Assembly: GCA_018065695.1 (NCBI GenBank)
Contig: JAGHST010000001.1
Location: forward strand, 1-59,790
Reading direction: 5' to 3'
DNA: 59,790 nucleotides
Source: Candidatus Cacconaster caballi
Lineage (GTDB): Bacteria > Bacteroidota > Bacteroidia > Bacteroidales > UBA932
Below the pieces are notes generated by a model. The model saw nothing but the letters and a program-made list of their open reading frames with translations, searched no databases and was not told the DNA's origin. Positions within the stretch are counted from its first letter, which is position 1. Each line of letters opens with the position of its first letter. The position numbers and the translations under genes are program-made. This document shows positions 1 to 59,790 of the stretch, piece by piece.

Positions 1-581
1 ACATCGACGCTCTTCACATTGGCGGCGGGGATGGATTCGAGGTCGGTGACTGTCGTGGGGACGCCGTCAATAAGGACAAGGATGTTGGACTTGCCCCTGA
101 CTGTTATGCTCTTGTCAGACGCTATGCTGACAGATGAAGCCGTGCGCAGGATATCGAGAACGGAGCCCTTCGCTCCGGAGATATTTGAGTCTGCGTTAAT
201 TGTCGTATGTTCAACAGATGATTTCTTTGCTTCCTGTTTTGCGGAAACGACGGCTCCACTGAGCGATTGGACGGATTCCTCGAGGACTATTGTGCCTATG
301 TCCAGACGGGAAGCCTTCACTTCCACTTGCATTGTTTCTTTGCTGTACCCGATGAATTCGGCGGTCAGCGTGTATTTGCCGGCATCTACCTTTATTTGAA
401 ACCTGCCGTTGTCATCAGTCATCCCGCCGGTAACAATCGCACCGTCACGGGCCAGAACAACGCTGACATATGGGACCGGTTCTCCGGTCTTATCCGTGAT
501 TATGCCTGAAACTACTTTTGACTGCGCAAAAGAGGGAATGCATACCTGGAATATAAGGATGAATACGAGAATTCTTTTCAT
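1..581 (-). CDS. TonB-dependent outer-membrane receptor, N-terminal part (runs off the window)
   Basis: Translating the minus strand from ATG at 581 gives a signal peptide of about 20 residues (MKRILVFILIFQ...SFAQ), then a carboxypeptidase-regulatory-like (CarboxypepD_reg) beta-sandwich with the typical SG.ITD.TGEPVPY start, and then the beginning of a TonB-dependent plug domain (LDILRTASSVSI, VRGKSNILVLIDGVPT). Only about 193 codons are inside the window; the plug remainder and barrel lie to the left. The plug form LVLIDG without the SusC signature MVVAYG suggests the outer-membrane beta-barrel receptor family rather than SusC. No neighbour indicates a substrate. The start is well fixed by the signal peptide and by the promoter just upstream, which leaves almost no leader. 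Confidence 0.85.
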   Translation of the reverse strand, partial: MKRILVFILIFQVCIPSFAQSKVVSGIITDKTGEPVPYVSVVLARDGAIVTGGMTDDNGRFQIKVDAGKYTLTAEFIGYSKETMQVEVKASRLDIGTIVLEESVQSLSGAVVSAKQEAKKSSVEHTTINADSNISGAKGSVLDILRTASSVSIASDKSITVRGKSNILVLIDGVPTTVTDLESIPAANVKSVD

Positions 582-585
582 TTTA

Positions 586-616
586 CAAATCTAAATATTT
601 ATTTTTAGTCGGGCAA
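586..616 (-). promoter_or_regulatory. Bacteroidota-type promoter for the TonB-dependent receptor
   Basis: On the minus strand TTG (616-614) is followed after 20 nt by TAGATTTG (593-586), matching the TTTG/TAnnTTTG consensus of the Bacteroidota housekeeping sigma factor. Only four bases separate it from the ATG at 581, so transcription would start at or very near the A of the start codon. Confidence 0.6.
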
Positions 617-681
617 CAAGACTTGATTTATCCGCGCATACATATGATTCGAACATACTGAGAATCCCATATGCACAAAAC

Positions 682-706
682 GGCCTGTCAGAAGAGGTGA
701 CAGGCC
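682..706 (-). terminator. Hairpin terminator, probably bidirectional
   Basis: A perfect 9-bp stem, GGCCTGTCA (682-690) and TGACAGGCC (698-706), has a 7-nt loop. It is followed by TTTT on both strands (ATTTT on plus, GTTTT on minus). It lies just past the stop of the leftward nuclease gene and upstream of the leftward receptor gene. Confidence 0.75.
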
Positions 707-733
707 ATTTTCAATGTTGCAGGACTGAATGAT

Positions 734-1912
734 TTACGCTTTCTCTTTTCCGCTCTTTAGCGCAAAAATCATCTTTTGTTGTTCGATTTCCCTGCGAAGT
801 TCCTCCTGAGTCGGCATATAAGTCAGGTACTTGGCCATATAGAGTTGGTCATTGTCGTGAAGGCAGGAATATTTGGCAACATCCGCATCGGTATCAGCGC
901 AAAGAAGAATACCGATTGTTGGATTGTCGCCATCTGAACGATACTTCTCGTCATACATCTTGACATACATATCCATCTGGCCGGCATCTTGGTAATCTAC
1001 CGTATTCGTTTTCAAATCAACCAGCACGAAACATTTGAGCAGATAATTATAGAACACCAAATCAATGTAGTAATCCTTCTTCTCTGTATGGATATGCTTC
1101 TGCCGGTCAACAAAAGCGAATCCTTTTCCAAGTTCCATTAGGAAGGTTGTAAGATGGTTCAGTATGCTCTGCTCCAGGTCACTCTCGGAGAAATCGGTGT
1201 TGTTGTGGAAGCCAAGGAACTCGGCAACGACCGGATTTTTCATGTATTCCAACTTATCTTGCAGAGGAGCGGTGAGGGCTTTCATTTCCGCTTCGACTTT
1301 GTCCTTAGCCGGAGACTGCAATAGTCTGAAATAGTATTGTGATGCGATATTCCGTTGGAGAGTGCGTACACTCCATGCCTGATTTACCGTTTCCCGTTCA
1401 TACCATAGGCGAGCATCGTCACTGTCCACCTGAAGCAATGTTCGATAATGTGACCAGGACATCTGGATGGGAGTTTCAGGTACCAATGACGAATAGATGT
1501 CAGATTGTTCACACAATGTGTGGATAATTCCGCCATCAGATTCTCCACACGCCGTGTGGACAATTCTTTTCGTTTGAGTGTCAACTTCGAACAATGTCGG
1601 GTACACCTTGGCAAAATCCAAATAGTAATAGAGATTTGTCCTGTCAAAGCCCTGCCCATACTTAGTGGTGAGTCTTTCAGAAAGACAAGGAATTACGCGT
1701 TTCCCATATTCGGCTCTTGATTCTCCCTTCAACTCTTCTTCTGCGATACGTTTTCCGAGAAGCCAATTGCGCTTGACGAGCAGAATATTGACCGTTCGGT
1801 ATGCCGATACGAGAGCCTGTTCGATGATTGCTTCCGAGTCGGTGATCAACGAATTGAATTCCTGCGCGGGAATGGGCTCAAAAGTCTCTATGTTATCATT
1901 CTTCGTAGCCAT
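734..1912 (-). CDS. DUF1016 / YhcG-type PDDEXK nuclease
   Basis: The 392-residue product has the two-domain layout of the YhcG/DUF1016 family: an N-terminal DUF1016_N helical domain (about residues 15-210; VSAYRTVNILLVKRNWLLGKRI, YGKRVIPCLSERLT, MSWSHYRTLLQV) and a C-terminal PDDEXK nuclease domain (about 230-375; EFLGF, ILNHLTTFLMELGKGFAFV, YYIDLVFYNYLLKCFVLVDLKT, GILLC). Asp in YYIDLVFY and D-x-K in VDLKT are the expected metal and catalytic residues. I start at ATG 1912 (MATKNDN); in-frame ATGs at 1942, 1978 and 2047 exist but add residues with no family look, and the last lies inside the hairpin array. Family members often accompany restriction-modification loci or mobile elements; none is next to it here. 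The linker between HxCGE-like repeats (near 1508-1560) is encoded by two small DNA palindromes. Confidence 0.85.
   Translation of the reverse strand: MATKNDNIETFEPIPAQEFNSLITDSEAIIEQALVSAYRTVNILLVKRNWLLGKRIAEEELKGESRAEYGKRVIPCLSERLTTKYGQGFDRTNLYYYLDFAKVYPTLFEVDTQTKRIVHTACGESDGGIIHTLCEQSDIYSSLVPETPIQMSWSHYRTLLQVDSDDARLWYERETVNQAWSVRTLQRNIASQYYFRLLQSPAKDKVEAEMKALTAPLQDKLEYMKNPVVAEFLGFHNNTDFSESDLEQSILNHLTTFLMELGKGFAFVDRQKHIHTEKKDYYIDLVFYNYLLKCFVLVDLKTNTVDYQDAGQMDMYVKMYDEKYRSDGDNPTIGILLCADTDADVAKYSCLHDNDQLYMAKYLTYMPTQEELRREIEQQKMIFALKSGKEKA
1508..1564. repeat. Two short palindromes inside the nuclease linker
   Basis: CACAC-aat-GTGTG (1510-1522) and TCCACAC-gcc-GTGTGGA (1544-1560) are two versions of one unit about 36-40 nt apart, each followed by a GGA(T/C)AATTC tail. 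On the coding strand they give the repeated peptide pattern I-V/I-H-T-x-C-(G)E in the variable segment just before the WSHY motif. Confidence 0.55.
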
Positions 1913-2032
1913 AAGGGCATCTGTTTTTGCAAATTTAATCATAATTGGTAAACTCACTGCATTATCATTAAAATTCATACGGCTTGAATTCTTCCATCCA
2001 GTCGCGGTCGCGAGGTCGTGAGGGGGTTTACA

Positions 2033-2245
2033 GCAGGTGTGGTACACCTGCGTCCCCGAGCAGCACAGCGAGCATTTTTATGCTCGCGGCCCGAGCAGCA
2101 GGGCTTTAGCCCGCCGGGCGATATAAGGGGCAGAGCCCATGGAATTAGAAAGACCGCATCAGCGGTCCGGCGGAGGCCGTGACTTTGCGCAAGCAAAGTT
2201 GTCAAGGCCGGGAGCCGCGGGGTATTAAGGGGCAGAGCCCCTGGA
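2033..2245. repeat. Array of seven short GC-rich hairpins
   Basis: This stretch has no convincing gene but holds consecutive perfect inverted repeats: GCAGGTGT/ACACCTGC (2033-2051), GCGAGCAT/ATGCTCGC with TTTT loop (2068-2087), GGGCT/AGCCC (2101-2112), GGGC/GCCC (2128-2138), GACCGC/GCGGTC (2152-2167), ACTTTGC/GCAAAGT with GCAA loop (2182-2199) and GGGGC/GCCCC (2229-2241). The 2121-2155 part is a diverged copy of the segment that follows the tRNA-Arg at 5269-5325. The reading frames crossing it are low-complexity and look non-coding. It may be a stack of degenerate integration-site remnants or a repetitive extragenic palindrome family. Confidence 0.7.
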
Positions 2246-2269
2246 ATTATAAGTACCCCCTAGGCGAAT
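2213..2269. repeat. Left 57-bp direct repeat (att-like)
   Basis: Identical over 57 bp to 5269-5325, starting AGCCGCGGGG and ending TAGGCGAAT. Past the end the two copies still share ACGCC in register (2273-2277 against 5329-5333), so an imperfect T-arm copy persists. The internal GGGGC-AGA-GCCCC hairpin is present in both copies. Confidence 0.9.
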
Positions 2270-2359
2270 ATGACGCCATTAGGTAAGTTATTAGCTTTTA
2301 GCTATAAACGATTTGTACTCTTGCTTTTTGTCAACCGTTTGGCAACCTTTGCAGAAATA

Positions 2360-2635
2360 TCATTTGAAAATATCCGAATGTGTACCCGTATTCAACATCA
2401 GGAGTGTCAATTCCGTATCGTTCTGTTCCCATAATAACAGCCAGTCCGGTTTGATATGACATTCCCATTCTCCAGAATGATTGCCTGACAACTTATGGGG
2501 TTTATATTGCTGGGGAAGTTTTCCGTCAGAGACAAGTAATCCAATTACCTTGCGCAATTCTTCAATAGGAAGCCCCCGCTTGATACAGCGTTTGAGATCC
2601 TTCTCAAACTGGTTGGTGGTGTTGAGTCTGTACAT
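2360..2635 (-). CDS. YafQ-family mRNA-interferase toxin
   Basis: This 91-residue RelE/ParE-superfamily protein belongs to the YafQ branch of type II toxins, which cut mRNA on the ribosome. The residues corresponding to the YafQ active site are present: His47 (PHKLSG), His60 (WECHIKPDW), Asp64-Trp65 and His86 near the C terminus (TGTHSDIF). Length is normal for the family. Its ATG (2635-2633) overlaps the antitoxin stop codon by one base, so the pair is translationally coupled with antitoxin first, as usual for relBE-type operons. It lies inside the repeat-bounded segment, where such a module could stabilise the element. Confidence 0.9.
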   Translation of the reverse strand: MYRLNTTNQFEKDLKRCIKRGLPIEELRKVIGLLVSDGKLPQQYKPHKLSGNHSGEWECHIKPDWLLLWEQNDTELTLLMLNTGTHSDIFK

Positions 2636-2832
2636 TATAACCCAACTTTAGCAAAAAGTTCATCTACAGAAGCATAGGTATTGATTTTGCCGTTCCGCGC
2701 TTCCATCTTTGATTTCTCGTACGGGCTGAGACTCTTTGACGAGGCAATTGTTACGCCATTCATTGTTGCAAGGACCCGCTTAAGGCTTGCAACCATTTTC
2801 TTGTCTTCTATGTTCAAAACTATTTGAGTCAT
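2635..2832 (-). CDS. Antitoxin of the YafQ-type pair
   Basis: A 65-residue protein directly upstream of, and overlapping by 1 nt, the YafQ toxin. I start at the internal ATG 2832 (MTQIVLNIED), since an upstream ATG at 2883 would add a 17-residue Cys/Lys-rich tail of no family appearance. The N-terminal short beta strand (TQIVLNIE) followed by a helix (KKMVASLKRVLATM) and a polar C terminus (SVDELFAKVGL) fits an antitoxin that binds DNA through its N terminus and wraps the toxin with its C terminus. The ribbon-helix-helix fold is inferred from context and is not clear from sequence alone. Confidence 0.8.
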   Translation of the reverse strand: MTQIVLNIEDKKMVASLKRVLATMNGVTIASSKSLSPYEKSKMEARNGKINTYASVDELFAKVGL

Positions 2833-2928
2833 ACAGCATTTTTTGCAAAGATAAGAATTTTTCTCAAGGAAAGAATATTTCAATGTGTTCCGGTTATTGA
2901 CATTCGAGTCTTATCTCGCGCACGATTT

Positions 2929-2967
2929 AAAGAGCCAAAGTATTGAATTTCAACGCTCTGGCTCTTT
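2929..2967. terminator. Possible hairpin terminator
   Basis: AAAGAGCC (2929-2936) and GGCTCTTT (2960-2967) form an 8-bp stem with a 23-nt loop and a T-rich tail on the plus strand. Nearby 2981-2999 has two copies of TTTTTGCCGA, a motif often seen beside tyrosine recombinase genes in Bacteroidota; here no recombinase is present. On minus it would end transcription coming from the lipoprotein operon. Confidence 0.4.
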
Positions 2968-3087
2968 TCTTATAAAATTTTTGCCGAGTTTTTGCCGACT
3001 TATTAATAAAGAATAGGGTTTAAAATATAAAAATAAAAGGAAGGCAAACCCTTCCCTTTAGTATTGTATATTTCTCAGATAGTCTCC

Positions 3088-4056
3088 TTATTCTTCCTCT
3101 TTAACAAGATTGAATTTCGTCGAGACTTCTTTTTGATCAATCACGGAACGCAAATTGAATCTCTTCTTCTGCGTTACATATCCGTTCTTTTCGCAAGTTA
3201 CTTCAATTTGGACATTTCCGGAATTATTGTAAGTCAAACCGATAATATCAAAGGTCTCTGTTGCTTCATAGGGAGTACTACCCAAATATTTGGAGTTTGT
3301 ATTTTTTACATCTGGCGTTGAGGATACCACCCTCCAATTAACATCTGCTCCTTTTGGACTTGATTCGATATACCAATTTATAACAGTAGATTCTAATGCC
3401 GTATTACCAGCGCCAGAAACCTTCTTGTTCTTTTCGTCAGCGGCCCTGTCAGATTTCTTGAGGAAATATGCAATACGAGCCCAATCTATATCTTCCATTG
3501 CTCTAGTATATGCTTCATTGACTGCTGTATTGGCGGCCGCATAATCATTTGAAGACCCAGGTTGACTATATCTTCCACTGACAGAGACATTGGGGTAGAC
3601 CATTTTTCTGTTATGGTCTGTCACCTCAACTGACATTGTAACATCGGAAACCCAACCGGTTCCTGAAATGTAGCTGAGGTTAAGTTCTGAAAGTTTGATT
3701 GATAGAAGGTAATCGGTTTCAATGTCTGAGTTAATCGTAAAACCAAGTGTCTTCATATAACGCTTGCCGCTTTCTTGCATAAATTCTTCTACCGAAGGAT
3801 ATGTAGTAGTTGCGGGTGTAAAGATAGGATTGGCGTCATAACGAAGAATGATGTCTTTCTTGCTTCTGACATCAAAAGTTTGAAGTCTTATACCATAGTC
3901 AAGGTTAATAAATGAATTTTCTCGGGGTTCTCTCTGTATTCTAAAACTTATATTAATTGGGCTAGGCTTTTGCACGCTACTAACGCGTTTGGAGGCGCCA
4001 CAAGAGGTCAACACAACAAGTGTCGACAACAGAATAAAAATGTAATACTTTTTCAT
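3088..4056 (-). CDS. Lipoprotein of unknown function with C-terminal PEGA-like domain
   Basis: A 322-residue product with a lipoprotein signal peptide (MKKYYIFILLSTLVVLTSC, lipid-modified Cys19). The middle region (about residues 30-200) is a mixed alpha/beta domain I do not recognise, containing RDAxxP-like surface-protein features and an SGRYSQPGSSNDYAAANTAV helix start. The C-terminal 90 residues (SSPKGADVNWRVVSST..YLGSTPYEA..VEVTCEKNGYVTQKKRF pattern) resemble a PEGA beta-sandwich. It is the second gene of a two-gene unit, only 4 nt after the upstream exported protein, so the two products probably act together at the envelope. Function unknown. Confidence 0.75.
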   Translation of the reverse strand: MKKYYIFILLSTLVVLTSCGASKRVSSVQKPSPINISFRIQREPRENSFINLDYGIRLQTFDVRSKKDIILRYDANPIFTPATTTYPSVEEFMQESGKRYMKTLGFTINSDIETDYLLSIKLSELNLSYISGTGWVSDVTMSVEVTDHNRKMVYPNVSVSGRYSQPGSSNDYAAANTAVNEAYTRAMEDIDWARIAYFLKKSDRAADEKNKKVSGAGNTALESTVINWYIESSPKGADVNWRVVSSTPDVKNTNSKYLGSTPYEATETFDIIGLTYNNSGNVQIEVTCEKNGYVTQKKRFNLRSVIDQKEVSTKFNLVKEEE

Positions 4057-4060
4057 TGTT

Positions 4061-4600
4061 TTAGTTATTAACTGTTAATTTGATGAGTTTTCCCGACACG
4101 GTTGTTTTATAATAATAAAGTTTGCCATTTCGTGCCATATTCATAGATACAATAGGCTCAATGACTCCATCCGCCCCTTTCATTTGAGCTGCGTTAGTAA
4201 GTTTATAAATCGCCAATCTTTTTGCGACAGTTGAAGGAGATCTGGGGAAAAATATATCATCATCCTCACCGGAAAGAAATCCCAACTTGACAATTCCTTC
4301 CCAATCATTTACTTCCCAATGATTTTCTTTTCCATTCCACTTGTATTCAATACGAAAACCTTCATCTTCACATTCAATAGTATATTTCTTTTTACCCTGA
4401 TATTCTATCGAAACAAGAGATGTTTCAGTCAATGTATTCAATACTGTATAATCTGAGCTTCTCAAATTCAGTTCAGATAGCCTCACAGAATTAATTTTGT
4501 TAGATGCAATCGGAGGCTCGGAAAATGCATCTTGAGCATATCCATGAAAAATGTTTAAGGATAAGCCCAAAATAACCAGAAATAGATAACGATAGGACAT
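4061..4600 (-). CDS. Small secreted protein of unknown function
   Basis: A 179-residue protein with a cleavable signal peptide (MSYRYLFLVILGLSLNIFHGYAQ). The mature part has a short beta-rich domain and a C-terminal segment (VAKRLAIYKLTNAAQMKGADGVIEP...YKTTVSGKLIKL) that resembles small Bacteroidales exported proteins with an Ala-x-x-x-Gly-Ala-Asp motif; no function is assigned to these that I can name. I place the start at ATG 4600 because of the signal peptide; the reading frame stays open for a further 109 codons upstream, but that part is Arg/Ser-rich and overlaps the structured RNA. It is the first gene of an operon with the lipoprotein at 3088-4056. Confidence 0.75.
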   Translation of the reverse strand: MSYRYLFLVILGLSLNIFHGYAQDAFSEPPIASNKINSVRLSELNLRSSDYTVLNTLTETSLVSIEYQGKKKYTIECEDEGFRIEYKWNGKENHWEVNDWEGIVKLGFLSGEDDDIFFPRSPSTVAKRLAIYKLTNAAQMKGADGVIEPIVSMNMARNGKLYYYKTTVSGKLIKLTVNN

Positions 4601-4616
4601 AATTGGTCTTCTCTTT

Positions 4617-4980
4617 GCCCGGCAACTGCCCCAATCCGAACGGATATATAATAAAGACGTGGGAGTTATACTCTTGCTCACCCTATCATCAGGCCTTGGC
4701 TGCCTTCTACAGAGATAAGCAAGGCAGCTAGCCCACGTCAGAGATGATATACAGTTTGCTCCACGTCTAGATGAAGACGTAGATGACCGAATCGTCATCA
4801 CTAGTGGACGCTCCCATTGCCGTTTCTTTCTGTAGAATTCAAATTGCCAAGTTTGATGACAGAAGAAAAACGTCAAGTAACGTCTTCGTATGTCTTTTGC
4901 CCACCCAACCCTGCAACCATCTCCCAAAGCACATCCTGATGGATTGTATTCCGAAAGAATAGTATGCCGGGCTAGCTAAG
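4617..4980 (-). ncRNA. Candidate structured RNA / long 5' leader (about 360 nt)
   Basis: Between a promoter at 4987-5016 and the secreted-protein gene lies a region that, read on the minus strand, folds into many perfect stems. The two ends pair exactly: GCCCGGCA (4972-4965) with TGCCGGGC (4624-4617). Inside are TATTC/GAATA (4947-4961), GATGAC/GTCATC (4782-4799), ACGTCT/AGACGT (4763-4780), an 8-bp GACGTGGG/CCCACGTC stem (4732-4739 with 4656-4663) that encloses another 8-bp stem GCTGCCTT/AAGGCAGC (4699-4706 with 4721-4728), and then a T-rich run. It does not look like tmRNA, RNase P RNA, SRP RNA or a riboswitch that I know. It could be a regulatory leader of the two exported-protein genes or an independent RNA carried by the island. 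Confidence 0.55.
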
Positions 4981-4986
4981 CAAAAG

Positions 4987-5016
4987 CAAATTTATGAATA
5001 TTTTTTCATTTCACAA
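4987..5016 (-). promoter_or_regulatory. Promoter for the structured RNA and exported-protein operon
   Basis: TTG (5016-5014), 19-nt spacer, TAAATTTG (4994-4987) on the minus strand. Predicted transcription start is near 4980, about 8 nt before the 5' terminal stem of the structured RNA, giving a leader of about 380 nt before the ATG at 4600. Confidence 0.65.
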
Positions 5017-5268
5017 CTATTTTCTATTCCGCTCTTTACGCAATCGCCTTTCCACATTCCGGATTCTATTTTTAATCTCCTGTTTCGTGCTGTCGGAGAA
5101 ATTCTCCTGGACATATTGATACAATTCACCCGGATTCTTTTCCTTTAGCTCTACGGCAAGTTCATACGCCCTGTTGCCCCAATAGACGGATCTGTTGCGG
5201 TAGTGAAGATAGCCGGATGAAAAAAGAATAAGAAGGGCCGCCTTTGGGGACTTCGTAGAAGGGATGGT
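5017..5268 (-). pseudogene. 3' fragment of an unrecognised gene, cut off at the direct repeat
   Basis: Reading the minus strand in the frame ending at TAG 5019-5017 gives about 83 coherent residues: a hydrophobic stretch (AALLILFSSGYL) and then YRNRSVYWGNRAYELAV, ELKEKNPGELYQYVQENF and a basic helix ending RRLRKERNRK. There is no start codon; the frame runs back into the 57-bp repeat, where it meets a stop. It therefore looks like the C terminus of a larger gene whose front was lost when the element formed. I do not recognise the family. Confidence 0.5.
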
Positions 5269-5325
5269 AGCCGCGGGGTATTAAGGGGCAGAGCCCCTGG
5301 AATTATAAGTACCCCCTAGGCGAAT
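5269..5325. repeat. Right 57-bp direct repeat (att-like, overlaps tRNA-Arg 3' end)
   Basis: Identical to 2213-2269. Positions 5310-5325 are the 3' end of the tRNA-Arg; the remaining 41 bp lie downstream of the tRNA and contain the GGGGC-AGA-GCCCC hairpin (5285-5297), which may help end or process the tRNA transcript. Confidence 0.9.
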
Positions 5326-5381
5326 CGAACGCCTATCAAAGGAACCGGAATCCTTCATTTTATCCATTAAACTAAGGGGGC
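5310..5381 (-). tRNA. tRNA-Arg (anticodon CCG)
   Basis: The minus strand reads GCCCCCT ... AGGGGGT plus discriminator A as a 7-bp acceptor stem (one G-U pair). The anticodon arm is AAGGA-TTCCGGT-TCCTT, giving anticodon CCG (codon CGG, Arg), and the T arm is AGGCG-TTCGATT-CGCCT. CCA is not encoded. Length is 72 nt. The 3' end is duplicated at 2254-2269. Confidence 0.95.
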
Positions 5382-5404
5382 AATGGATATGCAAAGATAT
5401 GATA

Positions 5405-5435
5405 TTGTTTTTTATTTGCAAAAAGGTTATATTTG
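5405..5435 (+). promoter_or_regulatory. Promoter for the carboxylase-like gene
   Basis: TTG (5405-5407), 20-nt spacer, TATATTTG (5428-5435). Predicted start near 5442 leaves a leader of about 30 nt before the ATG at 5473. Confidence 0.65.
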
Positions 5436-5472
5436 CAGATTGTTTAGACTATTATAAACAACAATATACAAT

Positions 5473-7257
5473 ATGGCTCGTGAAATAAAATTTTCTCTCG
5501 TTTACAGAGACATGTGGCAATCTTCCGGCAAATACACCGCAAGAGTCGACCAACTGATGGAAATTGCTCCTGTCATCATTGACATGGGATGTTTTGACCG
5601 TGTCGAGACCAACGGCGGAGCTTTCGAACAGGTTCAGCTTCTGTACGGACAGAACCCTAACAAGGCCGTCCGCCAGTGGTGTGCTCCTTTCAACAAGGCA
5701 GGTATCCAGACACATATGCTTGAAAGAGGCTTGAACGCCCTCCGTATGAACCCGGTTCCGGAAGATGTCCGTTTCCTTATGTATAAAGTAAAGAAAGCCC
5801 AGGGCACCGACATCGCCCGTTCTTTCTGCGGCCTTAACGACCACCGCAACCTCAAGGGTTCGGTAATCGGCGCGAAGAAGGGTGGCATGATCTCACAGGT
5901 GGCTCTCTCCATCACCTACTCCCCTGTCCACACCGTGGAATATTATATGGGAGTTGTTGACCACGTCGTGGAGTACGGTTGCGATGAAATCTGCCTCAAG
6001 GATATGGCAGGTATCGGCCGCCCGGCATTCCTCGGCAAACTCGTGAAGTCCATCAAGAAGAAATACCCGCACATCAAGGTTCAGTACCACGGCCACACGG
6101 GCCCAGGCTTCGCAACAGCTTCAATGCTTGAGGTGGCACGCGCAGGTGCCGACTACCTCGACGTAGCCATCGAACCTCTCTCCTGGGGCAAGATTCATCC
6201 GGATGTCATCACAATCCGCGCAATGCTCAAGGATGCCGGCTTTAAGGTAAAGGACATCAATATGGATGCCTATATGGAGGCCCGCAGCCTTACCCAGAAG
6301 TTCATCGACGACTTCCTCGGCTACTTCATCGAGCCGACCAACCATATCTGCACATCCCTCCTCGTAGGCTGCGGCCTTCCTGGCGGCATGATGGGCTCCA
6401 TGATGGCAGACCTCAAGGGCTTTATGGGCGCAATCAATATGTCGCTCCGCAATCAAGGCAAGCCTGAACTCACACTCGACCAAATGGTTGTCAAACTCTT
6501 CAATGAAGTTGAATATGTATGGCCTCGCCTCGGCTATCCGCCATTGGTGACTCCGTTCAGCCAGTATGTGAAGAACACCGCCCTGATGAATCTCATGCAC
6601 ACTCTCAAGGGTGAAGAGCGCTGGAAAACCATCGACCCTGATACAATGAATATGATTCTCGGCAAGACCGGCAAACTCCCTGGCGAACTCGCTCCGGAAA
6701 TCGTAAAGATTGTAAAGGAAAAGGGCCTCGAATTCTATACAGGCAATCCTCAGGATGCATTCCCTAACGACCTGCCTCGCTTCGAGAAGATGATGGCCGA
6801 TGAAGGATGGGATCGCGGACAGGACGACGAGGAACTCTTCGAACTGGCAATGCACGAGCGTCAGTACCGCGACTACAAGAGCGGAGCTGCCGAAAAGCGT
6901 TTCAAGACAGACCTCGAAGCTGCAAGGGCAAAGGCCAACGCTCCTATCATCATCGAGCGTCCGGTCGTAGAGCGTCCTGCATTCGACATTGACAAATACA
7001 CTCAGGAACATCCTAAAGCACAGCCTATTCAGGCAGCAGCGGCCGGTACCCTCACATGGTCCATCGAGCCCGCCGGAGAGACAGCTGCCGCTCCTGCCAT
7101 CGGCACCAAAGTCAAGGAAGGCAAGCCTGTATGCTGGGTTCAGGCATACTACGGAAACGAAGAATGCCTCGCTCTGGCAAGCGGCAAGATAGTTTCTATC
7201 AACGCCCATCAGGGAGACCACGTAGTCAAGGGACAGATTGTAGGCTTCATCGAATAA
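5473..7257 (+). CDS. Oxaloacetate decarboxylase/pyruvate carboxylase-type carboxyltransferase subunit
   Basis: The 594-residue protein belongs to the HMGL-like/PYC_OADA family, which transfers CO2 between biotin and pyruvate/oxaloacetate. N-terminal TIM barrel (about 5-300): YRDMWQSS (metal Asp13), ERGLNALR, ICLKDMAGIG (the lysine that is carbamylated in the family) and QYHGHTGPG (metal His pair). A conserved carboxylase domain follows (about 300-480; GLPGGMMGSM, EVEYVWPRLGYPPLVTPFSQYV). The last 75 residues look like a biotinyl/lipoyl hammerhead domain (VKEGKPV...ASGKIVSINAHQGDHVVKGQ). At the position of the biotinylated AMKM motif it has AYYG, with no lysine, so canonical biotinylation is not possible there. 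It is a single-gene unit between its own promoter and a strong terminator; no sodium-pump or carrier subunits are adjacent. Whether it works with a separate biotin carrier is an inference. Confidence 0.85.
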   Translation: MAREIKFSLVYRDMWQSSGKYTARVDQLMEIAPVIIDMGCFDRVETNGGAFEQVQLLYGQNPNKAVRQWCAPFNKAGIQTHMLERGLNALRMNPVPEDVRFLMYKVKKAQGTDIARSFCGLNDHRNLKGSVIGAKKGGMISQVALSITYSPVHTVEYYMGVVDHVVEYGCDEICLKDMAGIGRPAFLGKLVKSIKKKYPHIKVQYHGHTGPGFATASMLEVARAGADYLDVAIEPLSWGKIHPDVITIRAMLKDAGFKVKDINMDAYMEARSLTQKFIDDFLGYFIEPTNHICTSLLVGCGLPGGMMGSMMADLKGFMGAINMSLRNQGKPELTLDQMVVKLFNEVEYVWPRLGYPPLVTPFSQYVKNTALMNLMHTLKGEERWKTIDPDTMNMILGKTGKLPGELAPEIVKIVKEKGLEFYTGNPQDAFPNDLPRFEKMMADEGWDRGQDDEELFELAMHERQYRDYKSGAAEKRFKTDLEAARAKANAPIIIERPVVERPAFDIDKYTQEHPKAQPIQAAAAGTLTWSIEPAGETAAAPAIGTKVKEGKPVCWVQAYYGNEECLALASGKIVSINAHQGDHVVKGQIVGFIE

Positions 7258-7287
7258 GCCCTTCACCTACCGGCTATCATTAAAAAA

Positions 7288-7314
7288 GAGCTTCGCGGAT
7301 GCGAAGCTCTTTTT
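7288..7314. terminator. Bidirectional rho-independent terminator
   Basis: GAGCTTCGC (7288-7296), loop GGAT, GCGAAGCTC (7301-7309), followed by TTTTT on plus and by a run of six T on minus. It separates the carboxylase-like gene from the convergent SusD gene. Confidence 0.9.
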
Positions 7315-7336
7315 GCATATAAGCAGTAGCCGGAGA

Positions 7337-8809
7337 TTAGTCTTTGTAGCCGGGGTTCTGCTGGAGTTCCTTGTGAATCAATCTTTCTGTGCTTGCGATA
7401 GGCATCACGATCTTGAAGTAGTTCCAGTCAATCTCGGTCTGGTAGCCTGCTCCACCTCCGAAGTCATCCGGATCATAAACCATATCACGGACAAACTTGC
7501 CACCGCGGCGCATAACGTCGAAGAAACGGTCGCCTTCGCCGATGAACTCTTTCTGACGCTCAGTCTGGACGAGAGCAACAGTAGCGGTTACGTCTTCGGC
7601 AGTTGGATCCGCTCTCTTGCGGATGGCGTTCAGATAGTTGCTTGCATCGCTTGCTCCGATTTCGACACCCGCTTCAGCTGCAATCAAATATGCGTCAGCC
7701 AGACGGAGTACGTGAGGATTGTTCAGACGGAAGCCCATACCGCGGTCCTGGTTGCCGAGGAATTTCTTGAGCCAGTATTTACCTGTCTGCTTGGCACCTG
7801 TTGAAGGATCGTCATACTCCACCATCTGGAAACGGATGTCGTTAGGAGTATCCTTGAAAAGTTCTCTCCACCTCTTGGTAGGGACTACGTTACCCTTGGC
7901 CTCTGACTCTCCGAACCACAATGCATTATATACGCAGCCGAAACCCATATCGTCATCGAGGTTGTTCTTCATTGCGAGCACGAATTCAAGAACTGTCTCA
8001 TCCTGACCTTCGTGGCTCCAATATTCCTTATACTTTTCGTTTGGAGTAAGAGAGTAAACATTTGAATCGATTACCTCCTTGGCGCAATTATAGGCATTCT
8101 GATAGTCTCCCTTGTAGAGAGAAATCTTTGCCTGAAGGAGTTTTGCTGCCCAATAGTTGAAGTGGCCTATGTTCCTTGATTTTGAAAGGAGAGGGAGAGC
8201 TTCGTTTATGTCGCTCAAAGCCTGTGCGTAAGTTTCAGCAACGGTGTTGCGTGGAACTCTTGCTTCCTCTGGTGAGGTCGGCGCTTTGAGAATGATGGCA
8301 CCGAGAGAAGCTCCATTGTCCTTGAGGTAAGGATAGCCATATACGCGAGCGAGGTCGAAGTAGCAGAGGGCTCTCATTGCGAGCGCCTGGCCTTTGCAGT
8401 CATCCTTGATAGGCTCTTCGCTAGGAGATGCCTCCAGTTTGTCGATGTTGGCAAGAAGGGCGTTGGCTCTCATTATGGTCTTGTAGAAATAGCCCCAGAG
8501 TGAACCGAAGTATGAGCTCTGAGTCTCTGTGTAGTCAAAAAGGTATATGGTCTTACCATAACCGCTGATGTCAGTAGGATAGAGGTTGTCACCTCTCATG
8601 TCACCCAGATATACCATTGTGGAACCGTAAATTTCTTCGCTCTTGATGAGAGTGTAGAGACCGTTCACTGCAACCTGAGCATCAGGGATGGTTGTCATTG
8701 CCACTACGTCTGCCACTGAATCAGTAGGCACAGTGTCAAGAAAACCCTCGCAGGATGAAATGCCGAGCATTACACCTGCCGCTAATACTATGCTTAATAT
8801 CTTTTTCAT
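7337..8809 (-). CDS. SusD/RagB-family nutrient-binding lipoprotein (pair 1)
   Basis: The 490-residue protein has a lipoprotein signal peptide (MKKILSIVLAAGVMLGISSC) followed by EGFLDTVPTDSVAD, the usual SusD N-terminal signature. Tetratricopeptide-like helices (MRALCYFDLARVYGYPYL, AKLLQAKISLYKGDYQNAYNCA) and the C-terminal SusD region (RLADAYLIAAEAGVEIG, RQKEFIGEGDRFFDVMRRGG, IPST-like MPIASTERLIHKELQQNPGY) are intact. SusD proteins sit on the outer face of the outer membrane as a lid on the SusC channel and capture ligand. It follows its SusC partner by 23 nt. No glycan hydrolase, sulfatase or regulator lies nearby, so the substrate cannot be guessed. Confidence 0.95.
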   Translation of the reverse strand: MKKILSIVLAAGVMLGISSCEGFLDTVPTDSVADVVAMTTIPDAQVAVNGLYTLIKSEEIYGSTMVYLGDMRGDNLYPTDISGYGKTIYLFDYTETQSSYFGSLWGYFYKTIMRANALLANIDKLEASPSEEPIKDDCKGQALAMRALCYFDLARVYGYPYLKDNGASLGAIILKAPTSPEEARVPRNTVAETYAQALSDINEALPLLSKSRNIGHFNYWAAKLLQAKISLYKGDYQNAYNCAKEVIDSNVYSLTPNEKYKEYWSHEGQDETVLEFVLAMKNNLDDDMGFGCVYNALWFGESEAKGNVVPTKRWRELFKDTPNDIRFQMVEYDDPSTGAKQTGKYWLKKFLGNQDRGMGFRLNNPHVLRLADAYLIAAEAGVEIGASDASNYLNAIRKRADPTAEDVTATVALVQTERQKEFIGEGDRFFDVMRRGGKFVRDMVYDPDDFGGGAGYQTEIDWNYFKIVMPIASTERLIHKELQQNPGYKD

Positions 8810-8832
8810 GTCTGTTTCTTGTTAAACGGTTA

Positions 8833-11800
8833 TTAGAATGTGACTTCCAAACCAAGTGTGCCAGTTCTCATAGAAGGCATCTGGTAGTTGTAGAAACCGC
8901 TTGCAGGAACTTCAGGATCGAAGTTCAGTCCTGAGAAGGTGAGAAGGTTAGCTCCGGCCAGATAGATGCGGGCATTGCTCATGCGGAGTTTCTGGGTGAA
9001 GCTCTTTGGCAGATTGTATGAGAGAGTGGCGTTCTTGAGTCTGAGGTAGTCACCTTTCTTGAGGAAACGGCTTGAGTCGTAGTATCCGCCCTGTCCGTTG
9101 TCTCTGATACGCTTAGGAACGTCTGTGTTGCGGTTGTTCTCAGTCCAGAAATTCAACTGCTCGACGCCAATGTTTCTGTGGCTGTCATAGTAACCGTCCA
9201 CTGCGAGTTCGTCGCAGGCACCGTCCCATACATAATGTCCGTACTTGTATGCCCAAGACATTGAGAGTGAGAGGTCTCTCCACCTGAAATCAAGGTTGAA
9301 TCCGCCGAATCCCTTAGGCATGGCGAGTTTTCCGTCAAGAATCATACTGCTGGCGCTCTGCCTTCTTGAAGGATAGTAGTTGTAAGTGTCAACAGGAACT
9401 GTACCGCCTTCGCTGATGACGGTACCATCCTTGAGAACGACGGTCTTGCCCTTTCCTACTGTCGAGCCGGCTTCATAGAATGAACCTTCAGCGTACATTG
9501 CGTTACCTGCCTTGAGTTCACTGTTGCCCATATAGCCGTCTTCCTGGCATACTCCGAGGTAATTCCTGGTGTAGTACTGGGTGTAGTTGTATCCAGCTTT
9601 CCAGATGTCGTGGTTGATCATGCCGGTCTGTGTCTCGCCTTCTTCTGAGAGAGCGAGTACCTTATTGTCGATGGTTGACCAGTTGGCTCCGAAGCTCAGA
9701 CCCCAGTCCTTTGACTTGAGAATGTCAACGTTGACCGCAATCTCGACGCCCTGGTTCCTCATTGAACCGATGTTCATCAAAGTAGTGGAGAATCCTGTGG
9801 TGCTTGGAATCTTGGCATCAAGGAGGAGGTCTGTGGTGAGTTTGTTGAAGTATTCAACTGAGAGAGTCACTCTGTCGAAGAGAGTGGCGTCCAAGGCCAC
9901 GTTCCAGTTTCTGTTCTTTTCCCAAGTAAGATCGGTGTTTGCGATATTTGCAGGGTAGCTTGCTCCGTCATCACCATATACGGTGTAGTCGTAGAGGGCC
10001 ATATAACCGAAGTAGTCTGATGGGAGAGTACCTGAAGTACCGTATGAGCCACGGATTTTGGCATCTGTCAGCCAGTCGTTCTTAATGAACTCCTCATTCG
10101 AGAATCTCCAGGATCCTGATACTGACCAGAAGTTGCCCCAGCGTGTCTTAGGACCGAGCTTGGAAGAACCGTCACGACGGAAAGTACCTGTGATATAGTA
10201 TCTGGCACCATAGTCATAACTCAAGCTTGAGAGAGCTGACAGGAGACCAGCGTTCCTCCTGTATGTGTAACCGTCCTTGTATGTAGAGGCGAGGACTGAT
10301 TCTGTGGCGCCCATGTAAGAAACGTCAACGAGGCTGATGCGGGACATGAGATATTCCTCTTTTTCTGCTTCCCAACCAATCATTGCTGCAAGGTGGTGGC
10401 CATTCCAAGTCTTGTCGAAGTTCAAAGTGGTTGAGCTGACCTTGCGGTTGACTTTGCGGAAGCGGTCGCTGAGGTAGCCCTGGCCGTAAGCGGTGAAGTT
10501 GGGGTGTCCGTATGTCCAACCGAACTTATCGTGAGCGTCGAGCCAGTCCTTGCTTGCGATGGTCTTGAGTTTCAACCAGTCGGTGAATGCGACTTCAGCC
10601 CATCCCTTGAGGAGTACGCGGTTCTGGGTGTAGTCGTTGATCTGTGCATCGTATGAAGCGACAGGGTTGATGGTTGAGTAAGCGCTGTTGAAAGCCTTGA
10701 GATAGAGCTCTCCTGTGTCCTTGTAAGCGTAAGGCCAGTTTTCACTCAATACGACTTTCCACATATAGAACGGGTTGTCTTTTGTTGACTGTCCGTCCTG
10801 GTTACCTGTCTGATACTGCCATGAATACTGGATTGAAGCTCCGGCCTTGATGTGCTTTGACACGTTGGCTTCGGCATTGAGGGTACCGGTGAGACGTTTC
10901 AGATAGTTGATTGAAACGACACCCTGCTGGTCAGTGTAGCTTACTGAACCGAAAACTTTACCCTTGTCATTGCCGCCTGATACGGTGACTTCGTAGTTCT
11001 GCGCTATACCTGTGCGGAACAGAACATCTTCCCAGTCCTTATAGATGTACTTGCTTTCATCCTTTGAAGGATAATTGCTCTCGACTTTCGCATTTACGTA
11101 TGCTTCCAGAGTACCGTAGCTCTTCCATGCAGAAGGGTTGTCCTGGCCGTAGTTGGTCCATGCAACAGTGTGCAGGTATCTGTTCTGCTCGTCGTTGCAG
11201 AGAGGGTAGTTGTTGTATGCAAAGTAAGAGAGACCTGCGCTGGCCTTGAAGCTTGTCGAGATCTTGCCCTGTTTGCCTTTCTTGGTGGTAATGAGTACAA
11301 CACCGTTGGATGCACGTGAACCGTAAAGAGAAGCGGCTGCGGCGTCCTTGAGGATGGTGACGCTTTCGATGTCACTAGGGTTGAGGAAGTTCATTACACT
11401 GGTGGAAATGTTTCCTGAACCGTAGTCACCGCTGGTGGCGGCGATACCGTCGATAACGTAGAGTGGCTGGTTGCTGGCGTTGAATGATCCGATACCACGG
11501 ACTGTGATTTCAACTTCAGAACCCGGCTGTCCGGTTACGGAAGCTACCTGCACGCCGGGAGCCTTACCTGCAAGAACCTGTTCGAAGCTGACCACAGGTG
11601 CATCCTTGATTGCATCCTGCTTTACGACTGCAGCCGAACCTGAATAAGAGCCTTTCTTCACTGTACCGTAGGCGACGACCATAACTTCATCGAGGGCTTC
11701 GGCATCCGGTGAAAGAATTACATTGATCTGGGTTCTGCCGTTTACAGCGACCTCCTGGTCCTTGAAACCGATAGAAGAGAAAACCAATGTTGCGTCGGAC

Positions 11801-11991
11801 GGAACCTTTTCAAGAACATAGGAACCGTCGTCAGAAGAAGCCACACCTATCGTTGTGCCCTTTACAACAATGCTTGCAAAAGGAATAGGCTGGCCGTCTG
11901 ATGAAGATGTCACCTTACCGGTAACCTTCACCTGTGCGAAAGCCACATTGACCATCAATGCAGCAAACGCAACTAGAAAGAGTTTCTTCAT
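8833..11991 (-). CDS. SusC/RagA-family TonB-linked outer-membrane transporter (pair 1)
   Basis: A 1052-residue protein of normal SusC length. Signal peptide (MKKLFLVAFAALMVNVAFAQ), CarboxypepD_reg-like domain (about 22-100), the SusC signature EVMVVAYGT (about 103-111), plug domain (SVTILKDAAAASLYGSRASNGVVLITTK) and a 22-strand barrel ending in aromatic TLGLEVTF. It imports ligand captured by SusD with energy from TonB-ExbBD. The first 150 residues are strikingly similar to those of the divergently transcribed SusC at 12369-15572, while the barrels differ more, so the two systems look like duplicated, mirror-image copies that have taken on different ligands. Confidence 0.95.
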   Translation of the reverse strand: MKKLFLVAFAALMVNVAFAQVKVTGKVTSSSDGQPIPFASIVVKGTTIGVASSDDGSYVLEKVPSDATLVFSSIGFKDQEVAVNGRTQINVILSPDAEALDEVMVVAYGTVKKGSYSGSAAVVKQDAIKDAPVVSFEQVLAGKAPGVQVASVTGQPGSEVEITVRGIGSFNASNQPLYVIDGIAATSGDYGSGNISTSVMNFLNPSDIESVTILKDAAAASLYGSRASNGVVLITTKKGKQGKISTSFKASAGLSYFAYNNYPLCNDEQNRYLHTVAWTNYGQDNPSAWKSYGTLEAYVNAKVESNYPSKDESKYIYKDWEDVLFRTGIAQNYEVTVSGGNDKGKVFGSVSYTDQQGVVSINYLKRLTGTLNAEANVSKHIKAGASIQYSWQYQTGNQDGQSTKDNPFYMWKVVLSENWPYAYKDTGELYLKAFNSAYSTINPVASYDAQINDYTQNRVLLKGWAEVAFTDWLKLKTIASKDWLDAHDKFGWTYGHPNFTAYGQGYLSDRFRKVNRKVSSTTLNFDKTWNGHHLAAMIGWEAEKEEYLMSRISLVDVSYMGATESVLASTYKDGYTYRRNAGLLSALSSLSYDYGARYYITGTFRRDGSSKLGPKTRWGNFWSVSGSWRFSNEEFIKNDWLTDAKIRGSYGTSGTLPSDYFGYMALYDYTVYGDDGASYPANIANTDLTWEKNRNWNVALDATLFDRVTLSVEYFNKLTTDLLLDAKIPSTTGFSTTLMNIGSMRNQGVEIAVNVDILKSKDWGLSFGANWSTIDNKVLALSEEGETQTGMINHDIWKAGYNYTQYYTRNYLGVCQEDGYMGNSELKAGNAMYAEGSFYEAGSTVGKGKTVVLKDGTVISEGGTVPVDTYNYYPSRRQSASSMILDGKLAMPKGFGGFNLDFRWRDLSLSMSWAYKYGHYVWDGACDELAVDGYYDSHRNIGVEQLNFWTENNRNTDVPKRIRDNGQGGYYDSSRFLKKGDYLRLKNATLSYNLPKSFTQKLRMSNARIYLAGANLLTFSGLNFDPEVPASGFYNYQMPSMRTGTLGLEVTF

Positions 11992-12032
11992 AGATAGGTT
12001 ATTTGGTTAAAGTATTCTATATACATACGTTG

Positions 12033-12063
12033 CAAAGTTAACGGAATTTTCGATATAAACAAA
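12033..12063 (-). promoter_or_regulatory. Promoter of SusC/SusD pair 1
   Basis: A near-ideal Bacteroidota promoter on minus: TTTG (12063-12060), 19-nt spacer, TAACTTTG (12040-12033). Predicted start near 12026 leaves about 35 nt of leader. Confidence 0.75.
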
Positions 12064-12224
12064 TAAAAGTGTCAGACGGGCGCCTGTGAACGATTTATTG
12101 TGAACGATTTATTGATTAAAAAGACGATTTCAACACAAATGGAGCAGGCCGGCGGACAGACGCCCGTAGCATTTCACAAGGGTGCCGCCGAGTGAAAAAT
12201 CGTAAAAAAAACGAGTACCGGTTA

Positions 12225-12254
12225 TTGCGAAATGGAAGAAAAATTTTAACTTTA
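12225..12254 (+). promoter_or_regulatory. Promoter of SusC/SusD pair 2
   Basis: TTG (12225-12227), 19-nt spacer, TAACTTTA (12247-12254), one base off the TAnnTTTG consensus. The start would be near 12261, leaving a leader of about 107 nt before ATG 12369. Confidence 0.5.
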
Positions 12255-12368
12255 CGAGGATTTTCATTGAAAATTATCGGATTTTATATAAAAAAGTCTG
12301 ATTTTTAATCAATAAAGTCAACACTATACACAATTCAATACTATATTTTAACAAACCAAAAACTACTT

Positions 12369-15300
12369 ATGAAGAAAGTAATGCTACTTGTGCTCGCTGC
12401 ATTGACAGTCAATGTAGCTCTTGCACAGAACAAAGTCACAGGTGTTGTGGCTTCTTCAGAAGACGGTTCGCCGGTTCCATTCGCAAGTGTCGTCATCAAA
12501 GGCACTATGACGGGTGTCGCCACTCTTGACAATGGCGCATACGTTCTGGAAAAGGTTCCGGCAGATGCAACCCTCGTCTTCTCTTCTATCGGTTTCATTG
12601 ATCAGGAAGTTCCGGTAAACGGACGCTCTGTGATCAACGTAGCCCTCAAGCCTGACGCAGAATCTCTCGAAGAGGTTATGGTCGTAGCGTATGGTACTGC
12701 AAAGAAAGGCACATATACAGGTGCCGCTTCTGTCGTTAAGCAGGATGCTATCAAGGACCTCCCTACAACTTCATTCGAGAACGCCCTTATGGGCAAGGTC
12801 GCAGGTCTCCAGATGGGTAGCGCATCAGGTCAGGCAGGTTCCACACAAAGCATCCGCATCCGTGGTATCGGTTCCATGAACGCATCCAACGAGCCTCTCT
12901 ACGTAATTGACGGTGTCCCTGCAATTTCAGGTGATATCGGCCAGATGAGTGACTATACCTATTCAACCAACAACGTGATGAGTTCCATCAACCCTTCAGA
13001 CATCGAGTCAATCACAGTCCTGAAGGATGCTGCAGCTTCCGCACTCTACGGCTCCCGAGCAGCAAACGGTGTCATCCTCGTCAACACCAAGAGAGGTAAA
13101 TCAGGCAAACCGACCGTAAGTTTCAAAGCTTCGGTAGGTATCTCTCCCGACTGGGCATTCGACAGCTATCAGCAGGCAACTACAGAGCAGAGCCTACATA
13201 TGCTCTATGAAACATTCTGGGATTACAACTACTACTGGACATCTTCAAATGAAGGCGACGCTCAGGCATCTTCTGCCGATGCAATCCGCCGTCTGAACAA
13301 CAAGTTCAACCAACACGGTTACAAGTTCACCTCAACCGGCAACGGCCGCTATGATACTCCTGACATCGACGCAGTGGATGAAAAGGCAGCTGCAGCAGGA
13401 CGCGGAAGAGGAAGATATTTCGACTGGGACAAGGCATATTTCGGAACAGGCGTCTTCCAGACCTATGACCTCAGCGTCAGCGGCGGCAACGACAACACCT
13501 CCTACTACTCTTCAGTCTCCTATACCAAAGACCAGGGCCGTGTAAAGATTAACTCCTATGATCGTCTTTCCGCACGCGCAAACGTCAACCAGAAGGTCGG
13601 CAAGTACGTCGAACTCCTCACTAACGTCAGCATCGCCCACACCGACAGGTCAGGTTTCAACGATACCTGGAACAACTCCTCAAACCTCTATATGCAGGCA
13701 AAGAACCTGATGTGGGGTTTCTACTGGCCAACCAACTACAAGACAGGCGATCCTTGGACAGCACGTTACGGCAGCTACGGCTACAACAACCTTTACTACA
13801 ACGAGAAGTGGAGCAACGCCTCAAAGACTTTGAAGTCAACAATCAGCGAGACTCTCACCGTCCACATCATCCCTGGTCTCGATGCCAAGACAGTGTTCTC
13901 ATTCGACAACACCGACACCAAGGACGACTACTACATCAGCTCCGAGCACTTCAACTGCCCTGCAGTTGACGGCAAGGACGTTGCCAGGGCAGTGGCCATG
14001 GACACCGAGACAAGGAAGATCGTTTCCTCAACCACCCTCAACTACAACAAGACCTTCGCAGAGAAGCACAACGTCAATGCTCTCGTAGGTTTTGAGGCTG
14101 AAAGCAACAACACCCGCTATATCCGCGCTGAAGGAAAGAACCTCTCCACTTCAGCCCTCGAGACAGTCGCAACCGCAGGTGTCCTCGATGCAAACGCATA
14201 CAGCTGGGGCAATGCAATGCAGTCTATCCTCTCCCGTCTGGAATACAACTACGACGGCCGCTACTACCTCTCCGGCAGTTTCCGCCGCGACGGTTCCTCA
14301 CGCCTTTCCGCACAGACCCGTTGGGGTAACTTCTGGTCAGTAGCCGGCAGCTGGAGAATCAGCAGCGAAAGCTTCATGCAGAATCAGGATGTCATCAGCA
14401 ACCTCCGTCTCCGCGCATCTTACGGTGTCAACGGTACCCTTCCTTCAAGCAACTACGGCTGGAGGGCACTTGCAGCATACGGAGCAAACTACAACGGCAA
14501 CCCTGGCGGTTACATCAGCAACGTGGCTTCAGACGACCTCCGTTGGGAGAAGAGCTACACATATAACGTGGCTTTGGAATACGGTTTCTTCAACAACCGC
14601 CTCACAGGTAGTGTCGAGTATTTCAACCGCGACTCCAAAGACCTTCTCATGAACGTTCCTATTTCCCGCGTGACCGGTTTCTCATCAACACTGCGCAACA
14701 TCGGTGAGGTGAACAACCGCGGTTGGGAAGTCGAACTCAGCGGTGATATCATCAAGACCAAGGACATCACCTGGTCCGCAGGTCTGAACGCCTCCTTCAC
14801 CAAGTCATCCGTCAAGAAACTCTATCGTCAGGAGGGTGAAGAGGTAGGTCAGGACATCATCTGGAACGATCCTACAGGAGGTGACGGCCTCTGCCAGTTC
14901 ATCTACAGGGAGGGCGAGTCAATGCTTGCAGTCTATGGCCTCGAATGGGCAGGCGTGGAGAAATCCACAGGTCTGAACCTCTGGTATTCAAACAACGACA
15001 ACTGCGACTTCAAGGATGCAAACGGCCGCAACGTAGTTTACGACTTTTATGATGCAGACGAAATCATTCTTGCAGACCTTGTTCCTCTGGTATATGGCGG
15101 TATCACAACCGACTTCAGCTGGAAGGGCCTCTCTCTCGGCCTGAACTTCAACTACAAGATAGGCAAGATGTATGACGGCGCCGAGCAGAACACAACCGAC
15201 GACGGTTACTTCTGGGAGCGTATCCGTGCAAAGAATATGTGGGAGAACCGCTGGACAGACGCAACTGCCGAGACCGCAACTCTTCCTCGCATCATCGGTA

Positions 15301-15572
15301 ACGACTCAGAGGATTTCGAGCAGTATAGTTCACGCCACATCCACAATGGCAACTTCCTCAGACTCAAGACCGTTACCCTCAGCTACTCTTTCCCGAAGAG
15401 CATTTTGAGCAAGATGAACATGAACGGTCTGCGCGTTTACTTCTCAGGCCAGAACCTCTTCACCGCATCAGCTTGGAAGTACTGCGATCCTGAAGTAAAC
15501 TCATACGGTACTCAGGGCTGGGGAATTCCTCAGAGCAAAACTTACACATTCGGCCTTGAATTCTCCTTCTAA
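12369..15572 (+). CDS. SusC/RagA-family TonB-linked outer-membrane transporter (pair 2)
   Basis: A 1067-residue SusC with signal peptide (MKKVMLLVLAALTVNVALAQ), CarboxypepD_reg-like domain, signature EVMVVAYGT, plug (SITVLKDAAASALYGSRAANGVILVNTK) and a full barrel ending YTFGLEFSF. N-terminal 150 residues closely match the SusC at 8833-11991 (for example VLEKVPADATLVFSSIGF against VLEKVPSDATLVFSSIGF). It is followed after 17 nt by its SusD partner. The codon choice in this pair is strongly biased to C-ending codons compared with pair 1, which may mark high expression or a different history. Confidence 0.95.
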   Translation: MKKVMLLVLAALTVNVALAQNKVTGVVASSEDGSPVPFASVVIKGTMTGVATLDNGAYVLEKVPADATLVFSSIGFIDQEVPVNGRSVINVALKPDAESLEEVMVVAYGTAKKGTYTGAASVVKQDAIKDLPTTSFENALMGKVAGLQMGSASGQAGSTQSIRIRGIGSMNASNEPLYVIDGVPAISGDIGQMSDYTYSTNNVMSSINPSDIESITVLKDAAASALYGSRAANGVILVNTKRGKSGKPTVSFKASVGISPDWAFDSYQQATTEQSLHMLYETFWDYNYYWTSSNEGDAQASSADAIRRLNNKFNQHGYKFTSTGNGRYDTPDIDAVDEKAAAAGRGRGRYFDWDKAYFGTGVFQTYDLSVSGGNDNTSYYSSVSYTKDQGRVKINSYDRLSARANVNQKVGKYVELLTNVSIAHTDRSGFNDTWNNSSNLYMQAKNLMWGFYWPTNYKTGDPWTARYGSYGYNNLYYNEKWSNASKTLKSTISETLTVHIIPGLDAKTVFSFDNTDTKDDYYISSEHFNCPAVDGKDVARAVAMDTETRKIVSSTTLNYNKTFAEKHNVNALVGFEAESNNTRYIRAEGKNLSTSALETVATAGVLDANAYSWGNAMQSILSRLEYNYDGRYYLSGSFRRDGSSRLSAQTRWGNFWSVAGSWRISSESFMQNQDVISNLRLRASYGVNGTLPSSNYGWRALAAYGANYNGNPGGYISNVASDDLRWEKSYTYNVALEYGFFNNRLTGSVEYFNRDSKDLLMNVPISRVTGFSSTLRNIGEVNNRGWEVELSGDIIKTKDITWSAGLNASFTKSSVKKLYRQEGEEVGQDIIWNDPTGGDGLCQFIYREGESMLAVYGLEWAGVEKSTGLNLWYSNNDNCDFKDANGRNVVYDFYDADEIILADLVPLVYGGITTDFSWKGLSLGLNFNYKIGKMYDGAEQNTTDDGYFWERIRAKNMWENRWTDATAETATLPRIIGNDSEDFEQYSSRHIHNGNFLRLKTVTLSYSFPKSILSKMNMNGLRVYFSGQNLFTASAWKYCDPEVNSYGTQGWGIPQSKTYTFGLEFSF

Positions 15573-15589
15573 TCTAAATTCCTAAGACA

Positions 15590-17077
15590 ATGAAAAAGAT
15601 ATCAATTATACTAATGGCTTTTGCGTTGGTCCTCACCTCCTGCAAGGATTTCCTCGATGTGGCTCCGACCAACCAGGCAGCGTCCGAGATCTGCATCTCC
15701 AATGCAGACGATGCGAAGGTTATGCTCAACGGTCTCTACAACGCTATGACCTCCTCAAGCTTCTACGGCCGTAACTTCGTAATCTACGGAGACCTCAAGA
15801 CCGACCACGTTACAGTCGAGTCAAACGGTAGAGGTTATGACTATATGTATGCATATCAGCACAGTGCAACCAGCGGCACAATGTCAGGCTTCTGGAGCAC
15901 CGGCTACAACACCATCATGCTCTGCAACAACATCATCGAAGGCTGCGCAAAGCTCGATGACGCCGAGGCTGACGAATATGCAGCACAGGCACAGACAATC
16001 CGCGCGATGTTCCACTACGACCTCGCCCGTCTCTACGGCAAGTGCTGGAACGACGACAAGACAGCTCTCGCTGTTCCTATCGTAAACGAGACTGTTCCAG
16101 CAGGCGCACAGCTCCCGAGAAACACTGTCGCTGAAGTTTATGACTTCGTTCTTGCAGAACTTGACGCAGCAGCTCCAAGACTCTCCAAATCAAAGGAGGA
16201 CGGCTTCATTAACTACTACGGCAACCGCGCCATCAAGGCACGCGCCCTTATGGATATGGAAAACTACGCAGGTGCCCTCCAGGTTGCAGAAGAAATCATC
16301 AATAGCGGCAAATACAGCCTCTACACTCCAGATGAGTGGGTTGATTCCTGGGCTGAACAGTTCGGAAGCGAATCCATCATCGAAATCGGTATGTACGTCA
16401 ATGAAGGTGACAACGGCTCAACCGGTGACATCGGATGCGTATTCATCATCGGTGGCGGTAACGGCAAGAACCCTCAGTATATGCTTGCAGGACTCGGCTG
16501 GCTCGACCGTATGTATGAAGACCCTACAGATGTCCGCTGGGGCGTTATGGGTGAAGATGACATCCGCGATAGTGCTCTTGAAGGTGACGAGCTCAAGACA
16601 GTCAAGATGGAACGCCGCCACGGCTCATTCGGTTCCTGCTGGAAATACAGAGGCGGTCTTGAAGGCAAAGGCGACGGTAAGGCATCCAACTCTGCCGTCA
16701 ACGTGAAACTCTGCCGTCTGTCAGAAATCTATCTGATTGCCGCTGAAGCAGCGCTCCAGTCCAACAACAAGGCAAAGGCAGCAGAATATACCAACGAAAT
16801 CCGCAAGCGTTCGCCTGCTCTTCCTGCCTATACTGAAGCAACCATCACCCGCAAGGCAATCCTCGATGAAAAGAGCAAGGAATTCTTCAGCGAAGGTATC
16901 CGTTACTGGGATCTCATCCGCACCAACTCTACCATCGAGATGGATGATTACACTACAGACGTAGTGGTAACAACCCGTGAGACCTCATTCAACCGTTCAT
17001 TCTACAAGTGCATACTTCCTATGTACAAAGATGAAATGAACGCAAACCCTAACATCGTCCAGAACCCTGGATACTAG
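15590..17077 (+). CDS. SusD/RagB-family nutrient-binding lipoprotein (pair 2)
   Basis: The 495-residue lipoprotein starts MKKISIILMAFALVLTSC followed by KDFLDVAPTNQAAS, the standard SusD N terminus. Conserved helices (QTIRAMFHYDLARLYGK, NRAIKARALMDMENYAGAL, LSEIYLIAAEAALQSNN) and the closing block (ILDEKSKEFFSEGIRYWDLIR, YKCILPMYKDEMNANPNIVQNPGY) are present. Its region 240-330 (GDNGSTGDIGCVFIIGGGNGK) differs strongly from pair 1, consistent with a different ligand. It ends the operon at a strong terminator. Confidence 0.95.
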   Translation: MKKISIILMAFALVLTSCKDFLDVAPTNQAASEICISNADDAKVMLNGLYNAMTSSSFYGRNFVIYGDLKTDHVTVESNGRGYDYMYAYQHSATSGTMSGFWSTGYNTIMLCNNIIEGCAKLDDAEADEYAAQAQTIRAMFHYDLARLYGKCWNDDKTALAVPIVNETVPAGAQLPRNTVAEVYDFVLAELDAAAPRLSKSKEDGFINYYGNRAIKARALMDMENYAGALQVAEEIINSGKYSLYTPDEWVDSWAEQFGSESIIEIGMYVNEGDNGSTGDIGCVFIIGGGNGKNPQYMLAGLGWLDRMYEDPTDVRWGVMGEDDIRDSALEGDELKTVKMERRHGSFGSCWKYRGGLEGKGDGKASNSAVNVKLCRLSEIYLIAAEAALQSNNKAKAAEYTNEIRKRSPALPAYTEATITRKAILDEKSKEFFSEGIRYWDLIRTNSTIEMDDYTTDVVVTTRETSFNRSFYKCILPMYKDEMNANPNIVQNPGY

Positions 17078-17100
17078 GATTCGATTTGAATTATAGCCTG

Positions 17101-17137
17101 AAGGGGCGGCCCCGTGAGGAGCCGCCCCTTCTTTTTT
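17101..17137 (+). terminator. Strong rho-independent terminator after SusD
   Basis: AAGGGGCGGC (17101-17110), 10-nt loop, GCCGCCCCTT (17121-17130), then CTTTTTT. The tail reaches the stop codon of the convergent OstA-like gene at 17136. Confidence 0.9.
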
Positions 17138-19109
17138 ACTCGATGGAGTCTATATACGGCATTCGGGATTCCATGATGAGCGGAAAATATTTGTCTGTCC
17201 GGCCAAAGCGAGGAAGCAGCCTGTTTGAGAATTCGCTCCGCATTGAAGGATAAGGCATTCTTGGAGTCACCGTCTCTGCTGATACGGGCCTCTCCTGCCC
17301 TCTCCATTCAAAATCCTTAAGATACATCTTCTCCCGCGGAAGTTCGAGGACAGGATAAGCATCGCTCTTTATCTGCTCATTATAGAGCATTCTGCGGGCG
17401 CTGCCGTCTTTTATCAAAGCACTCATACTCTTAGCCTCCTTGAGATTGGCGGTAGTGATGAAATCTCCATCCATCATAAAGAAGAGCGCATTTACCCCGC
17501 CGAGGGCATCATAGCGGTAGAGTTCATCGTTGTGGAAAAATCCGGTCATCTCAGTACTCTTTATCTGATGGTAGTAAGCAGTATCTACCTGTGATATTAT
17601 CCAGGCATCTGTCAACAGGCTTGCGCGATGCGGCCTGCCGTCCTTCAGAAGAATATGCACCGTTTCGCCGGTAAGCTGATTCTTGATTTCGTTCCAAAGA
17701 ATCGGCCTGCCATACATTCTGGCAATGGAATCCAGTTCACAGAACACAACTGAATCACAGGCGGCCTGAATATCCGAACGGAACGCCCTCATATTGTGGT
17801 ATCCGTGGACATAACGTACAAGAGTGGAGTCCGCAGGAGGCGGAACTGTGTCGGGAGGCTGAACTATCGCAGTCGAATCGATTCCGTCCGGCAAAGAGGC
17901 AATCGTGTCTGCTGGAGCTGAGAGAGAGTCGGCCTGAGCGGTGGTAGAATCTTTCTCGGCCGCCTTCTTCAGGGGTGGCAATTTGCCAACCTTGCGCATA
18001 GACTCCTGAGCGGCCTTGGCCCGTTCGGCAGCCTGCTCGTCGCGCCGTTTCTTCAGGGAGTCGAAAGTAATATCCTCAAGACGCTGCGCGGCTTCTTCCA
18101 CTTCCTCTCCGGAAATGTCGCATTTGTATCTCGAATAGACTATCAGAGAATCGGCTCTTACATAGAGCGTGTCGGGGCGGCCGTCATCAAGAGTGCCGCA
18201 ATGAATTATGACCGGGTCGCGGGACATTGTCAGCCTTGCGTCAACACTGTCTTTCCGGTAGAGTATATGATCTGCCGTATAATAGGCCCGTCGCGCCGTG
18301 TCGAGCACCTGCGCATTGTCGTACATATTGATTTCTTCAGTTTTCCTGTCATAGAAGACGCTCTGTGCCCACGCTTCATATTGAGGATCATCCATATAGA
18401 CATCCTTTTCGAAATGAATCAACTCCGTAGGGCGGTCGTACCATCCGTAGTCTGCATTGACAAAGCCTTTCTCCCGCCAGATGTCGGTATCTTCAAAAAA
18501 GTATATGCGGTCCTCCGCGGACTTGTAATCCATTCGATTGGCTGATATCACAATCGAATCCGTATATACCTCGACTTCATCAGAAAAACTGAAGAGTTTC
18601 GCTGCGGCTTCATAACGTCCGTTTTCACTCTCTATGACACTGCTGTCACGACTGAGCATCGCTCCACCGCCACGGAAGAGGGCTACACTGTCCTTAGTGT
18701 TGTAGTCCAGCCACTCTGTGCGAAGGGTATTGCCGTCTCTGTCGAAGAGTTCGACAAGAGTGCCTCGAAAGCGCGCAGTGTTGTCCGAGGCGGTATAGTC
18801 CATCTGATCGCTCTTGAGCATCGTACCGTCCTGAACCACCTGCACGTTGCCATAGGCGAACACCTGCTGGGCTTCAACATTCCACGAAGCGGAATCACAG
18901 TAGAAATATGTGTCGTTGTGAAAAAACCTGGCGTGTCCACGCACAATCCGATAATGAGTGCCGAAGGACTCCTCCTGCCACGCAATATCAGCCTGAACCA
19001 GCTTGAAGACGCTGTCAGGAGAGTGTTCTATCTGGCTCTGAGCCCCCACCGAAGGGATGCACAGGGTCAACAGAACTGACAGAACCAGTATCTTTCCGGA
19101 GAATGTCAT
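17136..19109 (-). CDS. OstA-like (LptA/LptD N-domain) envelope protein
   Basis: A 657-residue exported protein (signal peptide MTFSGKILVLSVLLTLCIPSVGAQ). Residues 30-340 consist of beta-jellyroll repeats of the OstA/LptA type (VRGHARFFHNDTYFYCDSASWN, VFAYGNVQVVQDGTMLKSDQMDY, RGTLVELFDRDGNTLRTEWLDY), which form a groove for lipid A chains during LPS transport. A Pro/Ala/Asp-rich linker (about 375-440) separates a second OstA-like region up to the end. Long OstA-like proteins of this kind are a Bacteroidota form of the periplasmic Lpt bridge. It starts 3 nt after the SurA-like gene and is the last gene of the operon, fitting a role in outer-membrane assembly. Confidence 0.85.
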   Translation of the reverse strand: MTFSGKILVLSVLLTLCIPSVGAQSQIEHSPDSVFKLVQADIAWQEESFGTHYRIVRGHARFFHNDTYFYCDSASWNVEAQQVFAYGNVQVVQDGTMLKSDQMDYTASDNTARFRGTLVELFDRDGNTLRTEWLDYNTKDSVALFRGGGAMLSRDSSVIESENGRYEAAAKLFSFSDEVEVYTDSIVISANRMDYKSAEDRIYFFEDTDIWREKGFVNADYGWYDRPTELIHFEKDVYMDDPQYEAWAQSVFYDRKTEEINMYDNAQVLDTARRAYYTADHILYRKDSVDARLTMSRDPVIIHCGTLDDGRPDTLYVRADSLIVYSRYKCDISGEEVEEAAQRLEDITFDSLKKRRDEQAAERAKAAQESMRKVGKLPPLKKAAEKDSTTAQADSLSAPADTIASLPDGIDSTAIVQPPDTVPPPADSTLVRYVHGYHNMRAFRSDIQAACDSVVFCELDSIARMYGRPILWNEIKNQLTGETVHILLKDGRPHRASLLTDAWIISQVDTAYYHQIKSTEMTGFFHNDELYRYDALGGVNALFFMMDGDFITTANLKEAKSMSALIKDGSARRMLYNEQIKSDAYPVLELPREKMYLKDFEWRGQERPVSAETVTPRMPYPSMRSEFSNRLLPRFGRTDKYFPLIMESRMPYIDSIE

Positions 19110-19112
19110 CCT

Positions 19113-20480
19113 TTATTTGATCCACCCGTCATATCTGAAATCGCACCCTTCGAACATCGGATCGACTATGATGTAGGTGGTCTTCTGCTTCTCCTTGATG
19201 AATTTTTCAATCTCAACCTCGGCATTCTTCATATCTATGACACGGGTGAGGTCGTCGTAATCTTCCTTGTAGTTTGCGACGTGGGAAGGAACGATTTTGT
19301 CAAGGGTGATTATCTTGTAGATGGTATTGCCGTTGCGGCCTTCATTGTCAAGAGACTCGAAAGGCTCCGAGATATCACCTTCCTTCATTGTCCTCAGAGC
19401 CGCATAGTCGGTCGGCTTGAGCTGGTCTTTCTCGAAGTATGAGGAACCTGTATTCTCATCGGCCAGAAGACCTCCATTCACCATAGTGGCGGGATCTTCT
19501 GAAAATTTGCGGGCAGCATTGAAGAAAGAGATGCTGTCCGCAACTATGAGATTGCGTATGCTGTCCAGTTTATTGAAGGCGCGTGTGCGGTCTTCTGTGG
19601 TATAAGAGGGCTTTACGAGGATATGACGCGCATTGAACTTGTCACCGTCACGTTCCACAAGTTGTATGATATGGAATCCGTCCGGCGTCTCGACTATCTG
19701 CGACACCTGTCCGACCTTCAAGGCCATTGCCGCATCTGAAAATGCAGGCCAGAAGACACTTTTCGGTGCCATACCGAGCTCACCTCCCCTGCTGAAAGAA
19801 CCGGGATCCTCGGAATAGAGTCTGGCAAGAGTGGAGAACTTTTCACCATTGACAACACGCTCGCGCAGTTCGAGCAGTTTTTCCTTTACCTTCACCTTCG
19901 CCGCTTCACGGTCCGGATAGAGACCTATCTGGCGGATACGATATTTGGTGCTGACTACAGGAAGGTCCTCCTCAGGAGTTTCCTTGCAATACTTCTCGAC
20001 ATCCCGGGGCGTCAGTTTCGGCACGTTCTGGGAAACGGTCCTCTGCATTTCCTGAATGAGAGACTGTTCCGTGAGGGCTTCGTGCCACTCAGCGCGCAAC
20101 TTGTATATCGGTTTGCCGAAATACTCTTCCGTCTGCCTTTCACCTCCAAGAGAGGAATAAATCTCATTCATACGGCCTTCAAGGGCGGCTTCCACGTTGG
20201 CTTCGTTGACTGTAAGGGAATCTATCCGGGCCTGCACAAGGAAAAGCTTAGAGGTCATCATCTCTTCGAGCATCTCGCAACGCACAGTTCTATCCACGGT
20301 GAGTCCCCTCGCCCGGAGAAGTTGGGCTTCCGATTCGAGCTGTGAAAGCATAATGACTTCATTGCCGATCAAAGCAATGGACTTGTCTACAAGTCCGCCC
20401 TGATATTTCTGCGCAAAAGCGTTTTGGCCTGCCATAATAAAGGCAAGCGCAAGCACACCGGCAAAAAAACTCCTATTCAT
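19113..20480 (-). CDS. surA: SurA-like periplasmic peptidyl-prolyl isomerase/chaperone
   Basis: The 455-residue protein has a signal peptide (MNRSFFAGVLALAFIMAGQNAFAQ), a SurA N-terminal chaperone domain (about 30-170; DKSIALIGNEVIMLSQLESEAQLLRARG) and two parvulin rotamase domains (about 180-285: IRQIGLYPDREAAK, YSEDPGSFSRGGELGMAPK, GFHIIQLVERDG; and 290-400: ARHILVKPSYTTEDR, FSEDPATMVNGGLLAD). SurA escorts unfolded outer-membrane proteins to the BAM complex. It overlaps the upstream lipoprotein gene by 8 nt (20473-20480), so the two are translationally coupled. Confidence 0.92.
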   Translation of the reverse strand: MNRSFFAGVLALAFIMAGQNAFAQKYQGGLVDKSIALIGNEVIMLSQLESEAQLLRARGLTVDRTVRCEMLEEMMTSKLFLVQARIDSLTVNEANVEAALEGRMNEIYSSLGGERQTEEYFGKPIYKLRAEWHEALTEQSLIQEMQRTVSQNVPKLTPRDVEKYCKETPEEDLPVVSTKYRIRQIGLYPDREAAKVKVKEKLLELRERVVNGEKFSTLARLYSEDPGSFSRGGELGMAPKSVFWPAFSDAAMALKVGQVSQIVETPDGFHIIQLVERDGDKFNARHILVKPSYTTEDRTRAFNKLDSIRNLIVADSISFFNAARKFSEDPATMVNGGLLADENTGSSYFEKDQLKPTDYAALRTMKEGDISEPFESLDNEGRNGNTIYKIITLDKIVPSHVANYKEDYDDLTRVIDMKNAEVEIEKFIKEKQKTTYIIVDPMFEGCDFRYDGWIK

Positions 20481-21336
20481 CGTAGTTGTAAATTTTTAGT
20501 TTTCTTGTTTCGACAGCCTCATCAAGCAACTCCCGTTCCAATCTGCTGACAAGTTCCTGCTTCCTTTTGCTGATAACGGTCTCCTGCAACCGTTCCGTAT
20601 TGTAGTCAAACGGGGAAACTTCGCCCGGAGGCACTCTGTCATAGATATATACGAGAACGCAGTTATCTCCCACGACGTATTCTGAAAAAGATTCGCCTGA
20701 AAGTATTTTTTCGCACTCCTCAACGCTGATGCCTATTTCTGCAGCAAGAACCGAAGTTGGTATCCATTCGCCTGAAAATTCCGAATACTTCTCGGCGACA
20801 GCCTTGCAAAGTTCGGCCAATTCGGCATTTGAAGTCGGATTGTTGAGGCGGAAACCGCTCTTAATCGTCTCATAATAAGGAGAAACGCGGGACACTCTCG
20901 CCAGACGGGCTTTCACAACCGAATATGGGAATGTGTAATTCTCGCTCCGGGCGGTGTAATAGTCCTGCATTTCCTTTATGGAAACTACCGTATCCAGATT
21001 TTCCTCGACAAACTTCTTCTCGTAGCGGAAACCGAGTATGTCCCGGCGCAATTCCTCCATCTGGTCGGAAATGTCGCGGTCGCTCTTCGAAAGTTCCTCC
21101 TTGGCCTTCATCAGCAGCAGTTTGCTCAGGGCCCAGGTGTCGATGTACTGTCTGACCATCTTGACACTGTCTTCCGGCGCAGTGCCGGAAGGGAGCAGCC
21201 TGACCACTTCACTTTCGTAGAGCACGTCAGTGCCTATTCTGGCCACTCTGCGGTCGTGGCTGTGCCAGGTACTGCGCAGAGTCTCACAGGAAGTCAGCAA
21301 CAATATCAGACAGAACAGAGGCACCAGTCGTTTCAT
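20473..21336 (-). CDS. SurA-N-like lipoprotein (putative foldase)
   Basis: A 287-residue lipoprotein (MKRLVPLFCLILLLTSC) with an N-terminal region like SurA/PrsA chaperone domains: a start with IGTDVLYESEVVRLLP, then VRQYIDTWALSKLLLMKAKEEL and a helical pair up to about residue 130. I do not see a convincing parvulin rotamase core in the rest (FSGEWIPTSVLAAEIG, CVLVYIYDRVPPGEVSPFDYN), which ends in the basic helical tail RKQELVSRLERELLDEA. Operon position between guaB and SurA, and coupling to SurA, suggest a helper in outer-membrane protein folding. The isomerase activity is unproven. Confidence 0.75.
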   Translation of the reverse strand: MKRLVPLFCLILLLTSCETLRSTWHSHDRRVARIGTDVLYESEVVRLLPSGTAPEDSVKMVRQYIDTWALSKLLLMKAKEELSKSDRDISDQMEELRRDILGFRYEKKFVEENLDTVVSIKEMQDYYTARSENYTFPYSVVKARLARVSRVSPYYETIKSGFRLNNPTSNAELAELCKAVAEKYSEFSGEWIPTSVLAAEIGISVEECEKILSGESFSEYVVGDNCVLVYIYDRVPPGEVSPFDYNTERLQETVISKRKQELVSRLERELLDEAVETRKLKIYNYDE

Positions 21337-21339
21337 AGT

Positions 21340-22803
21340 CTATCTCGAGTAGTTAGGAGCCTCGCGTGTGATTGTGACGTCGTGCGGATGGCTTTCGGCC
21401 ATGCCGGCTGCAGTTATCTTGACAAACTTCGCATCGCGCAGAGCCTCGATATCCTTGGCACCGCAATAGCCCATACCGGCACGGAGACCTCCGACAAGCT
21501 GGTATATAACCTCCGCAAGTTGTCCCTTGTAAGGAACCTGGGCTACAATGCCTTCAGGAACAAGTTTCTTTATATCCTCTTCCATATCCTGGAAGTAGCG
21601 GTCTTTCGAGCCTTTCTGCATTGCCTCAAGGGAGCCCATTCCGCGATATGATTTGAATTTCCTGCCGTTAAGGATGATAGCCTCTCCGGGAGCCTCTTCC
21701 ACGCCTGCGAAGAGGGAGCCACACATCACAGTGCTGGCTCCTGCCGCAAGCGCTTTCACTATGTCACCGCTATATCGCAGACCACCGTCGGCAATCAGAG
21801 GGATGCCGCTGCCCTTGAGGGCGTCAGCCACATCCATTACGGCTGTCAACTGCGGGACTCCGATGCCGGCAATGATGCGGGTGGTGCAGATTGAACCAGG
21901 TCCGATACCGACCTTCACGCCGTCGACTCCGCATTCCTTCAGGGCAAGAGCAGCCTCACCGGTAGCGATATTGCCTGCGACTATCTGAATTTCAGGAAAA
22001 GCCTCGCGAATCTTCTTTATTGTATTGAGCACACCTACAGAATGGCCGTGGGCAGTGTCAAGCACCACTGCATCAACGCCTACGCTGATGAGTTTCTCGA
22101 CATCCTGCAGACTGTGGGAGTTGATGCCGACAGCCGCCGCAGTGAGCAGACGGCCGTAGCTGTCCTTGCTGGCTATAGGATTGTTCTTGATCTTCGATAT
22201 ATCGCGGTATGTGATCAGACCCACGAGTCTGCCGTCTGCATCCACCACCGGAAGTTTCTCGATACGGTTTGCGCGAAGCACCTCAGTGGCTTCCTCCAGA
22301 GTGGTTTTGGAGCTGACGGTAATGAGATTTTCACAGGTCATCACCTCCTTGATAGGAGTTGACGTATTGTCCTGAAAGCGGAGGTCACGGTTAGTGACAA
22401 TACCGATAAGGTGTTTGTTTTCATCCACCACCGGGATTCCGCCGATATGGTTCTCCGCCATAAGCCTGAGAGCGTCGCCTACGTTGGCATCCACATTGAT
22501 GGTCACAGGATCGTATATCATTCCGTTCTCGGCGCGTTTGACCTTGCGCACCTGTTCCATCTGCATCTCGATGGGCATATTCTTGTGGATTACGCCGATA
22601 CCGCCGGAGCGGGCGATGGCGATGGCCATATTCGCGTCGGTGACGGTGTCCATTGCAGCTGAAACTATAGGGACCTGAAGCCTGATGCTTCTGGTGAACC
22701 GGGAAGAGATATTCACATCTCTTGGCAGAACTTCACTTCTGGCCGGGATGAGGAGAACATCGTCATAGGTGAGCCCCTCTTTTACTATTCTGTCTGAAAC
22801 CAT
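21340..22803 (-). CDS. guaB: IMP dehydrogenase
   Basis: A 487-residue enzyme, the usual length, that oxidises IMP to XMP with NAD+ in guanine nucleotide synthesis. It has the N-terminal barrel part ([13 protein letters not shown]), tandem CBS domains (about 95-205; [39 protein letters not shown]), the catalytic Cys loop ([15 protein letters not shown]), the phosphate-binding [20 protein letters not shown] and the flap region ([13 protein letters not shown]). It lies 3 nt from both neighbours in the leftward operon, so it is co-transcribed with envelope genes. Confidence 0.97.
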
Positions 22804-22806
22804 AGG

Positions 22807-23970
22807 CTAAAGCGATATGATACCCGGTTTCTTTGTGAGGCCGAGGCCCGGTTTGTCTTCGAGAGTTATGCGGCCGTCAACGAGTTTCATACCGTTGAAG
22901 CAGTCGTTGCCCAGGAGGTAGTTGCCGTCGAGGTCAGCCCACTCCATCTTAGGAGAAATCTGGGCGGCAGCTGAAATGGCAACTGAAGTTTCTGTCATAC
23001 AGCCTACCATAAGCTTCATATGGAGCTGCTCGGCCATAGTTATCATCTGGCGTGCCTCATAAAGGCCCGTGCATTTCATCAACTTGATGTTGATACCGTG
23101 GAAAGCGCCCTTGAGTTTAGGAATATCAGTGAGACGCTGGCACGATTCATCTGCCATCACAGGCAGCGGACTGCGCTCGGTTACCCAGGCTATTTCATCG
23201 AGGTTGTACTTGCTCATAGGCTGCTCTATCATTGTAACGCCCTTCTCTGCAAGCCAGTGAATCATATCGAGAGCGTAATACTTGTCTGTCCAGCCCTGAT
23301 TTGCATCGATGACGATGTTTCGGTTGTCACGGGCGCGGATGAACTCTATCATACGCTTGTCTTCCCTCTCGGTCATACCGAGCTTCACTTTGATGATCTT
23401 GTTCCAGTTCGCTTCTTCAAGTTTGGTCTGGAGCATTTCATCAGACTCATCGTAACCTATTGTATAGCAGGTATAAGGAGCCTTTTTTGCATCGAATCCC
23501 CACATTTTCCACCAAGGCTGGCCCATAATGTTGCCGCAAAGGTCGTGAAGAGCTATGTCGATGGAAGCTTTGGCTGCAGTGTTGTTCGTAGTAATCTTGT
23601 CGCAGGCCTTCATTATGTCCTCAATCTGGAACGGATTGTCGAACTGAGGGAGAACGTTCTCCACCACTTTCTTGTAATATTCGTGGCAGGATGCCTGTGT
23701 CTCACCGAGATATGGAGGCATCGCAGCCTCTCCGTAGCCTTCGTAGCCATCCCAGCTCAGGCGGGTGATGACGATAGGTGTGGTCGTTCTGGATGAGCCG
23801 GAAATGTGGAAGGTGAATTTCATCACGCCCTGGAAATCCTCCCAAGCGAGTTCAAGTTTCTTGCTGCCGCTCTTCTTCGGAGCTTTTGCAAAGAGGTCTG
23901 ACGGTTTCCACAACGCAGCGCCTGCAGTAAGGAGGCCGGCTGCCTTTAAAAATGTTCTGCGATCGCTCAT
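22807..23970 (-). CDS. Tat-exported dipeptide epimerase (enolase superfamily)
   Basis: This 387-residue enzyme carries the residues of the muconate-lactonising/dipeptide epimerase branch: K-x-K (KVKLGM), metal ligands Asp, Glu and Asp (IVIDANQGW, TMIEQPM, MADES) and the opposite base lysine (NIKLMK). The family interconverts L-Ala-D-Glu and L-Ala-L-Glu during murein peptide recycling. I start at ATG 23970, giving MSDRRTFLKAAGLLTAGAAL, a clear twin-arginine signal, so the enzyme is probably periplasmic. It lies 11 nt after the NlpC/P60 peptidase gene, which would supply such dipeptides. Substrate is inferred from this pairing, which also occurs in other Bacteroidales. Confidence 0.88.
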   Translation of the reverse strand: MSDRRTFLKAAGLLTAGAALWKPSDLFAKAPKKSGSKKLELAWEDFQGVMKFTFHISGSSRTTTPIVITRLSWDGYEGYGEAAMPPYLGETQASCHEYYKKVVENVLPQFDNPFQIEDIMKACDKITTNNTAAKASIDIALHDLCGNIMGQPWWKMWGFDAKKAPYTCYTIGYDESDEMLQTKLEEANWNKIIKVKLGMTEREDKRMIEFIRARDNRNIVIDANQGWTDKYYALDMIHWLAEKGVTMIEQPMSKYNLDEIAWVTERSPLPVMADESCQRLTDIPKLKGAFHGINIKLMKCTGLYEARQMITMAEQLHMKLMVGCMTETSVAISAAAQISPKMEWADLDGNYLLGNDCFNGMKLVDGRITLEDKPGLGLTKKPGIISL

Positions 23971-23981
23971 GGTAATATTAT

Positions 23982-25028
23982 TTAATTGTTGTTTTCGAAA
24001 TAGATGTCGCCCTTCTCCACTGAAACGATATCCTTGCCGCAATCCTGATTGCCAATCACGCGGATTGCACGGATAGGCTTTCGGTAGTACTCGTCCGGAG
24101 CGCCCGGTGTGAGATCGTTGATGCGTACAAGTTCGGACGAATGGATGAATTTGCCGTTTCCGATGTAGATGCCGACGTGCGAAATGCGCTCTGGCTTTCC
24201 GTCTTTGGCTTCCCTTCCGAAGAAGATGAGGTCTGCAGGTTCGAGATTGTCGAGGCCCTGACTGATATCCACACTCTCGCCGGTCTTGTATTGCTGCGAA
24301 GCGTTTCTCAGAAGTACATATCCGTTAAGGAAATATACTGACTTTGAGAATCCGCTGCAGTCCACTCCTTTGATTGATGTACCGGCCCAGAGGTACGGCA
24401 CTCCGATAAACTTGTATGCGGTGTTGAGGACTTCCTGACGGGCTGCATCCACCTCGGACTTGGAGGCGTTTGCAGGTACGACTGCCTTACGGCTCTTTGC
24501 CCACTCTTCGAAGTCCATCACGTCTGCTGTCGGAACGAATGCCTTGCGTCCGTCCGGAAGTGCAACCTCGGTATATTTGCCTGATGTGCCCTTATACTCG
24601 ACTATGCAACCCCAGCAGGCATCTGAAACGTGCTGTGCGCCCTCTTTCGGCTCTTCCACGAAGAAAGTGTAGAAGCTTGTGACAATTACCCTTCTGGAAG
24701 ATTTCCAAGCCTTCAGTTCCTCCGGAGTTACAACCTTGACTGCCATCTCGTTGACCCAGGCCTTGTATCCGTCCGGGGTCTCCACGTTCACCCAATAGTC
24801 ATCTTCAGGAGCATAGTGCAGTTTGAGCGGAGTGCCCATAAGTGCCTGTGTGCCCAGTTCAGCCGCATAATCAGGATCCTCTCTCATGTTTATTACAGAG
24901 AGATTCGCCAGTGCAAGCTGATTAAGTTCTTCCCACTGAGGGGCTTCTTCTACCTTTTGATTTTTGGGGCCGTTGCCGCAGGATGCCAATGCAGCCAGGC
25001 ATAGAACAAGAGCGAATATACGTTTCAT
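23982..25028 (-). CDS. NlpC/P60 endopeptidase lipoprotein with SH3-like domains
   Basis: A 348-residue lipoprotein (MKRIFALVLCLAALASC, Cys17). Residues 35-180 form two bacterial SH3-like domains (LSVINMREDPDYAAELGTQALMG; VTPEEL..GCIVEYKGTSGKYTEVALPDGRKAFV). The C-terminal NlpC/P60 domain has Cys224 (GVDCSGF), His284 (ISHVGIYIG) and His296 (FIHSS), the catalytic triad. The domain order matches gamma-D-glutamyl-diamino acid endopeptidases that trim murein peptides to L-Ala-D-Glu. It is the first gene of the six-gene leftward operon and precedes the epimerase. The outer-membrane or inner-membrane side is not decided by the sequence. Confidence 0.9.
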   Translation of the reverse strand: MKRIFALVLCLAALASCGNGPKNQKVEEAPQWEELNQLALANLSVINMREDPDYAAELGTQALMGTPLKLHYAPEDDYWVNVETPDGYKAWVNEMAVKVVTPEELKAWKSSRRVIVTSFYTFFVEEPKEGAQHVSDACWGCIVEYKGTSGKYTEVALPDGRKAFVPTADVMDFEEWAKSRKAVVPANASKSEVDAARQEVLNTAYKFIGVPYLWAGTSIKGVDCSGFSKSVYFLNGYVLLRNASQQYKTGESVDISQGLDNLEPADLIFFGREAKDGKPERISHVGIYIGNGKFIHSSELVRINDLTPGAPDEYYRKPIRAIRVIGNQDCGKDIVSVEKGDIYFENNN

Positions 25029-25069
25029 AGTTATGATTGAATTAGATTACGGCATTTTATTACATCATA

Positions 25070-25100
25070 CAAATATAACCTTTTTCTTATCTTTGTGCAA
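25070..25100 (-). promoter_or_regulatory. Promoter of the NlpC-epimerase-guaB-surA operon
   Basis: TTG (25100-25098), 20-nt spacer, TATATTTG (25077-25070) on minus; leader of about 35 nt. It overlaps the divergent plus-strand element TATCTTTG (25088-25095), so the two promoters probably compete. Confidence 0.65.
25088..25095 (+). promoter_or_regulatory. -7 element for the radical SAM gene
   Basis: TATCTTTG matches TAnnTTTG; no good -33 TTG is seen. The start would be near 25102, followed by GGAGG directly abutting the ATG at 25116, an unusually close Shine-Dalgarno-like sequence. Confidence 0.45.
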
Positions 25101-25115
25101 GAAAAAATTCGGAGG

Positions 25116-26075
25116 ATGAAACGCTACAATCAGTTTGTGGATTATTTTCGGGAGAAGTACGGATGCAGAGTTCAAAAGCTTGTGGTGGATGCCGGCTTCA
25201 CGTGCCCCAACCGCGACGGTTCACTGGCCTTGGGCGGATGCACATACTGCGACAACAACGCATTTCATCCATCCTACAGCACACCCGACAAAAGCATTGC
25301 CCTGCAACTTGACGAGGGCATTCGGTTCCACAAGGTGAGATATCGCTCCGCAGCAAAGTATCTTGCTTATTTCCAGCCATATTCCAATACTTACGCCCCG
25401 CTCGGGCGACTTAAGGAACTCTACGGGCAGGCTCTCTCCCACCCCGACGTGGTAGGCCTCGCCATCGGCACCAGACCGGATTGTCTGGACAGTGAAAAGC
25501 TTGACTATCTGGCCGAACTTTCGCAGCATTGCGAAGTCCTTCTCGAAATAGGTATTGAATCGTGCTACGATGAAACTTTGCGACATATCAACCGCCGCCA
25601 CACTTTTGAACAGGCCCGCCGGGCGTTGGAGGAAAGTTCGGAGCGCGGCATCCGCACCGGAGCCCATTTCATTTTCGGTCTGCCGGGCGAAACGCGGGAG
25701 ATGATGCTCGAAGGAGCGGAAATCATCAACAACCTCCCGCTGGGAAGCGTCAAATTCCATCAGTTGCAGATTATCAAAGGCACTCCGATGGAAAAGGAAT
25801 TCGCCCTGCATCCGGAGCGTTTCGTTACCTGGAAGCTGGACGAATATATAGATTTCTTCATCGATTTTCTAGAGCGGCTGAGGCCGGACCTCGGCATTGA
25901 GCGCTTCGCCGGGGAAGTGCCGCCCAGATACGTCAACTCCACACCCTGGGGATTGGTCCGGAATGTGGAGTTGTTGCGTATGCTTGAAGCGCGCCTTGAG
26001 GAGCGCGACACCCGTCAGGGAGCCCTCCTTATTCAGCGTTCTTCTTACCCTTGCCGCTCTTGGCAAGAGCGCTGA
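25116..26075 (+). CDS. Radical SAM protein, YhcC/TIGR01212 family
   Basis: A 319-residue member of the YhcC-like radical SAM family. The cluster cysteines are Cys30, Cys42 and Cys45 (CPNRDGSLALGGCTYC), the family-specific spacing. Further conserved pieces are YFQPYSNTYAPL, GLAIGTRPDC, EIGIESCYDETLRHINRRH and GLPGETREMMLEGA. I use ATG 25116 (MKRYNQFVDYF), since a frame-extending GTG at 25095 lies in the promoter. The reaction is not established for this family. The 3' end overlaps the convergent gene at 26029-26328 by 47 bp. Confidence 0.9.
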   Translation: MKRYNQFVDYFREKYGCRVQKLVVDAGFTCPNRDGSLALGGCTYCDNNAFHPSYSTPDKSIALQLDEGIRFHKVRYRSAAKYLAYFQPYSNTYAPLGRLKELYGQALSHPDVVGLAIGTRPDCLDSEKLDYLAELSQHCEVLLEIGIESCYDETLRHINRRHTFEQARRALEESSERGIRTGAHFIFGLPGETREMMLEGAEIINNLPLGSVKFHQLQIIKGTPMEKEFALHPERFVTWKLDEYIDFFIDFLERLRPDLGIERFAGEVPPRYVNSTPWGLVRNVELLRMLEARLEERDTRQGALLIQRSSYPCRSWQER

Positions 26076-26328
26076 GTTTTGCGCAAAGATCATCAAGACC
26101 CTTGTAGAGGTCTTTCATAATCTGACTGTAATATGCCTTGAGTTTCACGTCCTTTGCAGGGTGGTTCACTTTGTCGAATATATCGTCTGCAAGGTCGTTT
26201 GCTTCATTCATAAGGACCTCAACCTTCTCGGTCGGGACTTCTTCGTGAAACATTGCAAAAAGGAGGCAGTCTTCGATAAAGTCGCCTACAAGGAATTCTA
26301 TGTCCTTCTTGATAACTCTTAAGTTCAT
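26029..26328 (-). CDS. Small helical protein of unknown function
   Basis: A 99-residue, mostly helical, acidic protein with a lysine-rich C-terminal tail (SGKGKKNAE). It starts MNLRVIKKDIEFLVGDFIEDC and contains LMNEANDLADDIFDKVNH and SQIMKDLYKGLDDLCAKL. I recognise it only as a type of small cytoplasmic protein seen beside pnp in Bacteroidales. It lies 12 nt downstream of pnp and so is probably co-transcribed with it. Its 3' end runs 47 bp into the opposing radical SAM gene. Confidence 0.75.
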   Translation of the reverse strand: MNLRVIKKDIEFLVGDFIEDCLLFAMFHEEVPTEKVEVLMNEANDLADDIFDKVNHPAKDVKLKAYYSQIMKDLYKGLDDLCAKLSALAKSGKGKKNAE

Positions 26329-26340
26329 TGATTGTCGCTA

Positions 26341-28644
26341 TTATTGGTTGTTTTCTTTGTTTTCATTTCTATCCCTGCGCGGTCCGCGGCCGTGGTCACG
26401 GTCGTGGCCGAAAGGCTTGCGCGGCCCGTTGCCCTGGCCTCTTCCGCCCTGCGGACGCGGCTTGCGCTCCGGCTCCACATAGCCTTCGGGTTTAGGAAGG
26501 AGAGCTTTGCGGCTGAGGCGGAGCTTTCCGGTCTTGGCGTCGATTTCGAGAAGTTTGACATCTACTTCGTCGCCGATATTGAGCACGTCTTCAGTCTTTT
26601 CCGTCTTCGACCAGTCTATCTCGGAGATATGGAGCAAACCTTCCTTGCCCGGAAGAATCTCCACGAATGCTCCGAATTCGAGAGTCGAGACCACTTTGCC
26701 GTGATATACCTCGCCTACCTCCGGAACTGTTGTGATGGCCTTGATCTTTGCAAGAACACTGTCCATAGCTTCCTTGTTGTCGCCGAAGATATCGACTACG
26801 CCGATTGCGTTGCCCTCTGCATCTTTCTGCTCATCGATGGTAATGGTACAGCCTGTCTCTTTCTGCATGCCCTGGATGGTCTCGCCGCCCTTGCCGATGA
26901 TTGCGCCGATGAATTCACCCGGAACCTGAATTTGGATGATGCGCGGAACGAACGGCTTGTAATCTTCGCGAGGCTTGTCGATGGTCTTCATCATCTCGCC
27001 CATAATATGCATACGTCCCTGACGAGCCTGTTCGAGAGCCTTCTCAAGAACCGTATAGCTCAGACCGTCAACCTTGATATCCATCTGGGTGGCGGTGATA
27101 CCGTCTGCGGTGCCGGTCACCTTGAAGTCCATATCGCCGAGATGGTCTTCATCGCCTAGAATATCGGTAAGGATTGCATAGCGGTCGTTTGGTCTCTGAG
27201 CATCCGTAATCAGGCCCATAGCCACACCAGCTACAGGTTTCTTGATCTTGACACCCGCATCCATCAGAGCAAGGCAGCCACCGCATACGGAAGCCATTGA
27301 AGATGAACCGTTCGACTCAAGGATATCAGACACCACGCGTACTGCGTAAGGATTTTCCGGAGCCAATGGAACCACAGGCTTGAGCGCTCTCATAGCAAGG
27401 TTTCCGTGACCTACTTCGCGGCGTCCGACACCGCGCTGAGCTTTTGCTTCTCCGGTTGCGAACGGAGGGAAGTTGTAGTGAAGGACAAACTGCTGATCGT
27501 CCTGAATAAGAACCTCGTCGGTTTCCTTCATATCCATCTTGGTACCGAGCGTTACGGTTGCAAGCGACTGAGTCTCACCGCGGGTGAATATAGCGCTGCC
27601 GTGGGCGCAAGGCAGATAGTCAACCTCGCACCATATAGGGCGCACCTGGTCACATACGCGGCCGTCCAGGCGTATGCCTTCATCGAGAATAAGGTTGCGC
27701 ATAGCCTCTTTCTCTTCGTTGTGATAGTAACGGTCTACAAGAGAAATCTTTACGTCATATTCTTCTTTTTCAGCCTCTGTTGCAGGCTCTGGAATTGTCG
27801 CTATGAACTCCTCCTTGATGGCCGCAAAGCCGTCTTCACGCTCGTGCTTAGGTTTTGCAGCCTTTGCCAGAGCATAGCATTTGTCGTAGCAGAAATCGTG
27901 TACCGCCTTCTTGAGTTCCTCGTCTTCGAGGTCGTGAGGATAATCACGCTTGTTGACGTCAGTACCGAGTTCATGCATAAGTTCTTTCTGCACGCGGCAG
28001 TGGCGCTTTATTTCTTCGTGTGCGAATTTGATTGCTTCGAGCATATCGTGCTCGCTTACCTCGTTCATTTCGCCTTCAACCATCATTATATTCTCTTCGG
28101 TTGCGGCCACCATAAGTTCGAGGTCGGAGTCTTTCATCTGACTGAAAGTAGGATTGATTACGAACTGTCCGTTTACGCGGCTTACGCGTACCTCTGAGAT
28201 AGGTCCCTGGAACGGAAGGTCGCTGGTTGCCAGTGCACAGGAGGCTGCAAGACCTGCAAGCGCATCAGGCTGAATGTCTTTTTCCGCTGATATCAGATTT
28301 ACGTTTACAAACACCTCAAGGTGGAAATCTTCCGGCCAGAGAGGTCTGATAGGACGATCCACAAGGCGGGAGATGAGAATTTCATAGTCCGAAGCCTTGC
28401 CTTCCCTCTTCATGAATCCACCAGGGAAGCGTCCTGCCGAATAATATTTTTCCTTATAATCTACCTGGAGCGGAAGGAAGTCGGTACCTTCCTTCATCTC
28501 CTTTGCCGCTGTCACTGTAGCCAGGAGCATCGTGCCCCCCATCTTCACTACAGCCGAACCGGCTGCCTGCTTGGCCAACTTGCCGGTTTCGATTTCAATT
28601 GTTCTGCCATCTTCCAGTCGGATGGTCTTCTTTATTATATTCAT
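26341..28644 (-). CDS. pnp: Polyribonucleotide nucleotidyltransferase (PNPase)
   Basis: A 767-residue phosphorolytic 3'-5' exoribonuclease. Two RNase PH domains (about 5-230 and 305-540; [28 protein letters not shown]-type [40 protein letters not shown]), an all-alpha linker, a KH domain ([19 protein letters not shown]) and an S1 domain ([33 protein letters not shown]) are all present. The last 40 residues form an Arg/Gly/Pro-rich tail that may add RNA binding. It follows rpsO across an intrinsic terminator, as in many bacteria. Confidence 0.98.
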
Positions 28645-28665
28645 ATCGTCTTAAAAGTGTCTTAC

Positions 28666-28694
28666 AAAAAAGGCCGCATATTCCGGCGGCCTTT
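28666..28694 (-). terminator. Terminator between rpsO and pnp
   Basis: On minus, AAAGGCCGCC and GCGGCCTTTTTT flank an 8-nt loop, with a run of six T (28671-28666). It would lower pnp transcription relative to rpsO. Confidence 0.85.
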
Positions 28695-28711
28695 CCCTTT
28701 TCTTTCCTATG

Positions 28712-28987
28712 TTATTTGCGGAGGTTGAGGGCCTTCACAATAGCTCTGTATCTCTCGATGTCAGTAGCCTTCAAGTAGTCAAGCATCTGGCGACGTTTAC
28801 CGATAAGACGCTGCATGGCGCGCTGTGTGCCTGTGTCCTTCTTATTGGCCTTGAGGTGCTCTGTCAGGTGAGCGATACGGTAGGAAAACAAAGCAATCTG
28901 GCTCTCAGCGGAACCAGTGTCAACATTAGACTTTCCGTATTGACCGAAAATCTCTTGCTTTTTGTCTGCGTTAAGATATTCTGACAT
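28712..28987 (-). CDS. rpsO: 30S ribosomal protein S15
   Basis: A 91-residue protein with the full S15 signature: GSAESQIALFSYRIAHLTEHLKANKKD, then RLIGKRRQMLDYLKATDIERYRAIVKALNLRK. It binds 16S rRNA in the central domain of the small subunit. The start ATG 28987 is supported by length and by the promoter at 29031-29060. Confidence 0.98.
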   Translation of the reverse strand: MSEYLNADKKQEIFGQYGKSNVDTGSAESQIALFSYRIAHLTEHLKANKKDTGTQRAMQRLIGKRRQMLDYLKATDIERYRAIVKALNLRK

Positions 28988-29030
28988 AATGCAAAAAATT
29001 GTTAATAAATGTTTTTCTCTTTCGAGTCTG

Positions 29031-29060
29031 CAAAGGTAAATAATATTTTCGACTTCGCAA
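29031..29060 (-). promoter_or_regulatory. Promoter of rpsO-pnp
   Basis: TTG (29060-29058), 19-nt spacer, TACCTTTG (29038-29031). The TTG lies in the small hairpin CGCAA-CTTTT-TTGCG (29056-29070). Confidence 0.7.
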
Positions 29061-29130
29061 CTTTTTTGCGAACAAGTTGAGACTGAAGCAAGACTCGCAA
29101 GCGGCTTTTCTTCTTATGGCATAATTGTCA

Positions 29131-29138
29131 TATCTTTG
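29131..29138 (+). promoter_or_regulatory. -7 element for the YgjP-like gene
   Basis: TATCTTTG matches the TAnnTTTG consensus 26 nt upstream of the ATG at 29165; no clear TTG at -33. Confidence 0.45.
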
Positions 29139-29164
29139 CACGGCGGTAAATAACTTCAAAGTCA

Positions 29165-29557
29165 ATGATATTCCGATTCATATACAGGAAGAGGCGGAGG
29201 CCGAAGGCGGCAGGACCCCTCATCGATGAGTGGAGGGCCGAAGCGAAGGCTTCGCTCGTCCCGCGCCTCAGGCATCTCGCTTCCGTCCACGGCTTCGAAC
29301 TGCATCGTGTGGCCATCAAGAACAACCGCACCAACTGGGGCAGCTGCTCGACAAAAGGCAACATCAACCTCAATCTGCAACTGATGGGGCTTCCTGAGCA
29401 CCTGCGCGACTATGTAATGCTCCACGAACTGTGTCATCTCAAGCATCCCGACCACGGAGAGGATTTCCACGCACTTCTGGCGAAGCTTCTCTACGAACAC
29501 GATATGCCGTCAGAAAAGCTGTTGCGGGAGGAAATCAAGAAATATCACACCATTTAA
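29165..29557 (+). CDS. Short YgjP/DUF45-family zinc metalloprotease-like protein
   Basis: A 130-residue protein with the core of the YgjP-like metallopeptidase family: NRTNWGSCSTKGNINLNLQL, then YVMLHELCHLKHPDHGEDFHALL with zinc motif HELCH and a third His in HGEDFH. Family members are usually about 230 residues with an N-terminal beta domain, which is missing here; only a basic stretch (MIFRFIYRKRRRPK) precedes the core. It may be a genuine minimal form. It sits alone between rpsO and tRNA-Pro. Substrate unknown. Confidence 0.85.
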   Translation: MIFRFIYRKRRRPKAAGPLIDEWRAEAKASLVPRLRHLASVHGFELHRVAIKNNRTNWGSCSTKGNINLNLQLMGLPEHLRDYVMLHELCHLKHPDHGEDFHALLAKLLYEHDMPSEKLLREEIKKYHTI

Positions 29558-29590
29558 GCAGCTTCTTAAACCAAATCTCAAAAAATTATA

Positions 29591-29598
29591 TACCTTTG
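29591..29598 (+). promoter_or_regulatory. -7 element for tRNA-Pro
   Basis: TACCTTTG, 16 nt upstream of the first base of the mature tRNA. Confidence 0.55.
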
Positions 29599-29614
29599 CA
29601 TTCCCATCAGGGAA

Positions 29615-29688
29615 CGGGAAGTGGCGCAGTTGGCTAGCGCGCTGCGTTCGGGACGCAGAGGTCGGGTGTTCGAGTCACCTCTTCCCGA
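29615..29688 (+). tRNA. tRNA-Pro (anticodon CGG)
   Basis: The acceptor is CGGGAAG/CTTCCCG with discriminator A. The anticodon arm is CTGCG-TTCGGGA-CGCAG, anticodon CGG (codon CCG). The T arm is GGGTG-TTCGAGT-CACCT. Length is 74 nt; CCA not encoded. No duplicated 3' end is seen nearby. Confidence 0.96.
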
Positions 29689-29691
29689 CAA

Positions 29692-29732
29692 AAAGAAAGA
29701 CGGACGGTCGCTCAGGCCATCCGTCTTTCTTT
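29692..29732. terminator. Terminator shared by tRNA-Pro and convergent glyA
   Basis: A 13-bp stem, AAAGAAAGACGGA (29692-29704) with TCCGTCTTTCTTT (29720-29732), followed by T on plus; on minus the stem also ends in TTTCTTTTTG. Confidence 0.85.
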
Positions 29733-29745
29733 TATCCATCAACTC

Positions 29746-31026
29746 CTACCAGCGGTTCAGAGGAAGACCTTTCATCTTCTGTTTCACCTTGGTCTTGACC
29801 TCCTCGATTACGGCATCGTCTTCGACATTGTTGAGGACCTTATCGACAAGCTCCACAATAGTCGGCATATCCTTTTCAACCAGACCGCGCGAAGTTACGG
29901 CAGGAGTGCCGACGCGAAGGCCTGAAGTCTGGAACGGACTGCGGCTGTCGAACGGAACCATATTCTTGTTGACGGTGATACCGGCGCGGACGAGAGCCTT
30001 CTCGGCCACCTTTCCGGTAAGGTCAGGGAATTTGGTGCGGAGGTCTATCAGCAGGAGATGGTTGTCAGTACCGCCCGAAACGACATAGTAGCCTTTGTCG
30101 ATAAATGCATCGGCGAGAGCTGCTGCGTTCTTCTTGACCTGAATCTGGTACTCCTTGAATTCCGGTTGCAGAGCCTCATAGAAAGCGACGGCCTTTGCTG
30201 CGATACAATGCTCGAGAGGTCCGCCCTGAATGCCCGGGAATACGGAAGAATTGATAATCTGGCTCATCTTCTTCACTGCGCCCTTTGGTGTAGTGAGTCC
30301 CCAAGGATTGTCGAAATCCTTTCCAATCAAAATGATGCCGCCGCGAGGACCGCGGAGGGTCTTGTGTGTTGTGGATGTGACTATATGGGCATATTTCACC
30401 GGATTCTTGAGAAGGCCTGCGGCTATCAGACCTGCAGGATGGGCCATATCCACCATGAAGAGGGCTCCCACCTTGTCTGCAATGGCGCGCATACGCTCCC
30501 AGTCCCACTCGCGCGAGTATGCGGAGGCGCCGCCCACGATGAGCTTCGGCTTATACCGGAGAGCCTTTGCTTCCATATCATCGTAATCTACAAGACCGGT
30601 TTTCTCATTGAGCTGATATGCCACTGCGTTATACAGTATGCCGGACATATTGACCGGAGAACCGTGCGTCAGATGACCGCCGTGGGCAAGATCCAGTCCC
30701 ATAAAAGTGTCGCCCGGCTTGAGGCAGGCCTGGAACACGGCCATATTGGCCTGTGCACCTGAATGAGGCTGCACGTTGGCATATTCGGCATCGAAAAGTT
30801 TGCAGAGACGGTCTATCGCCAGCTGCTCGATCTGGTCGACAACTTCGCATCCGCCGTAATAGCGCGCTCCGGGATACCCTTCTGCGTATTTGTTGGTGCA
30901 GACGCTACCAAGTGCCTCAAGCACCTGAGTGCTGACGAAATTTTCGGAAGCGATCAGCTCAATGCCTTCTGTTTCACGCTCTTCCTCTTTTCGAATCAAA
31001 TCCAGAATTTGTACGTCTTGTTTCAT
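29746..31026 (-). CDS. glyA: Serine hydroxymethyltransferase
   Basis: The 426-residue PLP enzyme makes glycine and 5,10-methylene-THF from serine. Conserved blocks are visible: [10 protein letters not shown] near the N terminus, the substrate region [33 protein letters not shown], the PLP lysine in [15 protein letters not shown] and [12 protein letters not shown]. Length matches the family. It has its own -7 element (31065-31072) and converges on tRNA-Pro. Confidence 0.97.
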
Positions 31027-31064
31027 AGATATTTTTATTGTTTTAACTTTGTCCTAGTAATTAA

Positions 31065-31072
31065 CAAAGATA
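31065..31072 (-). promoter_or_regulatory. -7 element for glyA
   Basis: TATCTTTG (31072-31065) on minus, 38 nt before the ATG. A plus-strand TAACTTTG at 31044-31051 could serve the divergent methylase, so the two promoters would overlap. Confidence 0.45.
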
Positions 31073-31100
31073 ATCATTTTTTAATTGATATTTCACCCAA

Positions 31101-31628
31101 ATGTTCAGAAAACTTTTGAACAGCGAACTCGGAAGAATGGATGTCGAAGATTACAAGGCAGCAATCAAAGCTCCTATTGCCCTGGTGCTCGACAACATCC
31201 GATCGCAACACAACATAGGCTCGGCATTCCGCACCTGCGATGCTTTCCGCGTGGAAAGGCTCTGCCTTTGCGGTATCTGTGCCACACCGCCAAGCGCAGA
31301 GATCCACAAATCGGCTCTCGGTGCTGAGTTCAGTGTGGACTGGTCTTATTATCCGGATACTATGGAAGCTGTCAATACCTTGAAGGCTGAAGGGTGGACA
31401 ATTGTCAGCGTGGAACAGGCGGAGCACTCCACAATGCTGGGTGAATTCCGCCCGGAAAGTGGCCGCAAATACGCTTTCGTATTCGGCAACGAAGTCCGCG
31501 GCGTCAGCCAGGAAGTGGTTGATGCATCAGCTGCCTGCATCGAAATTCCGCAGTACGGAACAAAGCACTCCCTCAACGTCTCAGTCTCCGTAGGCATCGT
31601 CCTTTGGTCTGTCCTTCAAAAGTTATAA
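31101..31628 (+). CDS. SpoU/TrmH-family RNA methyltransferase
   Basis: A 175-residue single-domain SPOUT methylase. Motif 1 is VLDNIRSQHNIGSAFRTCDAF, motif 2 FVFGNEVRGVSQEVVD and motif 3 IEIPQYGTKHSLNVSVSVGIVLW, which together form the trefoil-knot AdoMet site. It probably 2'-O-methylates a tRNA or rRNA ribose. It lacks the extra N-terminal domain of the L30e type, so a TrmH/TrmL-like tRNA target is likely but not certain. Confidence 0.9.
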   Translation: MFRKLLNSELGRMDVEDYKAAIKAPIALVLDNIRSQHNIGSAFRTCDAFRVERLCLCGICATPPSAEIHKSALGAEFSVDWSYYPDTMEAVNTLKAEGWTIVSVEQAEHSTMLGEFRPESGRKYAFVFGNEVRGVSQEVVDASAACIEIPQYGTKHSLNVSVSVGIVLWSVLQKL

Positions 31629-31638
31629 AACGAAATTG

Positions 31639-31678
31639 CCCGATTCCGCAGCGGCGGAACCGGACAAATCGAATCGGG
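31639..31678. terminator. Weak hairpin between the methylase and rnfA
   Basis: CCCGATTC (31639-31646) pairs with GAATCGGG (31671-31678) across a 24-nt loop; on minus a TTTT run (31630-31627) follows after 8 nt. It may end the rnf operon. Confidence 0.4.
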
Positions 31679-31686
31679 AGCCAGGA

Positions 31687-32292
31687 CTATACCAGACCTG
31701 AGAAACCCATAAACGCCATAGCCATAATGCCGGCAGTCAGCAGAGCGATTGGAACGCCCTTGAAACTTTCCGGAACCTTGCTGAGGTCGAGCTGCTCACG
31801 GATACCCGCGAAAAGAATCAGCGCAATGCCGTAGCCGATTGCAGTGGCAATGGAGAAGACAATCGCCTGACCGAGATTCATCATATGCGAACCGGCATTG
31901 TTGATGAAGTCAAACTCATTGGACACCACCTGGATGGCAACGCCGAGGACGACACAGTTCGTGGTTATCAGCGGAAGGAAGATACCGAGCGCCTGATAGA
32001 GAGACGGGCTTATCTTCTTGAGGATAATCTCCACCATCTGTACGAGAGCTGCAATCACCAGGATAAAGCTCACTGTCTGCAGAAACTCAAGTCCGAGCGG
32101 AACGAGAACATATGTCTGGAGAAGGTATGTGAACAGAGTCGCGAGCGCCATCACGAAAGTGACGGCAGCGGCCATTCCGAGAGCCGTGTCAACTTTCTTG
32201 GAAACACCCAGGAAAGGACAGATGCCCAGGAACTGCGACAGTACAATATTGTTTACGAATATTGCCGAAATGAATATGATTACGTATTCCAT
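31687..32292 (-). CDS. rnfA: RNF complex subunit A
   Basis: A 201-residue, six-helix inner-membrane protein (MEYVIIFISAIFVNNIVLSQFLGICPFLGVS; LITTNCVVLGVAIQ; GYGIALILFAGIREQL). RnfA and RnfE form the membrane core that holds a [2Fe-2S] cluster between their conserved half-helix cysteines (FLGICPFLG and TNCVVLG). The RNF complex couples ferredoxin:NAD+ electron transfer to ion export. It is the last gene of rnfBCDGEA, 3 nt after rnfE. Confidence 0.96.
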   Translation of the reverse strand: MEYVIIFISAIFVNNIVLSQFLGICPFLGVSKKVDTALGMAAAVTFVMALATLFTYLLQTYVLVPLGLEFLQTVSFILVIAALVQMVEIILKKISPSLYQALGIFLPLITTNCVVLGVAIQVVSNEFDFINNAGSHMMNLGQAIVFSIATAIGYGIALILFAGIREQLDLSKVPESFKGVPIALLTAGIMAMAFMGFSGLV

Positions 32293-32295
32293 ACA

Positions 32296-32883
32296 CTATG
32301 CCTTTTTAGATGTTATCTTTCTGAAAATCACCATCAGATATGCAAGTACGATGAATGCGCCCGGAGCGAGCACGAAAGCCAGCATACCGTCACCCTCGAT
32401 GAACTTGTATCCGAAAGCCGCGCCTGTGCCGAGGATTTCGCGCACGAGGCCGATGCAGGTCAGGGCAATGGTGAAGCCAAGGCCGATACCGAGTCCGTCA
32501 AGGGCCGAAGCGCCTACGGAATTCTTGTTGGCGAATGCCTCTGCACGACCCAGAACGATACAGTTCACCACGATGAGCGGAATGAACAGACCGAGAGTCT
32601 CATAGAGCGTCGGAACATAAGCCTGGAGAAGGAACTGAACTATCGTCACGAAAGCCGCAATCACCACGATATAGCACGGAATACGCACTTTATCTGGAAT
32701 GAAACGAGCTATCGCCGAGATAGTTATATTGGAAAGGATGAGTACGCACATAGTGGCCAGACCCATACCCATACCGTTGATAGCGGAAGTGGTGGTACCC
32801 AGTGTAGGGCACATACCGAGAACAAGCACGAATGTCGGGTTGTTCTTTACGATACCGTCAAGAATAAGTCTCAGTTTACTCAT
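32296..32883 (-). CDS. rnfE: RNF complex subunit E
   Basis: The 195-residue membrane protein is homologous to RnfA but with opposite topology. LVLGMCPTLGTTTSAINGMGMG and IVVNCIVLGRAEAFA carry the two conserved cysteines of the membrane iron-sulfur site. It ends with a lysine-rich cytoplasmic tail (FRKITSKKA). Its start overlaps the rnfG stop by 8 nt. Confidence 0.96.
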   Translation of the reverse strand: MSKLRLILDGIVKNNPTFVLVLGMCPTLGTTTSAINGMGMGLATMCVLILSNITISAIARFIPDKVRIPCYIVVIAAFVTIVQFLLQAYVPTLYETLGLFIPLIVVNCIVLGRAEAFANKNSVGASALDGLGIGLGFTIALTCIGLVREILGTGAAFGYKFIEGDGMLAFVLAPGAFIVLAYLMVIFRKITSKKA

Positions 32884-33475
32884 TTTCTTCAGTGTTAGAG
32901 GTTACTTCCCCCTGCTCCTCCACCGGAGCCGGAGCAATCTTCTTGAATACATCATAAGCCGCATTCACACCTTTGAGGAATGCACGGGATGTGATGGTGG
33001 AAGCAGTGATGGCGTCAATGTCGCCTCCGTCCTTTGAAACCGTAAGGTTTGCCGTTGCGGCGTTTTTGCCCCTGACTCCGGCGCGCGGAGCGCTGCCTTC
33101 ATCGGAAATCTTGGCGCCGAGGCCCGGAGTTTCAGAATGGGAGATGACGGAAGTGTTGTAGATTGTACCGTCAGGCTGGAAGCCCACCATCATCTGGAGT
33201 GAACCGCCGAATCCTGAAGTTTTCACTTTGATTGCGTATCCTACAATCCCGTCACCGCTCTTTGCGATGTATATCTGGCTCTCGCCGTCTTCAGAATATT
33301 CTGTGGAGTCGAATTGCGGAAGGACAGCGGCGATGGCGTCATTGACCTTCCGGGCCTCGACTGCGGCGATAGGATCTTTCGTAATTGAATACACGACGCC
33401 GAGAAGTGCCGAGCAAACAAGGCAGATAATGCTGAGACTCAGCACCATATTGCCGAATGTAGATGGTTTTGCCAT
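32876..33475 (-). CDS. rnfG: RNF complex subunit G (covalent FMN)
   Basis: A 199-residue protein with one N-terminal membrane helix (NMVLSLSIICLVCSALLGVVYS) and an FMN-binding domain on the outer side. The flavinylation motif is present near residue 160 (DAITASTITSRAF, the [ST]-x-A-[ST]-[ST] type with Thr as acceptor). The C terminus is acidic (APVEEQGEVTSNTEENE). It is immediately adjacent to rnfD with no gap. Confidence 0.94.
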   Translation of the reverse strand: MAKPSTFGNMVLSLSIICLVCSALLGVVYSITKDPIAAVEARKVNDAIAAVLPQFDSTEYSEDGESQIYIAKSGDGIVGYAIKVKTSGFGGSLQMMVGFQPDGTIYNTSVISHSETPGLGAKISDEGSAPRAGVRGKNAATANLTVSKDGGDIDAITASTITSRAFLKGVNAAYDVFKKIAPAPVEEQGEVTSNTEENE

Positions 33476-34459
33476 TTATTTAGCCTCCCCAAACCTGCGC
33501 GGTTTGCAATATTTGTTGATGAGTGGAACGACACAGTTCATAATCAGGATTGCGAAGGAAACGCCTTCCGGATATGCGCCGAAATAACGGATAAGTACGG
33601 TAATCACACCTATGCCGACACCGAAGATTATCTGACCCTTGGTGGACATCGGGGAAGTCACGTAGTCTGTGGCCATAAAGAATGCACCGAGAAGCAGACC
33701 GCCCTGGAAAACGTTGAATACAGGGTTGGTATAGAGCTCAGGGTTGACAAGATGGAAGATGCCGCACATCACGAACACTGTAGCGATAATGGTCAGAGGG
33801 ATGGTTACCTTAACCACTTTCCTGCAGAGCAGGTAAATGAAACCGACAAGGAGAGCCAATGATGAAAGTTCTCCTGCCGAGCCTCCGGTGGAGAAGAAGA
33901 ACTGCTCGCTGAAGGACATATTGTCCGCTGTGATCTGCGAAAGTGTCAGGCCGTTTGCAAGGCCCTCCTTCACTGCTCCGAGAGGAGTGGCGCCGGAGAA
34001 GGCGTCAACTGCGAACCAAGAGCCTGATGCATCCCAACTTGTCATAAGGACAGGGAAAGAGATGAGCAGGAACACGCGGCCCACGATTGCAGGGTTGAAG
34101 ATGTTCTGACCGAGACCGCCGAAGGTCATCTTTGCGATGCCGATGGCAACTATCGAACCTACGACAACAAGCCACCAAGGGGCTGTCGGAGGAAGATTGA
34201 GGGCCAGAAGAAGGCCGGTAACAGCCGCAGCGCTGCCGCACCAACCTACCGTATTCTTGAAAATGAACTTCTGAATGAGCCATTCAATCAGAACGCAGGA
34301 CACTACGCCCACGAGGGCGAGCATCAGGGCGTTCAAGCCATGGGCATACACTGAAACCAGTGTTGCCGGAAGCAGGGCAATCACAACGTCCATCATAATG
34401 GAGTTCGTGCTCTGCTTGCCGTGAACGTGCGGAGAAGGTGATACTATTAGTTTATTCAT
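33476..34459 (-). CDS. rnfD: RNF complex subunit D (covalent FMN)
   Basis: A 327-residue membrane protein with about ten hydrophobic segments. SPHVHGKQSTNSIMMDV starts the family signature, and the FMN-attachment loop DAFSGATPLG (SGAT) lies near residue 170. NIFNPAIVGRVFLLISFP and DYVTSPMSTKGQIIFGVGIG are conserved. It is encoded 6 nt downstream of rnfC. Confidence 0.95.
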   Translation of the reverse strand: MNKLIVSPSPHVHGKQSTNSIMMDVVIALLPATLVSVYAHGLNALMLALVGVVSCVLIEWLIQKFIFKNTVGWCGSAAAVTGLLLALNLPPTAPWWLVVVGSIVAIGIAKMTFGGLGQNIFNPAIVGRVFLLISFPVLMTSWDASGSWFAVDAFSGATPLGAVKEGLANGLTLSQITADNMSFSEQFFFSTGGSAGELSSLALLVGFIYLLCRKVVKVTIPLTIIATVFVMCGIFHLVNPELYTNPVFNVFQGGLLLGAFFMATDYVTSPMSTKGQIIFGVGIGVITVLIRYFGAYPEGVSFAILIMNCVVPLINKYCKPRRFGEAK

Positions 34460-34465
34460 ACTCTT

Positions 34466-35803
34466 CTATTTTTTAGGTCTGCTGCGCATGATTTTCATCA
34501 CTTCAGCCTTGTTGATGCGGATGAGGTCGAGCAGCGGAATGTTGGATGGACAGGTGTAGAGGCAGCAACCGCACTCGATGCAGTCGAATATGCGCTCTTT
34601 CTCGAGTTCGTCATAGAGGCCGCCGACTCTCGCAAGTTTATTGAGAAGATAAGGTTCGAGGCCCATAGGACAAGCATCTGCACATTTGCCGCAGCGGATA
34701 CAGTTGCTTTCTCTCTTGCGGACGGTCTCTTCCGCAGTCATAATGAGGAAAGAGCCGTTTGCCTTGACTGTGGCTGCTTCGAGATTTACAACTGCCTTGC
34801 CCATCATAGGACCGCCGCTTACCACTTTGGCTGCATTTTCAGGCAGGCCTCCGGCCACTTCGAGAATCTTCGAGATTGGAGTGCCCACTCTTACGAGGTA
34901 GTTATGCTGGGATGCCATACAGTGACCTGAAACGGTAACTGAATTGTCAATCACAGGCTTGTTCTTCTGAACCGCCTCATACACTGCAAGTGAGGTTGCG
35001 ACATTCTGCACAACTGCACCGACATCGATAGGAAGGGCCCCTGAAGGCACCTGACGATGCATGATTGCGTCGATGAGCTGTTTCTCACCGCCCTGAGGAT
35101 ATTTTTTCTTGAGAACCACCACTTCGATGCCGTCGAATTTCTCTGCGGCAGCTGACATCGATGCGATTGCTTCCGGCTTGTTCTCCTCTATTCCGACATA
35201 GCATTTGTCCACGCCGAGAACCTTTTTCATAATTTCGGCGCCGATGAGAATCTCTACGGGACGCTCACGCATAATACGGTCGTCTGAAGTGATGTATGGC
35301 TCGCACTCGGTACCGTTGAGAATCAGAGCCACTGCCTTCTTGTCTTTCGGAGGATTGAGTTTTACGTGTGTAGGGAAAGATGCGCCTCCCATACCCACAA
35401 CACCGCAATTCTTGATTCTTGCGAGAATCTCTTCGCAGGTGAGGCTGCACTCCCTTACAATGTCTGTGCTGCGGTCAATCTCTTCGCACCACTCGTCGCC
35501 CTCAACTGCGATGACGACGTTCATCACGGGATTGCCGGCGATGTCAGCACGAGGCTCGACAGCCTTTACGGTGCCGGATACTGAAGAGTGGACATAACCT
35601 GAAATAAAGCCGTTAGGCTCACCTATCACCTGGCCGACCTTCACCTTGTCGCCCACTGCCACCACCGGGTTTGCAGGAGCACCAAGATGCTGTGCCATGG
35701 AAATATATGCCGTTTCAACAGCAGGGAACACCTCTATTGCGGCGTTCTTTGAAATCTTGTTGTCATTAGGGTGGACACCACCGATTCTGAATGTTCTTTT
35801 CAT
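34466..35803 (-). CDS. rnfC: RNF complex subunit C (NADH-binding, Fe-S)
   Basis: A 445-residue peripheral subunit. It has the N-terminal RnfC barrel domain (GGVHPNDNKISKNAAIEVF), an FMN/NADH-binding domain like NuoF (GVVGMGGASFPTHVKL, ILNGTECEPYITSD) and two C-terminal [4Fe-4S] motifs (CIRCGKCADACPMGL and CIECGCCLYTCPSNI). It passes electrons between RnfB/D and NAD. Confidence 0.96.
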   Translation of the reverse strand: MKRTFRIGGVHPNDNKISKNAAIEVFPAVETAYISMAQHLGAPANPVVAVGDKVKVGQVIGEPNGFISGYVHSSVSGTVKAVEPRADIAGNPVMNVVIAVEGDEWCEEIDRSTDIVRECSLTCEEILARIKNCGVVGMGGASFPTHVKLNPPKDKKAVALILNGTECEPYITSDDRIMRERPVEILIGAEIMKKVLGVDKCYVGIEENKPEAIASMSAAAEKFDGIEVVVLKKKYPQGGEKQLIDAIMHRQVPSGALPIDVGAVVQNVATSLAVYEAVQKNKPVIDNSVTVSGHCMASQHNYLVRVGTPISKILEVAGGLPENAAKVVSGGPMMGKAVVNLEAATVKANGSFLIMTAEETVRKRESNCIRCGKCADACPMGLEPYLLNKLARVGGLYDELEKERIFDCIECGCCLYTCPSNIPLLDLIRINKAEVMKIMRSRPKK

Positions 35804-35815
35804 CGTATTTCCTCC

Positions 35816-36706
35816 CTATTTGTTTTCTGTTTCATTTTGCGGGGCAGGAGCAGGTGTTGCTGCAGGAGCCGGTTTCGGAGGCAGCGGAGTCGGGAAATTC
35901 ACGGCATTAATTGCACCTGTAGGGCATTCCGCCACGCATTTGCGGCAACTCTTGCACTTCGTGAAATCAATGTAGGCCACATTGTTCTCGACCGTTATAG
36001 CCTCGAACGGACAAGCCTTCGCGCATTTGCCGCAACCGATGCAACCCACGCTGCAGGCCTTGCGGGTAACGGCGCCCTTGTCCTTGTTGACGCAGGAGAC
36101 GCATACTCTCCTGCCGTTCTTTCCTTTAGGTCTGATTTCGATTACACCCTTAGGGCAAGCCTTTACGCAGGCGCCGCAGGAGGTACATTTGTTTTCATCC
36201 ACCTCGGCAATGCCTTTTTCGGGATTAACTTTGATGGCGCCGAACTTGCAGGCAGACACGCAGTCTCCCAGTCCGAGACATCCGTACTTGCAGGCAGTGT
36301 CGCCCGTATAGAGGGCGCTCATAACCTTACAAGATGCGTAACCATCATACTGATTGGTCTTTGCACGGTTTCCAAAAGAACCGTTGCAACGGACGACTGC
36401 CACCATCGGTTCCTTCTCGACGGCTTCCTGCCCGAGGGCGGCGGCAACTTTCGCCATTGTGGCATTGCCTCCGACAGGACAGAAGAACCCTTCTACGGAA
36501 GGAGCCTTCACGACAGCCTCCGCGAATGCGTGACAGCCTGCGTGTCCGCATCCGCCGCAGTTTGCTCCGGGCATGATGGACTCCACGATTTCAATGCGAG
36601 GGTCCTCTTCAACCTTGAACTTCTGTGCAACGAAGTAGAGCACAACCGAGAACAGGAGTCCGAGGACTACGAGGCAGGCAATTGTAAATAAGATAGTTCC
36701 GGTCAT
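35816..36706 (-). CDS. rnfB: RNF complex subunit B (ferredoxin-interacting Fe-S protein)
   Basis: A 296-residue protein with one N-terminal membrane helix (about 4-26), an Fe-S domain with Cys50, Cys53, Cys58 and Cys76 (ANCGGCGHAGCHAF...FFCPVGG), a central region with CKYGCLGLGDCVSAC, and ferredoxin-type [4Fe-4S] motifs (CTSCGACVKACPKGV, CIGCGKCAKACPFEA, CKSCRKCVAECPTGA). The tail is Pro/Ala-rich. It starts the rnf block and its ATG overlaps the stop of the RseC-like gene by 4 nt. Confidence 0.95.
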   Translation of the reverse strand: MTGTILFTIACLVVLGLLFSVVLYFVAQKFKVEEDPRIEIVESIMPGANCGGCGHAGCHAFAEAVVKAPSVEGFFCPVGGNATMAKVAAALGQEAVEKEPMVAVVRCNGSFGNRAKTNQYDGYASCKVMSALYTGDTACKYGCLGLGDCVSACKFGAIKVNPEKGIAEVDENKCTSCGACVKACPKGVIEIRPKGKNGRRVCVSCVNKDKGAVTRKACSVGCIGCGKCAKACPFEAITVENNVAYIDFTKCKSCRKCVAECPTGAINAVNFPTPLPPKPAPAATPAPAPQNETENK

Positions 36707-37140
36707 TTAATTGGTTGTATATAAAAAGTGAATATTTTAGAAAGTCTGTTTCTGAAGAAGAACAGCACAATATAATACGCGGCGACCACACCCACAGACA
36801 ACAGGCCGACGAGGGCTTCGTGCAGGTGGAACAGAGAAAAAACCAGAATTGAAGCCATCAGTACAATCAAAGGCACTGCGTATGCCAACCAGATTGCTTT
36901 CAGCCCTAGAGAGCCCTTCATCACAACATTGACGGTATCTCCCACACTATATTCTTCTGCCAGGGTGTCTATGGAGAGGGGCACCTCGATAAACTTTATC
37001 TTCTCGTCGGAAGCGGCGCATACGCCTTTGGCGTGGCATGCCGCGCACGCAGATTTGTTGATTATCTCGACGCTTATGAAACGCTCCGAGATCTCTACAA
37101 TCTTTCCTTCGTGTTCGACCTTATCGATTTGTCTTGCCAT
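36703..37140 (-). CDS. SoxR-reducing-system RseC-like membrane protein
   Basis: A 145-residue protein of the RseC/MucC family. The N-terminal cysteine motif CAACHAKGVC (about 32-41) lies in a small soluble domain, followed by two membrane helices (IWLAYAVPLIVLMASILVFSLF and ALVGLLSVGVVAAYYIVLFFF). Members commonly accompany rnf operons and may help load or maintain flavin or Fe-S redox partners. Coupled to rnfB by a 4-nt overlap. Confidence 0.85.
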   Translation of the reverse strand: MARQIDKVEHEGKIVEISERFISVEIINKSACAACHAKGVCAASDEKIKFIEVPLSIDTLAEEYSVGDTVNVVMKGSLGLKAIWLAYAVPLIVLMASILVFSLFHLHEALVGLLSVGVVAAYYIVLFFFRNRLSKIFTFYIQPIK

Positions 37141-37147
37141 AACACAT

Positions 37148-38011
37148 CTATTCTGTAACGAACCGGCTGCTCACCTCGTGGCTTGTGGCGGAATAACCGG
37201 TCAGCACCCCGTTGATGGAACCTATCTTGAGAGGAGCGGTAAAATAGACCGGAAGCCTGTTGGCATCGTCGGAAAGCCATAGGAAAACACTCTCCTCTCC
37301 AAACTTTCCTTCAGGCCATTCGGAACTCAACACCAGGCCTATGTTGTTGGTATCGTCCGGAGGTGTAACACTCCTCATTGCGATACCTATCTTTCTTGTC
37401 CTGAATGTGCCGTAATCCAGCCCGAGCATCTTTGTCTCGTCTGCGATGTAGCGCGCGCGAATCTCCATCACGTCGCGGTCCACTATGAGATATCTCGAAA
37501 TCACAGGCACCTGCGGCCCCACATCAGCCGCTCTTACAAAATACAGCAGATTGATGATGTCGTGTATGACCTGATCCTCCCTGTACATCGTGTCACGGTG
37601 CGGCCTTGTGCTCTTGTCAATTACGGCATGCATCCGGGAGGCATCCTCAGACCAGGTGTAAGTGCCTTTTGCCCAATATTTTCCTTCGTGAACGTCGCGA
37701 TGGTACCACAAAGGCGTCACCTCCTTGTCATTCTTGAATTTGCACTCATAGAGGTCTCTCACCTTATAGAAACCGTCAAAGAATTTCTTTGTGCTGACAT
37801 TTGCCGCAGCATGCAGGATACTGTCAGCCCCGGCAACGGCTTTCAACTTGAGATCCACTGTGGCGATGTCCGAACGGAAGGCCCACCGGTAGTTGATGGT
37901 GAAGGTCAGATTCTCGCCTGAAGAATACGGGAGACTCTGCGCCGATAAATCCGGAGCCGACAGAGCCGCGATGACGGCGGCAAGAATCAGATACCTTTGA
38001 AAAATTCTCAT
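37148..38011 (-). CDS. DUF3108 exported protein
   Basis: A 287-residue protein with a signal peptide (MRIFQRYLILAAVIAALSAPDLSAQ). Mature part: SSGENLTFTINYRWAFRSDIATVDLKLKA, then FKVRDLYECKFKNDKEVTPLWYHRDVHEGKYW-like segments (residues about 90-125), consistent with the DUF3108 beta-barrel-like fold. Function is not known. Its start overlaps the end of dnaB by 4 nt and it precedes the RseC-like gene by 7 nt, so it is co-transcribed with both. Confidence 0.8.
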   Translation of the reverse strand: MRIFQRYLILAAVIAALSAPDLSAQSLPYSSGENLTFTINYRWAFRSDIATVDLKLKAVAGADSILHAAANVSTKKFFDGFYKVRDLYECKFKNDKEVTPLWYHRDVHEGKYWAKGTYTWSEDASRMHAVIDKSTRPHRDTMYREDQVIHDIINLLYFVRAADVGPQVPVISRYLIVDRDVMEIRARYIADETKMLGLDYGTFRTRKIGIAMRSVTPPDDTNNIGLVLSSEWPEGKFGEESVFLWLSDDANRLPVYFTAPLKIGSINGVLTGYSATSHEVSSRFVTE

Positions 38012-39495
38012 ACTCCGAATTCATTGTTTGAAGATGGGAACGTGTCATCGTAATTGTCCGGCATTGAATTCAGTTTCGATTCGACAAGAGCGGAACCGCC
38101 TGAATCGACATCATTGACGTCCACGAAACGCACCTCTGATGCTATGAATCTCATCGGGACGTCGCAGACTTCTCCGTTACGGTGCTTGGCGATGATAAGG
38201 TCAGTCTTGCCCGGATAATCGCCCTCATCGGCCACTCCTGCGAACTCGGGACGATGAATGAACATAACTATGTCGGCATCCTGTTCGATGGCACCGGATT
38301 CGCGAAGATCGCTGAGTTGAGGCCGTTTGTTTCCACCGCGCGTCTCGACGGCACGGCTTAGCTGCGACAGCGCTATGATAGGCACGTTCAGCTCCTTGGC
38401 TATCGACTTGAGGGATCTTGAGATTGCGGCCACCTCCTGCTCGCGCATTCCGCGCAGCTCGGGAGGACCCGCCATAAGCTGAAGGTAGTCTATGATGATG
38501 ATCTTCACGTCGTGCTTCTGCACGAGTCTGCGGGCCTTGGAACGGAACTCGTAGATTGAGAGAGATGGCGTATCATCCAGCCACAGAGGCGACTTGGAGA
38601 GCAGATTAAGTCCGTCATTCAGCTGCTTCCATTCCATATCCGTCATCTTCTTTGCGCCTCTTATCTTGTCGATGGTAAGGCCTGTCTCGCTGACCATTAT
38701 TCGCTTCACGAGCTGAGTCGCGGGCATTTCAAGGGAGAACAGTCCTACCGGGATATTGTGGTTCACCGCCATATTGCGGGCCATTGTCAGGACGAAGGCA
38801 GTCTTACCTACTGAAGGACGTGCCGCCAGAATGATGAGGTCGGATTTCTGCCAGCCGAATGTGATGCGGTCAACCCCCGTATAGCCGCTAGGTACTCCGC
38901 TGAGGCTGTCCTCTCTCTTCTGATTTTCTTCTATCTCGCTGATGGTCTTGGAGATGATACTGCGTATCGGCTCCGTCTCGCGACGCATATTCCGTTCAGC
39001 CAGAGTGAAGATGCGCTCCTCGGCAGTGTCAATGAGCTCGTCAACTGCCAGAGAGTTGTCGTAAGCCGTCTTCTGTGTCTCTACTGAAATCTTGATGAGT
39101 TCTCTCTGAAGGAATTTCTCCAGAAGAACCTTGGTGTGATAGTCCACGTGAGCCGCTGCTCCCACTTTGTTGGAGAGCTGGCTCAAGTATGCCATTCCTC
39201 CCACCTCCTCAAGTTGTCCGCGCTTTGCAAGTTCGTCGGACACCGCAAGAATGTCCACCGGATCGTTTCTTGACGAAAGCACCGCTATCGCATCGAAAAT
39301 CTTCTGATGGCTCTCCTTGTAGAAGCAGTCGGTCTGTATCTGATCGAGAACGTCGGTCACGACATCGGGCTCCAGAAGCAGTGCGCCGAGCACAGCCTCC
39401 TCAATGGCAATATCCTGCGGCGGTTTCAACCCGCCGAGGCTCTCGCCTATCGCTTCGATATCTATCTTTTCCCTCTTTTTCTCAACCTTTGCCAT
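38008..39495 (-). CDS. dnaB: Replicative DNA helicase
   Basis: A 495-residue DnaB. The N-terminal domain starts around residue 20 (PPQDIAIEEAVLGALLLEPDVVTDVL). The C-terminal RecA-like motor has Walker A in AARPSVGKTAFVLTMARNMA, Walker B in IIIIDYLQLMAG, and the ALSQLSRAVETRGG..LSDLRESGAIEQDADIVMFIHRPE block. It unwinds DNA at the replication fork. No intein is present. It lies between the zinc-ribbon gene (6-nt gap) and DUF3108. Confidence 0.97.
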   Translation of the reverse strand: MAKVEKKREKIDIEAIGESLGGLKPPQDIAIEEAVLGALLLEPDVVTDVLDQIQTDCFYKESHQKIFDAIAVLSSRNDPVDILAVSDELAKRGQLEEVGGMAYLSQLSNKVGAAAHVDYHTKVLLEKFLQRELIKISVETQKTAYDNSLAVDELIDTAEERIFTLAERNMRRETEPIRSIISKTISEIEENQKREDSLSGVPSGYTGVDRITFGWQKSDLIILAARPSVGKTAFVLTMARNMAVNHNIPVGLFSLEMPATQLVKRIMVSETGLTIDKIRGAKKMTDMEWKQLNDGLNLLSKSPLWLDDTPSLSIYEFRSKARRLVQKHDVKIIIIDYLQLMAGPPELRGMREQEVAAISRSLKSIAKELNVPIIALSQLSRAVETRGGNKRPQLSDLRESGAIEQDADIVMFIHRPEFAGVADEGDYPGKTDLIIAKHRNGEVCDVPMRFIASEVRFVDVNDVDSGGSALVESKLNSMPDNYDDTFPSSNNEFGV

Positions 39496-39501
39496 AGGGG
39501 C

Positions 39502-40320
39502 CTATTTGTCAAAATCAGGATTTACAAGGATTCTGCCGCAATATTCACAAACGATGATTTTCTTGCTCTCGATGATGTCGAGACGGCGCTGAGGCGGAAT
39601 CTTGTTGAAGCATCCGCCGCAAGCGTCCCGTTTGATGGTCACTACGGCGAGATGGTTATGGGCATTGGAACGTACCTTGTTGTAGGCAACCAGCATTCGT
39701 TCGTCCGCCACCTGTGCCTCGAGAGCTGCCTTGCCCTTGAGAAGTTCCTCCTCTTCCTTGGAGGTCTCTTCAATGATGCTGTCCAGTTCGGCTTTTTTCT
39801 CTACAAGGTCAGCCTCACGGAGCTTGAGCTTTTCCTGTGCATCTTCCAAAGCACCGTTCTTTTCGTTGATTGCCGCGTTGTTCTCTTTTATGCGCTTCTG
39901 AGAGAGCTGCTGGTCCAGTTCCTGATATTCAATCTCCTTGGTAATGGAGTCATATTCGCGGTTGTTCTTCACATTGTCGCGCTGAAGTGTGTATCTGTCG
40001 ATTTCGGCCTGAGCCTCTTCGTAGGTGTGGCGGCACTCTGCGTTGCGGGCCTCCAACTCTTTGATTTCACCCTGAATACGAGCGATACGGGTCTTGAGAC
40101 CTTCGATTTCGTCTTCGAGATCCTGCACTTCCAGAGGAAGTTCACCGCGAAGAAGGTAGATTTTGTCTATCTTGGTATCAGTCTGCTGAATCTGATAGAG
40201 GGCGCGGAGTTTCTGCTCCATTGTAGCGCTGTCGGTATCGGCCATATTCTTCTGGAGAGATACGAATGTCTCCCTCTGGTCGATGGGGGTTTCAATCTTC
40301 TTGACCTTGTTTGTTGCCAT
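39502..40320 (-). CDS. Coiled-coil zinc-ribbon protein (C4-type, DUF164/CdsZ-like)
   Basis: A 272-residue protein with a long coiled coil (about residues 25-195; QLSQKRIKENNAAINEKNGALEDAQEKLKLREADL) ended by a zinc ribbon with four cysteines (CGGCFNKIPPQ and CEYCGRILV). Family members are conserved in Bacteroidota and Chlamydiae; roles in nucleic-acid-linked or polar processes are proposed but unsettled. The first 29 residues (MATNKVKKIETPIDQRETF) are polar. It has its own -7 element upstream. Confidence 0.85.
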   Translation of the reverse strand: MATNKVKKIETPIDQRETFVSLQKNMADTDSATMEQKLRALYQIQQTDTKIDKIYLLRGELPLEVQDLEDEIEGLKTRIARIQGEIKELEARNAECRHTYEEAQAEIDRYTLQRDNVKNNREYDSITKEIEYQELDQQLSQKRIKENNAAINEKNGALEDAQEKLKLREADLVEKKAELDSIIEETSKEEEELLKGKAALEAQVADERMLVAYNKVRSNAHNHLAVVTIKRDACGGCFNKIPPQRRLDIIESKKIIVCEYCGRILVNPDFDK

Positions 40321-40379
40321 AATCTACTGAGTAGTAATATATTAAATTTAATAATGATTTACTTTGCGCATAAGGAAGA

Positions 40380-40387
40380 CAAAGGTA
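40380..40387 (-). promoter_or_regulatory. -7 element upstream of the zinc-ribbon/dnaB/rnf block
   Basis: TACCTTTG (40387-40380) on minus, 60 nt before the ATG. This 83-nt gap is the largest in the cluster, so the zinc-ribbon gene probably heads its own transcript. The merR stop lies in the palindrome TCTGTAATTACAGA just upstream. Confidence 0.45.
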
Positions 40388-40403
40388 CGCATTTTTTCTG
40401 TAA

Positions 40404-40721
40404 TTACAGACTTTCCTGAAGTTCTTCAAGCATCGATTTAATACCTTGCAGTTTTTCGACGATTTTCATCTTCGAACCGAGTTCATCACTGCCCGCATTC
40501 AGTTTTTTCGCCACTCCTTCCAGTGTCATTCCCTGCTCGCGCAGGAGAAATGCGATTGTCTTCAATGTTTCCATATCTTTCGGAGTGAACATTCTGTTGC
40601 CTTTGGCATTGCGTTCCGGCCTTATGTGACGTGAAAAGCAATTCGCCCAAAAGCGAACCGTAGAGGTCTCTTCTCCAAGAATTTCGGCGGCTTCGCCCAT
40701 TTTGTAATACAATTTTTCCAT
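40404..40721 (-). CDS. MerR-family transcriptional regulator
   Basis: A 105-residue protein with an N-terminal MerR winged helix (KMGEAAEILGEETSTVRFWANCFSRHI..NRMFTPKDMETLKTI) and a short dimerisation helix (EKLQGIKSMLEELQESL). No ligand-binding domain or metal-binding cysteine set is present; the only cysteine is in the first domain. It follows the M23 gene by 2 nt, an arrangement usual in Bacteroidales. Confidence 0.88.
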   Translation of the reverse strand: MEKLYYKMGEAAEILGEETSTVRFWANCFSRHIRPERNAKGNRMFTPKDMETLKTIAFLLREQGMTLEGVAKKLNAGSDELGSKMKIVEKLQGIKSMLEELQESL

Positions 40722-40723
40722 AA

Positions 40724-41692
40724 TCAGTCCATAGATTGTCCGGTGGTCTGGGAAACAGTCACCGTTTCAGAGTAGTTCAAAGGATTGAGTTCGGCAAAGA
40801 AATAATCGGCCGGGTCCTGGCACCTGCCGTTGCGCCATATTTCGTAGTGGAGGCAGGAGGCGAAGGACATACCGCTCATCCCGACCTTGCCTATCACATC
40901 CCCCTGCTTTACCGTCTGCCCCTTCCTGACGGTTCTGATCTCCCCCAGATGTGAGTACTTCGTGATGAAACCGCCATCGTGCACCACTTCAATCGTATTT
41001 CCCATCCCCTTGCCGGACCTGACCACATCGGTGACCACGCCGTCGGCAGTACAGAGAACATCCGTCCCGACCGGAGCCATAAGGTCCATACCCTGATGGT
41101 CCCGCATTGTCTTGAAGAAAGGATTCACCCTCCTGCCCACGGAAGCACCGGCCTGCAGTGTCTTGAAGTCGGGTATCGGAACGATGGACGGGATGGAAGT
41201 CGGCTTCACGCCGCCCCGGCCGAGGGCCTGATTGGCCACCGCAATCCAATAGTTCACTCTGTTGACACTGTATTCAAGACTTCTGGCAGTCTTGGCAGTA
41301 TTGCATATCAGTTCCTTGTCGGAGAATTCGTCCATCCTTGTCCAATCCACGTACAGAGAATCAGGGACACCTTCGCCGGCAAGCAGCGGAATCTCGGCAT
41401 CGAATATATCGCGATAGATTGTATGGTCTCTCACTGACAGAAAGTCCACCACCTTGTCCACCAACCGGATATCCTGTTCCAGCCGCTCACATTCAGCCTT
41501 CAGGCGACGGTTCTCCTCCATAAGTTTCTTTTCGTGGTCCGTGCTGAAGAGAAGGGCCAGGAGCACATAGCACACGACAGCTATCAGCAGGCTCAATGCC
41601 AGATACCTGACACCCGCGCGGAGATAACTTCCCATGCCTGCCTTCCTCGGACGGAACTTCATATTCTCCCTGTCGAAAACAAAGTGCCTCAT
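40724..41692 (-). CDS. M23-family (LytM) membrane protein with altered catalytic motif
   Basis: A 322-residue protein with one N-terminal membrane helix (YLALSLLIAVVCYVLLALLF, about 30-50), a coiled coil (about 55-80) and a C-terminal LytM domain. HxxxD is intact (RDHQGMDLMAPVG), but the HxH motif reads SCLHYEIW, so the first histidine, a catalytic residue in active LytM enzymes, is a cysteine. The paralogue next door keeps GPHLHYEV. This copy may therefore be a regulator or scaffold of murein hydrolysis, as described for some LytM factors. Confidence 0.85.
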   Translation of the reverse strand: MRHFVFDRENMKFRPRKAGMGSYLRAGVRYLALSLLIAVVCYVLLALLFSTDHEKKLMEENRRLKAECERLEQDIRLVDKVVDFLSVRDHTIYRDIFDAEIPLLAGEGVPDSLYVDWTRMDEFSDKELICNTAKTARSLEYSVNRVNYWIAVANQALGRGGVKPTSIPSIVPIPDFKTLQAGASVGRRVNPFFKTMRDHQGMDLMAPVGTDVLCTADGVVTDVVRSGKGMGNTIEVVHDGGFITKYSHLGEIRTVRKGQTVKQGDVIGKVGMSGMSFASCLHYEIWRNGRCQDPADYFFAELNPLNYSETVTVSQTTGQSMD

Positions 41693-41693
41693 A

Positions 41694-42656
41694 CTACCTG
41701 TTCACCTCCTTTATGAGTTTGGAATAGTCCGCATCGGAAATGTCGTTGCTCAGAAAGTTCCACGGATTCATCAACTTGCCCATATACATCACTTCGTAGT
41801 GGAGATGCGGGCCGGTGGAGAGTCCGCTGTTGCCCAGAGAGGCGATGCGCTCCCCCTTCTGCACCTTCTGGCCTTCGTGGACGAACGCTTCCTTGAGGTG
41901 GGCGTATCGTGTACTGTAGCCGAAACCGTGCTCTATCACGACGCTGTTGCCGTAGCCGAAGAAATTGTAATAGACGGCCTTTACGACACCGTCGCCGGTG
42001 GCGTAGATGTCAGTGCCGGGCTTGCCCGCGAAGTCTATGCCGCTGTGAAAGACCGTTTGCTTCCTGACGGGATGAAACCGCCAGCCGAACGAACTGGTTA
42101 TTCGTATATTACTCAATTTCACCGGGCTTATCGAAGGAACGCAGGAGGCCATATCGCCCGCCCGCTTTGCGAGCAGTTCCACGTCATCGAACGAACGGGA
42201 CTGGACAATCGCCCGCTTGGTGAGAACATCCATTTTTCTGGCCGTCGAAATCATAAGATCGCAGTGGGCGAAATCCTGAAGATATGAATACCGGTCATCT
42301 CCTCCGAAGCCGGCCATACGCACCTCTGATGGAATTTCCTGCATTCCGAATACCGGACGGTAAACGGTGTTGTCGCGCCGCTGTATTTCTGCCAGCAACG
42401 AGTTCTTCGACTCGATTTCTCCCGTGTACATCTGCAGTTTCGCCACCAGTTCCCTGTTCTGCCTTTCCAGCAGAGCCTCCTTCGGCGTCCTCAGCCCCAG
42501 CACGCCGGTGTAGATGTAGAAGTAGAAGAAGAAACACCCTACTCCTATGGCCAGCAGCGCCGCACACTTGAGCAGCACCGTTTTCACGGAAATGCGCACG
42601 ACGTCGTAAGAGAGCGTCTTGTGGTTGAACGTATATCTCTTCTCTCCAATAATCAT
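41694..42656 (-). CDS. M23-family (LytM) peptidase, membrane-anchored
   Basis: A 320-residue protein. I start at ATG 42656 (MIIGEKRYTFNHKTLSYDVV), because the frame upstream runs through the alaS promoter repeats. One membrane helix (CAALLAIGVGCFFFYFYIYTG) is followed by a coiled coil and a LytM domain with HSGIDFAGKPGTD and GPHLHYEV, both zinc motifs intact. It probably cleaves peptidoglycan cross-links. It lies 1 nt upstream of the second M23 gene. Confidence 0.9.
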   Translation of the reverse strand: MIIGEKRYTFNHKTLSYDVVRISVKTVLLKCAALLAIGVGCFFFYFYIYTGVLGLRTPKEALLERQNRELVAKLQMYTGEIESKNSLLAEIQRRDNTVYRPVFGMQEIPSEVRMAGFGGDDRYSYLQDFAHCDLMISTARKMDVLTKRAIVQSRSFDDVELLAKRAGDMASCVPSISPVKLSNIRITSSFGWRFHPVRKQTVFHSGIDFAGKPGTDIYATGDGVVKAVYYNFFGYGNSVVIEHGFGYSTRYAHLKEAFVHEGQKVQKGERIASLGNSGLSTGPHLHYEVMYMGKLMNPWNFLSNDISDADYSKLIKEVNR

Positions 42657-42662
42657 AACTTG

Positions 42663-42670
42663 CAAATTTA
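42663..42670 (-). promoter_or_regulatory. -7 element of the M23 operon, near-leaderless
   Basis: TAAATTTG (42670-42663), only 6 nt before the ATG at 42656, so the transcript would begin at or next to the start codon. No good TTG at -33. Confidence 0.45.
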
Positions 42671-42701
42671 CTAAAAATTTCTTTATAAGATGCCACCTCC
42701 G

Positions 42702-42739
42702 AAGGTTGTGAAAGTTGTGGAAATTGTGTAATTTTGTAG
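42702..42739 (+). promoter_or_regulatory. alaS: alaS promoter with four 9-bp repeats
   Basis: TTG (42706-42708), 20-nt spacer, TAATTTTG (42729-42736). The region is built from four degenerate 9-bp units of the form (A)(G/A)(G/T)TTGTG(A/G/T)A. Predicted start near 42743. Confidence 0.6.
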
Positions 42740-42763
42740 TTTGGATAATTTTTGAGAAAAGAT

Positions 42764-45394
42764 ATGACATCAAAAGAAATCAGAAAGACTTTTACAGACT
42801 TCTTCGCTTCGAAGGGGCACAGGATTGTGGCATCGGCGCCGATGGTGGTAAAGAATGACCCGACCCTGATGTTCACCAATGCAGGCATGAACCAGTTCAA
42901 GGATATTTTTCTCGGCAATGCCGCGCCTGAGGCCATAAGAGTGGCCGATAGCCAGAAATGCTTGAGAGTCAGCGGAAAACATAATGACCTGGAAGAAGTC
43001 GGACACGATACTTACCACCACACGATGTTCGAGATGCTCGGCAACTGGAGCTTCGGCGACTACTTCAAGGAGGAAGCCATCGCCTGGGCCTGGGAACTTC
43101 TCACGCAAGTGTACGGCCTGCCGAAGGAACGTCTCTACGCCACCGTTTTCGAAGGATATGAGAAGGACGGCCTCTCAATGGATAAGGAGGCATACGACAT
43201 CTGGAAGAAATATCTCCCTGAAAGTCATATCATCAAAGGCAACAAGCACGACAATTTCTGGGAGATGGGCGACACCGGCCCGTGCGGCCCGTGCAGCGAA
43301 ATCCACATGGATCTGCGCAGCGATGCGGAAAGGGCTCAGATATCCGGAGCCGAAATGGTCAACAAGGGCCATCACCTCGTCATTGAGATATGGAACCTCG
43401 TGTTCATGCAGTACAACCGCAAGGCAAACGGTTCGCTGGAGCAGCTGCCGGCCAAGCACGTCGATACCGGTATGGGATTCGAACGCCTGTGCATGGCACT
43501 TCAGGGCAAGCAGAGCAACTACGATACAGATGTCTTCAGCGGCATGATAAACGAAATCTCACGCCTGAGCGGTGTAAAATACGAGCCTGACACTCAGATT
43601 GGAGTCGCAATGCGCGTGATTGCGGACCATATCCGTGCCATATGCTTCTCCATCACCGACGGACAGTTGCCCGGCAACGTGAAGGCCGGCTACGTAATCC
43701 GTCGTATCCTGCGCCGTGCTGTCCGCTACGGATATACTTTCCTCGGATTCCGCGAACCTTTCCTCTGCCGCCTCGTGCCGCAGCTTGTAAAGGATATGGG
43801 CGAAGCATTCCCGGAAATAGCCCAGCAGGAATCTCTAGTCTCCCGTGTGGTCAAGGAGGAGGAAGACACCTTCCTGCGCACCCTTGAACGCGGCATAAAA
43901 TTCATCTCCGACTATATGGCCGCCCATAAGGATGATGCAGATAAAATAATTCTCGGAGTCAATGCATTCACCCTGTATGACACCTACGGCTTCCCTATTG
44001 ACCTTACTCAGCTGATAGCCAAGGAGCACGGCTATCAAGTGGATATGGAGGGCTTCAACGTCGAGCTTCAGAAGCAGAAAGAGCGCGCCCGCAACGCCAC
44101 CGCCATCGAAAACGGAGACTGGGTGGAGATTCTGCCGTTCAGCAGCTGCGAATATGTCGGATACGACACAGACAGTTGCCTTGGGCGCCTGATGAAGTAC
44201 CGGACCGTCAAAGCGAAGGGCAAGGAAATGTTGCAGATGGTATTCGACCGTACGCCGTTCTACGGCGAGATGGGAGGCGAAGTGGGAGATACAGGCACCA
44301 TCCGCTCTTCCGACGGTGAAAAGATACGCATCATCAACACCATAAAGGAGAACAACCTCACGATACACATAGCGGAACATCTCCCTTCAAATTTCGAAAG
44401 CAATTTCATTCTTGAAGTGGACACCCCGCGCAAGCGCAGGATTGCGGCAAACCACACCTGCACGCACCTGCTGCATCAGGCGCTTCGTGAGATTCTCGGA
44501 AGCCACGTGGAACAGAAAGGCTCCTTTGTGTGTGACAGTTATTTCCGCTTCGACTTCTCACATTTCGAAAAACTCTCCGCAGAGCAGATCCGCAAGGTGG
44601 AGAGCCGTGTGAACGAACTCATTCGCGAAAACAATCCTCTCGTGGAAAAGCGTGACGCCACAATGGAAGAGGCCCGCTCTCAGGGCGCAATGGCTCTCTT
44701 CGGAGAAAAGTACGGAGACAGGGTGCGCATTGTGCGCTTCGGCGAAAGCGTCGAGCTTTGCGGCGGATGCCACGCAGGTGCCACCGGCGAAGTCGGAATC
44801 TTCCGCATCAAGGCCGAAAGTGCCGTTGCCGCCGGCATCCGGCGCATCGAGGCCGTAACCGGCATCGCTGCCGAAGCCCTCATAAACGACGCAGAAGACA
44901 CTCTTCGCTCGGCAAAAGCCCTCCTGGGCAATGCTCAGGATGTGACAGGCGCCATCTCCAGACTGTTGGAAGAAAACGAAAAACTCAAGAAACAGATGGA
45001 GGAGGTGGAAAAGGAACGCACAATTGCGCTCAAGAAAGAGTTGCTGTCCGCCGCCGAGGAGAGAAGCGGTCGCAGAATCGTGACAGTCGGCGGAGGAAAG
45101 TTCGAAGGTACCGACCCCGCCCTGTTGCGCAACGCCGCATTCGCCCTTCAGAAAGAGACTGAAAACTTCATAATAGCATCCGCCATTTCGGTGGAGGGCA
45201 AGCCGCAACTGCTGCTGATGTACTCTGCGGACCTGGTTGCCGCCGGCAAGAATGCACAGTCCGACATCAAGGAGGCGGCAAAGCTCATCCAGGGAGGCGG
45301 AGGCGGTCAGGGAGGACTTGCCACTGCAGGCGGCAGGAACGAAGCGGGCCTGAGCGCCGCTCTTGCACTTCTCGTGGAACTTTCACTCAAATAG
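42764..45394 (+). CDS. alaS: Alanyl-tRNA synthetase
   Basis: An 876-residue class II synthetase. Catalytic domain: FFASKGHRIVASAPMVVKNDPTLMFTNAGMNQFK, with motif 2 region DTYHHTMFEMLGNWSFGDYFK and motif 3 GMGFERL. Editing domain: AANHTCTHLLHQALREILG (HxxxH) and LCGGCHAGATGEVG (Cys-x-x-x-His). The C-Ala domain ends GGGGGQGGLATAGGRNEAG. I take ATG 42764 (MTSKEIRKTF); the frame reaches a TTG at 42752 with no support. It leads an operon with the fused permease-formyltransferase. Confidence 0.97.
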   Translation: MTSKEIRKTFTDFFASKGHRIVASAPMVVKNDPTLMFTNAGMNQFKDIFLGNAAPEAIRVADSQKCLRVSGKHNDLEEVGHDTYHHTMFEMLGNWSFGDYFKEEAIAWAWELLTQVYGLPKERLYATVFEGYEKDGLSMDKEAYDIWKKYLPESHIIKGNKHDNFWEMGDTGPCGPCSEIHMDLRSDAERAQISGAEMVNKGHHLVIEIWNLVFMQYNRKANGSLEQLPAKHVDTGMGFERLCMALQGKQSNYDTDVFSGMINEISRLSGVKYEPDTQIGVAMRVIADHIRAICFSITDGQLPGNVKAGYVIRRILRRAVRYGYTFLGFREPFLCRLVPQLVKDMGEAFPEIAQQESLVSRVVKEEEDTFLRTLERGIKFISDYMAAHKDDADKIILGVNAFTLYDTYGFPIDLTQLIAKEHGYQVDMEGFNVELQKQKERARNATAIENGDWVEILPFSSCEYVGYDTDSCLGRLMKYRTVKAKGKEMLQMVFDRTPFYGEMGGEVGDTGTIRSSDGEKIRIINTIKENNLTIHIAEHLPSNFESNFILEVDTPRKRRIAANHTCTHLLHQALREILGSHVEQKGSFVCDSYFRFDFSHFEKLSAEQIRKVESRVNELIRENNPLVEKRDATMEEARSQGAMALFGEKYGDRVRIVRFGESVELCGGCHAGATGEVGIFRIKAESAVAAGIRRIEAVTGIAAEALINDAEDTLRSAKALLGNAQDVTGAISRLLEENEKLKKQMEEVEKERTIALKKELLSAAEERSGRRIVTVGGGKFEGTDPALLRNAAFALQKETENFIIASAISVEGKPQLLLMYSADLVAAGKNAQSDIKEAAKLIQGGGGGQGGLATAGGRNEAGLSAALALLVELSLK

Positions 45395-45405
45395 ACTCCG
45401 GCAGG

Positions 45406-47829
45406 ATGAAGAAGCTCTACCGATATATCATCACGTCATTCCTCGGTCCGTTTTTCGCGGTCCTTTTTGTCGTGGTATTCGCCCTCTCGATGCAGTTCCT
45501 GTGGGTTTATATCGATGAGCTTGTAGGCAAGGGTCTCGGGCTGGGTGTCATAATGGAATTCATGGGATGGGCGGCCTGCACACTGTTGCCGCGTGCACTG
45601 CCTCTCGCCACACTTCTGGCTTCCATAATGACTATGGGCAACTTCGGAGAACGCAACGAGCTGCTTGCCATGAAGGCAGCCGGAATCTCTCTGACGAAAG
45701 CGATGGTCCCGATCATCGGGCTTTCCATCTTCATAAGCATCGGAGCTTTCTTCGCATCCAACAGCCTTGTGCCCTACGCATTCAACAGAATCCTTACACT
45801 GCGTGCAGATATCGGCCGCACGAAAGAAGAGATAAAAATCCCTACCGGCACTTTCTATGACGGCATCGAAGGCTACATAATGCATATAAACTCCACAGAC
45901 AAGAAGTCAGGAATGATGCACGACCTTGTGGTGTATGACCATACCGCAAACAACGGCAATGTCAGTATGACTCTGGCCGATTCCGGCAAAATAACCATCA
46001 CTCCCGACAAGCAGGAGCTTATCTTCGAACTCTTCAGCGGATGCCAGTATCACGAAGACAATACCCTCAACTACAGGGACACGTCTCTCCAGCTGGACAG
46101 GACCGACTTCAATTACCAGAAGCTCATAGTCCCTCTGGAGAACTACAGTTTCACCCGGTCCGAGGAGAATGAATTCAGCGATGAAATCAAGACAAAGGGG
46201 CTGAAAGAGTTGCACCACAACAGGGATTCTCTTCAGAAAGAACTTGACTCCGTATTTGTCATCCAGTACAAAAGATTTCTCGCAAGCGGAACTTTCGAGA
46301 GAATATCGTACCTGGATACATCATTCAGCCATAAGGAGTTGGCTGACTCTTTCCAACGGGACAGCCTTATGGCCTCCATCTCTCCGAGAACCGAAATCCT
46401 CGCCCTGGAGAATGCCCGGGATAAAATGAAGGAAGCCTCCGAAACCATTGAAAACTTCGACAGAGGGACATATAACTACATCGAACCGATACGGAGAATG
46501 AATATCTCCATCTTCCAGAAATTCACTCTGTCAATGGCCTGTCTTCTCTTCTTCTTCATAGGAGCGCCTCTTGGGGCCATCATCAGAAAAGGAGGACTGG
46601 GGACTCCGGTAGTCATTTCAGTATTCTTCTATCTGCTGTATTATATCATAGATATGATCGGAGAGAAACTTGCGCGAAGCGGAGCAGTTCTGCCTGTCAC
46701 CGGCACCATCATCTCCACTATGGTACTCATTCCGATAGGTTGGTTCCTCACGAAGAAATCCACTCAGGACTCCGCACTTTTCAACGCAGATTCCTATCTC
46801 GAATTCTTCAGAACGGTGAAAAAGAAGATTTCCAAAACATACAACAGGATAATGAACCATTTCAGAAAAGGCGGCGCGAAAATCCGCATTGTCTATATGG
46901 GTACGCCCGAATTTGCCGTGGCGCCGCTCGAAGCTCTGCTCGAGAGCGGATATGAAGTTGCGGCGGTAGTCACCGTACCGGACAAGCCGAGCGGCAGGGG
47001 GCTTAACGTCAATGAAAGTGCCGTAAAGAAATATGCCGTAGAACACGGACTGAGAGTGCTTCAGCCGGAGAAGTTACGTGACCCGCAGTTTATCGGGGAG
47101 CTCTCATCCATTGGTGCCAATCTGTTCGTGGTGGTAGCCTTCAGGATGCTGCCTGAAGTTGTGTGGAGTATGCCGGCTCTCGGAACTTTCAACCTGCACG
47201 CTTCGCTGCTTCCTCAATATCGGGGCGCAGCCCCTATAAACTGGGCCATCATCAACGGCGAAAAGTTTACCGGTGTCACCACCTTTATGATTGACAAGGA
47301 GATAGACACAGGCAAAATCATCTTCCAGGAATCCTGTGCAATAGACGATTTCGACGATGCAGGGTCGCTTCACGACAAACTTATGAAGATGGGCAGCGCG
47401 CTTGTCGTCAAGACCGTGGATGCAATCGAAGACCGCAACATAAAGCCGTACGAGCAGGAAGCATCAATGTTGCGTGCCATCCGCCCTGCTCCAAAACTCA
47501 CCAAAGAGACCTGCCGCATAGATTGGGCCCAAAGCGCATTGAGCATCAACAACCTCATACGCGGCCTCAGTCCTTACCCTGCAGCATACACCCTCATCGA
47601 AAAGGATGGCAGTCAACTGAGCGCGAAGATTTTTGACGCTTATGTCGTCAAAAGCGAAAGCGATGCTCCCCAGGGATCCGTCATCACCGACGGCCGGACA
47701 TATCTTGAAATAAAGTGCGGAACAAATGCCCTTCGCATTGTCAATCTGCAACTTGCCGGAAAGAAAAGAATGGATGTGAAGGCCTTTCTTTTAGGATTCA
47801 GGGAACCTGAAAACTGCCGATTTGTATAA
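45406..47829 (+). CDS. fmt: LptF/LptG permease fused to methionyl-tRNA formyltransferase
   Basis: An 807-residue open frame joining two normally separate proteins. Residues 1-455 are a YjgP/YjgQ (LptF/G) permease: N-terminal helices (LYRYIITSFLGPFFAVLFVVVFALSM), GNFGERNELLAMKAAG, a periplasmic jellyroll (about 140-290) and C-terminal helices (FTLSMACLLFFFIGAPLGAIIRKGGLG). After a basic linker (KKKISKTYNRIMNHFRKGG) residues about 490-807 are a full formyltransferase: IRIVYMGTPEFAV, FNLHASLLPQYRGAAPINWAI (Asn and His of the active site), DKEIDTGK (catalytic Asp), C-terminal OB domain. An in-frame ATG at 46852 would give a 325-residue stand-alone Fmt, so internal initiation is possible. It lies 11 nt after alaS. 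Confidence 0.9.
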   Translation: MKKLYRYIITSFLGPFFAVLFVVVFALSMQFLWVYIDELVGKGLGLGVIMEFMGWAACTLLPRALPLATLLASIMTMGNFGERNELLAMKAAGISLTKAMVPIIGLSIFISIGAFFASNSLVPYAFNRILTLRADIGRTKEEIKIPTGTFYDGIEGYIMHINSTDKKSGMMHDLVVYDHTANNGNVSMTLADSGKITITPDKQELIFELFSGCQYHEDNTLNYRDTSLQLDRTDFNYQKLIVPLENYSFTRSEENEFSDEIKTKGLKELHHNRDSLQKELDSVFVIQYKRFLASGTFERISYLDTSFSHKELADSFQRDSLMASISPRTEILALENARDKMKEASETIENFDRGTYNYIEPIRRMNISIFQKFTLSMACLLFFFIGAPLGAIIRKGGLGTPVVISVFFYLLYYIIDMIGEKLARSGAVLPVTGTIISTMVLIPIGWFLTKKSTQDSALFNADSYLEFFRTVKKKISKTYNRIMNHFRKGGAKIRIVYMGTPEFAVAPLEALLESGYEVAAVVTVPDKPSGRGLNVNESAVKKYAVEHGLRVLQPEKLRDPQFIGELSSIGANLFVVVAFRMLPEVVWSMPALGTFNLHASLLPQYRGAAPINWAIINGEKFTGVTTFMIDKEIDTGKIIFQESCAIDDFDDAGSLHDKLMKMGSALVVKTVDAIEDRNIKPYEQEASMLRAIRPAPKLTKETCRIDWAQSALSINNLIRGLSPYPAAYTLIEKDGSQLSAKIFDAYVVKSESDAPQGSVITDGRTYLEIKCGTNALRIVNLQLAGKKRMDVKAFLLGFREPENCRFV

Positions 47830-48460
47830 GCTCAATCATATCGTGATATTGGCCGACGGAGATTTTCCGACAGCGGCACCGGCTCTTGGCGCGCTTCGCC
47901 ACGCACAGCGGGTTGTCTGCTGCGACGGATCCGCCGCCGGGATGCTTCGCAGAGGAGTCGTACCTGACGCCATTGTAGGCGATATGGACAGTCTTGACCC
48001 GGAGTTGCAGGAACGCTACGCCGACATCATAGTGCGGGACTGCGAACAGGAAACCAACGACCTTTGCAAGGCTTTCCGTTATGTTCTCACTCTGAATCCA
48101 ACAGAGATAACCATTCTCGGAGCGAGCGGTGGAAGAGAAGACCACACTCTGGGCAACATATCACATCTTATTGAATTCACGGCCCAGGCTCCATGCCCTG
48201 TGCAAATCCTCACCGAGACCGGACGTTTCATAGCGATTCTGGGCAGTGCCACCCTACGTTGCGTGGAAGGCACTCAGATATCCATATTCGCCTTCGATCC
48301 AACATTGAAAATAAAATCGGCCGGATTGAAGTATCCGACCGATTCGGTAATTTTCGATGCTCTATGGAAAGCGACCCTCAACGAAGCCTCTTCAAGCAAG
48401 GTCACTCTCTCATTCAATCATCCATCAGGCGTTCTGATATTTCTTGCCGATAACCTCTAG
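47822..48460 (+). CDS. Thiamine pyrophosphokinase
   Basis: A 212-residue enzyme that makes thiamine diphosphate from thiamine and ATP. Motifs: VILADGDFP, RVVCCDGSAAGML, VGDMDSLDPEL, QETNDLCKAF (Asp for metal) and LGASGGREDHTLGN. No ATG fits; the best start is TTG 47822, which overlaps the formyltransferase stop by 8 nt and gives MYKLNHIVILADGD. A GTG a few codons later is an alternative. It is the third gene of the alaS operon and its 3' end overlaps the convergent dehydrogenase gene by 36 bp. Confidence 0.9.
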   Translation: MYKLNHIVILADGDFPTAAPALGALRHAQRVVCCDGSAAGMLRRGVVPDAIVGDMDSLDPELQERYADIIVRDCEQETNDLCKAFRYVLTLNPTEITILGASGGREDHTLGNISHLIEFTAQAPCPVQILTETGRFIAILGSATLRCVEGTQISIFAFDPTLKIKSAGLKYPTDSVIFDALWKATLNEASSSKVTLSFNHPSGVLIFLADNL

Positions 48461-49384
48461 CATATCATCGACCATTCTGTCGAGGTCCCATTCAGGAGCC
48501 CAGCCCCATTCGTTGCGGGCACAGCTGTCGTCCATTCTGTCCGGCCAGGAATCCGCTATTGCGGCTTTCACCGGGTCTATCCTGTAGTCGAACGTAGCGT
48601 CCGGAATCCGTTTCTTTATGGCCGCGAAGAGTTCCCTCGGGCAGAAACTCATACTGGCGATATTGAAGCTGTTGCGGTGTACGAGTTTTGCCGGATCCGC
48701 CTCCATCAGCTGAACTGCAGCCTTCAGGGCGTCAGGCATATATATCATATCCATATAACTATCCTCCGGCACTTCGCAGGTGTAGTGATGGCCCGGCTTG
48801 AGTATTTCATAGAATACCTCGACTGCATAGTCAGTGGTGCCTCCGCCCGGAAGAGCCCCATTGGAGATGATGCCCGGAAAACGGACGCTTCGTGCATCCA
48901 CACCGAAACGCTCATAGTGATAATCGCTGAGCAGTTCTCCCGTGACCTTGCAGATTCCGTATATGGTGCTCGGGCGCATTATCGTATCCTGAGGGGTATT
49001 GTCGTGCGGGGTATTCTTGCCGAAAGCCCCTATGGAACTTGGAGTGAAAATGCTGCAATGATGGCTCTGTGCGATGTTAAGAGCGTTGATCAAGGCCGTT
49101 ATGTTGAGGTGCCAGGCCACACCGGGCATCTGCTCTCCTTTCGCACTGAGCAAAGCCACAAGATTATAGATGGCGTCAATATCATATTTTTCCACGAGTT
49201 TCGTAAAACCTTTCTCATCGAGTACATCCAACTTTTCAGCGATTGCATTTCTACCGAGTTTTTCGACAAGATCATCTCTGAGGTCCGCGGCAATTACATT
49301 GTCGTGCCCGTAAATCTGCTGGAGATACGGCACAAGTTCCGTACCTATCTGTCCGCCAGCACCTACAACCAGAATACGCTTCAT
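48425..49384 (-). CDS. NAD-dependent L-threonine 3-dehydrogenase, SDR type
   Basis: A 319-residue extended short-chain dehydrogenase. The N-terminal NAD motif is VVGAGGQIGTELV, the active site has Ser in TPSSIGAFG and YGICK (Tyr-x-x-x-Lys), and the substrate region has RFPGIISNGALPGGGTTDYAVEVFY, typical of the SDR-type threonine dehydrogenase that makes 2-amino-3-ketobutyrate. Other sugar-epimerase activities are less likely because of that signature. Confidence 0.88.
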   Translation of the reverse strand: MKRILVVGAGGQIGTELVPYLQQIYGHDNVIAADLRDDLVEKLGRNAIAEKLDVLDEKGFTKLVEKYDIDAIYNLVALLSAKGEQMPGVAWHLNITALINALNIAQSHHCSIFTPSSIGAFGKNTPHDNTPQDTIMRPSTIYGICKVTGELLSDYHYERFGVDARSVRFPGIISNGALPGGGTTDYAVEVFYEILKPGHHYTCEVPEDSYMDMIYMPDALKAAVQLMEADPAKLVHRNSFNIASMSFCPRELFAAIKKRIPDATFDYRIDPVKAAIADSWPDRMDDSCARNEWGWAPEWDLDRMVDDMLEVIGKKYQNA

Positions 49385-49410
49385 TGCTTAGTTATTGTAA
49401 TTATATCTTA

Positions 49411-49418
49411 CAAAGATA
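49411..49418 (-). promoter_or_regulatory. -7 element for the threonine dehydrogenase gene
   Basis: TATCTTTG (49418-49411) on minus, with a TTG 21 nt further upstream; leader of about 20 nt. Confidence 0.5.
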
Positions 49419-49463
49419 CACACTCTTTGCGAGATTTGTCAATAATTTGTCATAAAAATCCTC

Positions 49464-50189
49464 TCATCTGCCGGCGAAGATCTGAAAGGCTTCGTAAATG
49501 CGGCGTACAGCCTCTGCGGTCGGATGATTGCCGTCCTCCCTGTACCAGGAATGGTCGCGGAGAGTGTCGGTCATTATCTCATACGATTCGAAATAATCGA
49601 CATTGGGATGTTCTCCGGCAAGACGATCCGAGGCGACGATGAGAGTGGATTTGCTGAGCTGGTTGCCGTGAATGCCGTCGGCAGGATGACGGATAGGACT
49701 GACTGTCAAGATAAATCGTTTATCTTTGAAGCGCGCGAAGATAGGACCCAGAAGCGCCGTGATTTCCTCTACAGGCATAAATACGCGCTCGAACTCCCGC
49801 GAGGGGACCTTATGGCAGTTGGAGACCACGTATCCTCTGGAAATATGGCGGAATACCCAGGCCGTACCGAATGTCAGAATGACAGTATCGGAAGCGGCAA
49901 AACGGTCCGCAGCTTCTGACAAAGCGGAATTCGCATCGGAGATAAACTCTTGAGGCGTATCTCGCGCGAACGACCCGTGATGGAAGAATGACACATACTT
50001 CCCATCACGCCCGATCACATCCTCCCCACAGAACGGCTTGCGGTTTTCCAGACGCAGCAGCGACGAACATATCGATGCGGGGTTGAACAGAATGCCGAAA
50101 GGATTGAGGCATACGTCCCAGCCATCTTCAATCATCAGCCTTCCCACCTCCGTAGAGAAGCAGGACCCCATCATCATTATACGTTTCAT
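49464..50189 (-). CDS. GSCFA-domain protein
   Basis: A 241-residue member of the GSCFA family, named for its N-terminal GSCFS motif (MKRIMMMGSCFSTEVGRLM). Further conserved pieces are CLNPFGILFNPASICSSL, ILTFGTAWVFRH, CHKVPSREFERVF, LTVSPIRHPADGIHGNQLSK and VDYFESYEIMTDTLRD. The fold is related to SGNH hydrolases (Ser in GSCFS, His in the HPADG region), so an esterase role on envelope polysaccharide is plausible but unproven. It lies 11 nt after the polysaccharide deacetylase gene. Confidence 0.85.
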   Translation of the reverse strand: MKRIMMMGSCFSTEVGRLMIEDGWDVCLNPFGILFNPASICSSLLRLENRKPFCGEDVIGRDGKYVSFFHHGSFARDTPQEFISDANSALSEAADRFAASDTVILTFGTAWVFRHISRGYVVSNCHKVPSREFERVFMPVEEITALLGPIFARFKDKRFILTVSPIRHPADGIHGNQLSKSTLIVASDRLAGEHPNVDYFESYEIMTDTLRDHSWYREDGNHPTAEAVRRIYEAFQIFAGR

Positions 50190-50200
50190 CTGTCAGCTCC

Positions 50201-51070
50201 TTATTCCACGTCGGCAAAAGTGCCGAAATCATAGCCGCGCTCCCGGAGACCGTCAATGACCTCTCCAAGATACCACCACATACGGTCGTCATCCCTGCGG
50301 CAAGGATAGGACATCGCATGGACCAGAATTACAGCTCCGTTAAGCCCGTATGAATGGGAATCTTCATAGTCCCATATATTTCTGACAAGTTGCCGGGCAC
50401 TGACGTAATGGCCGGCATCCTCGCCCATCCAGTCGCTGCCCGTGACAAGACCTCTCGAAGGATTGACAAGTTTGTAGCCCAGTTGCATCAGATTGGCGGC
50501 AGTCTCCGCATTATACTCCTCATAGGGCGGAATCATCCACGGATACTGCTCCGGCTCAAGACCGAACTTCCGGAGTTCAGCCTCCACTCCGCTTATGTCC
50601 ACCTTCAGCGAATCCATAGAAACAAGCGTCTTTCTTTCAGCATCTTCAGTACAGAGATGAAGATGATGGTCAGAGTGATGGGAGAGATAATGGCCCTCTG
50701 ATATGATACGGCGGATTGCATCTGCATACTTCTCAGCCCTGAAGCAGTTGCCGGTCGGAAAGAACGAGCCTTTCACACCACGGTCAGCGAGCGTGTCAAG
50801 TACCGGAAACACCCCATCGAAATTTTCGAACCATCCATTGTCATTCTGACTGACCTCTGCCGTAAACACAAGATATACAGTCTTTTTCGTAGTATCCACG
50901 AGTTGCACCACCCCACATTCGTCAATGACGCGTCCAACCGATTCGCCTGCCTGCGCCCGGACATTATTTACTTTGTTTCCGCAGCCGGATACTGCAACTG
51001 CCGCTACGATTGTAGCAATTGCCGCCAAAGCACAGCATTCCGACCGGTCAAATATTTTGAAGATTTTCAT
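50201..51070 (-). CDS. Polysaccharide deacetylase-like lipoprotein
   Basis: A 289-residue lipoprotein (lipobox VSGC, Cys30). The NodB-homology domain is recognisable: VYLVFTAEVSQNDNGW in place of the usual TFDDG motif 1, LADRGVKGSFFPTGN, EGHYLSHHSDHHLHLC for the metal-binding histidines, and MIPPYEEYN for motif 3. The usual first catalytic aspartate appears as Glu (TAE), as may occur in divergent Bacteroidota members. Likely acts on an envelope or dietary glycan; substrate unknown. Confidence 0.8.
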   Translation of the reverse strand: MKIFKIFDRSECCALAAIATIVAAVAVSGCGNKVNNVRAQAGESVGRVIDECGVVQLVDTTKKTVYLVFTAEVSQNDNGWFENFDGVFPVLDTLADRGVKGSFFPTGNCFRAEKYADAIRRIISEGHYLSHHSDHHLHLCTEDAERKTLVSMDSLKVDISGVEAELRKFGLEPEQYPWMIPPYEEYNAETAANLMQLGYKLVNPSRGLVTGSDWMGEDAGHYVSARQLVRNIWDYEDSHSYGLNGAVILVHAMSYPCRRDDDRMWWYLGEVIDGLRERGYDFGTFADVE

Positions 51071-51106
51071 ATTAAGTTGGTTTTCATTATGATTTCAAGA
51101 AAATGA

Positions 51107-52534
51107 TCAGTCCTTGTAACAACCTTCACGTGAAAGGATATGGTCCAGATTGGACAAACCGTATATTATCACGGCATTCACAAGGGACGAATGATTCAGA
51201 TATTCAGGAATGACCTTGAAATAGAGATCCCTTTCAGTGTGCCATATCTCCCTGTAATCAAAATTGTAGCCGAGAGGATCCGTCAGATCGAGTCCTATGA
51301 CAGGAACACCGTTCATAGCGAAGTACGCATGGTCTGAGCCGCCGCCTTTCCTAGGCCTTTCCCTCGGCTGCTCGAGGACTTTGACCTCGAAGGGAAATGT
51401 TTCGCTCAGACCGATGAGAGGCTTGCATACCTTGTCAAAGTCAGCCTTCATTGCCTGCGGAACGGTGACTGAAGTAGCCACTGTCGGACCTCCGTCACGA
51501 TTGAAATAGTTCGAAATGTTTTCGAGCGGGATTGTCTTGCTCTGTACGAAATGTTTGGAGCCCAGAAGTCCGCTCTCCTCAGCCGTCCAGATGCAGAACA
51601 TAATAGTGCGTTTCGGTTTTGCACCTGAAGCGGCGAGAAGTCGCGCTGTCTCCAATGTCACCGATACGCCGTTTGCATCATCCACCGAACCCGTCCCGGC
51701 GTCGTATGAATCCAGATGGCCTCCGGTCAACACATACTGATCGGGATACTTGCTACCCCTCATTATGCCGATGATATTGTTGTATTTCACAGGACCTTTG
51801 AAGAAGTGGTTGCGTATGTCGAATTCAAGTTCGAAGACGTCCCTGCACTCCACCTTCTTCTTGATGACGGCGAACTGCCTTTCGTCCAGTCGGATGTCGC
51901 AGGCTTTCGGAAGCGTCTCCATAGTGAATTCGTGGCAGTGCTTCCTGTTGCTCAAAGCTTGAAGGGGCACTTTGGCTGATTGGATGAAACCAAGAGCCCC
52001 GGCCTCTATCATCTCCTTATAGAAATGCGCCGTATCGGCCAGATTGATGGCGGATCCGCCCGTGTTATCGTCGGTAAGCACCCACGCTCCCTTCAGCACA
52101 CCCTTCATCCGCTCCAGCTGTCTCTCACTCTTCGGCTCCAACACCACGTGGCCGCGCTGCGGACCTTTCGTGCCGGCAGAATATGATGGTGTCACAAAGT
52201 GAAGCTGCATTCCATCTTCGCTCAGCATCCGGCCGAACCACGGCCCGCGGCTGAAGCCGACGCCAATTTCTCCAACTTCCTGCACCATCACCTCAAGTCC
52301 CCACGACTTGAAGAGTTCCGCAACCCATTTTTCCGCATCTTCCAGATTGTGCGAGCCGACGATTCTGCCACCTATCACATTCGACAGAAAATCGTCATAC
52401 TCCATTGTCCTGTTGTCGGTCTGTGCTGTCGCGATGATTTTCTCCACCACCTTGTCCTTCTGGCCCATCGCCGCCGTCGGCATCAGCAATACAGCCGCTG
52501 CAACAGCTGCTACAAGTGTTCCAAGTCTTTTCAT
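51107..52534 (-). CDS. M28-family exported aminopeptidase/carboxypeptidase
   Basis: A 475-residue protein with a signal peptide from ATG 52534 (MKRLGTLVAAVAAAVLLMPTAAMGQ). A PA-type inserted domain (about 125-240; GAWVLTDDNTGGSAINLAD) precedes the M28 catalytic domain with both zinc-site motifs: TGGHLDSYDAGTGSVDDANG (His, Asp), WTAEESGLLGS (Glu-Glu) and GSDHAYFAMNGVPV (His). It releases amino acids from peptide ends in the periplasm. It heads the run to the deacetylase and GSCFA genes (36-nt gap). Confidence 0.9.
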   Translation of the reverse strand: MKRLGTLVAAVAAAVLLMPTAAMGQKDKVVEKIIATAQTDNRTMEYDDFLSNVIGGRIVGSHNLEDAEKWVAELFKSWGLEVMVQEVGEIGVGFSRGPWFGRMLSEDGMQLHFVTPSYSAGTKGPQRGHVVLEPKSERQLERMKGVLKGAWVLTDDNTGGSAINLADTAHFYKEMIEAGALGFIQSAKVPLQALSNRKHCHEFTMETLPKACDIRLDERQFAVIKKKVECRDVFELEFDIRNHFFKGPVKYNNIIGIMRGSKYPDQYVLTGGHLDSYDAGTGSVDDANGVSVTLETARLLAASGAKPKRTIMFCIWTAEESGLLGSKHFVQSKTIPLENISNYFNRDGGPTVATSVTVPQAMKADFDKVCKPLIGLSETFPFEVKVLEQPRERPRKGGGSDHAYFAMNGVPVIGLDLTDPLGYNFDYREIWHTERDLYFKVIPEYLNHSSLVNAVIIYGLSNLDHILSREGCYKD

Positions 52535-52601
52535 CTTATTATGTTTTAGAAATTCATATTCAAAATATCTCAATTACCGGGGACTCTGCGTTTCGGCAGG
52601 A

Positions 52602-53258
52602 TTATATGGGAATGATAACGAAGACAAGGGCATCCCAAAGGGCATGGGAGATTACGAGTGCTGGCAGAAGGGATGGCCTGAGCCTGTATATCAAACCCCA
52701 GATGGTTCCGGCCACAAGCGCAGCCATCACAAGCATGAAGTTGAATGACCAGATATGCGCCAAGGCATATAGCAGAGTCGTCACGATGAATGCGCCATTC
52801 GGTCCTATTCGATTGGAAAAGGTTTTTTGAATATATCCCCTCCAAAAAAACTCCTCCGCAGGACCAATGAGAACCAGCAGCAGAATCGATATCAGCGTTG
52901 CATTCGAACCGCTTTTCATTGCATAGACATTATCCACTTGGCCTCTGGCGAAGGAAAAAATCATTTGAGAGACCTTGTCCCCAAGCCAGAAGATGCCCCA
53001 CAGTGCGAATGCGATGGCAATGCCAAGCACCAGTTGCCCGAAGAATTCACAGCCTCCGCATTTGAGCCGGCACGACTTGCAACCAACCCCTGAAATGGCT
53101 ATACAAGAGAGCAAGAGTGCCGAGACGCTCATATTCAGCCAGAAGTTCGTCAGGCCTGCAGTCCAGGGACTGAACATATAGAACCAGAGCGAAAATGCGA
53201 GGCACAGGGCTAATGCAAGCTTGCGCGTGTCCGGGGGCGAGTTACTGTCTTTCTGCAT
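52602..53258 (-). CDS. CPBP-family intramembrane protease
   Basis: A 218-residue membrane protein, about six helices. The ABI/CAAX-protease motif 1 EEFFWRGY (EExxxR) follows LIGPA, motif 2 lies in AHIWSFNFMLVMAALVAGTIWG, and motif 3 is SHALWDALVF. A pair of Cys-x-x-Cys motifs (GVGCKSCRLKCGGCEF) between helices is unusual and may bind metal. I prefer ATG 53258 (MQKDSNS); ATG 53291 overlaps menA. Substrate unknown. Confidence 0.85.
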   Translation of the reverse strand: MQKDSNSPPDTRKLALALCLAFSLWFYMFSPWTAGLTNFWLNMSVSALLLSCIAISGVGCKSCRLKCGGCEFFGQLVLGIAIAFALWGIFWLGDKVSQMIFSFARGQVDNVYAMKSGSNATLISILLLVLIGPAEEFFWRGYIQKTFSNRIGPNGAFIVTTLLYALAHIWSFNFMLVMAALVAGTIWGLIYRLRPSLLPALVISHALWDALVFVIIPI

Positions 53259-53268
53259 GTTCCGGATA

Positions 53269-54156
53269 TTAAACAAAAGAGGCGACCACAAGGCCGGCAG
53301 TGAGCAAAATGCTGAAAATCATATGAAGCTGCGCGGTTTTCTGGTCCAGGCCAATCATTGCCTCCCTGCCCTTATTGAAATAGGCTGAAGCCGCCTTGAC
53401 ATTTCCCAGTGCAAGAGGGGCCGAGAGCAGGCACGCCAATGCGCAATATGGCAAACACTTCATTATGCAGCAGCATATCACGGCAATGAAAGGGATAATC
53501 ATATAGGCAATGTATATTTTGACGCTGGCTTTCTCGCCGAAATACATCGGAAGCGTTCTGATACCGGCATCACGATCCGACTTGATATCTACGGTATTGT
53601 TGTCGTGAAGAACACCTATCGTGAAAATTCCCAAAGGAATGCTGAGTACAAGGGAAGTCCAGTCTATCTGCCCTGCCGCTACGAATGACGTGCCGATGAC
53701 GGGCAGGATACCAAAGCAGACAAATACGAAGATATCTCCCAAAGCTCTGAATTTGAAGAAGGAATAGCTGGCGGCGAGAAGAGCGCCCAAAACACCGATG
53801 ATGAGCAGCTGCCAGCCTGTAAGAAGAGTAAGAATCAGGCCGATGCAGACCGCTGCGGCAAAAAGGATTCCGGAGAACCTCAGGTATTCGGCAGGTTCGA
53901 ACTGATGGAAGACAAGTTGAGGAATGGCGTAGGCCTTTTCGTTATCCACACCTTTGCGGTAATCCCACCAGTCACTCAACACATTGCCTCCAGCGTGGAA
54001 GAGGACGTTGCCGACAAGCGCGAGCACTGCGCACAGCCATTTGATTTCAAAGCCTTTCCAAAGCAAAAAAGCAGTTGTTGCAATCACCGGCATCGCCGAT
54101 ACCGGAAACGACCAGAATCTGGTTGCAACAAACCAATCCTTAACCGTATGTTTCAT
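53269..54156 (-). CDS. menA: 1,4-dihydroxy-2-naphthoate polyprenyltransferase
   Basis: A 295-residue UbiA-superfamily enzyme that prenylates DHNA in menaquinone synthesis. Aspartate-rich motif 1 is NVLSDWWDYRKGVD and motif 2 is DIKSDRDAGIRTLP; nine hydrophobic segments are visible. I use ATG 54156 (MKHTVKDWFVATRFWSFPVSAMP), the typical MenA N terminus. The rest of the men pathway is not in this window. Confidence 0.9.
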   Translation of the reverse strand: MKHTVKDWFVATRFWSFPVSAMPVIATTAFLLWKGFEIKWLCAVLALVGNVLFHAGGNVLSDWWDYRKGVDNEKAYAIPQLVFHQFEPAEYLRFSGILFAAAVCIGLILTLLTGWQLLIIGVLGALLAASYSFFKFRALGDIFVFVCFGILPVIGTSFVAAGQIDWTSLVLSIPLGIFTIGVLHDNNTVDIKSDRDAGIRTLPMYFGEKASVKIYIAYMIIPFIAVICCCIMKCLPYCALACLLSAPLALGNVKAASAYFNKGREAMIGLDQKTAQLHMIFSILLTAGLVVASFV

Positions 54157-54210
54157 TTTTTTAAAATCAGTAAAAGTTGTGCGGCCCGGAAGAGCGGGCA
54201 AATGCACAGC

Positions 54211-54918
54211 CTATCTCGTCAGATAATATGTAACGTTGGTAACGACACGGACTTTCTTCACCTCCGGAGTGGAGACGTCGCGATCTTCAATGGAGAAAGT
54301 GCCTTGCGTGGCATTTTTGATCTTTCCAAGACGGCTGCCGCTGTCCTTTGCGAACTTTTGAGCCACTTCCCTGGCATTGCGGGTGGCCTCCTCAATCATC
54401 TGCGGCTTGATTTCGTTCAGGCCCTCGAAGAGGAATCGCGTCTGGCAATCCCAATCACTCTGGAATACAATATCCTTTGCAATGAGGGCCGACTGCCTCT
54501 GCATAAGTTCAAGCACTGTCGGGACATTTGTGCTGCAGACAGTTATCACCTGCGTAAGAACATAGCGGAATGTGCGGTCATTACTGCCGTACTCCTGAGC
54601 GAACTTGTCGGAAATTTTCGGCAGCGCAGTAGTGATTTCCGCTTCGCTTATGCCTCCGGCCTTCAGGAATGATTCAATCTCCCTGCATTTTCCGGCATTT
54701 TCCGCATAAATCTGTGTTATGTCATTGCCTACCACTTTGAAACTGAGCGGCCAGATAACCTTGTCCGCCTGAATCTCCATTTCACACAGTCCCTTGACGG
54801 CCACAGTTCGTTCCGAACTCTTGAACACATTGACACTCACAGGCATCATCACTGCCAGAACCACCAGTCCCAGCATAATGTAAAACCCCGAAGGGCATTT
54901 TGAAAATCTATTATCCAT
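54211..54918 (-). CDS. SIMPL-domain (DUF541) exported protein
   Basis: A 235-residue protein with an N-terminal membrane anchor (GFYIMLGLVVLAVMMPVSVNVF) and a SIMPL domain (ERTVAVKGLCEMEIQADKVIWPLSFKVVGND; RFLFEGLNEIKPQMIEEATRNAREVAQKFAKDSGSRLGKIKNA). The domain forms ring-like oligomers in some homologues; the role is unclear, with oxidative-stress links reported for the family. I start at ATG 54918. A -7 element lies at 54939-54946. Confidence 0.85.
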   Translation of the reverse strand: MDNRFSKCPSGFYIMLGLVVLAVMMPVSVNVFKSSERTVAVKGLCEMEIQADKVIWPLSFKVVGNDITQIYAENAGKCREIESFLKAGGISEAEITTALPKISDKFAQEYGSNDRTFRYVLTQVITVCSTNVPTVLELMQRQSALIAKDIVFQSDWDCQTRFLFEGLNEIKPQMIEEATRNAREVAQKFAKDSGSRLGKIKNATQGTFSIEDRDVSTPEVKKVRVVTNVTYYLTR

Positions 54919-54938
54919 ATATTCTTTTGAATTCGGCT

Positions 54939-54946
54939 CAAAATTA
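54939..54946 (-). promoter_or_regulatory. -7 element for the SIMPL-menA-CPBP genes
   Basis: TAATTTTG (54946-54939) on minus, 20 nt before the ATG at 54918. Confidence 0.4.
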
Positions 54947-54991
54947 GTAAAAATATTCACTGATTCTGTAAGATAACCCATTCTTGAGATA

Positions 54992-56194
54992 TTAATACCC
55001 TATCACCCACTTGCCGATGTAGGGGACCCTGCGGAGCAACGTGCAGAAAATGGCGGCGGAAGCAAATGAGCAGACAGCCGTCAGCAGAATCTCCACAGGT
55101 GTAGTCATAACTCCGAGCGTACCTGCACCGCCAAGGCCGAAGATGCTCCGGAAAAGTCCCGAAAAGAACCCCAGGGCAATCATATGACAAAGATACATTC
55201 CGTAACTTGCCTTGGAAACAGGAAGAACCACATTGGAATAGAAGCGTCCGCCGCAAGTGCATTTCCTGAAAAGAAGCACCCAGCCGACAGTCATAAGCGC
55301 CACGCCTGAAGAATTGTAGAACCACGGAGTTTCCCAACCCACAGCCACGTCCAGTCCACCACCGACAGGAAAATCTCCGCCTGCAAGAAGGCTCCCGCCC
55401 GCATCGGCAAACACCCTTCTGAGGAAGCCGAAGAAACATATCGCAAAGCCCGTCAGAAGCGACGGAACCGCGACAGAGAGAGTCCTGCCCCAGCTCAACT
55501 CACCCACGAACCTGCGCAGGTACAGTCCAAGAAGCATATACCCGACAAAGCCGCTGAAGTAGTAGAAAACACCGAATTCGTTCCAACTGGCCTCACCCCA
55601 AAGCGGGAAATGCGCCTGCATCGGTATTCCACCGGAGCCATATATGCAGACGACATCGCCACCCATCGCCCTCTCCCTTACGTACGGAACGAGCGTGGTG
55701 AGAAAACACAGCAGCAGATACACCTGCATCTCCTTCCGGCTGACCTTCTCCGCCCAGGGAGAGAGCAGCGGCATCAGCACATAAAGGCCGATGAGCATAT
55801 ACACGAACCACAGATGCCCGGCCGCATAGTTGAAATTGAACAGCAGATCCTTGAAATTCTGTATCGGATTGGGATTGATGAGAGCATAAATCACCGTCCA
55901 GAATAGGAATGGAATCAGAATACGGGCGGCTCGTCTTCGTGCAAACTCGGACGCGCTGTAACGCAGCGGAAATTGGAGGTAACTAGACGCCACGATAAAG
56001 ACAGGCACGCAGGCGCGTGCAAGCGTGTCGAAAAAAGAAACCCAAAACGCATCGGAACGGGTAAGAATCAAACTGCCGTCCCCGCCCAGATAGAAAGGTT
56101 CCGTACTGTGCACCATCATCACAAGGAAGCATGCGCTTATGCGCATCCAATCCACCCAACCTTCGCGCTCACAAGGAAAAATCGATGTACTCAT
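54992..56194 (-). CDS. Acyltransferase-3 family membrane O-acyltransferase
   Basis: A 400-residue protein with about ten membrane helices. It begins WVDWMRISACFLVMMVHSTEPF, carrying the family catalytic His (MVHS) after the D/R pair of the first helix, and contains LIPFLFWTVIYALINP, HLWFVYMLIGLYVLMPLL (AGHLWF motif) and a final SKASYGMYLCHMIALGFF. Such enzymes acetylate or succinylate surface glycans (OafA/WecH type). Its start overlaps the micropeptide at 56169-56267 by 26 nt. Confidence 0.88.
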   Translation of the reverse strand: MSTSIFPCEREGWVDWMRISACFLVMMVHSTEPFYLGGDGSLILTRSDAFWVSFFDTLARACVPVFIVASSYLQFPLRYSASEFARRRAARILIPFLFWTVIYALINPNPIQNFKDLLFNFNYAAGHLWFVYMLIGLYVLMPLLSPWAEKVSRKEMQVYLLLCFLTTLVPYVRERAMGGDVVCIYGSGGIPMQAHFPLWGEASWNEFGVFYYFSGFVGYMLLGLYLRRFVGELSWGRTLSVAVPSLLTGFAICFFGFLRRVFADAGGSLLAGGDFPVGGGLDVAVGWETPWFYNSSGVALMTVGWVLLFRKCTCGGRFYSNVVLPVSKASYGMYLCHMIALGFFSGLFRSIFGLGGAGTLGVMTTPVEILLTAVCSFASAAIFCTLLRRVPYIGKWVIGY

Positions 56195-56267
56195 ATATGT
56201 TTCTGAAAATGTAAAGTCCGATTATGATGAAAGCGGACGCTCCGAGAATGATTCCGGCGAAGTTCAT
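56169..56267 (-). CDS. 32-residue membrane micropeptide (DUF4491-like N terminus)
   Basis: An ATG at 56267 opens a 32-codon frame, MNFAGIILGASAFIIIGLYI then FRNIYEYIDFSL, a single hydrophobic helix with a charged tail. The start resembles the first helix of DUF4491 membrane proteins, but that family is about 90-100 residues, so this is either a cut-down remnant or an independent small protein. It follows the promoter at 56299-56328 and overlaps the acyltransferase start, which suggests translational coupling. Confidence 0.5.
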   Translation of the reverse strand: MNFAGIILGASAFIIIGLYIFRNIYEYIDFSL

Positions 56268-56298
56268 AACGTCTTAAAATTTCTAAAGATGCACCTTG

Positions 56299-56331
56299 CA
56301 AATATACAACATCTTCTGCAGTAAACGCAAA
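56299..56331 (-). promoter_or_regulatory. Promoter of the micropeptide-acyltransferase genes
   Basis: TTTG (56331-56328), 21-nt spacer, TATATTTG (56306-56299) on minus. The -33 element lies in the outer arm of the palindrome at 56327-56375. Confidence 0.55.
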
Positions 56332-56375
56332 GGTTGCGCAAAACGCGAGTCACTCGCGTTCTGCAACTTTTTGCG
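56327..56375. repeat. Extended palindrome between divergent promoters
   Basis: AACGCGAG-TCA-CTCGCGTT (56342-56360, or a 19-bp palindrome with central C) is nested inside GCAAAGGTTGC/GCAACTTTTTGC arms. It spans exactly from the minus-strand -33 element to the plus-strand -7 element, a good place for an operator; an extragenic palindrome is the alternative. A related motif (GAGTGACT core) follows the hydrolase gene at 57299-57332. Confidence 0.6.
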
Positions 56376-56383
56376 TATATTTG
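56376..56383 (+). promoter_or_regulatory. -7 element of the DUF3089 gene, near-leaderless
   Basis: TATATTTG ends 8 nt before the ATG at 56392, so the transcript would start almost at the start codon. The -33 position lies in the palindrome. Confidence 0.5.
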
Positions 56384-56391
56384 CAGCTATA

Positions 56392-57294
56392 ATGAGATAC
56401 AGACTATTAGCAATTGCCTTATTGGCTGCGTTTGCCGCGGCCTGCACGCCACAGGACGAGTGGAGCGACAAAACGAACTGGTACGAAAGCACAAAGGGAA
56501 TCAACGAAGAGTTCCCCGACGTCTTCTATCTGGTATCCACCAATATTCTCAAGGAGGAATGCTCCCTTACCGCCCTCAACACCCCCGAGGAGAAGAGCAT
56601 CCTCGCAAGGGAGATGAAACACGTTGAAAACAAGGTGTTCGGAGATTCGCTCAATTTCTTCGCACCCTATTACCATCAGCATACGATGGAGGCGATGTCT
56701 TTGGAAAAAGAACAATACGACAGCCTGGCAACAACCATCGTCGATGAAGTATATGCCGCATTCAAACACTACCTGAAGCACTTCAACGAAGGGAGGCCCA
56801 TAGTCCTTGTCGGCTTCAGCCAGGGGGCAATGCTCGCCAAAGAACTTTTAAAGCGGATGACTCCGGAGGAATACGGCAGCATCGCCGCAGCATACATCTT
56901 GGGATGGGGACTGAGCGAGGAGGATGTACGGAACCCTCAAGTGCGTCCGGCTGAAAGAGCCGACGATGCGGGCGTCTGCATCTCCTTCAACTCCGTTTCA
57001 GACACTTCGGCCGTATGGAGCCCCGTCCAGAATAATGCCGCATATTCCATAAATCCGGTGAACTGGCGGACCGATGCCTTCCCGGCCGCCTTCGAATACG
57101 AAGGGCAGGCTCTGTCGGTCAGTCTCGACACGACCAGGATGACCTTAATTGTCAGCGGATTCGAAGAGCCTGAGCCAGCCTTCAAACCCGTCTGGCCCTC
57201 AGGTTGCCTGCACTTCTACGAGATTCAGTTCTACAACAGATTTCTCCGCGCCAACGCCCTGATGCGATGCTCCACGAGCACCAGCCACAGATAA
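56392..57294 (+). CDS. DUF3089 alpha/beta-hydrolase lipoprotein
   Basis: A 300-residue lipoprotein (MRYRLLAIALLAAFAAAC, Cys18). Residues 30-270 match the DUF3089 type of alpha/beta hydrolase: DVFYLVSTNIL, NFFAPYYHQHTMEAM, the nucleophile elbow VLVGFSQGAMLAKELLKRM (Ser in GFSQG) and YILGWGLSEEDV. The C-terminal segment ending HFYEIQFYNRFLRANALMR is typical. It is a stand-alone gene; the leader is almost absent. Ester substrate unknown. Confidence 0.85.
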   Translation: MRYRLLAIALLAAFAAACTPQDEWSDKTNWYESTKGINEEFPDVFYLVSTNILKEECSLTALNTPEEKSILAREMKHVENKVFGDSLNFFAPYYHQHTMEAMSLEKEQYDSLATTIVDEVYAAFKHYLKHFNEGRPIVLVGFSQGAMLAKELLKRMTPEEYGSIAAAYILGWGLSEEDVRNPQVRPAERADDAGVCISFNSVSDTSAVWSPVQNNAAYSINPVNWRTDAFPAAFEYEGQALSVSLDTTRMTLIVSGFEEPEPAFKPVWPSGCLHFYEIQFYNRFLRANALMRCSTSTSHR

Positions 57295-57298
57295 AAAG

Positions 57299-57332
57299 TT
57301 GCGCATTACACGAGTGACTGCGTAATGCGCAA
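57299..57332 (-). terminator. 11-bp hairpin after the DUF3089 gene
   Basis: TTGCGCATTAC (57299-57309) and GTAATGCGCAA (57322-57332) pair over a 12-nt loop holding GAGTGACT. On minus the stem is followed by CTTTTT, a terminator for transcription from the right; on plus there is no T-run. Confidence 0.6.
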
Positions 57333-57612
57333 ACTCAATCCCCATCGTGCAGCATCATATCCGAGGAATCCGTACTATAACTGTAACGCAGGGTATTGAT
57401 TTCCTCTGCCTGAGTGAACTGATCTATCGTTTCGGCATAAAAGGATGACAACAGATCATACCGGCCGCCGAAAGAGCCACTCTTTTATGACTTGCACCAA
57501 CAGCCTCCCTCACCTCTCATCCCTAACCCCTCATCCTTGGAAGTCCACGGGCATAGAGAATTCGCCAACAAAGATAGCCCGTGCTTTTAGGTGACGGTTT
57601 CAGTCAACCCGC
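57333..57612. other. Region without an intact gene
   Basis: On minus, a short frame ending at TGA near 57341 reads GSFGGRYDLLSSFYAETIDQ, FTQAEEINTLRYSYSTDSSD and MMLHDGD, which looks like the C terminus of a real protein but is cut by a stop about 49 codons upstream (near 57489). I do not recognise the family. The rest (57490-57612) shows nothing coding; it lies between this remnant and a truncated phosphatase, so the region looks decayed. Confidence 0.35.
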
Positions 57613-57852
57613 CTATAGTTTCTTCATCTGTTTGCCGGAGAGACATCTTCGGGCAATGGCGAGATTGAAAGAACCGAGCCGGTGGATGTCCGTACCGAGA
57701 ACCCGGATCCAGCCCTTGTCAAGAAAAACCGAAAACTTCCGGCAGGCCGCTTTCCCGTACTCCCCTGTCAAGGAGGCGATATTGCACTGAAACTGCACCC
57801 TCATCTCCCTGAGACGTTCATAATTCAATAATACTCTGTCTATATCAGTCAT
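57613..57852 (-). pseudogene. C-terminal remnant of a CpsB/CapC-type tyrosine phosphatase
   Basis: The 79-residue frame (MTDIDRVLLNYERLREM, VQFQCNIASLTGEYGKAACRK, VLGTDIHRLGSF) matches the last third of capsule-associated PHP-type protein-tyrosine phosphatases of Bacteroidota, which are about 250 residues. The N-terminal PHP metal site is absent. Its ATG lies one base after the stop of the HipA remnant (57854), so the join looks like a rearrangement scar. No capsule genes are nearby. Confidence 0.7.
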
Positions 57853-57853
57853 T

Positions 57854-58558
57854 TCAGATTCCTAGCAACATATCAGACACTATACTGTCAATCATTGTCT
57901 GCGGGACACCGCATTCCCTTGCAATTTGCGGCCATCGGGCACAAGCATCGCACACTTCTTCAATGATCCGGGATGCCCCGCTGATATTGTTACGGGATGC
58001 GAGTTCAAGCAGGTCTTCACGCGTGATTGCGTCATACTTGCCGTTTACCGACATCTGATGTGCCGATGTCCACGCACCATCGGGATTATACGCATACCCT
58101 ATATCGTAAGCGGGAGAAAAGTGCCATAAGCCCTCCGTATCCATTAGAAAAGATATATTCTTGGTATGGTCATCCTGATTTCTGACTACCACGTTGAACA
58201 CAACTCTACGGAACATCTCCTGTGCTTCCCGGTAAGAAAGCCTCAACGCCCTCATCACATCGAATACCTGTTCATAGGAATATCCCCTCAGTAGCCGGTA
58301 GTCGAAATGGGCAAGTCCACATAACGTCTGCATATGCATTTTCCCGCCATTCCTGCGATCAAAACGCTTGGAGAGGAAGTGTGCCCTTCCACCCTCTTCG
58401 ACAATCAAGCATTCCGGCATAGCTATGCCGCACAACACGGCAAGTTTGGCAAACGAGTATTCGAGACGCCCATAGTTCTGTGTCTCTCTGAATCCTGCCG
58501 AGGCAGAGACTCCGTCAAGCTTGATCAGATAATGCTCGAAGCCTTCCGGGGCATCCAC
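57854..58558 (-). pseudogene. hipA: HipA kinase, C-terminal part (broken toxin)
   Basis: The 234-residue frame starts at GTG 58558 and carries the HipA C-terminal kinase region: APEGFEHYLIKLDG, LSKRFDRRNGGK, MFRRVVFNVVVRNQDDHTKNISFLMD (catalytic Asp-x-x-x-Asn equivalent) and FSPAYDIGYAYNPD (metal Asp). In intact homologues about 100 residues lie between this part and the N-terminal domain, including the Gly-rich nucleotide-binding loop with the autophosphorylated Ser. Those are missing, and the upstream part is in another frame. An inactive toxin is the simplest reading. Confidence 0.8.
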
Positions 58559-58815
58559 CTGTCAAAGAGCGCACGACCGTACGTGTCCGGCAAAGAATCC
58601 GCAAGCATACCGGGAAGGCCACTGAAGGTCTCCCGATTCAAATGAGCGAAGCTATAGACTCGTCCCTCGCGGACAGGCATCATAACAGGCGACGGCTGAA
58701 GCCCACAGTGAGCAAAGGCGGCATCATACTCAAACTGGGCAATCTCATAGCGGGCATTCCACATAACCGTACCGACTGTCCTGCCGAACATCTTTACCAG
58801 GGCCACATCTACCAT
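58525..58815 (-). pseudogene. hipA: HipA N-terminal domain, separated by deletion and frameshift
   Basis: The 96-residue frame (MVDVALVKMFGRTVGTVMWN ... FSGLPGMLADSLPDTYGRAL) is the HipA N-subdomain 1. It runs normally to RALFDRW and then out of frame into the C-terminal part (MPRKASSII). The junction sits at CAGGTGGATGCC (about 58550-58561), where the coding frames of both halves share sequence, suggesting recombination at a short homology. It overlaps the C-terminal frame by 34 nt and hipB by 7 nt. Confidence 0.8.
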
Positions 58816-59165
58816 TGCGATTCCTCCTCCCTCTTATCATCTTCGGATTTGCATCTCCTTGAAGCCCGCCTGCGTCCACCGGATTTGTTCTCCTGCATCA
58901 TCCTATAATACTCTGCGGGGCTCGGCTCACTCTCCTGAACAAGCGGGAGAAGCACCTCAAGCCGCCCCAAAATCCTCAAAACCCTCAATAACGAATCAAA
59001 AGACCGTATTTCCCCCTCCTCCATACGTGAAATGGATGATACAGACACACTTGAACGAATCGCCAACTCCTGACGAGTCATATTCTGCCTGAGCCTTTCC
59101 TCCTTCAATCGAGATGAAATCCGGTTCAAAATTGCAGTATCAGAAAGCACATATATATCATCCAT
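58809..59165 (-). CDS. hipB: HipB-like XRE-family antitoxin
   Basis: A 118-residue protein with a helix-turn-helix of the XRE/Cro type (about 15-70; ISSRLKEERLRQNMTRQELAIRSSVSVSSISRMEEGE) and a charged C-terminal tail rich in Arg and Lys (SGGRRRASRRCKSEDDKREEESQW). In HipBA it represses the operon and neutralises HipA. It appears intact although its partner is broken. Its stop overlaps the hipA N-terminal start by 7 nt. Confidence 0.88.
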   Translation of the reverse strand: MDDIYVLSDTAILNRISSRLKEERLRQNMTRQELAIRSSVSVSSISRMEEGEIRSFDSLLRVLRILGRLEVLLPLVQESEPSPAEYYRMMQENKSGGRRRASRRCKSEDDKREEESQW

Positions 59166-59191
59166 AGCATCAATACTGATATTTTACACCG

Positions 59192-59199
59192 CAAATATA
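59192..59199 (-). promoter_or_regulatory. -7 element of the hipBA operon
   Basis: TATATTTG (59199-59192) on minus, 26 nt before ATG 59165; no good TTG at -33. Confidence 0.45.
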
Positions 59200-59261
59200 G
59201 TAATTATCTTTCAATTTTGATACGTTATAGATTACTCCTACCCAGGACATTGGCAGATTCC

Positions 59262-59530
59262 TTAAATTTCTCTGAAATCAGCATTCAGGACTGACTCCAA
59301 CCTTGAAACGGTTCTGAAATTGGCATTTGCAAAGTTTTGCGATTTCTGCTCGTAGGCACTTATGGCTGTCCTGACAGTTTCATCTATAATCCTGTCAGCT
59401 ATGCTTACAAATTTTTCAAGGTCGGCTTCGTGTAACGGATGGTACATTACTATGATTTTTTCTATGTCAAGACCATCTTCTATCACGCCGGCGGTGTCGT
59501 GGTTGACATTTGCGCTCCCGATCCTGTGGC
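59262..59530 (-). pseudogene. Possible C-terminal gene fragment, family not recognised
   Basis: Reading minus to the stop at 59264-59262 gives a protein-like frame: IGSANVNHDTAGVIEDGLDI, EKIIVMYHPLHEADLEKFVS, IADRIIDETVRTAISAYEQK and SQNFANANFRTVSRLESVLN. The nearest start is GTG 59486, but the coherent frame continues upstream at least to about 59540, under the opposing surface-protein frame. Both strands cannot be coding over 59440-59540, so one gene is truncated by a rearrangement or the window crosses a recombination joint. Confidence 0.4.
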
Positions 59531-59790
59531 AAAAATAGGAAATACTAAATATGCAACGCTTGATGAAGCGTTTGCTGCAGTTCAGGCAGGCCAGACAATT
59601 GAAATTATTCAGGCTGGCACATATACGGTTCCTAATATTTCACAGAACATCACTGTTATTGGTGGTGTTGAAGGCGTGGTGTTCGACTGCACAGGTGGCG
59701 ACAGTGTCGCTTCAATTCCCAACGGAGCTACATTCAAAAATGTCACAATGACATTTGGTCAAGTTAATTATACCGGTTTCCAGCATGCAG
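59439..59790 (+). CDS. Surface protein with beta-helix-like repeats, N-terminal part (runs off the window)
   Basis: From ATG 59439 (MVHYYDFFYVKTIFYHAGGV) the plus frame stays open to the right edge and becomes convincing from about 59512: PVAKIGNTKYATLDEAFAAV, then QAGQTIEIIQAGTYTVPNIS and NITVIGGVEGVVFDCTGGDS. The AKIGNTKYATLDEAF..AGQTIE.. motif is typical of parallel beta-helix surface proteins and adhesins of gut bacteria. No signal peptide precedes it, so the true start may be elsewhere or the front of the gene may be lost. Only about 117 codons are in view. Confidence 0.6.
   Translation, partial: MVHYYDFFYVKTIFYHAGGVVVDICAPDPVAKIGNTKYATLDEAFAAVQAGQTIEIIQAGTYTVPNISQNITVIGGVEGVVFDCTGGDSVASIPNGATFKNVTMTFGQVNYTGFQHA

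Follow-up and report, generated by a model that had tools for sequence, protein, structure and literature searches.

The genome of Candidatus Cacconaster caballi carries a gene in which an LptF/LptG-family permease and a methionyl-tRNA formyltransferase (Fmt) are joined in one reading frame. Its product is probably one bifunctional inner-membrane protein that serves both in LPS transport and in the formylation of Met-tRNAfMet, with the Fmt part on the cytosolic face of the membrane. As far as can be judged from sequence, this reading is carried by the single frame, the completeness of both domains, a constrained linker, the role of the gene as sole Fmt gene and the retention of the fusion throughout a clade. 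Fmt is generally considered a soluble protein that all bacteria have in their cytosol. Both parts of the fusion are known proteins and the fusion itself is apparently undescribed; literature searches, judged by titles and the openings of abstracts, brought up no description of an lptF-fmt fusion. The gene is thus surprising in its combination and ordinary in its likely route of origin.

Architecture of the fused gene

The analysed window is a stretch of 59,790 nucleotides, in which the following features are of relevance:

42752..45394, + strand: alaS, the upstream neighbour (TIGR00344); a TTG start is listed and the true start may lie downstream
45406..47829, + strand: fused lptF-fmt gene; open frame, found uninterrupted in 36 of the 40 genomes of the genus, its own included
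45421..46755, + strand: LptF/LptG permease domain, residues 6-450 (PF03739); six membrane helices around a periplasmic domain in the AlphaFold2 model
46756..46878, + strand: basic linker, residues 451-491, recognised by its charge, a model helix at 461-486 and its constrained length and sequence
46852..46854, + strand: in-frame ATG (Met483), the internal start proposed in the sequence-only reading; not conserved
46885..47415, + strand: Fmt catalytic domain Formyl_trans_N, residues 494-670, with Asn596, His598 and Asp634 (PF00551, TIGR00460, 1fmt alignment)
47494..47799, + strand: Fmt C-terminal domain Formyl_trans_C, residues 697-798, the sole match in the genome (PF02911)
47822..48460, + strand: thiamine pyrophosphokinase gene, the downstream neighbour (TIGR01378)

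In the open reading frames of the window, the fused gene is one frame of 807 codons followed by a stop; it starts with ATG and has no internal stop. An in-frame fusion of a whole permease with a whole Fmt had been proposed from the letters alone, and the uninterrupted frame with two complete domains confirms it. In the Pfam search, LptF_LptG covers residues 6-450 (E 7.7e-65; score 219.7 against a gathering score of 27.9) and positions 1-352 of the 353 in the profile, while Formyl_trans_N and Formyl_trans_C match residues 494-670 (E 4.7e-34) and 697-798 (E 6.5e-25), respectively. The methionyl-tRNA formyltransferase part is complete and spans residues 494-800.

The structure of the fused protein was predicted with AlphaFold2 from 12 sequences, and the model is weak (mean pLDDT 64, pTM 0.39). 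With this low confidence, it contains six long membrane helices, a periplasmic domain of strands, a helical linker and a well-formed Fmt. Five of the six helices of this model exceed the threshold in a hydropathy scan; the one at residues 60-77 lies below it. In a Foldseek search with the model, Fmt structures rank first (1fmt_A, TM-score on the target 0.88) and LptF chains rank lower (5x5y_F, 0.58, with a poor rmsd of 16 A).

The gene follows alaS, which ends 11 bases before its ATG, and alaS lies upstream of the fused gene in all 36 genus loci. Downstream, the listed TTG of the thiamine pyrophosphokinase gene overlaps the stop of the fused gene by 8 bases; a match to this kinase was found downstream on the same strand in 15 of the 36 genus loci, where 0.8-2.0 kb were examined. 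The suggestion that translation is unusually coupled in this operon finds no support: the gap that follows alaS is usually short, whether the genes are fused or not. On the other side of alaS, two adjacent genes for M23-family peptidases face away from it (40724-42773, - strand). The listed start of one of them overlaps that of alaS, so at least one of the two starts has probably been set too far upstream.

The permease and formyltransferase halves

The permease half misses the cut-offs of the NCBIfam equivalogs TIGR04407 (136.6 vs 230) and TIGR04408 (106.9 vs 240) for LptF and LptG. It is therefore named an LptF/LptG-family permease here, and LptF is used as shorthand. The genome of the window also encodes a second protein with PF03739, the LptF/LptG permease family, and LptB (364 bits, cut-off 240). 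LptF has a topology of six membrane helices. Among the LptF-family frames of the loci viewed, most are about 480-500 residues long, compared with 629-681 residues in four of them (L070, L071, L072, L075); long LptF frames also appeared in the order-wide listing (G509, G784), and that of G087 has 503 residues.

The Fmt half passes the NCBIfam model TIGR00460 (232.8 bits, cut-off 201.5) and matches 1fmt with a phmmer E-value of 1.5e-59. As the sequence-only reading had claimed, the catalytic residues are in place. Asn596, His598 and Asp634 as well as the SLLP..RGAAP loop line up with E. coli Fmt (1fmt), in which we take the Asn, His and Asp to be the catalytic residues, and N596, H598 and D634 are invariant across 12 fused proteins. 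An assignment to ArnA was rejected, as NF005998 scores 171.8 against a cut-off of 777.

Of 37 genus genomes, 34 have a single Formyl_trans_C domain, and the other three, in which the locus is missing, have none. The 26 further genomes of the family that were checked, 18 of them fused, likewise have exactly one each. Judged by this domain, the fused gene is the sole Fmt gene of the window genome and of every fused genome checked that has a match. Moreover, a peptide deformylase is present in the genome of the window.

Distribution of the fusion

Related genomes were searched for the fused architecture, as had been proposed, in a set of 100 that included 40 of the genus and 20 from other genera of the family. 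An uninterrupted full-length match was found in 36 of the 40 genus genomes, the window's own counted, and the other 35 have 59-64% identity. In a further genus member (G039), the match crosses the joint and is ended by the contig end. In the remaining three, both halves lack a proper match, with none at all in G009 and weak ones in G012 and G031; the last of these is 93% complete and belongs to the same genus, and its lack of the locus may reflect an assembly gap or a real loss. The two halves were seen as separate genes in no member of the genus among the 40 searched. In the other genera, the fusion is present in 6 of 20 genomes (G040, G041, G043, G044, G053, G054) and absent from 14. The scenario that close relatives keep lptF and fmt apart, which would have spoken against the fusion, thus fails within the genus, but it is true of some sister genera.

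A wider draw from the family comprised 398 genomes, and the following counts refer to the 150 matches listed. No stop interrupts 149 of them, a few of which are ended by contig ends; the sole stop-bearing match (G122) belongs to genus g4. By genus code, 82 of the listed matches fall in g62, 37 in g1, 21 in g15, 4 in g6, 3 in g16 and one each in g3 and g5. Among the named records that carry the fusion are Candidatus Merdivivens pullistercoris, Candidatus Merdivivens pullicola and a Candidatus Cryptobacteroides. A search with six peptide patterns, one of them inside the linker, yielded 13 loci in a sample that leans to near relatives; 11 were fused and the other two were Fmt-only matches from other phyla. 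By sequence search, the fusion is thus kept across many species in a family of uncultured gut-type bacteria.

Outside the family, no fusion was found in 387 genomes of the order (393 drawn, 6 of the family), and the strongest match across the joint, in G073, is interrupted by two stops and represents a tandem pair. A draw of 395 genomes from the phylum, in which five of the other genomes were shared with the order draw, returned the fusion in the window's own genome and in none of the 394 others. In both draws, a best E-value was obtained for each genome, and a fusion too diverged to give one joined match could be missed.

Several loci of other families with open frames of about 620-965 residues and Fmt matches looked like further fusions and were rejected. 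Their Fmt frames have 319-329 residues (G653, G464, G707, G604, G484, G505, G686, G592), and in the three loci that were viewed closely (L110, L113, L114) the preceding frame stops just upstream, so these are tandem genes. In these three loci, from other families of the order, a frame of about 600 residues lies in the same reading frame and its stop is about one base triplet before Fmt. Its product presumably resembles a ClC channel with CBS domains, and the gene directly before fmt would thus encode another membrane protein.

Separate genes and the route to fusion

In the 14 unfused genomes of the family, lptF and fmt are adjacent in nine, apart on one contig in two and on different contigs in two; in one, lptF stands alone at a contig end. 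Seven of the nine adjacent pairs have an fmt start, as read, that overlaps the end of lptF out of frame, and in the other two (L065, L068) fmt starts after the lptF stop. Such an out-of-frame overlap looks like the state before fusion. Two separate fmt genes have no ATG before the first motif, and a GTG (L099) and a TTG (L103) that overlap the lptF stop look like their starts. In the g4 and g14 loci (L080-L084, L086-L088), lptF and fmt share the frame and a single TAA lies between them, or TGA and TAA in L080; these loci are one step from fusion. Within g63, the fused G135 and its sister G101 with separate genes differ at the joint by small gaps; this pair demonstrates that minor gaps in the overlap are enough to fuse the genes. 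Genus g2, like g63, contains both the fused and the separate state.

In a tree of 56 rows of LptF and Fmt, the fusion label needs three changes. The fused groups are a clade of 28 rows, all of them fused, g6 with G040, and G135, the last of which is a single draft genome that is 80% complete. No re-split gene was sampled in the 28-row clade. A single fused clade was rejected (p 3.6e-8, with 31 fused rows vs 20), also when G135 was counted as unfused (p 1.9e-4). All trees are quick ones, and rows L060, L117, L123, L084 and L087 are omitted from the test trees; the outgroup row L060 sits on a very long branch, and the outgroup rows do not together form one side of a branch. From the three changes and the rejection of a single clade, it follows that the fusion probably happened more than once.

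The linker and the question of an internal start

The residues around the joint are basic, with 11 Lys and Arg against 3 Asp and Glu in residues 449-492. In 67 fused proteins, the median net charge of the linker is +7 (range +3 to +10), which is consistent with a position on the cytosolic side. In the model, a helix at residues 461-486 follows on from the end of the last membrane helix, with pLDDT below 50 over most of 455-490. The linker is 40 residues long in 32 of 36 genus members. Its pN/pS (residues 461-491) is 0.44, whereas the Fmt C-domain has 0.47, the Fmt N-domain 0.21 and the variable periplasmic part 0.61; as pS of 0.63-0.70 is near saturation, these ratios are rough and the comparison is blunted. 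Synonymous change is not lowered in the linker (pS 0.70 vs 0.63-0.70 elsewhere). Based on pN/pS, constrained length and unreduced pS, we read the linker as a translated, constrained piece of protein and not as an initiation site.

The sequence-only reading had offered two products by internal initiation as one option and had named the ATG at 46852. The two would be the full-length fusion and a free Fmt made from a start inside the linker, at this ATG or another one. The ATG at 46852 encodes residue 483 and indeed leaves an Fmt of 325 residues downstream, as had been stated. Moreover, Shine-Dalgarno sequences are reported to go unrecognised in Bacteroidia (PMC9976891), so a missing motif would not exclude a start there. 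The position was compared in 67 fused frames, from which repeat fetches of the same genome had been removed, with codons counted back from the first Fmt motif, YMGTPEF. An ATG lies at codons -25 to -3 in 22 of the 67 genes and at -45 to -3 in 37. The other 30 lack an ATG at -45 to -3, and 17 genes contain neither ATG nor GTG nor TTG in that range; at -25 to -3, all three are missing from 26. The Met483 column holds Met in 4 of 36 genus members, and in 2 of the 67 genes an ATG lies exactly as far from the motif as in the window; as a conserved internal start, the ATG at 46852 was rejected. The unreduced synonymous change in the linker also speaks against initiation there. What counts against rejecting an internal start altogether is an ATG inside YMGTPEF, which is present in 64 of the 67 genes and in all 26 without a start codon at -25 to -3. 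Initiation at this codon would cost the Fmt fold its first strand, and the same internal Met occurs in separate Fmt proteins. Taken together, the production of two proteins by internal initiation is quite improbable.

Interpretation of the fusion

The single bifunctional protein probably arose from ancestral adjacent lptF and fmt genes behind alaS, which would have become one gene by loss of the stop and start between them. The fused gene would be translated as a single polypeptide of about 90 kDa. By homology, its LptF half would reside in the inner membrane as a subunit of an LptB2FG-type LPS exporter, assembled with LptB and LptG; the last LptF helix would end in the cytosol, where the short basic linker would carry the complete Fmt. 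Topology, assembly, catalytic activity and membrane anchoring are all inferred from related proteins, according to which the fused protein would act in LPS transport and Met-tRNAfMet formylation and Fmt would be anchored to the membrane at the copy number of LptF. The tethering of Fmt that had been suggested from the letters gains indirect support from the constrained linker (pN/pS 0.44, length 40 in 32 of 36) and the sole Formyl_trans_C gene. A possible driver is translation itself: if Shine-Dalgarno pairing is not used, a downstream overlapping gene may be poorly expressed and joining the upstream gene may secure its translation.

An assembly or sequencing artefact, in which a stop or frameshift at the joint was missed, has a next to negligible chance of explaining the fusion. 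All genomes are drafts and largely metagenome-assembled, and the fusion in G135 comes from one such genome; for the main clade, an artefact is contradicted by the same open joint in 67 fused frames from different genomes. With the open frame present in 36 of 40 genus genomes and in other genera, the sequencing error against which the sequence-only reading had cautioned is ruled out. It is also unlikely that the fusion is made as one chain and then cut in the linker by a protease into LptF and Fmt. The linker may be exposed, as suggested by its basic composition and its low confidence in the model; its constrained length and sequence and the predicted helix, which extends the tail of the last membrane helix, speak for an intact joint, but would be compatible with cleavage all the same.

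A different matter is whether the fusion brings a benefit. It is somewhat favoured that the fusion is a neutral accident, in which overlapping tandem genes fuse via small indels, the product is tolerated and the tethering has no meaning. The apparent pre-fusion state is common in the family (out-of-frame overlap in seven of nine adjacent separate pairs), only one or two stops part the genes in the g4 and g14 loci, and small gaps in the overlap were enough in G135 compared with its sister G101. The retention of the fusion in 28 of 28 rows of a deep clade and the constrained linker seem to point the other way, but would equally be expected of a harmless fusion that has become essential. As this possibility concerns the benefit and not the architecture, it overlaps with the bifunctional protein as best explanation. 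That the tethering is functional, with each LPS exporter carrying an Fmt and the joining selected repeatedly in one family, is rather unlikely. If so, the inner membrane would be where initiator-tRNA formylation is concentrated, and the amount of formylated initiator supplied would be tied to envelope growth. In either case, since the only Fmt would lie inside a transporter subunit, formylation and LPS export would share one gene and one dose. The family offers a natural test of how initiator formylation copes with being placed at the membrane, which it may just tolerate or may profit from. It is a clear example of overlapping genes that decayed into a fusion, and the separate state persists in sister genera. 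It also carries a warning for annotation, because naming such genes by one domain loses the other function.

Comparison with known systems

The permease half resembles the LptB2FG permeases (5x5y, 6mit) in its nearly full-length PF03739 domain, its sequence match to the LptF/LptG chains and the presence of LptB. It differs from them by the Fmt at its C-terminus and by scores under the proteobacterial LptF and LptG equivalog cut-offs. Like E. coli Fmt (1fmt/2fmt), the Fmt half has both domains complete, keeps the catalytic residues and passes the TIGR00460 cut-off, whereas it has no conserved start codon of its own and its N-terminus is covalently joined to a membrane protein of six predicted helices. 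ArnA is a formyltransferase fused to a UDP-GlcA decarboxylase; it belongs, as the matches indicate, to the same superfamily as Fmt and is likewise naturally part of a fusion. In ArnA, however, the formyl domain is N-terminal and the enzyme, a soluble protein, acts on a sugar nucleotide, while Fmt is C-terminal in the fused protein. Further counterparts are the adjacent separate lptF and fmt genes of the sister genera, which stand in the same order, behind alaS in seven of nine cases, but are read in two frames that usually overlap by a few to some tens of bases.
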